Made by a program: the position numbers and the translations under genes
DNA from: an uncultured Pseudomonadota bacterium
GTDB taxonomy: Bacteria > Pseudomonadota > Gammaproteobacteria > Methylococcales > Methylomonadaceae
Length of the DNA stretch: 64,000 nt
Assembly: GCA_903848935.1 (NCBI GenBank)
Contig: CAINHO010000028.1
Span: 1 to 64,000 of the forward strand
Reading direction: 5' to 3'
The notes under the pieces: model-generated
Seen by the model: the letters and a program-made list of their open reading frames with translations, nothing else
What the model was told of the DNA's origin: nothing
Database searches by the model: none
Shown: positions 1-64,000 of the stretch, piece by piece
Layout: each line of letters opens with the position of its first letter
How positions within the stretch are numbered: the stretch's first letter is position 1

Positions 1-6
1 GGATGA

Positions 7-750
7 TTGAACATGAATAATTTAATTGCACCCTATCGACAAAAATGGCAAAACGATTTCCCTAAAGTCATATTAAATGCGGCGTTAGGCGATGCGTCTA
101 AACATTCAAATTATCTTGCCGCAAAAAGTGGTGATTTAAATGCGGCGTTAATTTTGGCAATTGATTTAATCAATCAAGAAGCCATTGAAAAATTGGCGAC
201 CATTATTCAGAATGAAAAGCCGTTACTCGTTCCAGTTCACGCCGAGGAAGCAATAAGTATCAATCGAATTCCGTTAGCTTACGCTATTATTTTAGGCAAA
301 AAATTAGATTTACCTGTCGAGTTAAATGTTGTGCAATCTGCGAAAGTTAGCCGCACAGGTTCAGATGGTTTTTCGAGATTGGCATTTCCGCCGCCATTTT
401 CAGGTGAACCCAGTGCAAAAGCAGATTACGCAATTATTTTGGATGACACTTTAACGCAAGGCGGAACGCTAGCAAATTTGCGCGGTTATCTTGGGAAATT
501 TGGAATTCAAACACTTGCGGCAGCAACATTAACAGGCAAAAATTATTCCTCTACGCTTGCCATTACAGACGTGACTTTAAATACTTTACAGGAAAATTAT
601 CATGAACTTGAACATTGGTGGATTAGTTATTTCGGATATGGATTTGATTGCCTCACAGAATCCGAAGCACGATATATCATCCACTCAAAGAAGGATGCTG
701 ACACCATCCGAAATCGAATCATTGCAGAAAGACAAGCGGGATTCGTTTGA
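7..750 (+). CDS. Phosphoribosyltransferase-domain protein (PRTase-like)
   Basis: ORF with a PRPP-loop-like segment 'DYAIILDDTLTQGGTLANLR'; initiation at 7 or 13. Confidence 0.75.
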   Translation: MNMNNLIAPYRQKWQNDFPKVILNAALGDASKHSNYLAAKSGDLNAALILAIDLINQEAIEKLATIIQNEKPLLVPVHAEEAISINRIPLAYAIILGKKLDLPVELNVVQSAKVSRTGSDGFSRLAFPPPFSGEPSAKADYAIILDDTLTQGGTLANLRGYLGKFGIQTLAAATLTGKNYSSTLAITDVTLNTLQENYHELEHWWISYFGYGFDCLTESEARYIIHSKKDADTIRNRIIAERQAGFV

Positions 751-796
751 AAAAATGACGGCGATTTTTGAACAATTAAAATTGAAAATAAGTTAG
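695..796 (+). CDS. Small ORF (33 aa, MLTPSEIESLQKDKRDSFEKMTAIFEQLKLKIS) overlapping the PRTase 3' end
   Basis: C-terminal part of ORF 602..796; amphipathic, charged composition; overlaps the upstream stop out of frame. Confidence 0.35.
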   Translation: MLTPSEIESLQKDKRDSFEKMTAIFEQLKLKIS

Positions 797-875
797 GTGC
801 AAAAAGGATAGCAACCCTGATTAGCTCATCAATGCAAAATGCAAAGGCTAAGTCAGTTTGACTTGCACCTAACTT
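790..875. repeat. 86-bp element bounded by perfect 13-bp inverted repeats (AAGTTAGGTGCAA / TTGCACCTAACTT)
   Basis: Arms 790-802 and 863-875 are exact reverse complements; internal CTGA-TTAGC / GCTAA-G-TCAG complementarity. Confidence 0.7.
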
Positions 876-902
876 GGTTTTGAAAATAACACGAGACACC
901 CT

Positions 903-2582
903 ATGCAAGAAAACTTCCTCACCGTTCTACAAAACAAAGGCAAACTTTCCCAGTCCGATTTAAAAAAAGTGGAACGAATGCAAAAAACCGCTGTCGCTGA
1001 AAGTTTGCCTGCGTTGCTGATTAAACTTGGGCTGTGTTCAGAACTCGACGTGGCATTGGCATTTGTTGAAAGTGGCAATTTTTCTAAAATTACGCCTGAA
1101 CAATATCCGCTAGAAAAAACGTTGCCCGACGAAATTTCGCTACGTTTTTTGAAGCATTATCATCTAATCGGTTTAAGTTCGGACGAACTACACATAACTG
1201 TTTCAATGCTCGACCCTGAAGATGAATTTGTTTTGGATGCGCTACGTTTGGCAACAGGCAAAACAATTGTGCCGCAAGTGGGCGTATTATCTGAAATCGA
1301 TGCAGCAATCACGACACAATATGAACAAGGTCAGACTAAAACTGAATCGCTCGATGATTTGAGTTTTGACGAATTGGGCGAAGAAGATTTAGCGCATCTG
1401 AAAGATTTAGCCAGCGAAGCCCCCGTGATTAAAATGGTTAACGCGATTATGCAACGTGCTATCGAAATGAAAGCCTCCGATATTCACATCGAACCGTTTG
1501 AGCAAACGTTAAAAGTGCGTTTGCGTGTCGATGGCGTGTTGCAAGACATTGAAGCTCCGCCGGTGAAATCAACAGCCGCCGTGATTTCGCGTATTAAAAT
1601 CATGGCGAAACTCAACATTGCCGAACGCCGTTTGCCGCAAGACGGTCGGATTAAAGTGCAAATGCTTGGTAAAGAATTGGATTTACGGGTTTCCACCATT
1701 CCAACCATGTACGGCGAAAGTGTAGTTACTCGTCTGCTCGATAAAGAAAATACCGTATTAGATTTTGAAGCGTTGGGTTTTGGAGGGCGACAATTACAAC
1801 AATTTCTCGATGTTCTCGCGCAACCACATGGCATTATTTTAATCACCGGACCAACAGGTTCGGGCAAATCGACTACGATGTATGCGGCGTTGAAGCAATT
1901 AAATACTACCGCGCGAAAAATTATCACGGTTGAAGATCCTGTCGAATACCAAATGGACGGTATCAATCAAATTCAAGCCAAACCTCAAATTGGACTGACG
2001 TTTTCGGTCGCATTACGTTCGATTGTTCGCCAAGACCCTGACGTGATTATGATTGGTGAAATGCGTGATTTAGAAACGGCGCGAATTGCGGTTCAATCTG
2101 CGCTCACGGGGCATTTAGTGCTTTCGACTTTGCACACGAATGATGCCGCTGGTGGTGTAACCCGTTTGCTCGATATGGGTTTGGAAGAATATTTACTGAC
2201 TTCAACAGTGAATGGCATTTTGGCACAACGGCTAGTGCGACAACTTTGTAAATCTTGCAAACAGCCTTACGTTGCGCCGAATGAAATCGTAGATGAAATG
2301 CGTTTACGGCGTTTTCAACCTGATGGTGAAATTACGCTTTTCAAACCGATTGGTTGCACGGCGTGTGGTGGTTTAGGTTATCGTGGACGATTAGCAATTA
2401 TCGAATTTTTGTCGATGACCGACCCGATTCGTAAATTGATTATGGCACACGCTTCAGCTGGCGCGATTGAAACCGTGGCGCGTGAAGAAGGCATGACGAC
2501 GTTATACGAAAATGGTTTACAAAAAGTGTTGCAAGGCGTGACTACGTTGGAAGAAGTGATGCGCGTAACTTCGGAGAATTGA
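903..2582 (+). CDS. gspE: Type II secretion system ATPase GspE (PilB/GspE family)
   Basis: Walker A GPTGSGKST, Asp box, Walker B DPDVIMIGEMRD, CxxC zinc motifs (CKSC, CTAC). Confidence 0.93.
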   Translation: MQENFLTVLQNKGKLSQSDLKKVERMQKTAVAESLPALLIKLGLCSELDVALAFVESGNFSKITPEQYPLEKTLPDEISLRFLKHYHLIGLSSDELHITVSMLDPEDEFVLDALRLATGKTIVPQVGVLSEIDAAITTQYEQGQTKTESLDDLSFDELGEEDLAHLKDLASEAPVIKMVNAIMQRAIEMKASDIHIEPFEQTLKVRLRVDGVLQDIEAPPVKSTAAVISRIKIMAKLNIAERRLPQDGRIKVQMLGKELDLRVSTIPTMYGESVVTRLLDKENTVLDFEALGFGGRQLQQFLDVLAQPHGIILITGPTGSGKSTTMYAALKQLNTTARKIITVEDPVEYQMDGINQIQAKPQIGLTFSVALRSIVRQDPDVIMIGEMRDLETARIAVQSALTGHLVLSTLHTNDAAGGVTRLLDMGLEEYLLTSTVNGILAQRLVRQLCKSCKQPYVAPNEIVDEMRLRRFQPDGEITLFKPIGCTACGGLGYRGRLAIIEFLSMTDPIRKLIMAHASAGAIETVAREEGMTTLYENGLQKVLQGVTTLEEVMRVTSEN

Positions 2583-4504
2583 ACGTGAATGCCAAACTTC
2601 ATCAGCTATCCGTAGATAAAGCCGCCGAAGTGGTTGGTGTTTCTACAGCAACAATGCGGAATTGGGTAAAAGCAGGTCATATAACACCAGTGAAACAACG
2701 ACCGCTCTCATTTTCAAACAAAGATATTAATAAATTAAAAAATAGTCTTAAAAATGGTTCACTGCAAAAATTAACAACAAGAGCAAATAAGGTTCATTCG
2801 ACATCAAACATATTGCCATTTGAATGTGCTTCAAATGCAATTTTTTTTGATAATGTTGAAACCATTAAGGCTTTTGTTGATGAGAAAAAATTAAATTTAA
2901 ATAGCGTATTGTTTGTAGCGACAATTAAAGTTTTAGCAAAAAAAAACGAGGTTACATTTCATAACATCGAAAACGTATTTTCTGAAAATTCCTTTAAAAA
3001 TTGGAAGCGTAAATCTGTAAAAGTTGAGGTTGAAAACTGGTTACAAGAATTAAGCAATACGAAACAAAGTCAAAATGATTATGCAAAACTTTACGATTTA
3101 CTTGTTTTATCGAATGCCGATTTTTTAGGATTGTTATACCAATCATTGAGTAATGAAGGTAGCAAATCCGCTAAAGGCAGTTATTACACGCCTTTGAAAT
3201 TGATTGAAGATTCATTGTGTGAAATCAAAAAAAATTCAAATAATACATTCTTAGATCCTTGTTGCGGAACGGGAAACTATCTAATTTCTGCGGCGAAAAT
3301 TTTACAATTACAACCAGAAAAAATCCTTGGTTTTGATATTGATTCACTCGCTGTGAAAATTGCCCGAATCAATTTGTTACTTGCTTATCCAAAAATAGAT
3401 TTTTCACCAAATGTTTATTGTTTGGATTCACTCAATGAATTAGCAACGGGTAACGTTTCTTGCCAAACCAACGAGTTTTTAAATTCAATTGATGTGATTG
3501 CAACCAACCCGCCGTGGGGCGCATCAAAAAATAACTCGATTGAAACTTTTTCGTTGTTTTTACAAAAATCACTTCATTTGTTAAAGGATGGTGGGCAACT
3601 ATCGTTTGTTTTGCCAGAATCAATTTTGAATGTAAAAACACATTCCATCATTCGGCATACGCTTTTAACACAAGGAAAAATTTTAAAAATAATAAAATTA
3701 GGTCGGCAATTTACGGGGGTTTTTACACCTGTTATTAGATTAGATTTTGTAAAAACTTTAAAAAATACTGACAATTTAGTCACAATTCAAAATGATAAAA
3801 ATGTTTTTCATCTCGAACAAAAGCGTTTTTTGACTAACTCAAATTATATTTTTGACATTGATGTTTCTGCTGACGAAGCAAAACTTTTACAAAAAATTTA
3901 CGCCATTCCACACAATACGCTATTTCAAAATGCAGAATGGGCATTAGGAATTGTGACGGGAGATAACAAAAAACATCTTTCTGATGTGAATCTTCAAAAT
4001 TTAGAGCCTGTTTTCCGAGGCTCGGATATTCAAGCGTTTTTTGTAAATGAACCAAAATTATTTTTGAATTTTGAACCAAAAAACTTTCAGCAAGTTGCCC
4101 CAGAACGATTTTTCAGAATGCCAGAAAAGTTAATTTATCGATTCATTTCAAAAACGCTCACTTTTGCTTATGACGACAAACAACGATTAACGCTGAATAG
4201 TGCAAACATTTTGATTCCTAAAATTCCAAATGTCAGTTTAAAAGTGGCTTTAGCTTATTTAAATTCAAGTCTGTTTCAATACTTATTCAAAAAACAATTT
4301 TCAACACATAAAGTATTGCGCGGCGACCTTGAAAAATTACCGTTTCCTATCTTGAGCAACTCGAAACATAACGAAATAGAGCAAATAATTGAGCAAGTGT
4401 TAAAAGGCAAAAGTAAGTATGACCAGTTAGATGCGTTGATTTTTTCAACGTTTCATTTATCGAATTCTGAAATAACGACAATTCACCAAGGATTAAAAAA
4501 GTAA
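2579..4504 (+). CDS. N6-adenine DNA methyltransferase (Eco57I/TaqI-like) with N-terminal MerR/excisionase-like HTH
   Basis: Motif I 'FLDPCCGTGNYL', motif IV 'NPPWG', C-terminal TaqI-like specificity region; N-terminal 'SVDKAAEVVGVSTATMRNWVKAGHITP'. TTG start at 2579 or GTG at 2585. Confidence 0.85.
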   Translation: MNVNAKLHQLSVDKAAEVVGVSTATMRNWVKAGHITPVKQRPLSFSNKDINKLKNSLKNGSLQKLTTRANKVHSTSNILPFECASNAIFFDNVETIKAFVDEKKLNLNSVLFVATIKVLAKKNEVTFHNIENVFSENSFKNWKRKSVKVEVENWLQELSNTKQSQNDYAKLYDLLVLSNADFLGLLYQSLSNEGSKSAKGSYYTPLKLIEDSLCEIKKNSNNTFLDPCCGTGNYLISAAKILQLQPEKILGFDIDSLAVKIARINLLLAYPKIDFSPNVYCLDSLNELATGNVSCQTNEFLNSIDVIATNPPWGASKNNSIETFSLFLQKSLHLLKDGGQLSFVLPESILNVKTHSIIRHTLLTQGKILKIIKLGRQFTGVFTPVIRLDFVKTLKNTDNLVTIQNDKNVFHLEQKRFLTNSNYIFDIDVSADEAKLLQKIYAIPHNTLFQNAEWALGIVTGDNKKHLSDVNLQNLEPVFRGSDIQAFFVNEPKLFLNFEPKNFQQVAPERFFRMPEKLIYRFISKTLTFAYDDKQRLTLNSANILIPKIPNVSLKVALAYLNSSLFQYLFKKQFSTHKVLRGDLEKLPFPILSNSKHNEIEQIIEQVLKGKSKYDQLDALIFSTFHLSNSEITTIHQGLKK

Positions 4505-5235
4505 TGGAACAATTAAAAGCAAAACTTATTGGGCTTGTTGAAACGCTCGAAAAACAAAAACACGATGATGTTATGCAACGTTTAGATGATTTGGTTTCAG
4601 TTTATCCATTCAATGATTATGAATTTTTAATTTCATCTTTAATGGGTCACGGCAAAATTTCAATCGATGATTATCACGAACTTCGTGATGATTACATTGC
4701 TCGAAATATGTTTTTGTATATTTTTGAAATTAGCGCACCGCGCAGTTTTGGCGAATCATGGGCGCAAGGCAATTTAAAAACACTTTGCCCCGAATTGGTT
4801 AAACCAACTAAAAAAATAGATGTGAATTATTCAGGGCAATACGATTTCTTTTTAGACAACAAAATAAGAATTGAAGTCAAAGCCTCGAGAGCTGTTGATT
4901 TTGACAGTAACGAACCTTTGTACGTTAAAGCATTGGCTTCGGATTCGATCGCTAAATTCGATATGAATTTTCAGCAAGTGAAGCCCGCTTGTTGTGATGT
5001 TCTAATTTGGGTAGGCGTTTGGCGTGATGTGGTGCGTTATTGGGTACTTTCCTCGGACGAAGTTGCACAAAATAAATACTATTCAACAGGGCAACATCGT
5101 GGAAATACTGGCGAAGGTCAAATTCATTTGAAAGAATCTAATATCGCAGAATTTGCGGCTTTTGAATCTTCGGCTAGAAATCTTGTTGATGATATTCGGG
5201 CTGCTTATTTACGACAACGTGGAAATAAAGAATGA
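4504..5235 (+). CDS. Putative type II restriction endonuclease (PD-(D/E)xK-like)
   Basis: Overlaps the methyltransferase stop; 'YDFFLDNKIRIEVKASRA' resembles a D...ExK nuclease core. Confidence 0.7.
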   Translation: MEQLKAKLIGLVETLEKQKHDDVMQRLDDLVSVYPFNDYEFLISSLMGHGKISIDDYHELRDDYIARNMFLYIFEISAPRSFGESWAQGNLKTLCPELVKPTKKIDVNYSGQYDFFLDNKIRIEVKASRAVDFDSNEPLYVKALASDSIAKFDMNFQQVKPACCDVLIWVGVWRDVVRYWVLSSDEVAQNKYYSTGQHRGNTGEGQIHLKESNIAEFAAFESSARNLVDDIRAAYLRQRGNKE

Positions 5236-6449
5236 CCTTATTTTTTTATCAAGCCGTCAACACCGCTGGCGAAACCGAAGAAGGCGAACGCGAAGCTGTC
5301 GACGAAGCCAGTTGTGTGCAGCAATTACAAGCTGACGGCTATATTCCAATTCGCGTCAAACCCGCAAAACGCCAAGCATTTTTAGGCTTCAATTTAAGCG
5401 GTCGAAGCGGAAAATTATCCAACAAAAGCATAGTGTTATTGACGGGCGAACTAGCGATGTTGTTGGAATCTGGACTACCGTTAGACAGGTCTTTGCTTGT
5501 GTTAATGGATTTAGCCAACGATAACGAAAACTTGAGCAAACTCATCGGGCGAGTCTTAGAAAAAGTGAAAAGCGGCGTGTCGCTCGCCGACGCATTCGAA
5601 CAACAAACTGGCGTTTTCAGTAAATTTTATTTAAACATGATTCGTGCAGGTGAAGCGGGTGGAAATTTAGGCGAAGTGTTAAACCGAATGGCGGTGTATT
5701 TAGAAAGCTCGCAAGAACTGAAAGAAACCGTCAGTACCGCGTTAATTTATCCGACAATTTTGTTGGTGATGTCGCTGGCTTCGCTGTTTATTATGCTGAC
5801 ATTCGTGGTGCCACAATTTAGCGAAATGTTTGCCAGTGCAGGTAAAGCCTTGCCAGTTTCGACACAAATCGTCGTGGGTTTAGCGGACTGGTTACAACAT
5901 TATTGGTGGATTGTGATTGGTGGCGTGGTTTCGATTATGACGTATTTCAATTTCCAACTCGGCAATCCTGAAACTAAAAAAGTGTGGGACGGACGGTGGT
6001 TAAAATTACCGCTCGTCGGCGAAATGATTTTGAACAAAGAAGTCGCTAACGTGACGCGCACTTTGGGAACACTTTTAGGAAATGGCGTGTCGATTTTATC
6101 GGCGTTTATTATTGTCCGAGAAACCGTTGATAATTTGGTCGTTGCCGCTGCGTTGCACGATACAGAAGAACAAATTAAACAAGGTAAAACGCTATTTGAC
6201 GCACTCGAACAAAAAGCAATTTTCCCCAAAATGGCGATGCAAATGATAAAAATGGGTGAAGAAACAGGGCATTTAGAAGAAATGCTTTTGCGCGTTGCCA
6301 CGATTTACGATAAACAATTGCGCGTATCGATTGCCCGAATGTTAGCGTTACTTGAACCTGCGTTGATTATTACGCTCGGCATTATGATTGCTGGAATTAT
6401 CGTGTCGATTTTGTTGGCAATTTTGAGCGTGAATGATTTGGCGGTGTGA
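5232..6449 (+). CDS. gspF: Type II secretion system inner membrane protein GspF
   Basis: T2SF family: duplicated 'GELAMLLESGLPLDRSL' / 'TLGTLLGNGVSILSAF' segments, three TM segments, C-terminal 'LLEPALIITLGIMIAGIIVSILLAIL'. Confidence 0.93.
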   Translation: MTLFFYQAVNTAGETEEGEREAVDEASCVQQLQADGYIPIRVKPAKRQAFLGFNLSGRSGKLSNKSIVLLTGELAMLLESGLPLDRSLLVLMDLANDNENLSKLIGRVLEKVKSGVSLADAFEQQTGVFSKFYLNMIRAGEAGGNLGEVLNRMAVYLESSQELKETVSTALIYPTILLVMSLASLFIMLTFVVPQFSEMFASAGKALPVSTQIVVGLADWLQHYWWIVIGGVVSIMTYFNFQLGNPETKKVWDGRWLKLPLVGEMILNKEVANVTRTLGTLLGNGVSILSAFIIVRETVDNLVVAAALHDTEEQIKQGKTLFDALEQKAIFPKMAMQMIKMGEETGHLEEMLLRVATIYDKQLRVSIARMLALLEPALIITLGIMIAGIIVSILLAILSVNDLAV

Positions 6450-6490
6450 CGGCGAAGGTATGGAATCCTTCGCCAATAACGAAAAAACGT

Positions 6491-7900
6491 CTACGCTGCA
6501 GCAGAAAAAAGTGAACCTGAGCCAGGTTGAAGTGAATTACCATTTGCGGTATTTGCTGACAATTGCGTTAAGAAATCTTGTAAATTTACAGGCGAAGTTG
6601 AGCCACCTAAAGATTGAACAAGGTTAGTAAAATCCGTTTGTAACGCGCTGTTTTTTCCATTAGAACCGCTTAATGAATTCGTTAAATTTTGCAAATTAGC
6701 CGTGGGATTATTGTACGCCGTTTGTATTTTTGATGGCGGAACTGAAACACCCGTCACGCTGAGTCCCATATCTTCAAGCATCGCAACATCTAACGTAGAA
6801 ATTGATTTTACTTCGCCAGTGTTGATGGATGCTGACATTAAATCAGTGGGATTTAGCACATGATAATAAGCAGACCCTACTCCAGCACTTGCAGGAGCTA
6901 ATGGTACTGGCTTACCTGCATTCACTGTTTCAGCGTGACGACCTACAAAAAATACAGGCGAATTACTGGGTGGTGTCACTACAGTTGGATCCGTAGATGG
7001 TGTTACTACAGTTGGATCCGCAGGTGGTGTTACTACAGTTGGATCCGTAGATGGTGTCACTACAGTTGGATCATTTGGTAATGTGACTAATGTGTCATAG
7101 GCTGTTTTTAAAGACGCACTCTGTGCCAAATTTCCCGTAAAGGCTAAACCATGCAAAATTTCATGTGTCAGAATCGTTGTTAAATCATATTTATCAGGTG
7201 CTGGTGTGCCACTGAATGACATTTTATCCATATTCGCCAAATTGATATAAAGCGTTGAATCGGGTGCGTTCGGACTAGAATCTACCCCTTTAATTGAATC
7301 AGCAATAAATGAAGCATCTGTTGTTTTCGTTGGATTAGTTGGATCCGTCGGATTTGCTGTAGTGGTAGTAATTAGGGAAGCATTCGCTTGAGCCAAAGTG
7401 CCGCTATCTATAGATTCAGTCAATACTTTCAAGTCGAAAACAACTTTTGAGCTAATGTATTGTCCGATATTATCCAAAGCTGTTTTAATGCTGCCACTTA
7501 CATTGGCAAGATTATTACCCAAATTTGCCTGACTTAAATCGACGTTGTATTTAAAATTCGTCCCCCCTGAAATTTGCGTGCTATTTTCAACACTGGCCGC
7601 AGAGGTTAACGCTTGTGGATTACTTTGCGTTAACGTTTTAGATAAGTTTTGCACAAAAACTTGCAGCGCATCATGAGTATTCGGCGATGTATTCCCTGCA
7701 TTCACGTCAGCAGTGTTTACACCCAAATTTTGCAACGATTGAATCACGCTTTGCATCAATGAGTCGTTGTTACTATTTGCACTCGATGTTGAAGGCGTGA
7801 CATTCTTGCTTGCGTTATCCGTTTGTGTCGTTTGTGTATTCACATTTGCTAATGTGAGAATTTGATACGGTGTTGAAGACCGATTGATTGTATAGGTCAT
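6491..7900 (-). CDS. Putative extracellular zinc metalloprotease-like protein (HExxH) with TDPTVVTPP repeats
   Basis: 'LTTILTHEILHGLAFTG' zinc motif, 'NPTDLMSASINTGEVKSISTLDVAMLEDMGL' downstream; low-complexity Pro/Thr insert; no evident signal peptide. Confidence 0.65.
   Translation of the reverse strand: MTYTINRSSTPYQILTLANVNTQTTQTDNASKNVTPSTSSANSNNDSLMQSVIQSLQNLGVNTADVNAGNTSPNTHDALQVFVQNLSKTLTQSNPQALTSAASVENSTQISGGTNFKYNVDLSQANLGNNLANVSGSIKTALDNIGQYISSKVVFDLKVLTESIDSGTLAQANASLITTTTANPTDPTNPTKTTDASFIADSIKGVDSSPNAPDSTLYINLANMDKMSFSGTPAPDKYDLTTILTHEILHGLAFTGNLAQSASLKTAYDTLVTLPNDPTVVTPSTDPTVVTPPADPTVVTPSTDPTVVTPPSNSPVFFVGRHAETVNAGKPVPLAPASAGVGSAYYHVLNPTDLMSASINTGEVKSISTLDVAMLEDMGLSVTGVSVPPSKIQTAYNNPTANLQNLTNSLSGSNGKNSALQTDFTNLVQSLGGSTSPVNLQDFLTQLSANTANGNSLQPGSGSLFSAAA
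6973..7080. repeat. 27-bp tandem repeat x4 (GGTGTCACTACAGTTGGATCCGTAGAT)
   Basis: Direct reading of four consecutive near-identical 27-mers, in frame (9 aa per unit) in the metalloprotease gene. Confidence 0.9.
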
Positions 7901-8004
7901 AGTTATCTATCCCATGCTTGAGTATTTGTAATTTGGATTATGGTGGATTCCAAAAAAACATCCTCTTCCATTGTCGGCATAACTTGTGAAACCTATAACA
8001 GGAT

Positions 8005-8985
8005 TCATTTAAACAAATGTTTCACTGCATCACGTTCTTGTTTTAATTCCTCCTCGGTCAAACGCATTCGGCTACGACTAAATTCGTTAATGGCTAAATT
8101 CTGCACGATGCTAATTTCGCCATCTTCTACCGTGACCGGAAAGGAATACATCACGCCTTTTTCAATGCCATAACTGCCGTCAGATAAAACGCCCATACTC
8201 ACCCAATCGTTATTGGGTGTCCCTTGCGCCCAAACTCGCATTTGATCTAACGCCGCATTTGCTGCCGAACCCGCACTGGATTGACCTCGCGCTTTAATGA
8301 CTGCTTCGCCACGTTGTTGAACGGTCGGGATAAATTCATTCACAAACCACGCATCGTCCACCAACGATAACGCATCTTGTCCACGCACTTTCGCGTGATG
8401 TAAATCGGGATATTGCGTGCCGGAATGGTTGCCCCAGACCGTCATATTTTTAATATCAGTGGTTAATACACCGCACTTTTCAGCCAATTGACTAATCGCG
8501 CGATTGTGATCTAATCGGCTCATGGCAGAAAAATTTGCAGGCGATAAATCAGGGGCATTCTTCAACGCGATTAAGGCATTGGTATTGGCTGGATTCCCCG
8601 TGACTAATACTTTAACGTTTCGATTTGCGACCGCATTTAACGCTTTGCCTTGGGTCGCAAAAATTTCAGCATTTACTTCGAGTAAATCTTTTCGCGCCAT
8701 ACCCAATGTGCGCGGACGTGCGCCGATTAAAAACGCATAATCCACATTTTTAAAGGCAACCAACGGATCGGCGGTCATTTCAATGCCCATTACAATCGGG
8801 CTGGCGCAATCATGCAATTCCATCACTACGCCTTCTAACGCTGATAACGCGGGAGGTATTTCCAATAAATGCAGCACAATCGGTTGATCTTTGCCAAAGG
8901 AATGTCCAGCTGCCAAACGAAATAGCAGTGAATAACTAATTTGTCCTGCCGCCCCTGTGACAGCAATATGAAGTGGTGCTTTCAT
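8005..8985 (-). CDS. mdh: Malate dehydrogenase
   Basis: '[19 protein letters not shown]', '[13 protein letters not shown]', '[13 protein letters not shown]', '[11 protein letters not shown]' match the NAD-malate dehydrogenase family. Confidence 0.95.
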
Positions 8986-9190
8986 GTTTTATCTTTCCTT
9001 TGAAACAACTCAGCGGGTGTTATCTGAAAATAGTGAAATGTGAAACGAAGTCGGATGACCTCGGGTTTTATCGCCGTCATCCTACCATTCATAAGCGTGT
9101 AAAAACAGGTGCTACATGACAGCACACGCGGTTTTATCAGTTATAATGTTGCTCATTCCATTCTTTAAATCGAATTAAAACGAGACTTTC

Positions 9191-10048
9191 ATGAAAAAAT
9201 TATTATTCCAATTCGACACTGATTTTTATCCATCCGTTTTTGATACGGTGGTGGGATATGACGGTGGGGCGGATCATGTGATTGGGCATGGCAGTTTAAC
9301 GCCCGAAAATATCGCAGCATTGGTTGAAGGTGCGATTTTTACTCGTGCGCCCAAAGACAAAAAAAATACCGCTATTTTTGTGGGCGGTAGTGATATGGCG
9401 GCAGGGCAGGTGTTATTTGAAGCGGTACAAAAACACTTTTTTCCAGGTTTTCAAGTTTCAGTGATGCTCGACAGCAATGGCAGTAACACAACCGCCGCTG
9501 CGTGTGTCGCAAAACTCGGTACGATCGGCACGTTTGTAGGAAAAAAAGCGGTAGTATTGGCTGGTACAGGCCCCGTCGGGCAGCGGGCAGCGGCGATGTT
9601 GGCGTTGGAAGGTGTAGACGTAACCATTACATCGCGGCAATTATGGAATGCTGAAAAAGCCTGCGAAGCCATGGAAGCGCGTTTTAACGTAAAAATTAAC
9701 GCCCACGCCGCCGCCGATTATGACGCGCGTGCCGAGGCGATTAAAGATGCAAACATTGTGATTGCAGCGGGCGCGACGGGCGTTGAATTATTGAAGCCAG
9801 AACATTGGCAAAATAATGCCGCTTTGGAAATACTTGCGGACGCGAATGCAACACCGCCGCTGGGAATTGGCGGCATTGACGTGATGGACAAAGGCGTTAA
9901 TTGTCACGGTAAAATCGTCTGGGGCGCGATTGGCTTTGGTTCATTGAAATTGGCGTTGCATCGGGCGTGTATCGCACAATTGTTTGAGGACAATAAACAC
10001 GTTTTGGATGCTGAAAATATCTTTGCTTTGGCAAAAACGATGGCATAA
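9191..10048 (+). CDS. mtdB: NAD(P)-dependent methylene-tetrahydromethanopterin dehydrogenase
   Basis: 'FQFDTDFYPSVFDTVVGYDGGADHVIGHG' N-terminus and Rossmann 'VLAGTGPVGQRAAAMLALEG', typical of MtdA/MtdB. Confidence 0.92.
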   Translation: MKKLLFQFDTDFYPSVFDTVVGYDGGADHVIGHGSLTPENIAALVEGAIFTRAPKDKKNTAIFVGGSDMAAGQVLFEAVQKHFFPGFQVSVMLDSNGSNTTAAACVAKLGTIGTFVGKKAVVLAGTGPVGQRAAAMLALEGVDVTITSRQLWNAEKACEAMEARFNVKINAHAAADYDARAEAIKDANIVIAAGATGVELLKPEHWQNNAALEILADANATPPLGIGGIDVMDKGVNCHGKIVWGAIGFGSLKLALHRACIAQLFEDNKHVLDAENIFALAKTMA

Positions 10049-10053
10049 CGCAA

Positions 10054-10302
10054 ATGCCTGTCGTTTTTCGTTGTGATGGTTATCGATTTTTCTTTTTCTC
10101 AAATGAAGGAAATCCACTTGAACCTTGCCATATTCATGTTAGAAAAGCCGAAGCTCTTGCAAAATTTTGGGTTTCCGCGAATGGAATTATGTTGGCAGAA
10201 TCCTATGGATTATCATCATCCGAATTACGCACACTAAACAATCTCATTCAAAATAATCAAACGTTAATCGAGAGAACATTGCATGACTACTTTGCGCTTT
10301 AA
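10054..10302 (+). CDS. DUF4160 family protein
   Basis: 'FFSNEGNPLEPCHIHVRKAEALAKFWV' motif. Confidence 0.85.
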   Translation: MPVVFRCDGYRFFFFSNEGNPLEPCHIHVRKAEALAKFWVSANGIMLAESYGLSSSELRTLNNLIQNNQTLIERTLHDYFAL

Positions 10303-10552
10303 GCCATTGGCTAAACAAATCAAATTTGATGAAAACATGATGTGGGTCGAATTAAATGACGGTCGAACGTTGGGAACACCGTTGGTTTATTTTCCCCGTT
10401 TATTGAATGCGACGATGCAACAACGTGAATGTTATGAAATTAGTGGCGGCGGAATCGGTTTACATTGGGATGATTTAGACGAAGATATTCATGTCGGTTA
10501 TTTGTTAATGGGGATTGGCGATGTCACTCAAAAATTTGCTGTGGCGGCTTAA
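10283..10552 (+). CDS. DUF2442 family protein
   Basis: 'MMWVELNDGRTLGTPLVYFPRLLNAT...ISGGGIGLHWDDLDEDI' motif; overlaps the DUF4160 gene. Confidence 0.87.
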   Translation: MTTLRFKPLAKQIKFDENMMWVELNDGRTLGTPLVYFPRLLNATMQQRECYEISGGGIGLHWDDLDEDIHVGYLLMGIGDVTQKFAVAA

Positions 10553-10553
10553 A

Positions 10554-11828
10554 ATGAAATCACTACATGAAAACGCCACTCAAATTTTTCATGCTGGAAT
10601 TGCTGCTGCGAATCCTTATGACGCAGTTAAAAAACATTTCATTTTGAATGAAAATTTTTCAAAAATTCACATTATCGCTTTTGGCAAAGCGGCGTGTGCA
10701 ATGGCAAATGCCGCGCAAAAAATGATTCCCACGAATTTATTAGGCAACGCAATTGCAGTAACAAATTATGAAAATGTGGTTGCGGTTGAAAACGTCGAAG
10801 TTATTGGCGCGTCACATCCGCTACCTAATTTAGCGGGTTTTGAAGCGGCAAAAAAAATTGCTCAAATCGCTAAAAATGCTAAAACCAACGAATTGGTTTT
10901 GGTGTTAATCAGTGGCGGTGGTTCGGCTTTGATTCCGTATCCTGTCGATTCAATTTCACTCGACGAAAAAATTGCCACGACAAATTTATTACTGTCATGT
11001 GGTGCGACGATTCACGAAATCAATTGTGTTCGTAAACATTTGTCCGAATTGAAAGGTGGCAATTTAGCGAAATTGATTGCACCAGCGCAATGTTACGCAC
11101 TGATTTTGTCAGACGTTTTGGGTGATGATTTAAGCGTAATTGCAAGTGGTACGACGGTTGCTGATGAATCGACGTTTGCCGAAGCGGTTGTGATTTTGAA
11201 AACTAAAAACGTTTGGAATGACGTGCCGCAATCTGTGCGAAATTATTTAGAACAAGCAATTTCTGAAACACCAAAAGTGATTAAAAATGTTGAAAATACG
11301 CTGATTGGCTCGAATGCGATGAGCGTTGAAGCTGCCGTAAAAACCGCTCAATCGTTAGGTTATGAAGTGATTCGCTACGATTATCCGTTGTGTGGTGAAG
11401 CGCGTGATGTTGCAGAAAAATTTGTTTTAGCCGCGAAAAGTAAATCCTCTGAAAACGGAAAAACTGCTTTCATAACAGGTGGCGAAACAACGGTTACTTT
11501 GCGCGGCAACGGTAAAGGTGGTCGTAATCAAGAAATGGCATTGGCGTTTGCCATCGCCGCTGAAAAACACGGTTTAGCTGACGAATGGGTATTTTTAAGC
11601 GGTGGCACAGATGGTATCGACGGCGTAAGTTCTGCGGCAGGCGGAATTGTTGATAATGAAACGTTGCAACGTATGAAAACTGCTGGCACGAATCCAGTTG
11701 AATTACTCGAAAATAACGACTCTTATGCCGCGTTGAAAAGTTCAAATGATTTACTGATGACAGGCGCGACGGGGACGAATGTCGCAGACTTACAAATTTT
11801 ATTGATTCAAACAGAGAAAAATTCATGA
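10554..11828 (+). CDS. Glycerate 2-kinase (MOFRL/GckA family)
   Basis: 'IIAFGKAACAMANAA', 'VLISGGGSALIPYP', 'ITGGETTVTLRGNGKGGRNQEMALAFA', 'LSGGTDGIDG'; start moved from 10515 to the ATG at 10554. Confidence 0.9.
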   Translation: MKSLHENATQIFHAGIAAANPYDAVKKHFILNENFSKIHIIAFGKAACAMANAAQKMIPTNLLGNAIAVTNYENVVAVENVEVIGASHPLPNLAGFEAAKKIAQIAKNAKTNELVLVLISGGGSALIPYPVDSISLDEKIATTNLLLSCGATIHEINCVRKHLSELKGGNLAKLIAPAQCYALILSDVLGDDLSVIASGTTVADESTFAEAVVILKTKNVWNDVPQSVRNYLEQAISETPKVIKNVENTLIGSNAMSVEAAVKTAQSLGYEVIRYDYPLCGEARDVAEKFVLAAKSKSSENGKTAFITGGETTVTLRGNGKGGRNQEMALAFAIAAEKHGLADEWVFLSGGTDGIDGVSSAAGGIVDNETLQRMKTAGTNPVELLENNDSYAALKSSNDLLMTGATGTNVADLQILLIQTEKNS

Positions 11829-12646
11829 ATACACAAAAAATTGGCTTTATCGGTGGCGGCAACATGGCAGCGAGTTTACTCAACGGCTTAATTGCCAGTG
11901 GTCATCCAGCGCAACAACTTTGGGTTTCTGATACCAACGCCGACACGCTTTCGCAGTTAGCTGCACAGTTAAACGTCAATACCTCGCTGGATAATCTGGC
12001 GATTGTAGATGCCGTTGATGTGATTGTTTTAGCTGTGAAACCCCAAATGTTAAAAACCGTTGCACAAGCGTTAGCCGTATCGATTGCCGCGAAAAAATCA
12101 CTCGTGGTTTCAATTGCGGCGGGTATTTCACAAGCTAGTTTAAGTACATGGCTCGGCGACGAAACTGCGATTGTGCGTTGCATGCCGAATACGCCCGCGT
12201 TGGTTTTATCGGGCGCAACAGGTTTGCACGCGAATCAAAATGTTACCGATGAACAAAGCGATTTAGCTGAAAACATTTTACGTTCCGTCGGCATCGCGCT
12301 TTGGGTGGAAACCGAAAGTGAACTCGATGCCGTCACGGCGGTGTCAGGAAGTGGCCCTGCGTATTATTTCTTGTTGATGGAAGCGATGGAAAAAGCGGCG
12401 CTAGAAATGGGTTTAAGTGCCAATGTCGCGCAATTGCTCGTCCAACAAACGGCATTGGGTGCGGCGAAAATCGCACTCGAATCTTCTGAATCTCCTGAAA
12501 ATTTGCGTCAGCGGGTAACTTCGCCAAATGGTACGACACAAAAAGCGATTGAAACATTTCAAGCAGGCGGGTTTGTTGAATTAGTGGCGAAAGCATTACA
12601 CGCGGCGCATGATCGTTCGATTGAACTTTCAAAACAAGAGAATTAA
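11825..12646 (+). CDS. proC: Pyrroline-5-carboxylate reductase
   Basis: 'IGFIGGGNMAASLLNGL', 'VRCMPNTPALV', 'AVSGSGPAYYFLLMEAM'. Confidence 0.95.
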   Translation: MNTQKIGFIGGGNMAASLLNGLIASGHPAQQLWVSDTNADTLSQLAAQLNVNTSLDNLAIVDAVDVIVLAVKPQMLKTVAQALAVSIAAKKSLVVSIAAGISQASLSTWLGDETAIVRCMPNTPALVLSGATGLHANQNVTDEQSDLAENILRSVGIALWVETESELDAVTAVSGSGPAYYFLLMEAMEKAALEMGLSANVAQLLVQQTALGAAKIALESSESPENLRQRVTSPNGTTQKAIETFQAGGFVELVAKALHAAHDRSIELSKQEN

Positions 12647-12649
12647 ACC

Positions 12650-13225
12650 ATGGACATGAATTATTTTACCAATCCGATTGAATTGGTTTTGAACACAGTA
12701 TTTTCGTTGTATATCGGCGCAGTCATGCTGCGCTTTTTATTGCAATGGTGTCGGGCGGATTTTCGCAATCCGATTTCAAAATTCCTGATTATGCTCACGC
12801 ATCCGCCACTGAAAATTATGCGTCGTTTTATTCCCGCTATCGGTAACATCGACACGTCTTCGTTGGTGTTAATGATGGCATTGCAATTACTTGCGGATGG
12901 TTCGTTAGGCGTATTGCAAGGTGTGCCGATAAGTATTGGCGGTTTAATTTTGATTTCATTCGCGCATCTTCTGGCATTGTTATTCAATGTTTTGTTTTAT
13001 GCGGTATTTGGTCGCGCGTTGTTAAGTTGGTTTAATCAAGGCAGTTTCAACGATATTTCGATGTTGCTTTATAGTTTGACTGAACCAATGTTAAGAGTTT
13101 GTCGAAATATGTTGCCGAACTTAGGCGGATTAGATTTGTCGGTTATTTTGGCGATTCTGGGGCTACAACTTGCAGAAATGCTGATTTTGCCACCGTTGTA
13201 CCAATTGGCGAGTTTGATTTCTTAA
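12650..13225 (+). CDS. YggT family membrane protein
   Basis: Duplicated YGGT segments; located directly after proC as in many gammaproteobacteria. Confidence 0.88.
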
Positions 13226-13227
13226 TC

Positions 13228-14250
13228 ATGAAAAAAAGCGATTTTAATTACCACCTACCCGAAGCGTTAATCGCTCAACAACCGTTATCTGAACGCACAG
13301 CCAGTCGTTTATTAGCCATGAATCGAGACACTGGCGCATTAGTTGACCGACAATTTAGTGATTTTCTTGATTTCATTGAACCCGAAGATTTGCTGGTGTT
13401 CAACGATACGCGCGTCATTCCAGCACGATTATTTGGTACGAAAACGACGGGCGGCAAAATTGAAATTCTGATTGAACGCATTTTAGATGAACATCACGCG
13501 CTGGCGCATATTCGTTCGAGTAAATCACCTAAAACAGAAGCGCGAATTGAATTGGATAACGATTATTTTTGCGAGGTCGAAGGGCGTGATAATGATTTAT
13601 TTCAATTACGTTTTCATGGCGAAAAAACATTGTTAGAAATTCTGGCTGAAATTGGTCACATTCCATTGCCACCATACATTGAACGTGCAGACGATGAAAA
13701 TGATTTCACTCGTTACCAAACTGTTTTCGGTAAAAATTTGGGTGCGGTTGCTGCGCCGACAGCGGGATTGCATTTTGACGAAGCGATGCTAGAAAAACTT
13801 AGCGCGAAAGGCGTGCAAATGGCGTTTGTCACTTTGCACGTCGGCAGTGGTACATTTCAGCCAGTGCGTGTCGAAAATTTGTCTGATCACATTATGCACA
13901 AAGAATTTTTCGCCGTGCCGCAAGAAACCGTGGATGCTGTTAATGAAACGAAAAAAAGGGCAGGGCGGGTGATTGCGATTGGCACAACAGCGGTTCGGGC
14001 GTTGGAATCTGCATCACGTTCTGGCAGTTTGCACGCGGGTTTTGGCGATACAGATTTATTTATTACGCCAGGTTATGAATTCAAATCCGTTGACGCGATG
14101 TTGACGAATTTCCATTTGCCTGAATCGACGTTGTTGATGTTGGTTTCGGCATTTTCGCGTTATGAATTTGTGATGCACGCTTATCAGCACGCGATTGAGC
14201 AGGAATATCGATTTTTTAGTTATGGTGACGCGATGTGGGTCAGTCGGTGA
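13228..14250 (+). CDS. queA: tRNA preQ1(34) S-adenosylmethionine ribosyltransferase-isomerase
   Basis: '[25 protein letters not shown]', '[14 protein letters not shown]', '[15 protein letters not shown]'; start ATG 13228 preferred over 13099. Confidence 0.95.
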
Positions 14251-14258
14251 AACTTAAA

Positions 14259-14285
14259 CCGCTGTCATCCTTAAAATGGCAGCGG
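14259..14285. terminator. Hairpin between convergent queA and serC (possible terminator)
   Basis: CCGCTGtCAT...ATGgCAGCGG stem-loop in the convergent intergenic gap; only a weak downstream T-run. Confidence 0.4.
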
Positions 14286-14292
14286 CGAATTT

Positions 14293-15372
14293 TTAATGCG
14301 TGCGTTCGAATTCCCGCATAAAACTAATCAACGCATCCACACCCTTTTCTGGCATGGCGTTGTAAATACTTGCACGCATTCCTCCAGTTAAACGATGACC
14401 TTTTAATTCATTCAAACCAGCCGCTTCCGCCGCCGTCAAAAATTCTGTTTCCAACGCTTCATTTGTCAAAATAAAAGGAACGTTCATCCGTGAACGTGAC
14501 ACGATTTCAACTGAATTACGATATAACGTGGACGCATCAATTGCTTGATAAAGTTTCGCCGATTTAGCGATATTGCGTTGTTCCATTGCCGTTACACCGC
14601 CTTGTGCTTGCACCCATTTCAACACCAATCCCATTAAATACCAGCTATACGTCGTCGGCGTGTTGAGCATTGATTGATTTTTGGCTTGTTCCGAATAATT
14701 GAAAACGGGCGGCACAAGTTTTGAACATTTACCCAATAAATCATCACGCACAATTACCACGGTGACACCGGCTGCACCCATATTTTTTTGGCTACCCGCA
14801 TAAATTAAACCGAATTCACTGACATCAATCGGACGAGACAAAATGTTCGACGACATATCACAAACTAGCGGCAAGCCTTTCGCGTCAGGCGTGGTATTAA
14901 ATTCCACACCGTGAATCGTTTCGTTTGAGGTGTAATGCAAATAAGCGGCTTCGGAATCAATTTCCCAACTGGAGATATTTGGAATCGTGGTGAAATGACC
15001 GTGTTTAGAACTCGCGCTAATAATGGCTTCGCAGTATGGTTTGGCATCTTTAATAGCTTTTTTTGACCATGTTCCCGTTTTGACGTAGCAGGCTTTGATT
15101 TTGTCGCCTAAAAGATTTTGCGGGATAAATGAAAATTGCGCCGACGCGCCACCTTGCAAAAACAGCACTCGGTAATTTTCAGGAATGTTCATTAACGCGC
15201 GTAAATCCGTTTCTAATTCAGCGGCGATACTCATAAATTGTTTGCCGCGATGGCTCATTTCCATAACTGACATTCCGCTGCCACGCCAATCAAGCATTTC
15301 ATCTTTGGCTTGTTCTAAAACGGCTTCTGGTAAAGTCGAAGGTCCCGCACTAAAATTAAAAATGCGCGTCAT
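14293..15372 (-). CDS. serC: Phosphoserine aminotransferase
   Basis: 'MTRIFNFSAGPSTLPEAVLEQAKDEMLDW...GMSVMEMSHRGKQF'; start trimmed from 15417. Confidence 0.95.
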   Translation of the reverse strand: MTRIFNFSAGPSTLPEAVLEQAKDEMLDWRGSGMSVMEMSHRGKQFMSIAAELETDLRALMNIPENYRVLFLQGGASAQFSFIPQNLLGDKIKACYVKTGTWSKKAIKDAKPYCEAIISASSKHGHFTTIPNISSWEIDSEAAYLHYTSNETIHGVEFNTTPDAKGLPLVCDMSSNILSRPIDVSEFGLIYAGSQKNMGAAGVTVVIVRDDLLGKCSKLVPPVFNYSEQAKNQSMLNTPTTYSWYLMGLVLKWVQAQGGVTAMEQRNIAKSAKLYQAIDASTLYRNSVEIVSRSRMNVPFILTNEALETEFLTAAEAAGLNELKGHRLTGGMRASIYNAMPEKGVDALISFMREFERTH

Positions 15373-15478
15373 AATTAAATTTCTCCAATAGAAAATCGGT
15401 GTTAAAAGTGCTGTCATTATAACGCAGCTCTAAATTCGGTTTAAAATAACCACTGTTCACGTTTTGCAACGACTAATC

Positions 15479-18400
15479 ATGCCTAATACCTCAAATCTCC
15501 CTTTTCCAACGCCCAAACAACCAATCGTAGAATGGTCAAATTTTAGCGGTTGTGCCGATGTTTTAGCATTGGCAACCGCGATTCAAACGCATCAATGTTT
15601 GTTTATCATTGTCACGCCAGATGCTCACAGTGCGTTGCGTTTAGAGCATGAATTGACATTTTTTTTGAATCATTCACAACCGATTTTACATTTTCCTGAT
15701 TGGGAAACGCTGCCGTATGATGTGTTTTCGCCGTTACCCGAAATTGTGTCGGAGCGTTTGCAAACATTGACAGTTTTGCCCACGGTAAAAAGTGGCGCGT
15801 TAATTGTGGCGGCAAATACGTTAATGCACCGTTTAACGCCACCTGATTTTTTAGCGACACAAAAACTGCTCTTTAAAATCGGTGACTCGCTTTCGGACAT
15901 TGCCGAACTGTTGAAACAACGAGGTTATGAAGGCGTTTCGCAAGTTTTCACTCACGGTGAATTTGCTTTGCACGGTGGAATTTTAGATATTTTTGCGATG
16001 GGAAATCGTGTGCCATTGCGGTTAGAAATTGAAAATGGACTTTTAAAATCGTTACGCGCTTTTGATGTGGAAAGCCAACGCGCGTTTTCAACCGATGAAA
16101 AAATCGAATCATTGACGATTTTGCCCGCGCGTGAATTTCCGTTAGATTCCGATGAAAAGGCAACGCTGTTTGATTATTTGCCAAAAGAAGCGATTTTAGT
16201 GCCGTTGCCAAACTTGAAAATCGCGATTTCGGATTTCGATGCAACGGTGAAAAGTCGTTTTGAATTACGAAAAAAAGAAGCACTTTCGCCTGAAAAGTTG
16301 TTTTTATCGCCACAAAAATTAGCGGCTGAATTTAAAAAACGTGAACAAATTATTTTGGACGTTTGTTCACCACTTCCTGACATCAAATTCGACGCGCATT
16401 CGAAACAACCCGCCCACGTTTTAACACAATTTGTCGCGAATTTTGAAGGCAAAATCTTGTTCGTCGCCGAATCCGCTGGACATCGCGAAGCCTTATTGCA
16501 AACCTTAAAACGCGAATCGATTTATCCAAAAATAGTCACCGATTGGCAGGCATTTTTAAATTCTGAACATACACATTGCATTACGGTTGCGTCGCTCGAC
16601 GCAGGTTTGATTCTCGAAAACTCCGCCATTGCGTTAATCACTGAAAGCCAATTATCGGGTGAAAAAATCGCCCAACGTCGGCGACGTAAAACATCTGCAC
16701 GACAACTCGAAACGCTCGTTGCGAATTTAAATGAACTCACGATTGGCGCACCCGTTGTTCATTTAGAACACGGTGTGGGGCGTTATTTGGGTTTGCAAAC
16801 GCTCACAATTGGTGGAATAGAAGGTGAATTTTTGGCTCTCAGTTACGCCAAAGACGACAAACTTTATGTGCCTGTCGCGTCGTTGCACGTTATTTCACGT
16901 TACACAGGCATGAGTGAGGAAAATGCGCCATTGCACAAATTGGGCAACGAACAATGGCGTAAAGCGAAAGAAAAAGCGATTGCCCGAATTCATGATGTCG
17001 CTGCTGAACTACTTGAAATTCACGCTAAACGTGCCGCACATGAACATTCGGCGGTGCCATTATTTGAACGTATCGATGCAGACGAATATCTCAGCTTTTC
17101 ACAAGGTTTTCGGTTCGAAGAAACGCCTGATCAAGCTCGTGCCATTCAAGACATTATTGATGATTTCAACCAATCAAAACCAATGGACAGAGTTATTTGT
17201 GGTGACGTGGGTTTTGGCAAAACAGAAGTGGCGATGCGAGCCGCCTTTTTAGCGGTACAAAGCGGCAAACAAGTGGCGGTTTTAGTGCCGACCACGTTAC
17301 TTGCACAACAACATCACAGTGTGTTTTGCGATAGATTTGCCGATTTGCCGATGAAAATAGAATTGTTGTCACGTTTTGTCACACCCAAAGAACAAAAACA
17401 AATCGCACAAGAACTCGAAAAGGGTACGGTTGATATTGTGATTGGTACGCACAAATTGCTCGGTGACGGTTTGAAATACAAAAATTTGGGGCTGGTGATT
17501 ATTGACGAAGAACACCGTTTTGGGGTGCGTCAAAAAGAACAATTCAAAAAATTACGCGCCGAAATTGATTTGCTGACGCTGACCGCCACACCGATTCCAC
17601 GCACGTTAAACATGGCAATGAGCGGTTTACGGGACATTTCAATTATCGCTAGTCCACCGCCGAATCGTCACCCAATTAAAACGTTTATCAACGAATGGGA
17701 AGATGAACAAATCCATGAAGCCTGTCAACGCGAAATCAAACGGGGCGGACAAATTTTTTTCTTACATAATGACATCAAAAGCATGGAAAAAATGGCGGAA
17801 ACGTTGAGCAAATTGATTCCTGAAGCACGTCTTGAAATTGCTCACGGGCAAATGCACGGTAAAGAACTCGAACGTATCATGTTGGATTTCTATCACCAGC
17901 ATTTTAACGTGTTGCTCAGTACCACGATTATTGAAAGCGGCATCGATATTCCCAGCGCAAATACGATAATTATCAATCGTGCGGATAAATTGGGATTGGC
18001 GGCGTTGCATCAATTACGCGGTCGGGTCGGACGTTCGCATCATCGTGCATATGCGTATTTTATTGTGCCGCCCAAAGCCTTAATGACCGCCGATGCGATT
18101 AAACGTTTAGATGCGATTGAAGCTGCTGGTGATTTAGGCGCAGGTTTTATGCTGTCTACGCACGATATGGAAATTCGTGGCGCAGGCGAATTGTTGGGTG
18201 AAGGTCAAAGCGGGCAAATTCAAGAAATCGGTTTTACGCTGTACACCGAATTATTGGAGCGTGCTGTTTTGGCGATGAAGGCGGGTAAAACGCCCGAATT
18301 CGAAACGTCAGCAACGGGCGCAGAAGTTGAATTACAAGCAACGGCGTTAATTTCCGAAGATTATTTGTTTGATGTACATGAACGTTTGGTGCTTTATAAA

Positions 18401-18751
18401 CGTATTGTTAATGCTCAAACGGCGATTGATTTGCGCGATTTACAAATTGAAATGATTGACCGATTTGGTTTATTGCCCGAACCAACGAAAACATTATTTA
18501 GTATCGCCGAACTCAAACAACAAGCGACGTTGTTAGGCATTAAAAAAATTGACGTACATTCGGAAGGTGGACGTATTTTGTTTTTGCCCGAACCGAATAT
18601 CGATTTGGGACAGTTAATTTCTCTAATTCAAAGCCAGCCGCATATTTATAAACTCGATGGACAAGACAAATTGCGATTTGTGCAAAAATTTGAAAATGTG
18701 GCGCAGAAAATCGGTTTTGTAGCGGATTTATTGAAAGTATTGATGCTCTAA
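15479..18751 (+). CDS. mfd: Transcription-repair coupling factor
   Basis: UvrB-like N-terminus, RecG-like helicase 'MDRVICGDVGFGKTEVAMRAAF', 'DEEHRFGVRQKE', TRCF C-terminus. Confidence 0.96.
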   Translation: MPNTSNLPFPTPKQPIVEWSNFSGCADVLALATAIQTHQCLFIIVTPDAHSALRLEHELTFFLNHSQPILHFPDWETLPYDVFSPLPEIVSERLQTLTVLPTVKSGALIVAANTLMHRLTPPDFLATQKLLFKIGDSLSDIAELLKQRGYEGVSQVFTHGEFALHGGILDIFAMGNRVPLRLEIENGLLKSLRAFDVESQRAFSTDEKIESLTILPAREFPLDSDEKATLFDYLPKEAILVPLPNLKIAISDFDATVKSRFELRKKEALSPEKLFLSPQKLAAEFKKREQIILDVCSPLPDIKFDAHSKQPAHVLTQFVANFEGKILFVAESAGHREALLQTLKRESIYPKIVTDWQAFLNSEHTHCITVASLDAGLILENSAIALITESQLSGEKIAQRRRRKTSARQLETLVANLNELTIGAPVVHLEHGVGRYLGLQTLTIGGIEGEFLALSYAKDDKLYVPVASLHVISRYTGMSEENAPLHKLGNEQWRKAKEKAIARIHDVAAELLEIHAKRAAHEHSAVPLFERIDADEYLSFSQGFRFEETPDQARAIQDIIDDFNQSKPMDRVICGDVGFGKTEVAMRAAFLAVQSGKQVAVLVPTTLLAQQHHSVFCDRFADLPMKIELLSRFVTPKEQKQIAQELEKGTVDIVIGTHKLLGDGLKYKNLGLVIIDEEHRFGVRQKEQFKKLRAEIDLLTLTATPIPRTLNMAMSGLRDISIIASPPPNRHPIKTFINEWEDEQIHEACQREIKRGGQIFFLHNDIKSMEKMAETLSKLIPEARLEIAHGQMHGKELERIMLDFYHQHFNVLLSTTIIESGIDIPSANTIIINRADKLGLAALHQLRGRVGRSHHRAYAYFIVPPKALMTADAIKRLDAIEAAGDLGAGFMLSTHDMEIRGAGELLGEGQSGQIQEIGFTLYTELLERAVLAMKAGKTPEFETSATGAEVELQATALISEDYLFDVHERLVLYKRIVNAQTAIDLRDLQIEMIDRFGLLPEPTKTLFSIAELKQQATLLGIKKIDVHSEGGRILFLPEPNIDLGQLISLIQSQPHIYKLDGQDKLRFVQKFENVAQKIGFVADLLKVLML

Positions 18752-18807
18752 ACGCACACGATTTGCATCGAATTTGGCGTAAAAAGTAACAAAAATCATG
18801 AATTTGG

Positions 18808-18835
18808 TTGTCATCATGTGGTTATTGGTTATAAT
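18808..18835 (+). promoter_or_regulatory. Sigma70-like promoter for ffs
   Basis: TTGTCA (18808-18813), 16-nt spacer, TATAAT (18830-18835). Confidence 0.7.
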
Positions 18836-18870
18836 ACGCGGGTCTTCAGCCAATCGGCTGACATCATTAT

Positions 18871-18980
18871 GGTAGTTGTATCGGTTCTCTCGCAACGATA
18901 CGCTGTGAACTCCGCCAGGTACGGAAGTAAGCAACGGTAACAGCAGATTCGTGTGCCGAGATGTAGCTGGTACAATTGCC
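18871..18980 (+). ncRNA. ffs: Bacterial small signal recognition particle RNA (4.5S)
   Basis: Conserved 'CGGTTCTCTCGCAACGATAC', 'CCAGGTACGGAAGTAAGCA', 'GTGTGCCGAGATGTAGCTGG'; ends GGTAGTTGTA / TACAATTGCC pair. Confidence 0.9.
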
Positions 18981-19012
18981 ACCCAAAACTCCCCCAACAC
19001 AAATATCCCGTC

Positions 19013-20596
19013 ATGAATTATCAGGTTCTAGCTCGAAAGTGGCGACCGCATAATTTCACAGAAGTCGTCGGACAATCTCACGTTATTACTTCACTCACCA
19101 ACGCTTTAAAACACCAACGCCTGCATCAAGCCTATTTATTTACAGGCACACGCGGCGTAGGCAAAACCACGTTGGCGCGAATTTTAGCGAAAGCGATGAA
19201 CTGTGAAAATTTGCAAAATTTTAACCCCTGCGGACAATGCGACATTTGCCGCGCTGTAGACGAAGGGCGATTTTTAGACTTAATTGAAGTCGATGCCGCC
19301 TCGCGGACAAAAGTCGAAGATACCCGTGATTTACTCGATAACGCGCAATATGCGCCGAATCAAGGGCGTTACAAAGTTTATCTTATCGACGAAGTTCACA
19401 TGTTATCGGGGCATAGTTTTAATGCTTTGCTCAAAACCCTCGAAGAACCACCGCCGCACGTTAAATTCCTGCTCGCCACCACTGACCCACATAAAATCCC
19501 CGTCACCGTTTTGTCTCGCTGTTTACAACTCAATTTAAAACGCTTATTGCCGAGCGAAATTTTCACGCAAATGGGTTTTATTTTAGGGCAAGAAAAGATT
19601 GCGTTTGAACCTGAAGCGTTAAAACTGATTTCACGCGCCGCCGATGGCAGTATGCGCGACGGTTTAAGTTTGCTGGATCAAGCGATTGTGTATGGTAATG
19701 GTCAAGTCAATAACGATGACGTTCATGCAATGCTGGGTTCAATTGCTCAACAACCCGTTGAATCAATTTTGCACGCTTTGGCGCAAGCCGACGCACCTGC
19801 GATTTTGAATCAAATCGATGATTTAAGTCAGCTCAGTCCCGATTTTAGTGATTTGTTGCAACAGCTTTTGCAGTTTTTGCATCGTGTCGCACTGGTGCAG
19901 CACGTTCCAACCACGCTTACGCACGATTTAGATGTTGAAGTCGTGGCGCATTTGGCGAAAGCGATGAGTCCCGAAGATGTGCAGCTTTATTATCAAATCG
20001 GTTTACTTGGACAAAAAGATTTGGAACTTGCACCCGATCCACGCAGCGGTTTTGAAATGGTGATGTTGCGGATGCTGACATTTCGACCCATGAAAAGTGA
20101 AAGTAATCAGCCGATTCCACAATCTATCGCGCCGATTTCTCAACCGCGTCCACCAGTTCAAATTCAATCACCGCAAGTTCACGCGCCACAAGCTGCGCCA
20201 GTTTCAGAATCCCCGCGTATTACCGACAATTGGGCAACAATTTTAACGAATTTGAAAGTCGGGCGAATGGTTAAAGAAATTGCCCGTCATTGCATTTTAG
20301 AATTTCTCGACGAAACACAATGTTGTTTAAATTTAGACCCCGAAAAAGCGAATTTGCTTGATGCGGATGTGACGACAAAAATAGAAACTGCATTGCGCGA
20401 AATGTTTGGCAAACCAATTAAATTAACCATCGAAGTCAAAACACTTGGAATGGCGACTCCCGCACAACAAGTGGTTCACGCACAAGAAAATCGTCAGCAA
20501 GCCGCCGTTGAAGCGATTCATCAAGATCCAAATGTGGTTTATGCAAAAACGCATTTTGACGCGCAGGTTTTACCCGAAACGATCCAACCGTATTAA
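19013..20596 (+). CDS. dnaX: DNA polymerase III subunit gamma/tau
   Basis: 'YQVLARKWRPHNFTEVVGQSHV', 'AYLFTGTRGVGKTTLARI', zinc module 'CNPCGQCDIC'-type; start at 19013 avoids overlap with ffs. Confidence 0.95.
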   Translation: MNYQVLARKWRPHNFTEVVGQSHVITSLTNALKHQRLHQAYLFTGTRGVGKTTLARILAKAMNCENLQNFNPCGQCDICRAVDEGRFLDLIEVDAASRTKVEDTRDLLDNAQYAPNQGRYKVYLIDEVHMLSGHSFNALLKTLEEPPPHVKFLLATTDPHKIPVTVLSRCLQLNLKRLLPSEIFTQMGFILGQEKIAFEPEALKLISRAADGSMRDGLSLLDQAIVYGNGQVNNDDVHAMLGSIAQQPVESILHALAQADAPAILNQIDDLSQLSPDFSDLLQQLLQFLHRVALVQHVPTTLTHDLDVEVVAHLAKAMSPEDVQLYYQIGLLGQKDLELAPDPRSGFEMVMLRMLTFRPMKSESNQPIPQSIAPISQPRPPVQIQSPQVHAPQAAPVSESPRITDNWATILTNLKVGRMVKEIARHCILEFLDETQCCLNLDPEKANLLDADVTTKIETALREMFGKPIKLTIEVKTLGMATPAQQVVHAQENRQQAAVEAIHQDPNVVYAKTHFDAQVLPETIQPY

Positions 20597-20620
20597 CTTT
20601 TAAAATAGGAAACTCAAAAA

Positions 20621-20944
20621 ATGAAAAACGCATTAGGTAATTTGATGCAACAAGCTCAAAAAATGCAGGAAGATTTAAAAGCTGTTCAAGATGAATTGGC
20701 GTTAATGCAAGTCGTCGGTGAATCTGGCGGCGGTTTGGTTAGCATCGTCATGACGGGAAAACGCGAAGCCCGAAAAGTCACCATTGATCCCTCACTTCTG
20801 GGCGACGATAAAGATATGTTGGAAGATTTAGTAGCCGCCGCCATTAACGATGCGGTGCATAAAGCCGACAAAATGAAAAAAGAAAAAATGGCGGCGATTA
20901 CGGCGGGAATGCCATTGCCAGCAGGTTTTAGTTTGCCATTTTAA
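20621..20944 (+). CDS. ybaB: YbaB/EbfC nucleoid-associated protein
   Basis: '[22 protein letters not shown]', follows dnaX. Confidence 0.92.
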
Positions 20945-20956
20945 TTGGAGCGAATG

Positions 20957-21295
20957 ATGAGCGATTGTCTATTTTGTAAAATGGTGGCGGGTGAAATTAC
21001 GCCGAGTATTGTGTTTGAAAATGACGAATTTTTGGCGTTCAACGATATTCAACCGCAAGCTCCGATTCATATTTTGATTATTCCGAAACGACACATTACG
21101 ACATTGAATGATGCAGATGACGCGCTTTTATTGGGTAAATTGACGCAAACTGTCGCGCAACTCGCTAAAACGCTAGGGGTTGCCGAAACAGGTTATCGCA
21201 CCGTCATCAATTGCAATGCACAGGGTGGGCAAGCGGTCTATCATTTGCATATACATCTATTAGCGGGGCGACAAATGTTGTGGCCAGCAGGTTAA
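20957..21295 (+). CDS. HIT family (HinT-like) protein
   Basis: 'DCLFCKMVAGEI' and 'GGQAVYHLHIHLLAGR' HIT motif. Confidence 0.93.
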   Translation: MSDCLFCKMVAGEITPSIVFENDEFLAFNDIQPQAPIHILIIPKRHITTLNDADDALLLGKLTQTVAQLAKTLGVAETGYRTVINCNAQGGQAVYHLHIHLLAGRQMLWPAG

Positions 21296-21328
21296 TTTCT
21301 TAAATTCTTAAAGTAGACGAGTTAAACA

Positions 21329-24300
21329 ATGAACAACAAAAAAGTATTATCCTCCGCCATTTTGTTACTTTTGGCAAAGTCTGCTTTAGGAATTGAAGTT
21401 GAACCAAATAACGATTCTAAAACTGCAAATCCACTAGGATTAGAAAACGTTGGGCAATTGAGCAATGGCAGTGACGTTGATTTTTTCTCGATTACGAATA
21501 GCTGCATTACATATACAGCGGATGACCACACAGCTGACCCAACGCATATAGTGGGAATGTGTACTTCATATACCGCCGCCGACCAAATAGCAGATCCCGC
21601 TAACATAGAAGGCGAGGATAAATATCGTTCTGAAATTTCACTCGCGTTTTCGTGTAATAGCCGTGCTGCAGTTGGTACGGGTGGTTGGTATTTAGGTATT
21701 CACGATTCGCGTGGTATTTTACAAGCCACTTATGACGTAAAACCCACCGATTGCATGACGGGAGCATCTGGATCTGCTGGGCCTTATAGTTTTAAATTTC
21801 CAAGTTTGCGCGATGTGCCAACGTATTATGTATCGGTAGTTGCAGATTGCCATTTGCCGATTTATAACACATCACTCGATCCATTAAACCCCGTCATCAG
21901 TGCAAATAGATTTGTTCAATCTACACCCGCAACACAAACAGATATTGATGCGGCACAAGTTGAAATTACTAAAGCTCAAACTGCTCTGAAATTAGCAATA
22001 ACAGCTTTAAATACGGCAACTTTTTCAATGATTGGATCAAACGACAGTATTGCCAAAGCTAACGATGCGATTTCAATGGCACAAGATATTGTCAATCAAT
22101 CAAAACCTAATTTAACCGCTGCAACATCAATTAACGCGGTGAGTTCAACCACAAAAGCCGTTGGAATTATGGCTAATGCGATGCTGGTTTCTATTCAGCG
22201 GCATCAAATCTTTAATGATTCTGATACCGCAGTCAAAGCAGCGGCTGCAAATGTTACTGCCGAATTGGCGAAATCAGCTCCAAGCGATACAGAGGTCACA
22301 CGATTAAAAACGATTAAAACGAATGCTGATGATACAAAAAACTCTGCCGCAACCGACGATTCCGATGCAACAGCAAAACTAGGCGAAGCAAATACTGCAT
22401 TAGCCAATGCGGTTGCCATTTTAAATACAACTGTGAATACAGATACTGTAGCGGCAAATGCTGCAACGGATGCAGGAACTCGAACGAATAATACTTGTAC
22501 AGTTAGCAATAACGCCACTTACACCATAACCGATACTCAGATTTCCAAACCTTATGAAAACATTGCAGGGAAAACACCTGTACCGCTGCAATTAACGACA
22601 GACCATAGTCAACGAACCGCACAAATTGGCTCATTTAATGAAGTTAATTTTGTTCAGGTCGCGCCATCAGTTGATAACGTTGAAATTCCGCTCACATTTT
22701 CATGTTCTCAGAATTCTACAAGTGGAAGTAAATATGGCTGGTTTGTGAGCCTTTGGGCGCATAGCAATAATTTACCCACGGATACAAAAGGATGGAGTTA
22801 TGAAATTGTGCCAACAGATTGCACCGCGCCCAACACTATTTCATTAACTATTCCAAAAAATGAAACGACGACTTCAATAGATTCCTACTATGTTGGCGTT
22901 CAAACGGCGTGTGCGTTAGCTCCATTGGATTCATCAAGTATTCTCGAAGACAGATATGCTGGAACTATTACTCCGTGCGACGTAAACACAACGAATTACA
23001 CATTAACGTTAGATACTATAAATCCGCCGCTGGTTGTAGCTAATGCAAAGCAAATTCAAACTTCAACGAAAGAGTTAAATACACCTCAAAAAATTGATAC
23101 TGCAATTACTCAAAACTTGTATTACGTTGATAGCACGAATTCGAAAAATGACATTCCGTTAATTTTCTCCTGCCCAAGCGCAAAGCCTTTCACCAATGAT
23201 TGGAAATTGAGCATTTACAATGATTCAAAAGTTTTGCTGTCATCGCAAATTATTAACGGAAGCAGTTGCCGTGATGACAGTGATACGGGTGTGTATAAAC
23301 TCACGCTTCCCAGTGGTTCTTCACGTTATTATTTGTCGGTTGCTTCAACGTGTGCAAGTGCCGACGATAAAACCTGTCAATTAGATACATCGGAATACAC
23401 CATTTCGCGTGATGTTGCCGCCAAACAAACAAAATTAGACACAGGTTTATTAAAAACGGCTATTACACTTGGAACTGATAAAACAGGACAAATCAATTCG
23501 ATTACTGATAACGATGTTTATGTCATTGAAAGCACCAGTGCGCCAGAAATCCCATTGATTTTTTCTTGCACACCCATGGCGGTACGAAAAGCGAACGATT
23601 GGACGTTGAGCATTTATGATGATTCAAACGAATTAGTTTCTTCGCAAGTTATTAACGGCAGTGATTGTGGTTCAGGTTTTAAAGCGGATAAAGGCGGTTA
23701 TAAATTCAAATTATTGTCGGCAGATTCAACACGTTATTACTTGTCGGTTAAATCAACTTGTACGACCACTACTTGCGTTGTCGATACCTCAAACTACAAC
23801 ATTGCCCGCGACGTGACTAAAATTTATACGGGTGTTTTAGCAACGACCAAAAGTATTACCGCGAAAACGGCAAACTTTAAACTCACTAATTGCGGCTCAA
23901 GTCCAAACGCGACTATTGCGGTCAAAGCAGAAAATGTTAATTTGAGTAAAAAATTAAGCCCTATTAACATCCAAATTGGTGACATGGCTTGTCAAACCGC
24001 TGTACCAACTGTTGCAAATTCGCTGACGGGAACAGTCGTTAATCCAAGTACAATTTTTGATTCCACATTGCCTGCCAAAGACAATGCAACCGTTGCTTTA
24101 GGTGATTGTGGGGCGGCAAAAGGGAAGGTGACTTTAACGGGAACGGGCTTGGATTTAGAAAATTTGAATTTTGACAACGCACCTGATGTGGTTTCAATTC
24201 CTGTTAAAGTTGATATGGGTGATTTTCATTGCAGCGGCGAAGATATTTTTTATCTAACTATTAACGATACGGGTGATACCAGTTACACGAATAGTGTGCC

Positions 24301-24856
24301 GCCAGTAAATGTCCCCGTCGTTACACCACCAACGCCTGTTGATACAACGCCAGTCGTTGTAGTACCTCCGCCTGTTGTAATTGTAGATCCGATTACCACA
24401 GCATTAACTACAGCGAAAAATATCGGTGTATCACAAACCAACCAACTCAAATCGGTGACAGACATACAAACTTATTACGTTGACATCGGTTCTTCTCAAG
24501 CAGACGTGAACTTTACATTTAGTTGCCCAAACTCTACACGCTTTACTAACGACTGGACGCTGTCTATTTACGATACGACTAAAAATTTAATTGGTACGCC
24601 TAAAATTATCAATGGTAGCGATTGTGGCATAGGAAAAACGGGGGATAACGGTGCATTTTTATTTACCATCTCTAAAAATTCGCCACGTTCTTATATGGTG
24701 ATTCAATCGGCGTGTAATACAGGTGATCCAACGTGTACGGTAGATTCGTCGCCGTATTTGATTACTCGCGTGACAGCGGCACAAGCTGCTGCGTCAACAC
24801 CTTGTTTTGGCACGAGTTGCGGGACAACGACAAAAGTTAAACCGTTTTTCAATTAG
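21329..24856 (+). CDS. Large modular secreted protein with repeated PPC-like Cys-containing modules
   Basis: N-terminal signal-like 'MNNKKVLSSAILLLLAKSALG', 'EVEPNNDSKTANPL...DVDFFSI', repeated 'NDWTLSIYDDS..(S)Q.INGSDCG' modules, Pro/Val linker. Confidence 0.7.
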   Translation: MNNKKVLSSAILLLLAKSALGIEVEPNNDSKTANPLGLENVGQLSNGSDVDFFSITNSCITYTADDHTADPTHIVGMCTSYTAADQIADPANIEGEDKYRSEISLAFSCNSRAAVGTGGWYLGIHDSRGILQATYDVKPTDCMTGASGSAGPYSFKFPSLRDVPTYYVSVVADCHLPIYNTSLDPLNPVISANRFVQSTPATQTDIDAAQVEITKAQTALKLAITALNTATFSMIGSNDSIAKANDAISMAQDIVNQSKPNLTAATSINAVSSTTKAVGIMANAMLVSIQRHQIFNDSDTAVKAAAANVTAELAKSAPSDTEVTRLKTIKTNADDTKNSAATDDSDATAKLGEANTALANAVAILNTTVNTDTVAANAATDAGTRTNNTCTVSNNATYTITDTQISKPYENIAGKTPVPLQLTTDHSQRTAQIGSFNEVNFVQVAPSVDNVEIPLTFSCSQNSTSGSKYGWFVSLWAHSNNLPTDTKGWSYEIVPTDCTAPNTISLTIPKNETTTSIDSYYVGVQTACALAPLDSSSILEDRYAGTITPCDVNTTNYTLTLDTINPPLVVANAKQIQTSTKELNTPQKIDTAITQNLYYVDSTNSKNDIPLIFSCPSAKPFTNDWKLSIYNDSKVLLSSQIINGSSCRDDSDTGVYKLTLPSGSSRYYLSVASTCASADDKTCQLDTSEYTISRDVAAKQTKLDTGLLKTAITLGTDKTGQINSITDNDVYVIESTSAPEIPLIFSCTPMAVRKANDWTLSIYDDSNELVSSQVINGSDCGSGFKADKGGYKFKLLSADSTRYYLSVKSTCTTTTCVVDTSNYNIARDVTKIYTGVLATTKSITAKTANFKLTNCGSSPNATIAVKAENVNLSKKLSPINIQIGDMACQTAVPTVANSLTGTVVNPSTIFDSTLPAKDNATVALGDCGAAKGKVTLTGTGLDLENLNFDNAPDVVSIPVKVDMGDFHCSGEDIFYLTINDTGDTSYTNSVPPVNVPVVTPPTPVDTTPVVVVPPPVVIVDPITTALTTAKNIGVSQTNQLKSVTDIQTYYVDIGSSQADVNFTFSCPNSTRFTNDWTLSIYDTTKNLIGTPKIINGSDCGIGKTGDNGAFLFTISKNSPRSYMVIQSACNTGDPTCTVDSSPYLITRVTAAQAAASTPCFGTSCGTTTKVKPFFN

Positions 24857-24865
24857 GGTTAAACC

Positions 24866-25567
24866 ATGAAAAACATCGTAGTTTTTGGTTATAGCATTAT
24901 GTCGTTAGAAGCGATGAGTCGATTGCCGAAAGATGATTGCAGCATTTTATTTATCGCCAGCAATGACGTGGAAGCGGCGGTTGTGGCAGAAAAAGGATTT
25001 GAAACGCGCATCATCGATTTTAAAAACGACGAAGATTTAATATCCATTGGCATTGGTATAACGGTTGATATTATTTTTTGTTTTTATCCGAACGATTCGG
25101 ATAACGTGTTTCTGACGATTTCAGCACGCGCGTTGGATAAAAGTGTAACTATTATCGCCATCGTAGATGATTCGGAATCGGAAGAAAAATTGCTGGCAGC
25201 TGGCGCGAACAAAATCATTGATCCGTATGAAATTTGCGGTCGTAAAGTACATGAAATGCTGACAAAACCCGATATTAGTGACATTTTGGATCACACGGTT
25301 TTCGGGCGGCACGATTTGAATATGGCGCAAATTGAAATCCCCATCGAATCGCATTTGGAAGGGGTTATGGTGAGTCAGTTGAATTTGCGAAATGAAAAAT
25401 ACAATTTAATTTTGATTGGCGTGGTGGACAGAGAATTGGATGATCAGTTGCATTTTACCAACGGTGAAACGGATCATGAACTCAATGCTGGCGACGTGTT
25501 AGTGGTTATGGGACCCAGTCGCGGTTGTCGATTATTTAGAAACGAGGTGGAATATCAATGGGGATAA
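24866..25567 (+). CDS. TrkA-N/RCK-type potassium-channel NAD-binding protein (no pore domain)
   Basis: Rossmann 'NIVVFGYSIMSLEAMSRL' plus TrkA-C-like C-terminus 'ELNAGDVLVVMGP'. Confidence 0.72.
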   Translation: MKNIVVFGYSIMSLEAMSRLPKDDCSILFIASNDVEAAVVAEKGFETRIIDFKNDEDLISIGIGITVDIIFCFYPNDSDNVFLTISARALDKSVTIIAIVDDSESEEKLLAAGANKIIDPYEICGRKVHEMLTKPDISDILDHTVFGRHDLNMAQIEIPIESHLEGVMVSQLNLRNEKYNLILIGVVDRELDDQLHFTNGETDHELNAGDVLVVMGPSRGCRLFRNEVEYQWG

Positions 25568-26067
25568 TGAGCGTGTTGAAAATTATCAGACCAAGATTTT
25601 GGTTTTTATTGGGCAGCTTAGGCTGTATTTTTTTGTTGAGTATGGGTGCGTATTTTCAATTTAATCAGGGTTTAGAACCGTGTCCGTTGTGTATTTCACA
25701 ACGTATCGCGATTTTTGTAACAGGCTTAGTGTTTATGATTGCGGTCGCGCATAATCCCATTCAAAAAGGCATTAACCGTTATGCGATTTTGGGCGCATTG
25801 ACGGCGTTGGGCGGGGCTTCGATTTCAATTCGTCACATTTGGATTCAAAATTTGCCGCCGGATAAAGTGCCAGAATGTAGCCCCGCGTTGGAATATATGC
25901 TGCAAAACTTCCCGCTGCTGGACACGCTAAAATTGATGCTTTCTGGCACGGGTGATTGTGCAAAAGTCGATTGGACGATGTTGGGATTCAGTATGCCAGT
26001 ATGGACGTTGCTGGCGTTTTTGATGTTGGCGACGTTGAGTTTGGTGCAAATTTGGAATCATGACTAA
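25558..26067 (+). CDS. dsbB: Disulfide bond formation protein B
   Basis: 'GLEPCPLCISQRIAIF' CxxC and second Cys pair 'PECSPALEYM...GTGDCAKVDW'; start at 25558 or 25567. Confidence 0.92.
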   Translation: MGIMSVLKIIRPRFWFLLGSLGCIFLLSMGAYFQFNQGLEPCPLCISQRIAIFVTGLVFMIAVAHNPIQKGINRYAILGALTALGGASISIRHIWIQNLPPDKVPECSPALEYMLQNFPLLDTLKLMLSGTGDCAKVDWTMLGFSMPVWTLLAFLMLATLSLVQIWNHD

Positions 26068-28060
26068 ACCGCGCATTTTAAAAGTCGCCATCCCCGCCGT
26101 TCCTTTTTTCAAATTATTTGAATACCTCGCTCCCGAAAATTCGCAAAATCTACAGGCGGGGATTCGCCTCGAAGTGCCTTTCGGCAACCGTTCAAAAATT
26201 GCATTTTTAATTGCTACTAGCATTGAAAGCGATTATCCAATTGAAAAATTGAAACTGATTACACGCATCATCGACGACGTGCCTTTGTTGGCAGAAATTG
26301 ATTTGAAATTGCTGCATTGGGTGGCGGGTTATTATCATCATCCGATTGGTGAAGTGATGAGTACCGCATTTCCCGTGGCATTACGGCAAGGCAAAGAAGC
26401 AGTGATTAAAAAATTGCCCAAACTCATTGAAGTCGAAACGAAAACTTCCCAACTCATTTGCAACGATGCACAACAAAATGCGATTTATAAAATCAGTGCA
26501 ACGTTGGGCGAATTCAACATTTTTGTCCTCGATGGCGTGACGGGTAGCGGTAAAACTGAAGTGTATATGCAGTTGATTCAAACCGTTTTAGACCGCAATC
26601 AGCAAGTCCTTGTCCTCGTGCCAGAAATCACGCTTACGCCACAATTACAACAACGTTTTCAAGCACGTTTCAGTACGCCCATTGCGATTTCCCATTCCAA
26701 ACTCACCGATTTACAACGCAAAAATACGTGGCTGTTGATGCAAAGTGGCGCGTGTTCCTTGTTGCTCGGCACACGTTCGGCATTATTCACACCGTTGCCA
26801 AAAATCGGCTTAATTATTCTCGACGAAGAACACGACAGTTCTTTTAAACAACAAGAAGGTTTTCGTTTTTCAGCCCGAGACGTTGCCGTGATGCGTGGCA
26901 AATTGGCGAATGTGCCAGTGATCTTGGGTTCTGCCACGCCATCACTTGAAAGTTTGTATAACGTCAAACAGCATCGTTATCAGCATTTATCATTGCCTGA
27001 AAGGGCGGGAAATGCGTTGCCGCCGTTGGTGCAAATTCTCGATATTCGGCAGCAAAAATTGAAAGAAGGTTTGTCGGCAAAATTACTCGAAGAAATGACG
27101 ACAACTTTAGCGAAAGGTGAGCAGGTTTTATTATTTTTAAATCGTCGTGGTTTTGCACCGACTTTAATTTGTGATGATTGCGGTTGGGTGGCGCGTTGCA
27201 TACATTGCGATGCCAATTTAGTGATTCACCGAAACAAAAACTTGCTACGCTGTCATCATTGCGGCACCGAACATCGTTTGATTTCAACGTGTCCCGCCTG
27301 CCAATCACCTGATTTAATTTCGTTAGGATTGGGAACGGAACGGTTGGAATCCGTTTTAACGCGCTTGTTTACCGACAAAGTTGTGTTACGTTTAGATCGT
27401 GATTCGACCCAAAAAAAAGGCGCGTTAGATGATTTTTTGGCGCAAATTCACGCGGGTGCGGCACACATTATTTTGGGTACGCAATTATTGGCGAAAGGGC
27501 ATCATTTCCCCAATGTTACGTTGGTAGCGATTTTAGACGTGGATAGTGGTTTATTTAGCACCGATTTTCATTCGGGTGAAAAGTTGGCGCAATTGATTGT
27601 GCAGGTTTCGGGACGAGCCGGACGCGAACTAAAACAAGGCAAAGTCTTATTGCAAACGCGCCAACCTGAACATCCACTTTTGACCGAATTATTGCGTGAT
27701 GGTTATGCGAAATTTGCAGCATTAGCGTTGGCAGAACGCGAAATGGCAGGCTTACCGCCATTTAGTTATCAGGCGTTACTTCGCGCTCACCATGAAAACG
27801 AGGAATTGCCACAAACGTTTTTACAAGCGGTAGCAGCATTGGCACAAAGTTTAAACGAACAAAATGTGCAGGTTTTAGGCGCAATTCCTGCACCGATGGC
27901 GCGAAGGGCAGGGCAGTATCGTTTTCAATTACTCTTTCAACATACGAATCGGACGACGTTACATCATTTATTGCGTCAACTCATGCCACAAATTCTGACG
28001 TTAAAATTAGCGGCAAAAGTGCGCTGGTCACTCGATGTTGATCCCGTCGATTTGTTTTGA
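26060..28060 (+). CDS. priA: Primosomal replication protein N' (PriA helicase)
   Basis: 'LLDGVTGSGKTEVYMQLI', 'DEEHDSSFKQQEGFRFSARDVAVMR', zinc cluster 'CDDCGWVARCIHCDANL...CHHCG...CPAC'. Confidence 0.96.
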   Translation: MTKPRILKVAIPAVPFFKLFEYLAPENSQNLQAGIRLEVPFGNRSKIAFLIATSIESDYPIEKLKLITRIIDDVPLLAEIDLKLLHWVAGYYHHPIGEVMSTAFPVALRQGKEAVIKKLPKLIEVETKTSQLICNDAQQNAIYKISATLGEFNIFVLDGVTGSGKTEVYMQLIQTVLDRNQQVLVLVPEITLTPQLQQRFQARFSTPIAISHSKLTDLQRKNTWLLMQSGACSLLLGTRSALFTPLPKIGLIILDEEHDSSFKQQEGFRFSARDVAVMRGKLANVPVILGSATPSLESLYNVKQHRYQHLSLPERAGNALPPLVQILDIRQQKLKEGLSAKLLEEMTTTLAKGEQVLLFLNRRGFAPTLICDDCGWVARCIHCDANLVIHRNKNLLRCHHCGTEHRLISTCPACQSPDLISLGLGTERLESVLTRLFTDKVVLRLDRDSTQKKGALDDFLAQIHAGAAHIILGTQLLAKGHHFPNVTLVAILDVDSGLFSTDFHSGEKLAQLIVQVSGRAGRELKQGKVLLQTRQPEHPLLTELLRDGYAKFAALALAEREMAGLPPFSYQALLRAHHENEELPQTFLQAVAALAQSLNEQNVQVLGAIPAPMARRAGQYRFQLLFQHTNRTTLHHLLRQLMPQILTLKLAAKVRWSLDVDPVDLF

Positions 28061-28117
28061 TGCCGCGTGAATTTAACTTGAATACGCTCAACTTCTAACC
28101 TAAACTCAAAATTTGCC

Positions 28118-28139
28118 GCGACAGTTTGTCGCACTTTTT
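28118..28139 (+). terminator. Rho-independent terminator candidate downstream of priA
   Basis: GCGACA-GTT-TGTCGC followed by ACTTTTTG. Confidence 0.5.
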
Positions 28140-28159
28140 GTTTCGTCTGAGGAAATTTT

Positions 28160-29839
28160 ATGACTACGTTTAATGAATCGCGCCGCCGTTTTTTAGGACA
28201 ATCAAGCTTAGGTTTATTGGGACTCACTGCCGTGCCGAATTTGGCTCGTGCGATGGAAGGCATGGGAATGCACAATCAGCATACTGGCGAAATGATGATG
28301 CCAAAAATAACGCCGAATAAAGCCTCACCGAATTTTCATCCCGATGTTGAACTGGATTTATTTTGCAAGTCCAATGCAATTCAGATTTTAGACGGCAGCA
28401 AAACGAATATGCTGCAATACACTTCGCGTTTAATTAAAGGCCCGAAAGATACGTTGACCAGTCTGCCAAATTCTTATTTAGGTGACATTATTCGCTTCCA
28501 AAAAGGACAAAAAGTTCGTATTAACTTGCACAATGGTTTGTCGCAACCTAGCGTCACGCATTGGCACGGATTGCACGTTCCACAAGTGATGGACGGTCAT
28601 CCGATGTATTCCATTGATCCAGGCGAAACGTTGGTTTATGAATTTGAAGTCGTTAATCGCGCCGGCATGAACATTTATCATCCACATCAACACGGCATGA
28701 CGGGTAAACAGGTATATTTCGGATTAGCTGGCGCGATAATTATCAACGACGAAGAAGAAGCGAAATTAGATTTACCTTCGGGTGAGTTTGAAATCCCGCT
28801 TGTGATTCAAGATAAACAGTTCGACAGCGATAATCAGCTGATTTATGCGTCGATGATGCACAGCAAAATGACAGGATTCACTGGCGACAAAGTTTTGGTA
28901 AATGGTCTTCCTAATGCTCATTTCGATGTATCGAGTCGTGCTTATCGTTTGCGTGTAATGAATGGTTCAACGTCGCGAATTTACAAATTAGCGTGGGATG
29001 ATGGAATGCCCGTCACGGTAATTGGCGTAGACGGTGGTTTACTTGAACAACCCGAAGTGAAACCTTATGTGATGCTTGCGCCAGGCGAACGTTTGGACAT
29101 TTGGGCGGATTTCAGCGGACGTAATGAAGGTTCAGAATTAACGTTGAAAAGTTTGGCATTTTCGGGTGTGTTGCCAAAAATGGGCATGGGAATGCACAAA
29201 GGCGCGATTCCTGTGGGCAGCGAATATCCTATTTGCACGATTCGCGTCACAAAAAAAGTCAGCGACAGTCCAAAATTGCCCGCACGATTATCGAAATTCA
29301 AACATTACGAAATCAGCGACACGGCAAACCCAAATAATCCGTTGCCGATTGGAATTTCTGAAGCTCCAATGTCTATGTTACTCAATGGTCGTCCGTATGA
29401 ATTTAATAATCCCTTACCTTTTGAACGGGTGAAAGTTGGCAGTATTCAATTGATTGAAATTTTCCACGCGCATGGTGCAGGGGGAATGAAAATGGACGAT
29501 AGTGCAAAATCAAACGAACATAATCAATATGAAAGCGGTGGTATGAAACGTGATGGCATGGGCGGCGGCATGATGGATTTATCGATGGCGCACCCGATTC
29601 ATTTACACGGTCAACAGTTTCAAACGGTAAGTCGTAGTTTTAGCGGCGATTCCACGGCTTACGACACAGTGCGTGAAGGATTTATCGACAGCGGTTTAAA
29701 AGACGTGGTTCTCGTCATGCCGATGGAACGGGTAAAAATTATCAAGCCATTCCAAGATTTCAAAGGTTTATTTTTGTATCATTGTCACAATTTAGAACAT
29801 GAAGACATGGGCATGATGCGGGAGTTTTCAATTGAATAA
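28160..29839 (+). CDS. Tat-exported multicopper oxidase
   Basis: 'RRRFLGQSSLGLLGL' Tat-like signal; Cu motifs 'HWHGLH', 'HPHQHG', 'HPIHLHG', 'HCHNLEHEDMGMM'; Met-rich. Confidence 0.92.
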   Translation: MTTFNESRRRFLGQSSLGLLGLTAVPNLARAMEGMGMHNQHTGEMMMPKITPNKASPNFHPDVELDLFCKSNAIQILDGSKTNMLQYTSRLIKGPKDTLTSLPNSYLGDIIRFQKGQKVRINLHNGLSQPSVTHWHGLHVPQVMDGHPMYSIDPGETLVYEFEVVNRAGMNIYHPHQHGMTGKQVYFGLAGAIIINDEEEAKLDLPSGEFEIPLVIQDKQFDSDNQLIYASMMHSKMTGFTGDKVLVNGLPNAHFDVSSRAYRLRVMNGSTSRIYKLAWDDGMPVTVIGVDGGLLEQPEVKPYVMLAPGERLDIWADFSGRNEGSELTLKSLAFSGVLPKMGMGMHKGAIPVGSEYPICTIRVTKKVSDSPKLPARLSKFKHYEISDTANPNNPLPIGISEAPMSMLLNGRPYEFNNPLPFERVKVGSIQLIEIFHAHGAGGMKMDDSAKSNEHNQYESGGMKRDGMGGGMMDLSMAHPIHLHGQQFQTVSRSFSGDSTAYDTVREGFIDSGLKDVVLVMPMERVKIIKPFQDFKGLFLYHCHNLEHEDMGMMREFSIE

Positions 29840-30413
29840 AGTGAATCAAAATTCATCTTCAAAACGGGGTGCGTTAAAAATTATCGGTGGACAGTGGCGC
29901 AGTCGGCAAATCGACGTTATCGATGCCGAAGGGCTGCGTCCTACGCCGAATCGTGTGCGCGAAACGTTGTTTAATTGGCTGCAAGCGGATGTTTTCAACA
30001 GTCGTTGCTTAGATTTATTTGCAGGTAGTGGCGCGTTGAGTTTTGAAGCCGCGTCACGCGGTGCAAAAAACGTCGTGCAAATCGAAAATAATGTAGCGGC
30101 GTGTGGGGCGTTGAAAGCAAATGCCGAAAAATTAGGTGCAACACACGTTCACACGGTGCAATCTGACGCGCTGACGTATTTAGCGAAACCGCCACCCCAC
30201 CAGTTTGACGTGGTGTTTATTGATCCACCCTTTGGTTTGGATTTGGTGGTACAAAGCTGTGAATTGCTTGAAAAAAATTTGTGGCTCGCGCCTTATGCAA
30301 AAATTTATATCGAAACCGAAACGACTTTAAAACTCGAGTTGCCCGAAAGTTGGCAGCTTTTGAAAAGCAAAGTCGCGGGTGAAGTGGCTTATAGTTTGTT
30401 TATGGTGCGTTAA
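29832..30413 (+). CDS. rsmD: 16S rRNA (guanine(966)-N(2))-methyltransferase
   Basis: 'GALKIIGGQWRSRQI', 'RPTPNRVRETLFNWLQ', 'DLFAGSGALSFEAASRGA', 'FIDPPFG'. Confidence 0.94.
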   Translation: MNKVNQNSSSKRGALKIIGGQWRSRQIDVIDAEGLRPTPNRVRETLFNWLQADVFNSRCLDLFAGSGALSFEAASRGAKNVVQIENNVAACGALKANAEKLGATHVHTVQSDALTYLAKPPPHQFDVVFIDPPFGLDLVVQSCELLEKNLWLAPYAKIYIETETTLKLELPESWQLLKSKVAGEVAYSLFMVR

Positions 30414-30430
30414 AAGTTGCCGATTCGATT

Positions 30431-31117
30431 TCAAGATACGGTCAGAATATGACCGTCGTCCATTTCGGCAATCCGATCCGCAAAACTAAAAATGCGTGAA
30501 TCATGCGACACAATAACTAAAGCGCGGTCTTTATGCACTGCAATTTCTTTTAATAAATTCATCACGTTATGCCCGCTGGCGTGATCCAACGCGCTGGTGG
30601 GTTCGTCGCACACAATTAAACTCGGACTATGCACCAATGCCCGTGCAATTGCCACGCGCTGTTGTTGTCCGCCTGAAAGTTGCGACGGAAATGATTTCCA
30701 CCGATCGCCTAAACCCACTTGCTCTAATACTTCAATCGCTTTACGTTTTGCCACGTCACGTTTTACGCCGTTAATAATCAATGGTATCGACACATTTTCA
30801 GCGGCATTCAACGACGGCAACAAATTAAACGCTTGAAACACAAAACCAATTTTTTGGGCGCGAAATCGTAATTTATCTTTGCTTTTCATGGTCAATAAAT
30901 TTTCGCCAAACAATTCACACAAGCCTTCGTCTTGATCCAAAATTCCCGCAATTACCGAAATCAACGTCGTTTTACCACAGCCCGAAGGCCCGACTAACAT
31001 CATCAATTCACCCAACTCAATTGTCAGATTGACTGCATTTAAGGCGATAACTTTTTGCTCACCGGTATCGTAAGTTTTGGTTAAATTTTCACAGCGGACG
31101 GCGATATTCATAATCAA
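30431..31117 (-). CDS. ABC transporter ATP-binding protein (LolD/DevA-like)
   Basis: '[17 protein letters not shown]', '[32 protein letters not shown]'. Confidence 0.92.
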
Positions 31118-32274
31118 CTTTTAAATACAATGGCAGGTTCTAAACGCATCACTTTGATGATGCTGATAAGGGCAGCAAACATACAAATCAAACTCACGCC
31201 TGTGCCGCTAAACAACAGCAATTGCCAGGGAAATTTGAATGCTAAAATCGAATGCCGCATGGCAAAACCAAACAATGCCGTCAACCCTACACCCATGCCG
31301 TAACCGATGCTACCTGCGACAAGTGCTTGCAATAAAATCATTCGTAACAATACGCCGTTACTCGCGCCCATTGCTTTTAACACGCCGAATTGGCGAAGGT
31401 TATCGAGCGTAAAATTGTAAAAAGTTTGTCCCGCAATTGCCGCGCCGACGATGAAGCCGAGTAAAACAGACACCCCAAAGTTAATCGGAATACCCGTATT
31501 TTTCATGAGATACCAAAATGTTAAATCCATAAATTCTTGGCGCGTATATGCAGCCAAACCTGTTTGAGCGTGAATACGCTGTGTTAATTCGTGTAAATCT
31601 TGCCCTGGTTTTGCTTTCACCAGCACAAACGACAACTGTTTGCGCTCACTCGGTGCATAATTTTTGGCGCGAGAATAGGTCGTGTAAATGACTGGTTGTG
31701 ATTGAAACGTGCGCGTGACTTTCGCAATCCCAACCACAATAGCGCGTCGGTCATTGAGTTCTAAATTATCCCCGATTTTAAGCGGAATTTTTTTGCCACC
31801 TGCGACGAGAGCAGGTTTTGCGAGTTTTTCAGTTGCACCATCAATATCGACAATCACCCCATCATTACGGCGCAAATCTTCCAATTTTCCTTCGAGTAAT
31901 ATCGGTGGCGCACCTATTAACGTCGTGTCGTCCAGTCCAATCACGTTGCAAGTTTGAAACGTGCCGTCCGACATTCGAGCTTTCAACACGCCCTTATATA
32001 ACGGCATCGCCCATTCAACGCCCGAAATGCCGCGCACTCGATAAAGTTCCGTGTCTTGCAGTGGTTTCACGTCGTCAATAAACTGCACTTTGGTATCCAT
32101 TACCCAAACATCGGGCAAACCTAAATCGGTAATAAAGCTGTAAGAGCGAGCGATAAAACCCGTAAAAATTGCAGGTTGCTGAGTCATAATCAGTGACGCA
32201 AACGTCAAACCCATCACGATACCGATGTATTTGCCTTTATCGCCCATGAGCATTTTTATGGCGATGTAATTCAT
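31114..32274 (-). CDS. ABC transporter permease (DevC/FtsX-like)
   Basis: N-terminal TM plus large extracytoplasmic domain, C-terminal 'LRQFGVLKAMGASNGVLLRMILLQAL'. Confidence 0.85.
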   Translation of the reverse strand: MNYIAIKMLMGDKGKYIGIVMGLTFASLIMTQQPAIFTGFIARSYSFITDLGLPDVWVMDTKVQFIDDVKPLQDTELYRVRGISGVEWAMPLYKGVLKARMSDGTFQTCNVIGLDDTTLIGAPPILLEGKLEDLRRNDGVIVDIDGATEKLAKPALVAGGKKIPLKIGDNLELNDRRAIVVGIAKVTRTFQSQPVIYTTYSRAKNYAPSERKQLSFVLVKAKPGQDLHELTQRIHAQTGLAAYTRQEFMDLTFWYLMKNTGIPINFGVSVLLGFIVGAAIAGQTFYNFTLDNLRQFGVLKAMGASNGVLLRMILLQALVAGSIGYGMGVGLTALFGFAMRHSILAFKFPWQLLLFSGTGVSLICMFAALISIIKVMRLEPAIVFKS

Positions 32275-35200
32275 GGTTTTGTCCCTTCAAATAAATTTGC
32301 TAATGAAATCACAATTCGCGGGCAGGGTTTCGTTTCAAAAACGCCGCTTAACGGTAAATCTGGCTGCATTCCGCGTACAAATAAATAACGCACACCGCCA
32401 AAATGTTTTTCGATGTCATAATCCTTCAAACGATTTTCTAAATATCGATGCAACACTACGCTATAAAGCCAATACTGCAAACCGTAATTGTGTTCACGCA
32501 TCGCGTCTAATAAAGTTTCTGGCTGATAATTTGGCAAATAATTCGTCTTATAATCCATGACGTAATAGCGATTTTCGTACACGCAAATCAAATCGATAAA
32601 GCCCGTCAAATAGCCGTTAATTGTTTTGCTGTCTAATGGTTGATAACTCGGTTCGTCCGCTAAAATTCGATTGATTGCATCGGTGTTAATTTTTTGCGTC
32701 GCTAAATAAAACGGCATTTCTTTTAAACAATCTGTTTCGGGCAAATTCATTAAGCAAAAATTCACGTCATTTGATAACGGCGTTTGCACGGTGCGTTGTA
32801 AAAGTTCATTCAAAACGTCTGGTCGCGCCACTTTCAAACCGTAACGTGAACAGGCTTTATCGCGTGTGATTGAAATATCAACACCATTCGCTAAATCCGC
32901 AAAACTAAACGCTTCCAACAAATCATGTACCACGTTTCCAGTGTGCGAACCGCGTGGTAATTCGAGCATAATCGGTGGCGAATTGTCTAATGATTCTTGC
33001 GCTTTATCTTCGGGTAAATCGGGCGTAAAAGTCCGACTCAACGCCGAAAGCGCGGTGTAACTGCTCATTTGCCACGGACTAAAACGCAAATCACGGTGGC
33101 GGGTTTGAGGGTGAAAAATCTCTTTTTTGATTTTAGGCGAATAATGTCCTTGTGGTTTTTCACGCTCAAACAAACATTCATAATCAAAACAATCAGGCAG
33201 CGTGCGTTTCAAATCGGCAAATGTGTTTTGCTGTGCGGCGGCATCTTTTTCAGCGAAATGAAACAAATGCGCCATTGCCGAATTGTTCGACACCTTTTCA
33301 GTTCGCACGTCTGCCCACGCCAAATAACAACGATATTTTGCTCGCGTCACCGCCACATAAAACATTCGCACATCTTCGGCGCATTGTTCATCGAGGGCTA
33401 AATTACGGTGTTTTTCAAAATCCACCGAACCCAAATCGACACTCATTTTGCCGACGATGTGACATTCAGCAATGTCATCTTGTTGTAAACGATTATTCAA
33501 CCATAACGACGGACAAAAAACGATGTCATATTCTAAGCCTTTCGAGCGGTGCATCGTGACAATGCTCACCGCATCTTCGTCACTTTCGAGGCGTAATTGT
33601 TGGTTTTCAGAACTGTTATTTTTTTTGTCCAGCGCGTTGGTGATTGAAATTCGCAACCAATTCAGCGTTTTTTGCGGCGATAAATGTTCAGCCAGCGCAG
33701 CTTCTTGCAACAATTCCAAAAGATGATGAATGTTGGTTAATTCACGTTCGGCGAGATAGCTTTTTGCCAGTTGCGAAGTCACATTTTCAGCAGCTAAAAA
33801 CGAGTGCATCATTGCCATTAAACCCATTTTTTGCCATTGCTCGTGATAATTTAAAAATTTCGCCAGCCACGAATCTAAAGCGTTTTCGTCGTTGATAATT
33901 TTGTAAAATGCTTGACCGTGTGGAATGCTGGCAAACCAATTCAGCGTCAATGCGTGTTTCAAGGCTTCAATGTTAGTCGGATTTGCAACGGCGTTTAAAA
34001 GGGTGTGTAAATCCTTCGCTTCGGCGGTCGTAAAAACGGATTCGGTACTGTTTAAAACTGACGGCACGCCAGCATCGCGCAACGCTGTTTGAAAGGCTTT
34101 AGCTTGTTTATTGGTACGAACTAAAATTGCAATGTTTTTGGGTTTTAAATTTGTATTGTCGTCGCCTTTTATCAAAAAATAATTTGTTTGCAACAATTTT
34201 AAAATTTCTTCGACGACCGCAAAACGCAGTTGTTCTTCGACAATCGAACGTTGTTGAACTGACCAAAATTCTTTGCCATCGGGCGGTACTAAATCCCACA
34301 ACATTAACGGCGGTAACGGATTGTTTTCAAAATGAATCGCGCCTTTTTCGTGTGAATTCGCGGCGGAAACGTCATTAAATTCTAATTCTTCAATTAAAAA
34401 CGCATTCTCACGTTGGAATAATTGATTTACGGCTTGAACTAAATTTGGATGTGAACGCCAATTTTGTGCGAGTGTAAAAGATGCGGACGCGCTGTGTTTT
34501 GCGTCTAAATATGAGTAAATATCTGCGCCACGAAATTTATAAATCGCTTGTTTCGGGTCGCCAATTAAATACAAATACTGACTTTCAGCGGCGAAAAGCG
34601 TTTTGAAAATAAACCATTGGCTGTCGTCGGTATCTTGGAATTCATCGATGAGTGCGACAGAAAAACGCGCTCGTAATTCTGCGACTAATTGCTCGGATTT
34701 GTTTTCACCACGCAAGGCTTCATCGAGGCGAATAATTAAATGGTCGAACGTAAGTGCGTTGCGTTGCAATAATCGTTGGTCGATTTCGCGGCGCAAAGTT
34801 TCAACTAATTCGCGGCGCAACATTACGCCGCATTGGTCAAAGGTGGTTTTTAAATTATCGAAAATGACAGTGTTGAGACCTAATTCTTCGACAAAATTAG
34901 CTTGTTTTGGTTTGCGAATTTTCGTGCCATTTATTGCACAGAAAATGCCGTCGCTAGTTAAAAAATCGAGTTGACTGGCTTTGATGTGTGCGTTGTTACC
35001 GCTTAACCACGAGTGAACAGCAGTGAAATTTTTATCAATGTCTTTTTTAAATTTACCTTCAGAAAAAGCTTGTTGAAATGACGCAGCACAATGATTTAAT
35101 TCAGCGAGTGCGGCTTGCGAAAAACGGTTTGTGTTCGCTAATAAATTATCAACAGTTTCGAGTTCTGTTGGGTAAATGGTGACATGATGCCCGATACGTC

Positions 35201-35759
35201 TAACGCTTTCGAGTAACGCATCGGGCGTTTTGTAATCCGCCGTTAAAATGGCGGCTTCTTCAGCACTGCGTTCATAAAGTTGTTTTCGCCAAAAATCATC
35301 GGCGCAACCTTGGGCAATTTGCGCTAAATCGTCAGTAAGTTCAGCATTGAAAAGTTGCCCGCTTTCGAGCGCGTGTTCCCTCAAAACTTTTTGGCAAAAA
35401 CTGTGAATGGTAAAAATACTAGCTTGATCGATAGTTAATAAGGCGATTTGCAAACGACGTTCGATTTCACTGTTTTCAATCGGTAACGCATCGAGCCAAT
35501 CGAAAAGTTCATTTTCGCCTAACCTTAAAGCCCGTTTCGCATCGGCTAATCTTAAACGCACACGCTCTTTGAGTTCTTCGGTGGCGGCTTTTGTGAACGT
35601 GACGACGAGGATTTTTTCAATCGGTAAATTCTGTTCAATTACAAAACGCAACACTAGCATCGCTAATGTGTATGTTTTGCCCGTACCTGCGCTGGCTTCA
35701 ATCAGATTTACACCATTCACGAGCGGTGTATTTAAAGCATCGAAACAATTTTTTTGCAT
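32271..35759 (-). CDS. recB: Exodeoxyribonuclease V subunit beta
   Basis: 'NLIEASAGTGKTYTLAMLVLRFV', 'LIDEFQDTD', 'MHRSKGLEYDIVFCPSLW', C-terminal nuclease 'YLTGFIDLICVYENRYYVMDYKTN'. Confidence 0.95.
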   Translation of the reverse strand: MQKNCFDALNTPLVNGVNLIEASAGTGKTYTLAMLVLRFVIEQNLPIEKILVVTFTKAATEELKERVRLRLADAKRALRLGENELFDWLDALPIENSEIERRLQIALLTIDQASIFTIHSFCQKVLREHALESGQLFNAELTDDLAQIAQGCADDFWRKQLYERSAEEAAILTADYKTPDALLESVRRIGHHVTIYPTELETVDNLLANTNRFSQAALAELNHCAASFQQAFSEGKFKKDIDKNFTAVHSWLSGNNAHIKASQLDFLTSDGIFCAINGTKIRKPKQANFVEELGLNTVIFDNLKTTFDQCGVMLRRELVETLRREIDQRLLQRNALTFDHLIIRLDEALRGENKSEQLVAELRARFSVALIDEFQDTDDSQWFIFKTLFAAESQYLYLIGDPKQAIYKFRGADIYSYLDAKHSASASFTLAQNWRSHPNLVQAVNQLFQRENAFLIEELEFNDVSAANSHEKGAIHFENNPLPPLMLWDLVPPDGKEFWSVQQRSIVEEQLRFAVVEEILKLLQTNYFLIKGDDNTNLKPKNIAILVRTNKQAKAFQTALRDAGVPSVLNSTESVFTTAEAKDLHTLLNAVANPTNIEALKHALTLNWFASIPHGQAFYKIINDENALDSWLAKFLNYHEQWQKMGLMAMMHSFLAAENVTSQLAKSYLAERELTNIHHLLELLQEAALAEHLSPQKTLNWLRISITNALDKKNNSSENQQLRLESDEDAVSIVTMHRSKGLEYDIVFCPSLWLNNRLQQDDIAECHIVGKMSVDLGSVDFEKHRNLALDEQCAEDVRMFYVAVTRAKYRCYLAWADVRTEKVSNNSAMAHLFHFAEKDAAAQQNTFADLKRTLPDCFDYECLFEREKPQGHYSPKIKKEIFHPQTRHRDLRFSPWQMSSYTALSALSRTFTPDLPEDKAQESLDNSPPIMLELPRGSHTGNVVHDLLEAFSFADLANGVDISITRDKACSRYGLKVARPDVLNELLQRTVQTPLSNDVNFCLMNLPETDCLKEMPFYLATQKINTDAINRILADEPSYQPLDSKTINGYLTGFIDLICVYENRYYVMDYKTNYLPNYQPETLLDAMREHNYGLQYWLYSVVLHRYLENRLKDYDIEKHFGGVRYLFVRGMQPDLPLSGVFETKPCPRIVISLANLFEGTKP

Positions 35760-35808
35760 TTTTTGTGAAGTATTATTTTGCGAAGTAAAAAGGGTTACGA
35801 CGGTTATT

Positions 35809-35843
35809 CTGTCATCAAACAGTCATAAAACGGTTGTTAGAAT
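35809..35843 (+). promoter_or_regulatory. Pho-box-like PhoB site with -10 element
   Basis: CTGTCAT-CAAA-CAGTCAT (35809-35826), 11 nt, TAGAAT (35838-35843); matches the PhoB box consensus CTGTCAT-4-CTGTCAT. Confidence 0.7.
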
Positions 35844-35931
35844 GATTCCTAGTAATTATAAGCATTGGAGCTTTTAATTTTACGTTTATTGGATGAGTGA
35901 GTTATGTCACTAAAAAGAATGATAGTTAAAT

Positions 35932-38145
35932 ATGAAAACTAACATAGTAAGCTTCAAGACGAAAATTACATTAGGATTTTTTGCCATTATTGGCTTAATG
36001 GTAGTTGTGATTATTTCTACGCTGGTCAACTATGCCCGCACAGAACAGGATTTGCAAAAAATTAAAGATGTCTTTTTGCCAAACGCCTTATTATCAGGAC
36101 AAATGGCGCGTGACATTGTGCAAGTTCAACAGTTTTTAAATAATGTATCCGCAACACGCAATAATGCCGGTTATACCGATGCCGAGCGTTCGCGTGAAGA
36201 TTTTAAAAGTGGGCTTGAACAATATCGACAATATACGGCGAATGATGCCAACAAATTAAAAGCAATTGATACCTTAGAACTGGGTTTTAATGCGTTTTAT
36301 ACCGATGGTAAACGTATGACAGAAGCCTATTTGAACGAAGGTTCAGAAACTGGTAATCAAATTATGGGCGATTTTGATCATGCCGCCAGCAAGTTGTCTT
36401 CACAAATGATTCGATTAAGAAACAGTGAATCGAACGGCGCAAAAGCCAGCATCCAAAACATTTTTGATAACACACATCAAATGCAAAAAACTTTGTTGAT
36501 AATGGCGTTTGTAATTATCGCAATCGCCGTTGCTATTGCGTTGTTGTTAAGTCGTTATTTAGGCAATCAAATTGGTGTTGATCCCGCGCACGCGAAGGGA
36601 ATTGCCAAAGAAATCGCGGACGGAAATTTATCGCGTGAAATTACACTTCGCAAAGGTGACAAGGACAGTTTGTTGCATTCGATCAAAAATATGCAGCAAA
36701 AATTGTTGGTTCGTCGAACCGAAGAAAGGCAAACCGCCGCCGAAATTTTACGCATTAAAATTGGGTTAGATAATGCGAGCAAGGGCATTATGATGGCGGA
36801 TAATAATCGAAACCTTGTTTATTTGAATGATGCGGCGAAGAAGATATTGCAACAATACGAATCTGAAATCGAAGATAAATCCGCGCATTTTGATGTTGAA
36901 AATTTGATTGGTTTGAACATCGATATGTTTCACCAAAATTCTGCCCATCAAATGAAATTACTCGATTCGCTGACGGAAAGTATTTTTTCGTATGCGAAAC
37001 TGGGCAGTCGCACAATGACCATTGTTGCCAGTCCAATAATGAATGAACGCGGAGAACGTTTAGGGACGGTTGCTGAATGGTACGATTGCACGGCGGAAGT
37101 TATTGTTGAACAAGAAGTGGCTGAAATTGTTAATGCTGCCGGTCGGGGTGATTTTTCACACCGATTTAATTTGGAAGGCAAAGAAGACTTTTTACTTGAT
37201 TTAACCCAAGGTTTAAATCAATTGTTAAATACTTGCGAAACCGGTTTGAACGACATCGCGCAAGTATTAGCCGCAATTTCGAATGGCGATTTAACAAAAA
37301 AGATTACCCACGATTATGAAGGGACTTTCGGACAGCTTAAACAAGATGCCAATACAACGGTTGAAAAACTCAATGTAATGATTGAGCAAATCATAAGCGC
37401 GACGGATAGCATTCATAGTGGTTCAAAAGAAATTGCGGCGGGTAATCATGATTTGTCGCATCGCACTGAATTACAAGCGGCTAGTTTGCAAGAAACCGCC
37501 GCAAGTATGGCGCAATTAACGCAAGCGGTAGTGAACAATGTTCATAATGCCCAGCAAGCGAATGGCTTAGTGATAAATTCCGTAAATATCGCCATGGAAG
37601 GCGGAAAAGTCGTTGAGAATGTAATTGAGATGATGAGCGGTATCAATGAATCATCGCATCGTATCGAAGATATAATCGCTGTGATTGATGATATTGCTTT
37701 CCAAACCAACATTCTTGCGTTGAATGCAGCAGTAGAAGCGGCGCGAGCCGGTGAGCAAGGTAAAGGTTTTGCGGTAGTGGCTGTGGAAGTTCGCAATTTA
37801 GCACAACGCTCCGCGCTCGCGGCTGATGAAATCAAAAAATTGATTGCTGATTCAGTGACTAAAGTGAATAGCGGTGGTCAATTAGTAGAGCAAGCGGGAC
37901 ATACGATGGATAAAATCATTATTTCTATTCAAGGTGTTACGCAAATTATGGGTGAAATTAGTGGTGCATCCGCAGAACAGAATGCGGATATTATTCAAGT
38001 CAATCAAGCTATTAGCAAAATGGATAATGCGACACAACAAAACGCAGCTTTAGTTGAGCAATCTGCGGCAGCCGCTGAATCACTCGAAGAACAAGCGCAA
38101 AATTTAGCCGTTGTGATACGAAATTTCAAAATAGAAGAAAGTTGA
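35932..38145 (+). CDS. Methyl-accepting chemotaxis protein with HAMP and PAS regions
   Basis: TM segments, helical periplasmic region, hairpin tip '[44 protein letters not shown]'. Confidence 0.93.
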
Positions 38146-38213
38146 TAAATACTTTTTTAATTAAATTTTTTGAAAACACACTCTTTCTTTCATTTCATTT
38201 TTAACCTTTAAAT

Positions 38214-38906
38214 ATGCCAAATTTTATTATTCTCGTTGTTGAAGACGAAGATGCCATTAGAGAAATGTTAGTCGTGGTGTTAGAACAAGCGAGCTTCACT
38301 GTGCAAGCCGTGTCGAATGCCGAAGAAGCGCAGCGTTTTTTAAATGACACACTCCCCGATTTAATTTTATTAGATTGGATGTTACCGAATTTGAACGGTG
38401 TGGAATGGGCGCGACGGTTACGCAAAGAGCCGATTTACCAAGAATTGCCGATTATTTTACTCACCGCGCGGGGTGAAGAAGAAGACAAAATTCGTGGCTT
38501 TGGTTGTGGCATTGATGATTACATGACGAAACCTTTTTCGCCGCGTGAATTGGTGGCACGATTACGCGCCGTGCTTCGCCGTAGCAGTAAACATCAATGG
38601 TCGCCGCAAATTATGGCGGGCGATTTAACGCTCGATACTGAACAACATCGTTTGACTATTGGCGATAAAACCGTTGAAGTCAGTCCAACTGAATTTCGCT
38701 TAATGCAGTTTTTCATGACGCACCCTGATAAAGTATTCAATCGCACACAATTACTCGATCAAGTTTGGGGACGCAGTGTGTATATTGAAGAGCGCACGGT
38801 AGATGTTCATATTCGTCGTTTACGCAAAATTTTAGAAACTTATGGACGCGAAGAATTAGTCCAAACCGTACGCGGCTTTGGCTATCGTTTTTCAGTCACG
38901 CAATAA
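38214..38906 (+). CDS. phoB: Phosphate regulon response regulator PhoB
   Basis: REC domain plus OmpR-type winged helix 'SVYIEERTVDVHIRRLRKILE'; adjacent to phoR. Confidence 0.92.
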   Translation: MPNFIILVVEDEDAIREMLVVVLEQASFTVQAVSNAEEAQRFLNDTLPDLILLDWMLPNLNGVEWARRLRKEPIYQELPIILLTARGEEEDKIRGFGCGIDDYMTKPFSPRELVARLRAVLRRSSKHQWSPQIMAGDLTLDTEQHRLTIGDKTVEVSPTEFRLMQFFMTHPDKVFNRTQLLDQVWGRSVYIEERTVDVHIRRLRKILETYGREELVQTVRGFGYRFSVTQ

Positions 38907-38917
38907 CGGAGTGATGA

Positions 38918-40192
38918 ATGGCAATCTGGCAACGTGAAATAATTACTTTTTTACTGTTATTTTTTACGATTTGTATTATCGGGTTATTTACGAAATTATT
39001 TTTGCCATTGCTTTTAGCCTTGACGCTATTTTCGTTATGTCGCCATTTGTATCAAATCCATCGTTTTGAAAAATGGTTGCGTAGCGGTGGGCAAAGCGAT
39101 TACCCAAAAACGACCGGCGTGTGGGAAGAAATTTATTATCACGTTTATCGGATTAAAAAAAATAACAAACGCCGTAAAAAGAAACTCAGCAAAATGGTTG
39201 ACCAGTTTCGACAATCGACTGAAGCCTTGCCCGATGCCGCCGTGGTGCTAAATTCCGGTGATGAAATTGAATGGGCAAATAAAGCCGCTCGTGATGTTTT
39301 AGGTTTAAAGCAATCCGATAAAGGGCAGCGCATTCCGAACCTGATTCGTTTCCCCGAATTCATTCAGTATTTGAAATCCAAAGAATATAACGAACCAGTC
39401 ATTTTACCTTCACCTATCAATAACCAAATTACTTTAGCGGTGCGTATTATCAATTACGGTGCGGGTTTGCGATTATTATTGGCGCAAGATGTCACGCAGT
39501 TAAAACAAATGGAACGGATGCGAAAAGATTTTGTTGCGAATGTATCACACGAATTACGCACGCCTTTGACAGTAATTAAAGGCTATTTGGAAACCTTGCA
39601 AGATGTCGATTCGGGTATGTCGCCGTTGTTGACCAATTCGCTGAAAAATATGCTCGGGCAGGCGGATCGTATGCAATATCTGGTTGATGATTTATTACTA
39701 TTGGCGCATTTAGAAACCCAAAGTAAAAAGCACGAAGTTATCAATATCCCTGCATTACTTACGCAAATTTGCCATGAACATGAAGCAATTCTCGAAGACG
39801 GACGCATTCAATTGACATTAGATTCTGATGCTCAATTGGTTGGCGAAGAACATGAATTACGCAGTGCTTTTACTAATTTAATTGGCAATGCGTTGAAATA
39901 CTCGCCTGAAAATACGCCGGTGAAAATTCATTGGTATCAAACACCGGATGCACTTTTGCTAGACGTTATTGATCAAGGCGAAGGGATTTCAACTGCCGAT
40001 ATTTCGCGGGTAACGGAACGATTTTATCGTGTTGAAACCAAGCGTGATCGAAAAGTAAATGGCACGGGCTTAGGGTTAGCGATTGTGAAACACGTTTTAA
40101 TGCGGCATGATGCACACCTCATTATTCATAGTGAATGGGGCAAAGGCAGTTGTTTTCAGTGTACTTTTCCACTTCAACGGTTAGGCGAATAA
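38918..40192 (+). CDS. phoR: Phosphate regulon sensor kinase PhoR
   Basis: Two N-terminal TMs, PAS, 'FVANVSHELRTPLTVIKGYLETL', 'GTGLGLAIVKHVLMRH'. Confidence 0.92.
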   Translation: MAIWQREIITFLLLFFTICIIGLFTKLFLPLLLALTLFSLCRHLYQIHRFEKWLRSGGQSDYPKTTGVWEEIYYHVYRIKKNNKRRKKKLSKMVDQFRQSTEALPDAAVVLNSGDEIEWANKAARDVLGLKQSDKGQRIPNLIRFPEFIQYLKSKEYNEPVILPSPINNQITLAVRIINYGAGLRLLLAQDVTQLKQMERMRKDFVANVSHELRTPLTVIKGYLETLQDVDSGMSPLLTNSLKNMLGQADRMQYLVDDLLLLAHLETQSKKHEVINIPALLTQICHEHEAILEDGRIQLTLDSDAQLVGEEHELRSAFTNLIGNALKYSPENTPVKIHWYQTPDALLLDVIDQGEGISTADISRVTERFYRVETKRDRKVNGTGLGLAIVKHVLMRHDAHLIIHSEWGKGSCFQCTFPLQRLGE

Positions 40193-40229
40193 TGTTTATT
40201 TCACGTCATTTTTGAGGAAGGATTGCGCC

Positions 40230-40820
40230 ATGAAAGAAACAATAAAAAAACTCTTAAACAATTTTTTAATCGGAATTTTTGCGGTTATTCCGATTGCGCT
40301 GGTGATTAAAATTTTGTTTTTCACAAAAGATTTGCTGGCAGATATGGTGCGCTTTGTTTATGGCTACGCGGACAATACGCTTTACACGATTTTATTTTTG
40401 ACGCTAAGTTTTGTAGTTTTAGTATCGATTGGACACAAATTAGCGGTTGAAGGACGGGTTTGGTTTATTACGTTGATCGATATAGCGATTGAAAAAATCC
40501 CATTTTTAAACACAATTTACCGTGTGTTGAAAAAAGTAATCAGTATGTTTTCGAGTAGCGAACAGCAGTTTGCGAAAGAAGTGGTTTATGTCGAATACCC
40601 CAAAGAGGGTATTTGGGTTCCGGCGTATGTGACCAACCGTTTTGAGACTAAATATGTGTTGTTTATTCCTACGTCACCGAATCCAACGTCAGGTTTTACG
40701 GTGATTGTGGACAAAAGCAAAGTGATTAAATCGCAAATGAACATCGAAGAAGCGAGCAGTTTTATCGTTAGCATCGGTGTGGATTATGACAAGGTTTCGG
40801 AATTGAATCAGTTGCCTTAA
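40230..40820 (+). CDS. DUF502 family membrane protein
   Basis: 'FLIGIFAVIPIALVIKI', 'IPFLNTIYRVLKKVISMFSSSEQQFAKEVVYVEYP', 'FIPTSPNPTSGF'. Confidence 0.88.
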   Translation: MKETIKKLLNNFLIGIFAVIPIALVIKILFFTKDLLADMVRFVYGYADNTLYTILFLTLSFVVLVSIGHKLAVEGRVWFITLIDIAIEKIPFLNTIYRVLKKVISMFSSSEQQFAKEVVYVEYPKEGIWVPAYVTNRFETKYVLFIPTSPNPTSGFTVIVDKSKVIKSQMNIEEASSFIVSIGVDYDKVSELNQLP

Positions 40821-40834
40821 AGAAATTCGGACAA

Positions 40835-40873
40835 TAAAAAAGGCTCAAGGTGAATTCACATTGAGCCTTTTTT
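40835..40873. terminator. Bidirectional rho-independent terminator
   Basis: AAAAAAGGCTCAAG-GTGAATTCAC-ATTGAGCCTTTTTT between convergent DUF502 and oadB. Confidence 0.9.
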
Positions 40874-40886
40874 GTTTGAGCAAAAA

Positions 40887-42014
40887 TTACTTGATCAAAC
40901 TTAACAACACACCTGCTGCCACAGCTGAACCAATCACACCCGCTACATTTGGCCCCATCGCGTGCATCAACAAGAAATTATGCGGATTACTTTCTAAACC
41001 AATTTTGTTTGCGACTCGTGCCGCCATCGGAACGGCTGAAACGCCCGCCGCACCAATCAACGGGTTAATCGGCGTATCGCTAAAGCGATTCATCAATTTC
41101 GCCATCATCACGCCGGACGCGGTACCAATTGCAAACGCCACCGCGCCTAATGCCAAAATCCCTAACGTCTTAACTTGCAAAAACGCTTCGGCACTGAGCT
41201 TTGAACCGACCGCTAGCCCTAAGAAAATCGTCACGATGTTAATCAGTTCGTTTTGCGCGGTTTGACTTAAACGATCCACCACTCCGCAGGCATTCATCAA
41301 ATTACCAAATGCAAACATTCCGACTAACGGCGTGGCTGACGGCAATAACAAAATCGACAACAACAATAACGTCAACGGGAAAATAATTTTTTCAACTTTG
41401 CTGACGTGACGTAGCTGCTTCATTTCGATTTTACGTTCGGCTTCGGTGGTCAACGCTCGCATAATCGGCGGTTGAATCAACGGCACTAACGCCATGTACG
41501 AGTAAGCTGCCACGGCAATCGCACCCAATAAATCAGGCGCAAGTTTCGATGCCACATAAATCGCCGTTGGGCCATCTGCGCCCCCGATAATACCAATTGC
41601 TGCCGCATCTTTAAGCGAAAACTCCAAACCAGGAATCACGTTTAATGCTAACGCGCCAATCAATGACGCGAAAATTCCAACTTGCGCCGCTGCACCGAGC
41701 AACAACGTTTTAGGGTTCGCTAACATCGGCCCAAAATCTGTCATCGCGCCCACGCCCATGAAAATCAACAATGGGAAAATGCCGAGCTTAATGCCGTAAT
41801 ACAGAAAATGCAGAATGCCACCTTCCTCAGCAATACCTGCAACAGGAATGTTGCTCAAAATCGCCCCAAAACCAATCGGCAATAATAACAACGGTTCAAA
41901 GCCTTTTTTTATCGCCAAAAACAGCAGCAAAAACCCCACCAGCATCATAAACGCTTGACCAGCGGTGAAGTTATAAATGCCTGTGCTGTGCCATAATGAA
42001 GTCAAATTTTCCAT
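40887..42014 (-). CDS. oadB: Oxaloacetate decarboxylase beta subunit (Na+ pump)
   Basis: Multi-TM; '[17 protein letters not shown]', '[18 protein letters not shown]'. Confidence 0.95.
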
Positions 42015-42022
42015 AACAACCC

Positions 42023-43798
42023 TTAGAGCGAAACTAACACTGTGCCGCCAGAAATGGCATTACCTTCTTTGACATGAATTGCGCTGACTACGCCGGCAAA
42101 TTTAGAACGCACTTCGGTTTCCATTTTCATCGCTTCCATCAACACAACAACGTCGCCTTCTTTGACTTCGCTACCGGCATGAACGAGGATTTTCAAAATG
42201 TTGCCTGCCATTGGTGCATCAATCGTCGCGCCACTTCCAGCCACTGCCGCTAAAGGTGAAGCGGTTGAAATAGCGGGTTGAATGTTTAAGGCGGTGCCAC
42301 CTGCGGCAACCGCTACATTGAAATTTTTACCATCGACATTGACTGTGTACGTTTCAACACCAGCATCTTTTTTCGGTGCATTTGCTGCCGCAAAGGCTTC
42401 TGCATCGGGTTTGGGTTCAAACGCGCTAGGATTATTACGATTTGCCAAAAATTTCCAACCAATTTGGGCGAACAAACCGTTAATTAAAGCATCTTCTTCA
42501 ATATTTTTGCCGAGCGTGACGTTTTCAGCCTTGGCTTTTTCTTGCACGTCAGCAATCAATTTGTCCATTTCAGCGTCAATTAAATCGGCTGGGCGACAAG
42601 TAATCGGTTGTGCGCCGTTTAAGACTTTCGCCTGCAATTCAGCATTCACAGGCGCAGGAGTCACCCCGTATTCGCCTTTTAAAACGGCAGCGGTTTCTTT
42701 AGTAATTGATTTATAACGTTCGCCATTCATGACGTTCATCACCGCTTGCGTGCCGACAATTTGCGACGTGGGTGTAACCAGAGGAATGAAACCCAAATCC
42801 TCGCGGACACGCGGAATTTCTTTCATTACTTCGTCGAATTTATCTGCTGCGCCTTGTTCTTTAAGCTGACTTTCCATATTCGTCAACATGCCACCTGGCA
42901 CTTGCGACACCAAAATTCGACCGTCAACGCCTTTCAAACCGCCTTCGTATTGCGCGTATTTTTTACGCACTTCGCGGAAATATTCAGCAATGTCTTCGAG
43001 TTTGACTAAGTCCAAACCTGTGGCGCGTTTTTCGCTTTCTAAACTAGCAACGATGGTTTCTGTGGGGCTGTGACCGTAAGTCATACTCAAAGATGAAATC
43101 GCTGTATCAACGTTATCAACACCGGCTTCAATGGCTTTAATCAATGTTGCAACGCTCAAACCTGTTGTGGCATGGCAATGCAAATGAATTGGAATCGAGG
43201 TGCTTTTTTTCAATTTAGACACTAACTCAAAAGCTTCATAGGGTTTTAATAATCCTGCCATGTCTTTAATACAAATTGAATCTGCCCCCATATCTTCAAT
43301 GGTTTTGCCTAAATCAATCCACGTTTTTAACGTGTGAACTGGGCTAGTCGTATAAGAAATGGTGCCTTGCGCGTGTTTTTCAGTCCGCTTAACCGCTTTA
43401 ATCGAATGTTCAATGTTACGCATATCGTTCATTGCATCGAAAATACGAAACACGTCGATGCCATTTACCGCACAACGTTCGATGAATTTATCGACCACAT
43501 CATCGGCATAATGGCGATAACCGAGCAAATTTTGACCCCGCAACAGCATCTGTTGCGGCGTTTTCGGCATCGCGGCTTTTAAGGCACACAATCTTTCCCA
43601 CGGATCTTCGCCCAAATAACGAATGCACGCATCAAACGTCGCGCCGCCCCAGGATTCAATTGACCAATAGCCGATGTCATCTAATTGGGCGCAAATCGGC
43701 AACATATCTTCGGTGCGAATGCGCGTGGCTAAAATAGATTGGTGTGCATCACGCAAAACCACTTCGGTAATGCCTAATTTTTTGGTATTGGTAGCCAT
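42023..43798 (-). CDS. oadA: Oxaloacetate decarboxylase alpha subunit
   Basis: '[24 protein letters not shown]', biotinyl domain '[13 protein letters not shown]'. Confidence 0.96.
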
Positions 43799-43884
43799 TT
43801 TTAATATCTCTCCTATTTGCTGTGCAGTTCTTGTAGGCGACTGGTTAGCGTTGGGTTGGCAGGTTAAAAGTTGGGGTTAAATTA

Positions 43885-44124
43885 TTAGTGCGTACTACGA
43901 TATTGGTGTACCGCTGCGGTAATTGCGGCGATATAACTCGTGTCAGTCGCAGTATTTTGGGCAACAGGAATGCTAATGCTCGACACCGGTTCTTCGTCAG
44001 GAAGATAACGTTGTATTAACCCAGACATGACGTTAATCACGATAACTAGCATGGTTAAAAATAAAAACACGATGCTCATGCCTGCAAACATCAATTCTAT
44101 GCCACTGCTCATAAGTTCTGTCAT
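43885..44124 (-). CDS. oadG: Oxaloacetate decarboxylase gamma subunit
   Basis: Single TM 'ELMFAGMSIVFLFLTMLVIVI', upstream of oadA. Confidence 0.88.
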   Translation of the reverse strand: MTELMSSGIELMFAGMSIVFLFLTMLVIVINVMSGLIQRYLPDEEPVSSISIPVAQNTATDTSYIAAITAAVHQYRSTH

Positions 44125-44236
44125 GGTTGCTCACTCGGTAAAAATTGTAATCGGTGCATTGTATTATAGTTTTTAAAAATTGCGTGTGTCGGTGGCGTAA
44201 TTTTTTAATGTTAATGGGGTTGATAATAAAAAAGAT

Positions 44237-44264
44237 GTGTAAGTGTCTGATTTGACGCTTACAC
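44237..44264 (+). promoter_or_regulatory. Stem-loop/operator-like inverted repeat upstream of yceD
   Basis: GTGTAAGTGTC-TGATTT-GACGCTTACAC (11-bp arms with one G-U); right arm overlaps TTGACG. Confidence 0.5.
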
Positions 44265-44287
44265 CCGTTTCAATATATCATTAAGGG

Positions 44288-44812
44288 ATGCAAAATCGAC
44301 TCCCAGAAATCATTGATCCCACACATCTTGCCGATAAACGCGGCGAATTACATGGACAAATTCCAATCAAGCACTTAACTCGTTTGAGTGAAAAATTAGT
44401 CAATGATGACGGCGTTGTGACGGTTGACCTCTATTTTGGACGCGCAGGTCGCACGCCAAAAATTGACGGCAGTTTAAAAGCCACTTTGCAGCTTGAATGT
44501 CAGAATTGTTTGGAAGGTGTTGAATTTGAAATCGATCACAAAGTAAAGTTAGGTGTAGTCATCACGTTTGAACAAGTCGAACGTTTATCCGAAGAACTTG
44601 AACCTTTGTTGCTCGAAGAAGAAACGATTCTTTTAAGTACACTCGTCGAAGACGAATTGTTATTGCATTTGCCTGATTATCCCAAGCATTCGCACGATTG
44701 CATTGCAAACAAAGTAATCCGAAAACATACCGTTGCTTTCGATGAAGCAGCGACCCAAAAACCGAATCCTTTTTCCGTTTTAGCCACTTTAAAATCCACT
44801 GGAGAATCCTAA
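44288..44812 (+). CDS. yceD: YceD/DUF177 family protein (23S rRNA accumulation protein)
   Basis: '[17 protein letters not shown]' motif; upstream of rpmF. Confidence 0.9.
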
Positions 44813-44997
44813 TGGCAGTACAAAAGAGTAAAGTTACACGTTCAAGACGTGGTCAACGTCGTTCACACGACGCATTAACCGCAAAAACAATTTCACAAGA
44901 TCCAATCACTGGTGAAATGCACTTACGTCACCACATGACACCTGACGGTTATTTCAAAGGTCGTCAAATTGTAGGTTCAGCTGTTGAAATTGACTAA
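44812..44997 (+). CDS. rpmF: 50S ribosomal protein L32
   Basis: '[22 protein letters not shown]'. Confidence 0.97.
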
Positions 44998-45023
44998 GCG
45001 TTAGTTTTTTACGAACACACAAT

Positions 45024-45059
45024 GCCGAATCAGAGTTTTTCTGATTCGGCTTCTTTTTA
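45024..45059 (+). terminator. Rho-independent terminator downstream of rpmF
   Basis: GCCGAATCAGA-GTTTT-TCTGATTCGGC followed by TTCTTTTTA. Confidence 0.9.
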
Positions 45060-45083
45060 TGCACTGCGGAGCGATTAGTCAGC

Positions 45084-46112
45084 GTGAGTTTAATTATTTC
45101 CATTGATGCGATGGGCGGCGATTTCGGGGTAGCTGTTACTGTTCCCGCGTCATTAGCCCGATTACAAGAAAATCCTGCCCTAACCCTCATTCTAGTGGGC
45201 GATGAAGCCCTTTTGAATCCGTTGTTAGCGCAAGCCTTGCCAATTTATGGCGAACGATTACAGATTCAACACGCCTCGCAAACGGTGGACATGGACGAAT
45301 CACCTGCCAAAGCCCTCAAAAATAAAAAAGATTCTTCGATGCGTGTAGCGATTAACCTAGTTCGTGATGGGCGAGCCGATGCTTGCGTCAGTGCGGGAAA
45401 TACAGGTGCGTTAATGGCAACCGCTCGATTTGTGTTGAAAATGTTGGTTGGCATCGACCGCCCTGCCATTATTTCAACGTTGCCATCGATTCACGGACAC
45501 ACACATGTTTTGGATTTAGGAGCGAATGTCGATTGCACCGCCGAGCATTTATTTCAATTTGCAGTCATGGGTAACGAACTCGTGAAAGCAATTGAAGGCA
45601 TTGAAAGCCCGCGTGTCGGCTTGCTGAACATCGGCGAAGAAGATATGAAAGGCAATGAACAAGTCAAAACTGCTGCCAAATTATTAGACAATTCGCATTT
45701 GAATTACATCGGCTACGTCGAAGGGAATTCAATCAACGCGGGAAATATCAAAGTGGATTTGATTGTGTGTGACGGTTTTGTCGGGAATGTTTCGTTGAAA
45801 TCCATCGAAGGTGCGGCAAAAATGATTGCCACCACGTTAAAAGAAGCATTTTCAAAAAATTGGTTGACTAAACTCGCCGCAGTCGTTGCGTATCCCGTGT
45901 TAAAAAGCTTTAAAAATCGTATCGACCCACGTTTATACAACGGCGCGAGTTTTCTAGGTTTGCGCGGATTAGTGATTAAAAGTCACGGCGGCGCAGACGT
46001 GTTAGCGTTCAAAACAGCGATTAAATTAGCGGAAGTCGAAGTGCAACAAAACGTTATTCAAAAAATCACCGAACAAGTCGAAGCGACTTTAGCCCAGCGA
46101 GTTGCAATATGA
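45084..46112 (+). CDS. plsX: Phosphate acyltransferase PlsX (GTG start)
   Basis: '[18 protein letters not shown]', '[13 protein letters not shown]'. Confidence 0.95.
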
Positions 46113-47071
46113 GCCGTCACACAAAAATTATTGGTACAGGCGGCTATTTGCCTGAAAACGTCGTCACAAATCAGCAACTCGCGGAACGTGTCGAAACGTC
46201 TGATGAATGGATTTTTGAACGCACGGGAATTCGTAGTCGTTGCATTGTGGCGGCACACGAAACCGCCGCGAGCATGGCAGAAATTGCCGCGCGTCAAGCG
46301 ATTGAAGCCGCGCAAATTCAGCCGAATGACATTGATTTGATTATTGTTGCCACAGGAACGCCCGATAACGTTTATCCGAGTACCGCGTGTTTGTTGCAAC
46401 ATCGTTTAGGCGTGACAGGTGGCGTGGCGTTTGATATTCAAGCTGCGTGTTCAGGTTCGATTTTCGCGTTAAGCATCGCCGACCAATACATCAAATCAGG
46501 TGCGGCAAAAACCGTGTTAATCGTCGGTTCAGAAGTGTGTTCACGAATTGTTGATTGGACAGATCGCGGCACTTGCATTTTGTTTGGCGACGGCGCTGGG
46601 GCAATGTTGTTGCAAGCTTCCACCGAAGTCGGCGTATTATCGACACACATTCATTCCGATGGTCAATATGAAGATTTATTAAATTGTCCAAATCCACAAG
46701 CGATGGGCGATGACGAATCATTGGGCTACATTGCGATGCGTGGAAATGAAGTGTTTAAAGTTGCGGTGAATACGTTGGGTCGCATTGTTGATGAAACGCT
46801 CGAAGCGCACAACATGGATAAATCTGAAATCGATTGGCTCGTGCCGCATCAAGCGAACATTCGGATTATCGCGGCGACGGCGAAAAAGTTAAAAATGTCG
46901 ATGGAACAAGTCGTTGTCACGCTCGAAACACAAGGCAATACGTCGTCAGCGTCGGTTTTGTTGGCGTTCAATGAAGCGGTGCGTGATGGTCGAATTCAAC
47001 GTGGTCAAACGGTGTTGCTTGAAGCCTTTGGGGCGGGTTTTACTTGGGGTTCGGCGTTGTTGAAGTATTAA
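46109..47071 (+). CDS. fabH: Beta-ketoacyl-ACP synthase III
   Basis: '[14 protein letters not shown]', '[11 protein letters not shown]', 'GNTSSASV', '[13 protein letters not shown]'. Confidence 0.96.
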
Positions 47072-47086
47072 CTTTAGAGGCGAAAA

Positions 47087-47641
47087 ATGAAGAAAATTGC
47101 TCTGATTTACATGGTTTTTATTACTGGGTGTACTTTTTCACAAAGACCTAACGAATTGAGAAATGATGTTACACCAGCTGAATACAGTAGCTCTAAAAAT
47201 GCCAAAGTTTTAGCTCTTTGTGTTCAAGATGAATGGGAAAGAATTGACAATTCATTGATGAAGGTGGAAATGCGAGAAAAATCTAATGGTTATTCTGTTT
47301 GGGTAAATCAATCAGTAGGTTCCTCGTTAAGCTATGTATCTATGAAAGACAATGCTACTTTCATAGCTGATATAGATAATTCCAAAACTGGCTCCGTCGT
47401 CCACTATTACACTATTTTTACATACAAAGAAGACTGGATTTCAGCTTTAAAAAAATGCCTAGTTGGAGGAAGTTCTGATGCTGTTATTGTGACTCCTGAA
47501 AATGTATCCACAGAATTATCTGTACCTGCAAATAATACAATTACTCAAAAGTTGCATGAACTTAATGAACTCAAAAAAAGTGGATTGATTACAGAGATTG
47601 AATTTCAAAATAAAAAGAAATCTTTGCTTGAAAAATTGTAG
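47087..47641 (+). CDS. Putative lipoprotein with C-terminal SHOCT-like motif
   Basis: Lipobox-like 'MVFITGC'; C-terminus 'KLHELNELKKSGLITEIEFQNKKKSLLEKL'. Confidence 0.7.
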   Translation: MKKIALIYMVFITGCTFSQRPNELRNDVTPAEYSSSKNAKVLALCVQDEWERIDNSLMKVEMREKSNGYSVWVNQSVGSSLSYVSMKDNATFIADIDNSKTGSVVHYYTIFTYKEDWISALKKCLVGGSSDAVIVTPENVSTELSVPANNTITQKLHELNELKKSGLITEIEFQNKKKSLLEKL

Positions 47642-47698
47642 TTTTGATTGATTTGGCTTTTGTGAGCTTTGAAATTTTGATTTTCTGGAGGTTTAAAA

Positions 47699-47893
47699 AT
47701 GAATACTTACGCGATTGAATTAGAAAACTTACCCGATTTTGCTCAAGTTGAATTATGGGATTTTTATCAGTTTTTGTTGCAGAAATATCAGGCAAAAACC
47801 GAGCAAGAAGATTTGGACGATTTACGTTTATTGCGTGAAACTCGTGACGAACCGACGATTTCATTTGCTGATTATTTGAAAAATGCAGATTGA
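47699..47893 (+). CDS. Antitoxin-like protein (DUF2281/VapB-like)
   Basis: 'ELENLPDFAQVELWDFYQFLLQKYQ'; overlaps a downstream RelE-like gene. Confidence 0.65.
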   Translation: MNTYAIELENLPDFAQVELWDFYQFLLQKYQAKTEQEDLDDLRLLRETRDEPTISFADYLKNAD

Positions 47894-48134
47894 ATTAAAA
47901 AAGTCGGCGGTGAAAGATTTAAAAGCCATTCCGAACGCCGCAAAAACCCACATTCACAACGCGATGGGCGAGTTGGTTAATTTTCCGAATGTCACGCAAG
48001 TGAAAAAACTGACGCAATTTGAACCTGCTTATCGTTTGCGTGTTGGTGATTATCGAATTTTGTTTGATGTCGAAGACGATAAAATTTTGATTGGTCGCGT
48101 TTTACATCGCAAAGAAAGCTATAAAACACGCTGA
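47883..48134 (+). CDS. RelE/ParE family toxin
   Basis: 'KKSAVKDLKAIPNAAKTHIHNAM...YRLRVGDYRILFDVEDDKILIGRVLHRKESY'. Confidence 0.9.
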   Translation: MQIELKKSAVKDLKAIPNAAKTHIHNAMGELVNFPNVTQVKKLTQFEPAYRLRVGDYRILFDVEDDKILIGRVLHRKESYKTR

Positions 48135-48170
48135 TTGATTTGAAATTTTGATTTTTTGGAGGTTTTACGC

Positions 48171-48452
48171 ATGATTAAATTCACTTGGGACATACCAAAA
48201 TCCCAATCAAACTTTAAAAAACATGGCGTATCTTTTGACGAGGCAAAATCTGTTTTTTATGACGAGTTTGCCATTCAGTTTTACGATGATCCACATTCTC
48301 AAGACGAAGATCGTTTTTTGATGCTCGGCATGAGCAACCACTCACGACTACTTTTGATTTGCCATTGTGAGCGTGATGCGGGTCATTCAATTCGTATCAT
48401 TTCAGCGCGTAAGGCAACAAAAGAAGAATCAAAACATTATTCAAGGAGCTAA
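48171..48452 (+). CDS. BrnT family toxin
   Basis: 'FTWDIPKSQSNFKKHGVSFDEAKSVFYD...IRIISARKATKEESKHY'; start moved from 48156 (TTG) to ATG 48171. Confidence 0.92.
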   Translation: MIKFTWDIPKSQSNFKKHGVSFDEAKSVFYDEFAIQFYDDPHSQDEDRFLMLGMSNHSRLLLICHCERDAGHSIRIISARKATKEESKHYSRS

Positions 48453-48454
48453 TT

Positions 48455-48667
48455 ATGAAAACAGAATATGATTTATCAACGATGAAATCACGTAAAAATC
48501 CTTATGCTTCAAAGTTGAAAAAAGCAGTGAACCTTCGGTTAAGTGATGAGGTAATGACGTATTTCAAAGAGATGGAAACAGAATTAGGTGTGCCTTATCA
48601 AAGTTTAATCAATTTGTATTTGAGTGATTGCGTTTCGCAAAAAAAGAAAATGACGGTTTCATGGTAG
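48455..48667 (+). CDS. BrnA-like antitoxin
   Basis: Downstream of BrnT; 'KKAVNLRLSDEVMTYFKEMETELGVPYQSLINLYL' RHH-like. Confidence 0.85.
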   Translation: MKTEYDLSTMKSRKNPYASKLKKAVNLRLSDEVMTYFKEMETELGVPYQSLINLYLSDCVSQKKKMTVSW

Positions 48668-48732
48668 AAAATGCGCGTTAATTGACGTTGAAATGACATA
48701 ACTAAATTTTAAACTTTTACTTTTTATAAAAC

Positions 48733-49686
48733 ATGACAGAACAAACCTATAATTTAGCCTTCGTATTTCCTGGACAAGGTTCGCAATCAACAGGAATGCT
48801 CAACGATTTAGCTGCGACTTATCCCGAAATTAAACAAACTTTTGAACGCGCTTCGGATGCGTTGCAAAAAGATTTGTGGGCATTAGTTACCGACGAAGCG
48901 TTGGTAACTGAATTAAATCAAACTCAGAACACACAACCCGCGATGCTTGCGACAGGCGTTGCAGTTTGGAATGTGTGGACAAAACACAGTGCAATTCGTC
49001 CATCTTGGATAGCGGGACACAGTTTGGGCGAATACAGCGCGTTAGTTTGTGCGGAAGCATTAAATTTTGAAGATGCAATTAAACTCGTCGCTTTGCGTGG
49101 TGAATTGATGCAGCAAGCCGTGCCAGAAGGTGTCGGCGCAATGGCGGCAATTCTAGGTTTAGAAGATCATGAAGTTGTCAAAATTTGCGCTGAAGCAGAG
49201 CAGGGCGAAGTGGTTTCGGCGGTGAATTTTAATTCACAAGGGCAAGTCGTAATTGCGGGTCACAAAGCCGCTGTTGAACGCGCAATGATTGGTGCAAAAG
49301 AAGCTGGTGCAAAACGTGCGATTTTGTTGCCTGTTAGCGTGCCGTCACATTGCGCGTTAATGTTGCCAGCCGCTGAAAAATTAGCCGAAGCTCTTGAAAA
49401 CATCACCATTCACGCACCAAAGGCAACGCTAATTCACAACGTTGACGTGCTATCGCATTCTTCGCCAGAATTGATTCGTCACGCACTAAAAGAGCAACTT
49501 TATAAACCCGTGCGTTGGGTCGATACGATTAAATTTATGGCAGACCAAGGCGTGACACGCTTTGTGGAATGTGGCGCGGGAAAAGTGTTAATCGGTTTAA
49601 ACAAACGTATTGCTAAAGATGCCGAGCATTTCGCGCTTTACGATACAGAAACAATGAACAAAGTAATGGAGCAACTCAATGACTAA
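48733..49686 (+). CDS. fabD: Malonyl CoA-ACP transacylase
   Basis: 'AFVFPGQGSQSTGML', 'IAGHSLGEYSALVCA'. Confidence 0.96.
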   Translation: MTEQTYNLAFVFPGQGSQSTGMLNDLAATYPEIKQTFERASDALQKDLWALVTDEALVTELNQTQNTQPAMLATGVAVWNVWTKHSAIRPSWIAGHSLGEYSALVCAEALNFEDAIKLVALRGELMQQAVPEGVGAMAAILGLEDHEVVKICAEAEQGEVVSAVNFNSQGQVVIAGHKAAVERAMIGAKEAGAKRAILLPVSVPSHCALMLPAAEKLAEALENITIHAPKATLIHNVDVLSHSSPELIRHALKEQLYKPVRWVDTIKFMADQGVTRFVECGAGKVLIGLNKRIAKDAEHFALYDTETMNKVMEQLND

Positions 49687-50407
49687 GCAAATTGCTTTAA
49701 TAACGGGCGCAAGCCGTGGAATCGGACGTGCAATTGCAGAACGTTTAGCTGAAGACGGTTTTTTCGTTTTAGGCACAGCAACTTCTGAAAGTGGCGCGGC
49801 GGCAATTTCGACTTATTTAGGTGAAAACGGTAAAGGTTTAATGCTCGACGTTTCAAATGCCGAATCGATTGAAAACGTGATGAAATCAATTACAGACGAA
49901 TTCGGAACGCCACACGTTTTAGTGAATAACGCAGGAATTACCCGCGACAATTTATTGATGCGTATGAAAGATGATGAATGGGATGATATTATTTCAACCA
50001 ATTTAACGTCCGTTTTCCGTATGAGCAAAGCGGTTTTGCGCGGCATGATGAAAGCGAAAACAGGGCGAATTATTAACATTTCATCCGTTGTCGGTTCAAC
50101 AGGAAACGCGGGACAAGCGAATTACGCAGCGGCAAAAGCGGGCATGATTGGTTTTACCAAATCGATGGCAAAAGAAGTTGGATCTCGCAATATCACGGTG
50201 AATTCCGTCGCGCCTGGTTTCATCGATACCGACATGACCAAAGAACTCAGCGACGACATCAAAAATCATTTACTAAGCGCGATTCCATTGGCGCGTTTAG
50301 GCGATTCGAAAGAAATCGCCCACGCTGTGAGCTTTTTGGCATCTAATGGCGCGGCGTATATTACGGGCGAAACGCTTCATGTGAATGGCGGAATGTTCAT
50401 GCCTTAA
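49679..50407 (+). CDS. fabG: 3-oxoacyl-ACP reductase
   Basis: 'ALITGASRGIGRAIA', 'NYAAAKAGMIGFTKSMAKE', 'YITGETLHVNGGMFM'. Confidence 0.96.
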   Translation: MTKQIALITGASRGIGRAIAERLAEDGFFVLGTATSESGAAAISTYLGENGKGLMLDVSNAESIENVMKSITDEFGTPHVLVNNAGITRDNLLMRMKDDEWDDIISTNLTSVFRMSKAVLRGMMKAKTGRIINISSVVGSTGNAGQANYAAAKAGMIGFTKSMAKEVGSRNITVNSVAPGFIDTDMTKELSDDIKNHLLSAIPLARLGDSKEIAHAVSFLASNGAAYITGETLHVNGGMFMP

Positions 50408-50420
50408 ATATGTGACTTTG

Positions 50421-50439
50421 CGGCATAATGCCGTATAAT
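50421..50439 (+). promoter_or_regulatory. Possible acpP promoter -10 (TATAAT) with adjacent palindrome CGGCATAATGCCG
   Basis: 13-bp palindrome 50421-50433 immediately followed by TATAAT 50434-50439. Confidence 0.45.
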
Positions 50440-50448
50440 TCGCACCGT

Positions 50449-50476
50449 TGCCAGCCAATTGATGGCGGCATTTTTT
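50449..50476 (+). terminator. Rho-independent terminator/attenuator between fabG and acpP
   Basis: TGCC(A)GCCA-ATTGA-TGGCGGCA followed by TTTTTT. Confidence 0.75.
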
Positions 50477-50544
50477 AGTAAAAACAATAACAATATCCAA
50501 GATAAGCGTTATTTCAATCGCTTGTTTTGTTAGAGGAATAAATT

Positions 50545-50775
50545 ATGAGTAACATTGAAGAACGAGTTAAAAAAATTGTTTCTGAGCAATTAGGTGTTAA
50601 AGACGAAATCGCTAATGACGCATCATTTGTTGATGATTTAGGCGCAGATTCACTCGACACCGTTGAACTCGTTATGGCTTTAGAAGAAGAATTTGAATGC
50701 GAAATTCCAGACGAAGAAGCTGAAAAAATCACCACCGTTCAACAAGCGATTGATTACGTTACTTCTCACGCTTAA
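50545..50775 (+). CDS. acpP: Acyl carrier protein
   Basis: '[33 protein letters not shown]'. Confidence 0.98.
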
Positions 50776-50868
50776 TTTTAAAGTGCGTGTGGATGGACGC
50801 TCGTTCATCCACGGCACGCATCAAATCCCCCATTCTTTTCCCTCTTTATTTTTCTACGGTACACAACA

Positions 50869-52110
50869 TTGAAACGTCGAGTCGTCATCACAGGATTAGG
50901 CGCAGTCACGCCTTTAGCTAACACGGTTGCAGACACTTGGGCTGGTATTATCAGCGGCAAAAGTGGCATTAGCGCAATTGATTCTTTTGATATTTCCCCT
51001 TTTGCGACCACATTCGGTGGCGTAATTCGTAATTTTGACATTAGCCAATATATCGCCGAAAAAGACGCGAAACGCATGGATGGTTTTGTCCATTACGGCA
51101 TCGCGGCGGGTTGTCAGGCATTTGAAGATTCGGGTTTAGTCGTCACCGAAGAAAATGCAGAACGAATTGGCGTGGCAATTGGTTCAGGAATCGGCGGCAT
51201 TACCGGCATTGAAGATTGTTATGCCACCTATGAAAAAGGTGGCCCGCGTCGAATTTCACCGTTTTTCGTGCCTGGCAACATTATCAACATGATTTCCGGT
51301 AATTTGTCGATTAAATACGGTTTGAAAGGTCCAAACTTTGCGATTGTCACCGCGTGTGCAACGGGAACGCATAACATTGGCGATGCAGCGCGTTTAATTA
51401 AATATGGCGATGCCGATGTAATGATTGCGGGTGGCGCAGAACGTTGTACAACTTCGCCGACTGCAATGGGTGGTTTTGCTTCGGCAAAAGCCCTTTCACG
51501 TCGCAACGACGCGCCACAACAAGCCAGTCGTCCGTGGGATAAAGACCGCGATGGTTTTGTTTTAAGTGACGGTGCGGGCGTGGTGGTTTTAGAAGAACTC
51601 GAACACGCCAAAGCGCGTGGTGCGAAAATTTACGCGGAACTTGTCGGTTATGGCATGAGTGGCGACGCTTATCACATTACGACACCATCAGCAGGTGGTG
51701 AAGGTGCAGCGCGTTGTATGCGAAATGCTTTGCGTGATGCGGGTTTGAATGTTTCTGATGTGGATTATATCAACGCCCACGGTACATCTACACCGGCGGG
51801 TGATTTAGGTGAAACGCAAGCGATGAAAGCCGCTTTAGGTGAACACGCTTACAAAGTCGCAATCAGTTCAACCAAATCAATGCTTGGTCACATGTTAGGC
51901 GCGGCAGGTGGTATTGAAGCCGTTTTAACTGCATTGAGTATTCAAAATAAAATTGCACCACCTACCATAAACTTAGAAAATCAAGACCCCGAATGCGATT
52001 TAGATTATGTGCCGAATACGGCGCGTGATATGAAAATAGACGTGGCTATGTCGAATTCGTTTGGATTCGGCGGCACAAATGGAACGTTGATTTTCAAACG
52101 TTACCAATAA
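50869..52110 (+). CDS. fabF: Beta-ketoacyl-ACP synthase II (TTG start)
   Basis: '[22 protein letters not shown]', '[12 protein letters not shown]'-type active site, '[14 protein letters not shown]', '[14 protein letters not shown]'. Confidence 0.96.
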
Positions 52111-52134
52111 AAAATTTTACTCAAACCACGATTT

Positions 52135-52971
52135 GTGAAAATGCTCGTCAATGGTGAATACAAAGACACTATTGCCATCATGGATCGTGGTTTTCAATAC
52201 GGCGACGGACTATTTGAAACAATCGAAGTTCGTCAAAACACGCCAATTTTTCTTGAACAACATCTACAACGTTTAAGCAACGATTCACGGCGGATTCATC
52301 TTCCAATGCTCGATTTAGAGCTATTGCGTTCAGAAATAAAACAGCTTTGTCAAAATTCGGGCAATGCCGTTTTAAAAATCATCATTACTCGTGGTTCTGG
52401 CGGACGTGGTTATCGTCAGCCCGATGATATTCAACCGACACGCATTTTAAGTTTGTATCCATTTCCTGATTATCCACAAAATTATTATTCTGATGGAATC
52501 GTGGCACGAATTTGTGATACTCGATTGGGTTTAAATCCGATTCTTGCTGGAATTAAACATTTAAATCGAGTAGAACAAGTTATGGCAAGGGCTGAATGGA
52601 ATGAGGCAACGATTCAAGAAGGAATTATGCTTGACATAAACAGACATGTCATTGAAGGCACAATGACTAATGTTTTTTATGTAAAGAAAAAAGCACTATA
52701 TACGTCACCACTTAAAGACTGTGGTATTGCAGGAATTATTCGTTCCTGGATTATGGAATCTCAAATACGTTTATTATTTCCTATTTTCGAACAAGATTTT
52801 TTTATTGACGATTTGTTTGGTGCAGATGAAATTTTTGTCTGTAATTCTGTGATTGGAATTTGGGGAATACGCAAACTAGAGAAACATCGTTATACCGTTG
52901 GAAAAATAACTAAACAGTTACAACTTGCTCTCGAAAACGAAAAACAAAAACAGGTGGCTTTATGCAATTGA
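52135..52971 (+). CDS. pabC: Aminodeoxychorismate lyase
   Basis: Class IV PLP fold 'DRGFQYGDGLFETIEVR', 'GIKHLNRVEQVMARAEW', located between fabF and mltG. Confidence 0.88.
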   Translation: MKMLVNGEYKDTIAIMDRGFQYGDGLFETIEVRQNTPIFLEQHLQRLSNDSRRIHLPMLDLELLRSEIKQLCQNSGNAVLKIIITRGSGGRGYRQPDDIQPTRILSLYPFPDYPQNYYSDGIVARICDTRLGLNPILAGIKHLNRVEQVMARAEWNEATIQEGIMLDINRHVIEGTMTNVFYVKKKALYTSPLKDCGIAGIIRSWIMESQIRLLFPIFEQDFFIDDLFGADEIFVCNSVIGIWGIRKLEKHRYTVGKITKQLQLALENEKQKQVALCN

Positions 52972-53975
52972 GTAAAATCGCAGGTTATACGCTGATTGGC
53001 TTTAGTTATGTCGGCGGTTGGATTTGGATGGATTATGAAAGTGCCATCAGCAATCCGACTGTTTTCGACAAACCTGTGACAATTGAAATTGAGAAAGGCG
53101 AAAATTTAAAGCAAATCACGGATAAATTGGTCGCTCAAAACGTCAAAATCAAACCGTTTTGGTTCAAATTTTTAGCGAAACGAAATGGCGCAAATAAAAA
53201 AATAAAATCGGGTGAATATGAACTTACCAAAGGCATAACGGGAAAGGAAATTTTAGCGTTATTTGTACAAGGTAAAGTTAAACAGCACGCTATTACCTTT
53301 CCCGAAGGTTGGAATTTCAAACAAATTCGCCAAACGTTAAACACGAATCCGTATATTGAACACACGTTGCAAGCTTTGCCATTCGAGACGATTCCCACAA
53401 AATTAGGTATTTCGCAACATCACCCAGAAGGGCTATTTTTTCCTGACACTTATTTTTTTGAAAAACACACATCGGACGTGGCAATTTTAAAACGTGCTTA
53501 CAGCAAAATGCAGGTCGTGTTAGCTGAAGAATGGCAACACAAAGCTGAAAATTTACCGCTCACAACGCCGTATCAAGCATTGATTTTGGCTTCGATTATC
53601 GAAAAAGAAACTGCTGCACCGTTTGAACGCGCTCAAATTGCAGGCGTGTTTAGTCGCCGTTTGCAACAAGATATGATGTTACAAACTGACCCGACCGTGA
53701 TTTACGGCATGGGCGATTCGTATCAAGGTAATATCAAAGCGGCGGATTTAATGTTGTCCACGCCTTATAACACTTACACTTTCAAAGGCTTACCGCCCAC
53801 GCCGATTGCAATGTCGGGACGTGCAGCAATTCATGCGGCGTTGCATCCCGACACGAGTGACACGTTATTTTTCGTAGCGAAAGGCGATGGCACACACGTT
53901 TTTTCGGCAAATTTAGAGGCGCATAATGCCGCTGTCGAAACTTATCAACGTCACAAAAATGGAACAACCCAATGA
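52962..53975 (+). CDS. mltG: Endolytic transglycosylase MltG (YceG)
   Basis: '[42 protein letters not shown]'. Confidence 0.95.
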
Positions 53976-54196
53976 CTGACAAAAAACTTCGTCAACATTT
54001 AAACGGCATAACTTTGGAAAATATACTCTACGAACTGGTCGATTATTATGGCTGGCGTGAACTGAGTGAATTAGTCGAAATTCGCTGTTTTTATAATGAT
54101 CCCAGTATCAAATCGAGTCTAACGTTTTTACGCAAAACGCCGTGGGCGCGAACCGAAGTCGAAACATTATATTGCTCGCTCAAAGAACACGATTAA
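53972..54196 (+). CDS. VF530 family (DUF2132) small protein
   Basis: '[51 protein letters not shown]'. Confidence 0.88.
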
Positions 54197-54211
54197 AACG
54201 AGGTATACGAC

Positions 54212-54835
54212 ATGAGCAGAGGCAAATTTATCACTTTTGAAGGCGGCGAGGGCGTTGGCAAAACGACCAACGTATCCTTTGTTGAAAGCTATTTGCAAGC
54301 GCGAAATATCCCGCTCGTCGTCACTCGTGAGCCTGGTGGAACACCGTTAGCAGAAAAATTACGCACCTTATTGCTCAACAAAAAAAGCGAAGCGATTGCC
54401 GAAGAAGCGGAATTATTGTTAATGTTCGCTGCCAGAGCGCAACACATTAAGCACGTCATCGAACCCGCATTGGCGCGTGGCGATTGGGTAGTTTGTGACC
54501 GATTTACCGATGCAACCTATGCGTATCAAGGTGGCGGACGGAATATGAAAATTAGTACCATCGAAGGCTTAGAAAATTTAGTGCAAGGAAATTTGCGCCC
54601 CGATTTGACCTTATTGCTCGACGCGCCGGTAAAAATTGGCATGGAACGCGCCGGAAAACGCGGTGCATTCGACCGTTTTGAATCGGAAACCGTGCAATTT
54701 TTTGAAGATGTGCGCCGTGCCTATTTGTTGCAAGCTGAACTTTATCCACAACGTATTAAACTCATTAAAGCAAATCAGCCGCTCGCCGATGTTCAGCAAG
54801 CGATTATCTATGCTTTAAGTCCATTGTTGCGATAA
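54212..54835 (+). CDS. tmk: Thymidylate kinase
   Basis: 'FITFEGGEGVGKTTNVSFVESYL', 'VTREPGGTPLAEKLR', 'DRFTDATYAYQGGGR'. Confidence 0.95.
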   Translation: MSRGKFITFEGGEGVGKTTNVSFVESYLQARNIPLVVTREPGGTPLAEKLRTLLLNKKSEAIAEEAELLLMFAARAQHIKHVIEPALARGDWVVCDRFTDATYAYQGGGRNMKISTIEGLENLVQGNLRPDLTLLLDAPVKIGMERAGKRGAFDRFESETVQFFEDVRRAYLLQAELYPQRIKLIKANQPLADVQQAIIYALSPLLR

Positions 54836-54869
54836 TTCGCAGCATTCCTATCTTTCTTTCAGAAGCACC

Positions 54870-56174
54870 ATGTTAATCAAAACTAAATTACCGTTGTCTA
54901 TACAAGTTATTATCGGTGTCTGCGTCGGGACATTATTGGGCGTATTGTTTGGCTCTGAGCCTTATTTGTGGGGTTGGCTAAAAAATGAAACCTTAGGGCA
55001 ATTGGGAATGCTCGTTATTCGCTTGTTAAAAACGTTGGCGACTCCGTTAATTTTCGTGGCGATTTTAGACGCGATGATTCACACCGAAATTAAATTTCGA
55101 CACGGACGGCGATTATTAGCGATTTGTGGCGTGAATTTGGTTGTGGCGATGGTGATTGGTTTGACGATTATGAATGTTTTTACACCCGGCGAATCGTGGA
55201 GTAATCACATTGAAGAATTGTCGTCACAACTGCATTCTGAAGTCGCCAAAACATCCCTGAAAACTACGCCCGAAGGTATGACTTTGAATCCGCTAAAAAA
55301 CATTGCGGGTTATATTCCAGAAAATTTGATTGACCCTTTCATCAAAAACAACGTTATTTCTGTGATTTTGTTAGCGTTGTTAAGTGGTGGCGCGATTCGT
55401 TATCTTAAACAACATTCTTACGTTGGTGATAACACGGGCATTCATTTGTTGGAAAAATTGATTACCGCTTGTTACCACGTTTTGCTACAAATGTTGTCGT
55501 GGGTGATTTTAGCGATTCCGATTGCTATTTCAGGTGTGGTGGCGCAAGTTGTCGGGAAATCAGGTTTAAGCGTTTTTGTTTTGCTAAGTATTTTCTTAGT
55601 GACGTTGTTGGCGGGTTTGTTAATTCATTGCTTTATTTATTATCCCTTGATGGCGAGTTTGGTTGGCAGAATGCCAGTCAAACGTTATTTAGGGCAGGGC
55701 GCAGATGCGATTGTGATGGCCTTTTCAACAAATAGCAGCTTAGTGACTGTTCCCGTTACATTGCGTTGTTTGACTGAAAAAATGGGCGTGTCCACACGTT
55801 CGGCTCGACTTTCTGCTTTAATCGGTACGAATTTAAATAACGACGGCATCATTTTATACGAAGCCATGACGGCGTTATTTTTAGCGCAAGCGATTGGTTT
55901 TAATTTGGATATTTCGCAGCAATTATTGATTGTGGCGGCGGCAGTGATGGTTGGTGTAGGGATTTCGGGCATTCCCGAAGCAGGTTTAATCGCATTGCCA
56001 TTGGTTTTAAGCACGATAGGATTATCCGAACAATTGATTGTGGCAATCATTCCGTTAATTGCGACGATTGATTGGATTATTGCGCGAGTTCGTTCCGTGG
56101 TGAATGTGATGAGCGATATGTTAGTGGCGATTTTGTTAGATCGATTTGAAGAAAAAGAAGTCGTCAATGACTAA
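54870..56174 (+). CDS. Dicarboxylate/amino acid:cation symporter (DAACS family)
   Basis: 'LIRLLKTLATPLIFVAILDAM', 'AFSTNSSLVTVPVTLRC', 'IGTNLNNDGIILYEAMTALFLAQ'. Confidence 0.92.
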   Translation: MLIKTKLPLSIQVIIGVCVGTLLGVLFGSEPYLWGWLKNETLGQLGMLVIRLLKTLATPLIFVAILDAMIHTEIKFRHGRRLLAICGVNLVVAMVIGLTIMNVFTPGESWSNHIEELSSQLHSEVAKTSLKTTPEGMTLNPLKNIAGYIPENLIDPFIKNNVISVILLALLSGGAIRYLKQHSYVGDNTGIHLLEKLITACYHVLLQMLSWVILAIPIAISGVVAQVVGKSGLSVFVLLSIFLVTLLAGLLIHCFIYYPLMASLVGRMPVKRYLGQGADAIVMAFSTNSSLVTVPVTLRCLTEKMGVSTRSARLSALIGTNLNNDGIILYEAMTALFLAQAIGFNLDISQQLLIVAAAVMVGVGISGIPEAGLIALPLVLSTIGLSEQLIVAIIPLIATIDWIIARVRSVVNVMSDMLVAILLDRFEEKEVVND

Positions 56175-57144
56175 TCACATTTATCCTTGGCAACAAAATG
56201 ATTGGCAACAATTGCAAAATTACGTCGCGCAACAACGTGTGCCGCAAGCCTTACTCATCAACGGTGCATTAGGGATTGGCAAACAACATTTAGCTGAACA
56301 ATTCGCCCATGCTTTATTGTGTGAACGTCCAACATCGGACGGTTTTAGTTGTGGTAAATGCAGCAGTTGTTTATTGGTAAAAGCCGAAACGCATCCTGAT
56401 TTTATGGACGTAAAACCTGAAGAAGTTGGTAAAAATATCACCATCGCGCAAATCCGCACGCTCATCGAAAAGCTCAGTTTGAAACCACAGTTTGAACGGT
56501 ATCGTGTGATTTTGATTCATCCCGCCGATGCGTTAAATAATGCGGCGGCGAATGCGTTTTTGAAATACTTAGAAGAGCCGACCGAACGTACGGTGTTAAT
56601 TTTGGTCACGCATCGCATGAATAAATTACCGGCAACTATTAAAAGTCGTTGCCAAAAATTTACTGTTGCGATGCCTGAGAAAAATTTAGTATTGCCGTGG
56701 CTTTTGCAACAAACATCGAATGCCGAAGTGGTTTTCAATCTAGCGCAAGGCTCGCCATTACTCGCGCAACAATACGCCACCGATGAACATTTAACGCAAC
56801 GGCGTGAGTGTTTTAATGCGTGGTTAGCGATTGCAAAACAACAAAATCATCCTGTGATTGTCGCGGAACAATGGCTGAAATTACCCGAAGCGACGCTGTT
56901 ATTTTGGTTAAGTTCGTGGGTGATTGATTTGATGCGTTATCGTCATCAAACTACGCCAAAGAATCTGTATCATGCTGATTTTAATCGTGAGTTAAGTGAA
57001 CTTGCGCCGCGTGTGAACCCGCTTAAGCTGTACGAATTTTATGATTTATTACTGCAAAGTCGGCGGCGGTTGGAAACTCAAATCAACAAACAAGTGTTGT
57101 GGGAAGAAATTTTAATTGCCTGGGCAATGCTCAATCGGAGTTAG
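56167..57144 (+). CDS. holB: DNA polymerase III subunit delta'
   Basis: 'ALLINGALGIGKQHLAEQFA', 'CGKCSSC', 'NAFLKYLEEPTERTVLILVT'; start moved from 56146 to ATG 56167. Confidence 0.94.
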   Translation: MTNHIYPWQQNDWQQLQNYVAQQRVPQALLINGALGIGKQHLAEQFAHALLCERPTSDGFSCGKCSSCLLVKAETHPDFMDVKPEEVGKNITIAQIRTLIEKLSLKPQFERYRVILIHPADALNNAAANAFLKYLEEPTERTVLILVTHRMNKLPATIKSRCQKFTVAMPEKNLVLPWLLQQTSNAEVVFNLAQGSPLLAQQYATDEHLTQRRECFNAWLAIAKQQNHPVIVAEQWLKLPEATLLFWLSSWVIDLMRYRHQTTPKNLYHADFNRELSELAPRVNPLKLYEFYDLLLQSRRRLETQINKQVLWEEILIAWAMLNRS

Positions 57145-57147
57145 GTT

Positions 57148-57486
57148 ATGCCAGATAAACAAAGCGTGTTGTCGTTTTCGCTCAAAGATAAAAACGCACT
57201 GTATGTGTCGTATATGCCGTTTGTGATAAATGGCGGAATTTTTATTCCGACGACGCGCGAATATGAAATGGGACAAGAAGTTTTTTTATTATTGAATTTA
57301 ATGACGGAAACCGAACGTTTGCCGATTAACGGTAAAGTTATTTGGAAAACGCCACCGGGTTCAGACGGTTATCGTGCGGCTGGAATTGGCGTGCAGTTTG
57401 GCGCGGAAGATGTCGCCGTGAAAAACAAAATTGAAACTTATTTAGCTGGCGCGTTGGAATCTGAACGCCCGACTTACACGATGTAA
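57148..57486 (+). CDS. PilZ domain protein
   Basis: PilZ-like sequence; location between holB and tatD is characteristic. Confidence 0.88.
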   Translation: MPDKQSVLSFSLKDKNALYVSYMPFVINGGIFIPTTREYEMGQEVFLLLNLMTETERLPINGKVIWKTPPGSDGYRAAGIGVQFGAEDVAVKNKIETYLAGALESERPTYTM

Positions 57487-57497
57487 CAGGATTTTTT

Positions 57498-58271
57498 ATG
57501 CTTATCGATTCACATTGCCACCTCGACCGCCTCGATTTGACACCGTATCAAAATGATTTCGCCTGTTTAATGGAACATATTCGCGCCCAACAAATTGAAC
57601 ATTTATTGTGCATTGCGATTGATTTGGAAGCCTATCCGGCAATGCGCGAATTGGTAGCGGATTATAACGATATTTCCGTCACGGTCGGTGTGCATCCGAA
57701 TGAAAACGAGGGGCAAGACCCAACGGTTGACGAGTTAATTGCATTGGGACAAGACGAAAAAGTGATTGGCATTGGCGAAACGGGCTTGGATTATTTTCGC
57801 AGTGAAGGGGATTTAACCTGGCAACACGACCGTTTTCGTAATCATATTCACGCCGCAAAAGCGTTAAAAAAACCACTGATTATTCATACTCGCGAAGCAA
57901 AACATGATGCGTTAGACATTTTGCGGGAAGAAAATGCAGGCGAAGTCGGTGGCATTATTCATTGTTTTACTGAAGATTGGGAATTCGCCAAAGCGGCGTT
58001 GGATTTGAATTTTTACATTTCGTTTTCGGGCATCGTGACCTTTAACAGCGCGAAAAACATACATGAAGTTGCCAAAAAATTGCCCGCCGATCGGTTGTTA
58101 ATTGAAACCGATTCGCCGTATTTGTCGCCCGTGCCGCATCGAGGCAGACCAAATTATCCACACTATGTCACACACGTCGCGCAAACAGTCGCCGATTTAC
58201 GCGGCATTTCGTTGAATTCAGTTGCTGACATTTCAACCAGAAATTTTTACACGTTGTTCAAAAAATCATGA
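57498..58271 (+). CDS. tatD: TatD family hydrolase
   Basis: 'MLIDSHCHLDRLDL', 'GIGETGLDYF', 'IIHTREA', 'LLIETDSPYLSPVPHRG'. Confidence 0.94.
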   Translation: MLIDSHCHLDRLDLTPYQNDFACLMEHIRAQQIEHLLCIAIDLEAYPAMRELVADYNDISVTVGVHPNENEGQDPTVDELIALGQDEKVIGIGETGLDYFRSEGDLTWQHDRFRNHIHAAKALKKPLIIHTREAKHDALDILREENAGEVGGIIHCFTEDWEFAKAALDLNFYISFSGIVTFNSAKNIHEVAKKLPADRLLIETDSPYLSPVPHRGRPNYPHYVTHVAQTVADLRGISLNSVADISTRNFYTLFKKS

Positions 58272-58498
58272 TTACGTTACGGTATTTTGCCAGTTTACGA
58301 GAAACACTCGGACGTTCAACCGAACAATTAGAGATTTTTGAACTGCATACTGTTTTGAGTGTGTGGCGGTTAGTAAATCCCGATTTTTCGTTGCCTGAAA
58401 ATACGTTGACGGCAGTGAATATGGATTATGTGCCGCAATCGCACCTTGTTAAAAACGGTGACGAAGTGGCGTTTTTTCCACCTGTAACGGGCGGTTAA
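58268..58498 (+). CDS. moaD: Molybdopterin synthase small subunit
   Basis: Ubiquitin-like; C-terminal 'VAFFPPVTGG'. Confidence 0.93.
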   Translation: MITLRYFASLRETLGRSTEQLEIFELHTVLSVWRLVNPDFSLPENTLTAVNMDYVPQSHLVKNGDEVAFFPPVTGG

Positions 58499-58500
58499 AT

Positions 58501-58956
58501 ATGACGGTTAAAATTTGCGATACCGCATTTGATCCGTTTGTTGAAATTCAAAATTTTCAAAATCAATTGACGCTCGAAGGTAAATTTGGCGCAACCAGTG
58601 TTTTTATTGGCACCATGCGCGATTTCAACAATGGCGACGATGTACAAGCCATGACGTTGGAGCATTACGACGGCATGACGCAAAAGCAATTGACGCAAAT
58701 TATTGCCACGGCAAAAATAAAATGGCAGATTTTGGATTGTTTAATTGTGCATCGGGTGGGGAAAATTTTGCCGAATGAACCAATTGTTTTAGTCGCAGTT
58801 TGGTCGGCGCATCGAGACGAAGCGTTTGAGGCGTGTCGTTATTTGATGGAAGAATTAAAAGAAAATGCGCCATTTTGGAAACTGGAAACGTTGGCGACAA
58901 ATGAAACGCGCTGGGTTTCAAAACACATTAACCAAGAGATTGCTCATGATAAATGA
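58501..58956 (+). CDS. moaE: Molybdopterin synthase catalytic subunit
   Basis: 'FIGTMRDFNNGDDVQAMTLEHYDGMT', 'WSAHRDEAFEACRYLMEELK'. Confidence 0.94.
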   Translation: MTVKICDTAFDPFVEIQNFQNQLTLEGKFGATSVFIGTMRDFNNGDDVQAMTLEHYDGMTQKQLTQIIATAKIKWQILDCLIVHRVGKILPNEPIVLVAVWSAHRDEAFEACRYLMEELKENAPFWKLETLATNETRWVSKHINQEIAHDK

Positions 58957-60505
58957 CACAACTACTCAACCAATTTCACCGCTCGGACGTTTAGGATTAT
59001 TGATTACGGTCATTATTAGTGGTGCGTCGGTGATGGTGATTGAGCTTTTAGGCACCCGCTTAATCGCGCCATTTTATGGCACCAGTTTATACGTTTGGTC
59101 GTCTCTCATTTCGGTAACGATGGTGGCATTAACACTCGGTTATTTTATCGGCGGACGTTGGGCGGATTCGGCAAAACGCACGGGCTTATCGTTAATTATC
59201 GCCTTAGCCGCATTTTTAACGCTGATGATTCCGTGGCTGACTCGCCCCGTTTTGTTGGCGACAGATTCATTTGGATTACGCGGCGGGGCATTTCTTAGCG
59301 CGTTAATTTTGTTTTTACCAAGTTTGATGATGCTTGGCATGGTCAGTCCATTTGCGATTAAATTATCGACTTCGCAACTCAATAACGTCGGCAATTCTTC
59401 TGGCACAATTTACGCCGTCAGTACGCTCGGTAGCGTTTTTGGCACATTGATTTTAGGCTTATTTTTGTTTCCATTATTCGGTTCACGGGAAATTTTAATT
59501 GCGACGGGATTAGTTCTTTTTATTCTTTCGTTAGCCATTGGTTTAGTTGAACGTAAGCAATTACAATCGGTTGCGACATTATTACCAAGTGTCGCTTTAG
59601 TCGTTTTGGGATTAGCCTTTTTACCGAGCGTTGTGAAAGCGGGGCAAGTGCGTCCTAATGAAAAATTCAACGTCCTTTTTGAACAAGAAAGTTTATACGG
59701 TTGGGTGCGCGTGATTGATGTGGCGGGACGTGATTTGCGTTTGTTGACTTCGGACGGTTCTGCCATTGGCGCGGCGAGTATTAAAACGGGCGAAAGCCAA
59801 TTGAGTTATCAGGATATTGTCGGCTTAATTCCAGCTCTGCGACCTGAAATGAAAAAAGCATTGATTGTTGGTTTAGGCGCGGGACACATGGCGAAAGTGC
59901 TAAATGACCGCTATGGAATTATTGTTGATACGTTAGAAATTGATCCCGCTGTCGCGCAAGCGGCTGTTGATTACTTTGGTTTCAAGCCAACGGGCAAAGC
60001 CATTGTGGGTGATGCGCGTTATGAAATTCGGCATTTAACGGGACAATACGATTTAATTATTCACGATTGTTTCACAGGTGGTTCTGAACCCGCGCATTTG
60101 TTGACGGTTGAAACATTGAAACAATTGCAAGGTTTGTTGACGGAGCAGGGGATTTTAGCGGTGAATTTCGTTGCATTTGCAGACGGCAAACAAAGTGCGT
60201 TGAACACGGTAAGCAAAACATTGGCGCAAGTGTTTCCACAACAAACGACGTTTATTTCTGAACCGAATAAAGATTTTAATGACTTTATTTTTCTGGCTTC
60301 GACACAACCGGTAGATATTCACAACGAACGTTTAAAAGTTGAACAGCAAGCGTGGTTGCAGAATCGGTTATTTCCGATTGAAAATAAAGACGGCGTAATT
60401 TTGACCGATAATTTTAATCCGTTGGAACATTTGCAAATTGCCAAAGCTGAAAAATATCGGCATTTTTTGATGGATATGTTTGGTGAAGAGTTGTTTGTGC
60501 GCTGA
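58946..60505 (+). CDS. Fused membrane transporter-like / spermidine synthase-like protein
   Basis: N-terminal multi-TM, C-terminal SAM fold 'ALIVGLGAGHMAKVLNDRYGIIVDTLEIDPAV', 'DLIIHDCFTGGSEPAHLLT'; start moved from 58865 to ATG 58946. Confidence 0.87.
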   Translation: MINDTTTQPISPLGRLGLLITVIISGASVMVIELLGTRLIAPFYGTSLYVWSSLISVTMVALTLGYFIGGRWADSAKRTGLSLIIALAAFLTLMIPWLTRPVLLATDSFGLRGGAFLSALILFLPSLMMLGMVSPFAIKLSTSQLNNVGNSSGTIYAVSTLGSVFGTLILGLFLFPLFGSREILIATGLVLFILSLAIGLVERKQLQSVATLLPSVALVVLGLAFLPSVVKAGQVRPNEKFNVLFEQESLYGWVRVIDVAGRDLRLLTSDGSAIGAASIKTGESQLSYQDIVGLIPALRPEMKKALIVGLGAGHMAKVLNDRYGIIVDTLEIDPAVAQAAVDYFGFKPTGKAIVGDARYEIRHLTGQYDLIIHDCFTGGSEPAHLLTVETLKQLQGLLTEQGILAVNFVAFADGKQSALNTVSKTLAQVFPQQTTFISEPNKDFNDFIFLASTQPVDIHNERLKVEQQAWLQNRLFPIENKDGVILTDNFNPLEHLQIAKAEKYRHFLMDMFGEELFVR

Positions 60506-60522
60506 TTACTTTAATCACTCAT

Positions 60523-60564
60523 AAAAAAGCGCACGCTGCATTTCTACAGCGTGCGCTTTTTTTT
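60523..60564. terminator. Bidirectional rho-independent terminator
   Basis: AAAAAAGCGCACGCTG-loop-CAGCGTGCGCTTTTTTTT between convergent genes. Confidence 0.92.
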
Positions 60565-60573
60565 AGCTACTTT

Positions 60574-61110
60574 CTATTTTTGCTCGGCGTTATAACGTTC
60601 AACGCTATCCATAATTTCTTTTTGCGCTTCCTCGATACCAAACCAACCTTCGATTTTTACCCATTTCCCATCTTCCAAATCTTTGTAATGCTGAAAGAAA
60701 TGTGCGATTTTCACGAGTGTAATTTCTGGAATGTCATCATAGCTCAAAACTTTCTTGTAAAACGGCGTGAGTTTATCTACTGGCACCGCTAAAATTTTCG
60801 CATCGTCACCTGATTCGTCGGTCATTTTCAACACGCCAATCGGGCGACATCTCACCACGCAACCACTCAATAACGGTGCAGGTGCAATTACCAAAACGTC
60901 TACGGGATCGCCATCATCCGAAAGGGTTTGCGGCACATAACCGTAATTAGTTGGATATTGCATCGCCGTTCCCATGAAACGATCAACGGTCAAAATCCCT
61001 GTTTCTTTATCCACTTCATATTTGACGGGGTCGCTGTACGCCGGAATTTCAATGATAACGTTAATATCGTGCGGTAAATCTTTGCCTGATGGCACACGTC
61101 TTAATGACAT
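60574..61110 (-). CDS. ppa: Inorganic pyrophosphatase
   Basis: '[53 protein letters not shown]'. Confidence 0.97.
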
Positions 61111-61193
61111 AGTTTTGTCCTATTTTTAGGGTTAAAGTTCGTGAATTCGGGCATTATACCAGACTTATGTTGTGCTTTTTAACGAGGAAATAA

Positions 61194-62012
61194 ATGCAAG
61201 GTCGATTAGAAAAAATGGCGGCGTTTCACGATGCAACTATCCGTTATGAATTAGTTTTAAACCACCAGCGCGTGCCGCTGAATCAGTTGCTTGGGCAAAC
61301 CGTGACTTTGCATCACACGGGGGATTTATATTGTCTGCATTGCAATATGCCGATGCGAAAAAGTTTTAGCCAAGGTTATTGCTATCCGTGTTTTTCGCGG
61401 CTGGCACAATGCGATATGTGCATGATGAAACCTGAAACTTGTCATTACGCTGTAGGAACGTGTCGGGATAATGCGTGGGCAGAATCGTTTTGTTTTCAGC
61501 CACACATTGTTTATTTGTCGAATACCAGCGGTTTAAAAGTAGGTATCACGCGCCACACCCAAATTCCGACGCGCTGGATAGATCAAGGTGCAATTCAAGC
61601 ATTGCCGATTTTCAAAGTCGCAACACGGCGTTTATCTGGCTTAATCGAAACGTTAATTGCAAAACACGTCGCAGATAAAACGCAATGGCAACGGATGTTA
61701 AAACATCAAATTGAACCGTTAGATTTGCTCGCCGAACGCGATAGATTATTGGCGATTTGTGCGAGTGAATTAAATGCTTTAGAACAAGAAAATCAAGGGG
61801 CGATTGAATTTTTAGTCGCCGCAGAAGTGGTCGATTTGAATTACCCGATTGAAATTGCACCGTTGAAAGTCACGGCGTTGAATTTTGACAAAACACCACA
61901 AATTTCAGGTGTTTTACAGGGCATTAAAGGGCAGTATTTGATGCTAGATAAAGGGGTTTTAAATGTGCGGAAGTTCGGCGGTTATAACATCCAATTTTCT
62001 GTTATGGATTAA
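61194..62012 (+). CDS. DUF2797 family protein with zinc-ribbon-like cysteines
   Basis: 'CLHCNMPMRKSFSQGYCYPCFSRLAQCDMCMMKPETCHY', 'IVYLSNTSGLKVGITR...RWIDQGA'. Confidence 0.88.
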   Translation: MQGRLEKMAAFHDATIRYELVLNHQRVPLNQLLGQTVTLHHTGDLYCLHCNMPMRKSFSQGYCYPCFSRLAQCDMCMMKPETCHYAVGTCRDNAWAESFCFQPHIVYLSNTSGLKVGITRHTQIPTRWIDQGAIQALPIFKVATRRLSGLIETLIAKHVADKTQWQRMLKHQIEPLDLLAERDRLLAICASELNALEQENQGAIEFLVAAEVVDLNYPIEIAPLKVTALNFDKTPQISGVLQGIKGQYLMLDKGVLNVRKFGGYNIQFSVMD

Positions 62013-62030
62013 CCGCATTGAAAACTGAAG

Positions 62031-62063
62031 ATAAAACTAGGATTTTAGTTTTATGATTTTTTG
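62031..62063 (+). terminator. AT-rich hairpin terminator candidate
   Basis: ATAAAACTA-GGATTT-TAGTTTTAT followed by GATTTTTTG. Confidence 0.45.
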
Positions 62064-62222
62064 TCGATAATTTCGTACTCTAAATTGTAAATGAACATTA
62101 TCAACGTGAGATGTTCGACTTTTTTAACTTTTTGATTTATACATAAGTTCAATTTGACTCGATATTCTCAACAAATCAATCCGCATCTCAAAATAAGAAA
62201 TGATGACACAAGGAATTCGTAG

Positions 62223-63695
62223 ATGAACGAACTGGTAAAATTTTATCGAAACGATTATGGCATAGCATTTCCCTCGTTTATATCAGGTGGATTGGGTGCG
62301 TTAGGACTTGCTACTTTAAGCGGTTTTACGGTGAGCGGGTTGGTAATGGCAGCAGGCTTTGTTGTCATGACTATCGGCTTGCATTTCTGGAATCGAAACC
62401 GCCATCAAATGTCGTTGCAAGCTATGGAGCAGAGTTTGACTAACCATTTTCAACAGGAACATGAGCAAAAAATCAAGGCATTGCAGCAAACACATGATGA
62501 ATCTATGGTGCAGAATTGCACCAATAAAATTGAAATAGAACGCGAGCATATCGAAACGTTATTAGCCGATTTTGCGCGACGGTTCAATGAATTATCAAAT
62601 CGTTTCGGCGTACAAAATGAAGAATACGTCGAAACGGTGCCACTTTCTATCGAAACCCGTGTTGCGGATTTAGTTCGACAGGTTGATGCGTTGATTCGCC
62701 ATGTTGATTCCAAAGCCATAAGCAATGAACCACAAGATTCAGGCATCATGGGACTGGACTCGTTATGCCAAAAAGTATTACCCATTTGGTCAACCCAAAT
62801 CGAGATGGCGAAAGAACATACCGAAGAGTCAGTGGCTAATTTAGCACAACGTTTCGATGGCTTATCACAACGTCTCGATGCCGCTGTTGTCGCTTCTCAA
62901 AATACAATGGGCAGTCACGATTCACACAGCGGGATTGTTGAACTGTTAGAAAATAGTCAGCTGGAATTAAGCAGCATCACGGAGGCATTAAGCACTTCAT
63001 TGGCAGAAAAGGGAAAAATGTTACGCGCCATTGAGGCGTTATCTGCTTTTACCGAGCAACTCAGCAAAATGGCAGCAGAAGTCAGTAATATCGCGAATCA
63101 AACGAATCTGTTGGCACTAAATGCCGCCATTCAATCGGCACGCGCTGGCGATGCCGGTCACGGTTTTAGCGTTGTGGCTGATGAAGTGCGTAAATTGGCA
63201 CATTCATCAGGCGACATCGGCAAAAAAATGACTGAAACGGTTGATTCGGTCAACGTAGCAATTGACGACACCTTAACCATTTCTCATCAATTTGCTCAAC
63301 AAGACAAAAAGACGTTGGCTAATGCGGAACATATTATTGCTTCGGTATTGATGCACTTTACTCGTGCCGCCGCCGGATTAACTGATTCTGCTGAACAATT
63401 GCGTAATGAAAATAACGCCATCAACAACGAAATATCCGATGTTTTTGTCGATTTACAATTTCAAGATCGTGTCAGCCAAATTTTAACGTTAGTCTGCGCT
63501 GATTTGAATAAACTCGAACAGTATTTAAACGAACTTAACAGCGAAGAAAGCCGGGGCGAGGTGTTACGCTTGATGAATGTCGAGCAATGGTTGGAAGAAC
63601 TAACTAAAACTTACACCATGAAAGAACAGCTTGCCGCTCATGAGGACGCAGATGCTAGCATTGATACCAACCAAACCATGATTACATTTTTTTGA
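62223..63695 (+). CDS. Methyl-accepting chemotaxis-like protein lacking a large periplasmic domain
   Basis: N-terminal hydrophobic hairpin; '[42 protein letters not shown]'. Confidence 0.9.
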
Positions 63696-63706
63696 GGAGA
63701 TCCCAA

Positions 63707-64000
63707 TGGCAAAAACAATTTTGTTTGTAGAAGATTCCGCCTCGGTGCGGCAAGTGATGAAAACCGCCTTAGCACGCGAAGGATATGAGGTGGTTTTGGC
63801 TGTTGATGGTCAAGACGCATTGACCAAACTCAACGGTCAAAAAATACACCTCATTATCAGTGACGTAAATATGCCAAATATGGATGGCATTACATTTGTG
63901 AAAGAAGCAAAAAAACTCCCCGCTTATAAATTTACGCCCATCATCATGCTGACTACTGAAACGCAGGCATTGAAAATGGCTGAAGGTAAAGCAGCGGGCG
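63707..64000 (+). CDS. CheY-like response regulator (truncated by window end)
   Basis: Translation 'MAKTILFVEDSASVRQVMKTALAREGYEVVLAVDGQDAL...IISDVNMPNMDGITFVKEAKK'; not in the ORF list because no stop in the window. Confidence 0.9.

Follow-up and report, generated by a model that had tools for sequence, protein, structure and literature searches.

The window, the 64-kb stretch of DNA analysed here, comes from a Methylococcales bacterium and carries a restriction-modification (R-M) gene pair between gspE and gspF. The reading we favour (probability about 0.78) is of a functional type II R-M pair forming a cassette of two genes alone, with no mobility genes, which would have entered the gspE–gspF junction with a 15–16 bp duplication of a start region and would since have spread and been lost mainly by homologous recombination. 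Entry would have duplicated the start region of gspF, the left copy now starting the methyltransferase (MTase) gene and the right copy still starting gspF. Spread and loss would have run mainly through recombination in gspE and gspF, much as for a “minimal mobile element”. Transcription would come from the gsp promoter or from weak internal promoters, with stop–start overlap where the MTase meets the restriction endonuclease (REase) and where the REase meets gspF; a promoter scan returned no promoter-like signal above chance, and co-transcription with gspE together with stop–start coupling would be plausible. The N-terminal helix-turn-helix (HTH) of the MTase may repress its own gene, a form of self-repression described for other MTases (PMC3874152).

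An R-M pair at this position had been proposed in an earlier note on this DNA; both proteins have family matches, and the open reading frames (ORFs) lie where the note had put them (Table 1). The cassette measures ~2.65 kb, with the MTase gene followed by the REase gene in the same direction as gspE and gspF, and is as AT-rich as previously described: its GC content is 0.333, compared with 0.423 on average across the window, making it the lowest-GC stretch of that length within the 64 kb. This composition, together with the empty sites in close relatives described below, also upholds the note's view of a seamless acquired insertion. Its statement that all three junctions overlap holds for two of them: MTase and REase overlap by 1 nt (TAATG), and REase and gspF by 4 nt (ATGA, in this window and in congener G009), whereas the sister species G001 has TAA-AC-GTG without overlap at the latter position. 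gspE and the MTase gene are instead separated by a 2-nt gap, because the MTase most likely starts at the conserved GTG 2585, the note's alternative start, and not at TTG 2579. Both G001 and G009 keep GTG 2585, which follows GGAG (2573–2576) at a distance of 8 nt, whereas the TTG is replaced by TTA in G009 and so is not conserved.

Table 1. Features at the gspE–gspF junction of the window.
Feature	Position	Strand	Basis
gspE, type II secretion ATPase, left flank	903..2582	+	TIGR02533, 654 bits, above cut-off
Left copy (probable) of gspF-type translation-start region, GGAG-AATTGAAC-GTG-A, now MTase start	2573..2588	+	Same motif before gspF in empty congeners
Gamma-class N6-adenine DNA MTase with N-terminal HTH segment	2585..4504	+	TaqI_C PF12950, N6_Mtase PF02384, Eco57I PF07669, PADLOC type II MTase PDLC03348 (7e-103); HTH_17 slightly under Pfam cut-off
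Type II REase, PD-(D/E)XK pattern (D114, E124, K126)	4504..5235	+	PADLOC type II REase PDLC03414 (E 1.8e-72); homologue alignment; model and weak nuclease fold matches
Right edge GGA-AATAAAGA-ATG-A, probably the right copy of the start region in decayed form, used by gspF	5221..5235	+	Near-intact in G001
gspF, type II secretion platform protein, right flank	5232..6449	+	TIGR02120 E 6e-114 (strong, yet under that model's cut-off), PF00482

The site was compared in 18 genomes, the window genome (G000) and 17 congeners, one of which (G017) was too fragmentary to score. The pair is present at the identical gspE–gspF junction in G000, G001 and G009. Comparing gspE–gspF spacing in relatives, a check the earlier note had proposed, revealed an empty junction with 1–4 nt between the two genes in nine congeners (G003, G005, G007, G010, G011, G012, G013, G014, and G016). 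These empty junctions prove the insertion, and with two congeners occupied and nine empty it is neither an assembly artefact (its edges are common to three separately assembled genomes) nor a conserved gsp neighbour (it is absent from most congeners and from nearly all family relatives examined). The five remaining scored congeners (G002, G004, G006, G008, and G015) have gspF at a place apart from gspE, with unrelated genes around it; separated gspF copies follow an HD-domain gene or have flagellin genes nearby (loci L039, L040, L041, L042, L048, L085–L088, and L090).

G015 carries the pair elsewhere, between uvrB and ubiH, at a site that lacks it in the sister genome G002, and homology to this relocated copy is restricted to the two R-M genes. 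The bare gene pair therefore moves between unrelated sites too. At that locus (L038, 4070–7496) the cassette lies behind a short ORF that may be truncated (MIKLNTLLKDSAYQLTQF...), and a PIN-type toxin pair comes between it and ubiH, an arrangement resembling a small defence island. An insertion hot spot holding other cassettes was rejected on the ordinary neighbours seen where gspE and gspF are separated (the five congeners above and family member G028); at the intact gspE–gspF junctions of the 18 genomes, a search for alternative cassettes found none, only this cassette or nothing. Carriage by a phage or plasmid was likewise rejected: among plasmids there was a single weak match, and among phages none.

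In the empty congeners, the gspF start consists of GGAG or GGAA, 7–10 nt and RTG, spanning the gspE stop codon. The occupied genomes keep this motif at the left edge, where the RTG is now the MTase start. At the right edge, G001 has GGA-AATTAAAC-GTG-ACC before gspF, a near-exact copy of the left edge that agrees at 15 of 16 positions, spacer bases included, with the caution on single-base details that applies to G001 and G015 as low-coverage metagenome assemblies (~3x). Aligned with the left copy, it outscores all 1,101 gene starts except the template's own, the MTase start. The absence of edge repeats reported in the earlier note is thus correct for this window alone but does not extend to the sister species, with its near-perfect direct repeat of 15–16 bp. 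The right copies in G000 (GGA-AATAAAGA-ATG) and G009 (GGA-AATAAAAA-ATG) are at background level, matching no better than 9–29% of gene starts, and the start-region stretch is absent from the G015 cassette.

The G001 repeat is probably a 15–16 bp target duplication that copied the start region of gspF, a reading also favoured by the lack of this stretch in the G015 copy; of the occupied genomes, G001 alone shows it clearly. Convergence, whereby a ribosome site, stop and start of this type would evolve in any gene joining the operon at this point, is a rather unlikely alternative: it draws on GGA, a stop and RTG being functional signals that selection would favour in any case, and on the background-level right edges of this window and G009, but it is opposed by the G001 edge, whose agreement takes in the spacer and surpasses every gene start other than the template. 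By extension of the target-duplication reading, R-M cassettes might generally insert into active operons through duplication of the translation-start region where one gene's stop meets the next gene's start, the MTase gaining the host's ribosome site and start codon and the downstream gene keeping its own, so that insertion would be silent for the host operon by construction; as a general route, we consider this doubtful.

Cassette presence is patchy across the genus, since the rpoB tree groups occupied with empty genomes (G009 with G010, and G000 with G003/G011). Over the last 1.2 kb of gspE, occupied G009 and empty G010 are 97–100% identical. Between G000 and G001, dS is 0.27 for gspE, 0.34 for MTase, 0.53 for REase and 0.35 for gspF; the median for 68 ORFs, a mechanically compiled set that includes the locus itself, is 0.81. 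These low values point to a more recent exchange of the whole block, within which the REase dS exceeds that of its neighbours; other low-dS blocks also exist elsewhere in the two genomes. Both features weaken the distinction between one old insertion with later losses, repeated insertion at the same place and exchange of alleles. Relative to G009, the dS of the block (0.81–1.13, genome median 0.87) fits old shared ancestry. Compared with G000/G001, the G015 copy has a dS of 0.57–0.71 and the G009 copy 1.06–1.24, and rpoB places G015 further out.

Exchange of a mobility-gene-free cassette by homologous recombination would fit both the G009/G010 gspE identity and the low G000–G001 block dS. The same two observations argue against a single ancient insertion that was inherited vertically, cleanly lost on many separate occasions and little exchanged among species: G009 and G010 are near-identical in gspE yet differ in the cassette, and the G000–G001 block is low relative to the genome median. 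The G015 copy, closer to G000/G001 than that of G009 in conflict with the rpoB tree, adds to these objections. We therefore regard such a history as unlikely, even though all three occupied genomes have identical edges and the G000–G009 cassette dS (1.06–1.13), like that of genes shared since long ago, ranks high among the genome values (median 0.87).

R-M cassettes set between conserved genes are a kind already known, and the gspE–gspF cassette is a clean new case. A close parallel is offered by the R-M genes at pheS–pheT in Neisseria meningitidis, which are minimal mobile elements (PMC3082526, PMC3898611, PMC7973814). Like these, it is a whole-gene R-M cassette between two conserved genes, free of mobility genes, variable in presence among close relatives and with signs of homologous exchange with its flanks. 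Unlike them, the gspE–gspF site shows one cassette type only, the cassette would be exchanged between species of a genus, and its edges bear a probable target duplication. Because alternative cassettes were not found at the site, we describe it as behaving like a minimal mobile element and do not file it as a full member of that class.

R-M units inserted with short or long target duplications are on record (Nobusato 2000 and Furuta 2010, cited in PMC3031569 and PMC3874152). As those cases are described in the citing papers, they share with ours a short direct target repeat at both edges and the lack of a transposase; the repeat here differs in spanning a stop/ribosome-site/start junction inside an operon and in being intact in one of three genomes. 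The NlaIV R-M genes of Neisseria lactamica, reported in a title cited by PMC3388099 to be flanked by leucine biosynthesis genes, are similarly placed among housekeeping genes and belong to another enzyme family. The probably duplicated start region is the only unusual trait of the gspE–gspF cassette. One genus offers occupied, empty and relocated copies, and with them a base-exact example of a mobility-gene-free defence cassette entering and leaving a conserved gene pair harmlessly.

By family membership, the cassette is a type II R-M system, with an MTase of a known methylating family adjoining a REase of a known restriction family. It resembles systems of the REBASE-type families PDLC03348 and PDLC03414 with a gamma (TaqI-like) adenine MTase, matching over most of both lengths and with the MTase directly before the REase. 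The catalytic motifs of the MTase (DPCCGTG and NPPW) are intact, and its domain hits include a TaqI-type specificity domain. Searches of Pfam, NCBIfam and PDB with the REase sequence gave no match. Its residues D114, E124 and K126, which form a PD-(D/E)XK pattern, are invariant in an alignment of 21 homologues (YSGQYD...IEVKAS). A fold search with its AlphaFold2 model (mean pLDDT 80) gave weak matches, none below E 0.001, and the best were nucleases (NhoI and I-Ssp6803I, then PvuII and DpnI).

At each of the 16 distant loci inspected, an adenine MTase immediately precedes the REase homologue. The partner is of gamma type in 11 and a different MTase of ~330 aa in five, with a DPPY motif read in three of the five and a shared N-terminus in the other two. 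The PDLC03414 family thus pairs elsewhere also with a different, DPPY-type MTase, and no Pfam model or solved structure was found for it; since such a family partners two unrelated MTase classes, the specificity of the REase is worth determining. Site avoidance failed to predict the recognition site, since the genus avoids dozens of different 6-bp palindromes.

Within the genus, dN/dS is 0.16–0.22 for the MTase and 0.06–0.12 for the REase. Both genes are under purifying selection, the REase most strictly, and both products are therefore kept functional. That either enzyme is inactive, for instance a solitary regulatory methylase beside a decaying endonuclease, is very improbable: no characterised close relative of the REase was found, which leaves some room for the idea, but selection stricter than on the MTase and an invariant catalytic pattern speak against it.

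Equally improbable is the addiction device suggested in the earlier note, a cassette wired so that its loss is polar on gspF and switches it off, tying the cassette to secretion; the REase/gspF overlap in this window and G009 suits such a device, but the nine cassette-free congeners keep a clean gspE–gspF junction, gspF behind the cassette retains its own GGA-N8-RTG start region, G001 lacks the overlap, and gspF does not adjoin gspE in five congeners. Ordinary R-M addiction, in which cells losing the MTase are killed, may operate and needs no gspF.

Three further observations concern the genus and the neighbourhood of the cassette. First, 6-bp palindromes are rare genus-wide, with observed/expected ratios of 0.43 in G000 (the window plus 40 stretches, 686 kb), 0.50 in G001 (450 kb) and 0.41 in G009 (285 kb), compared with ∼1.02 for other 6-mers and 0.83 in family relatives. 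In G000, 24 of the 64 palindromes fall below 10% of expectation; examples of observed against expected counts are ATGCAT (0/203), GGCGCC (1/155) and ATTAAT (10/512), and also GGCC (135/1767). This genus-wide avoidance may reflect prolonged and varied pressure from type II restriction.

Second, eight of the 18 genomes, G000 and the 98%-complete G010 among them, lack a uvrB above the family cut-off; nine have a full copy, and that of G005 is split over contig ends. Nucleotide excision repair may have been lost in part of the genus. Third, next to gspF on the opposite strand (window 6491–7900, −) lies a gene for a 469-aa protein without a Pfam match, containing Thr/Pro-rich repeats (TDPTVVTPP) and a segment, HEILHGLAFT, that resembles a zinc-metalloprotease motif. 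It is 55–61% identical in congeners, where the neighbouring mdh exceeds 93%.
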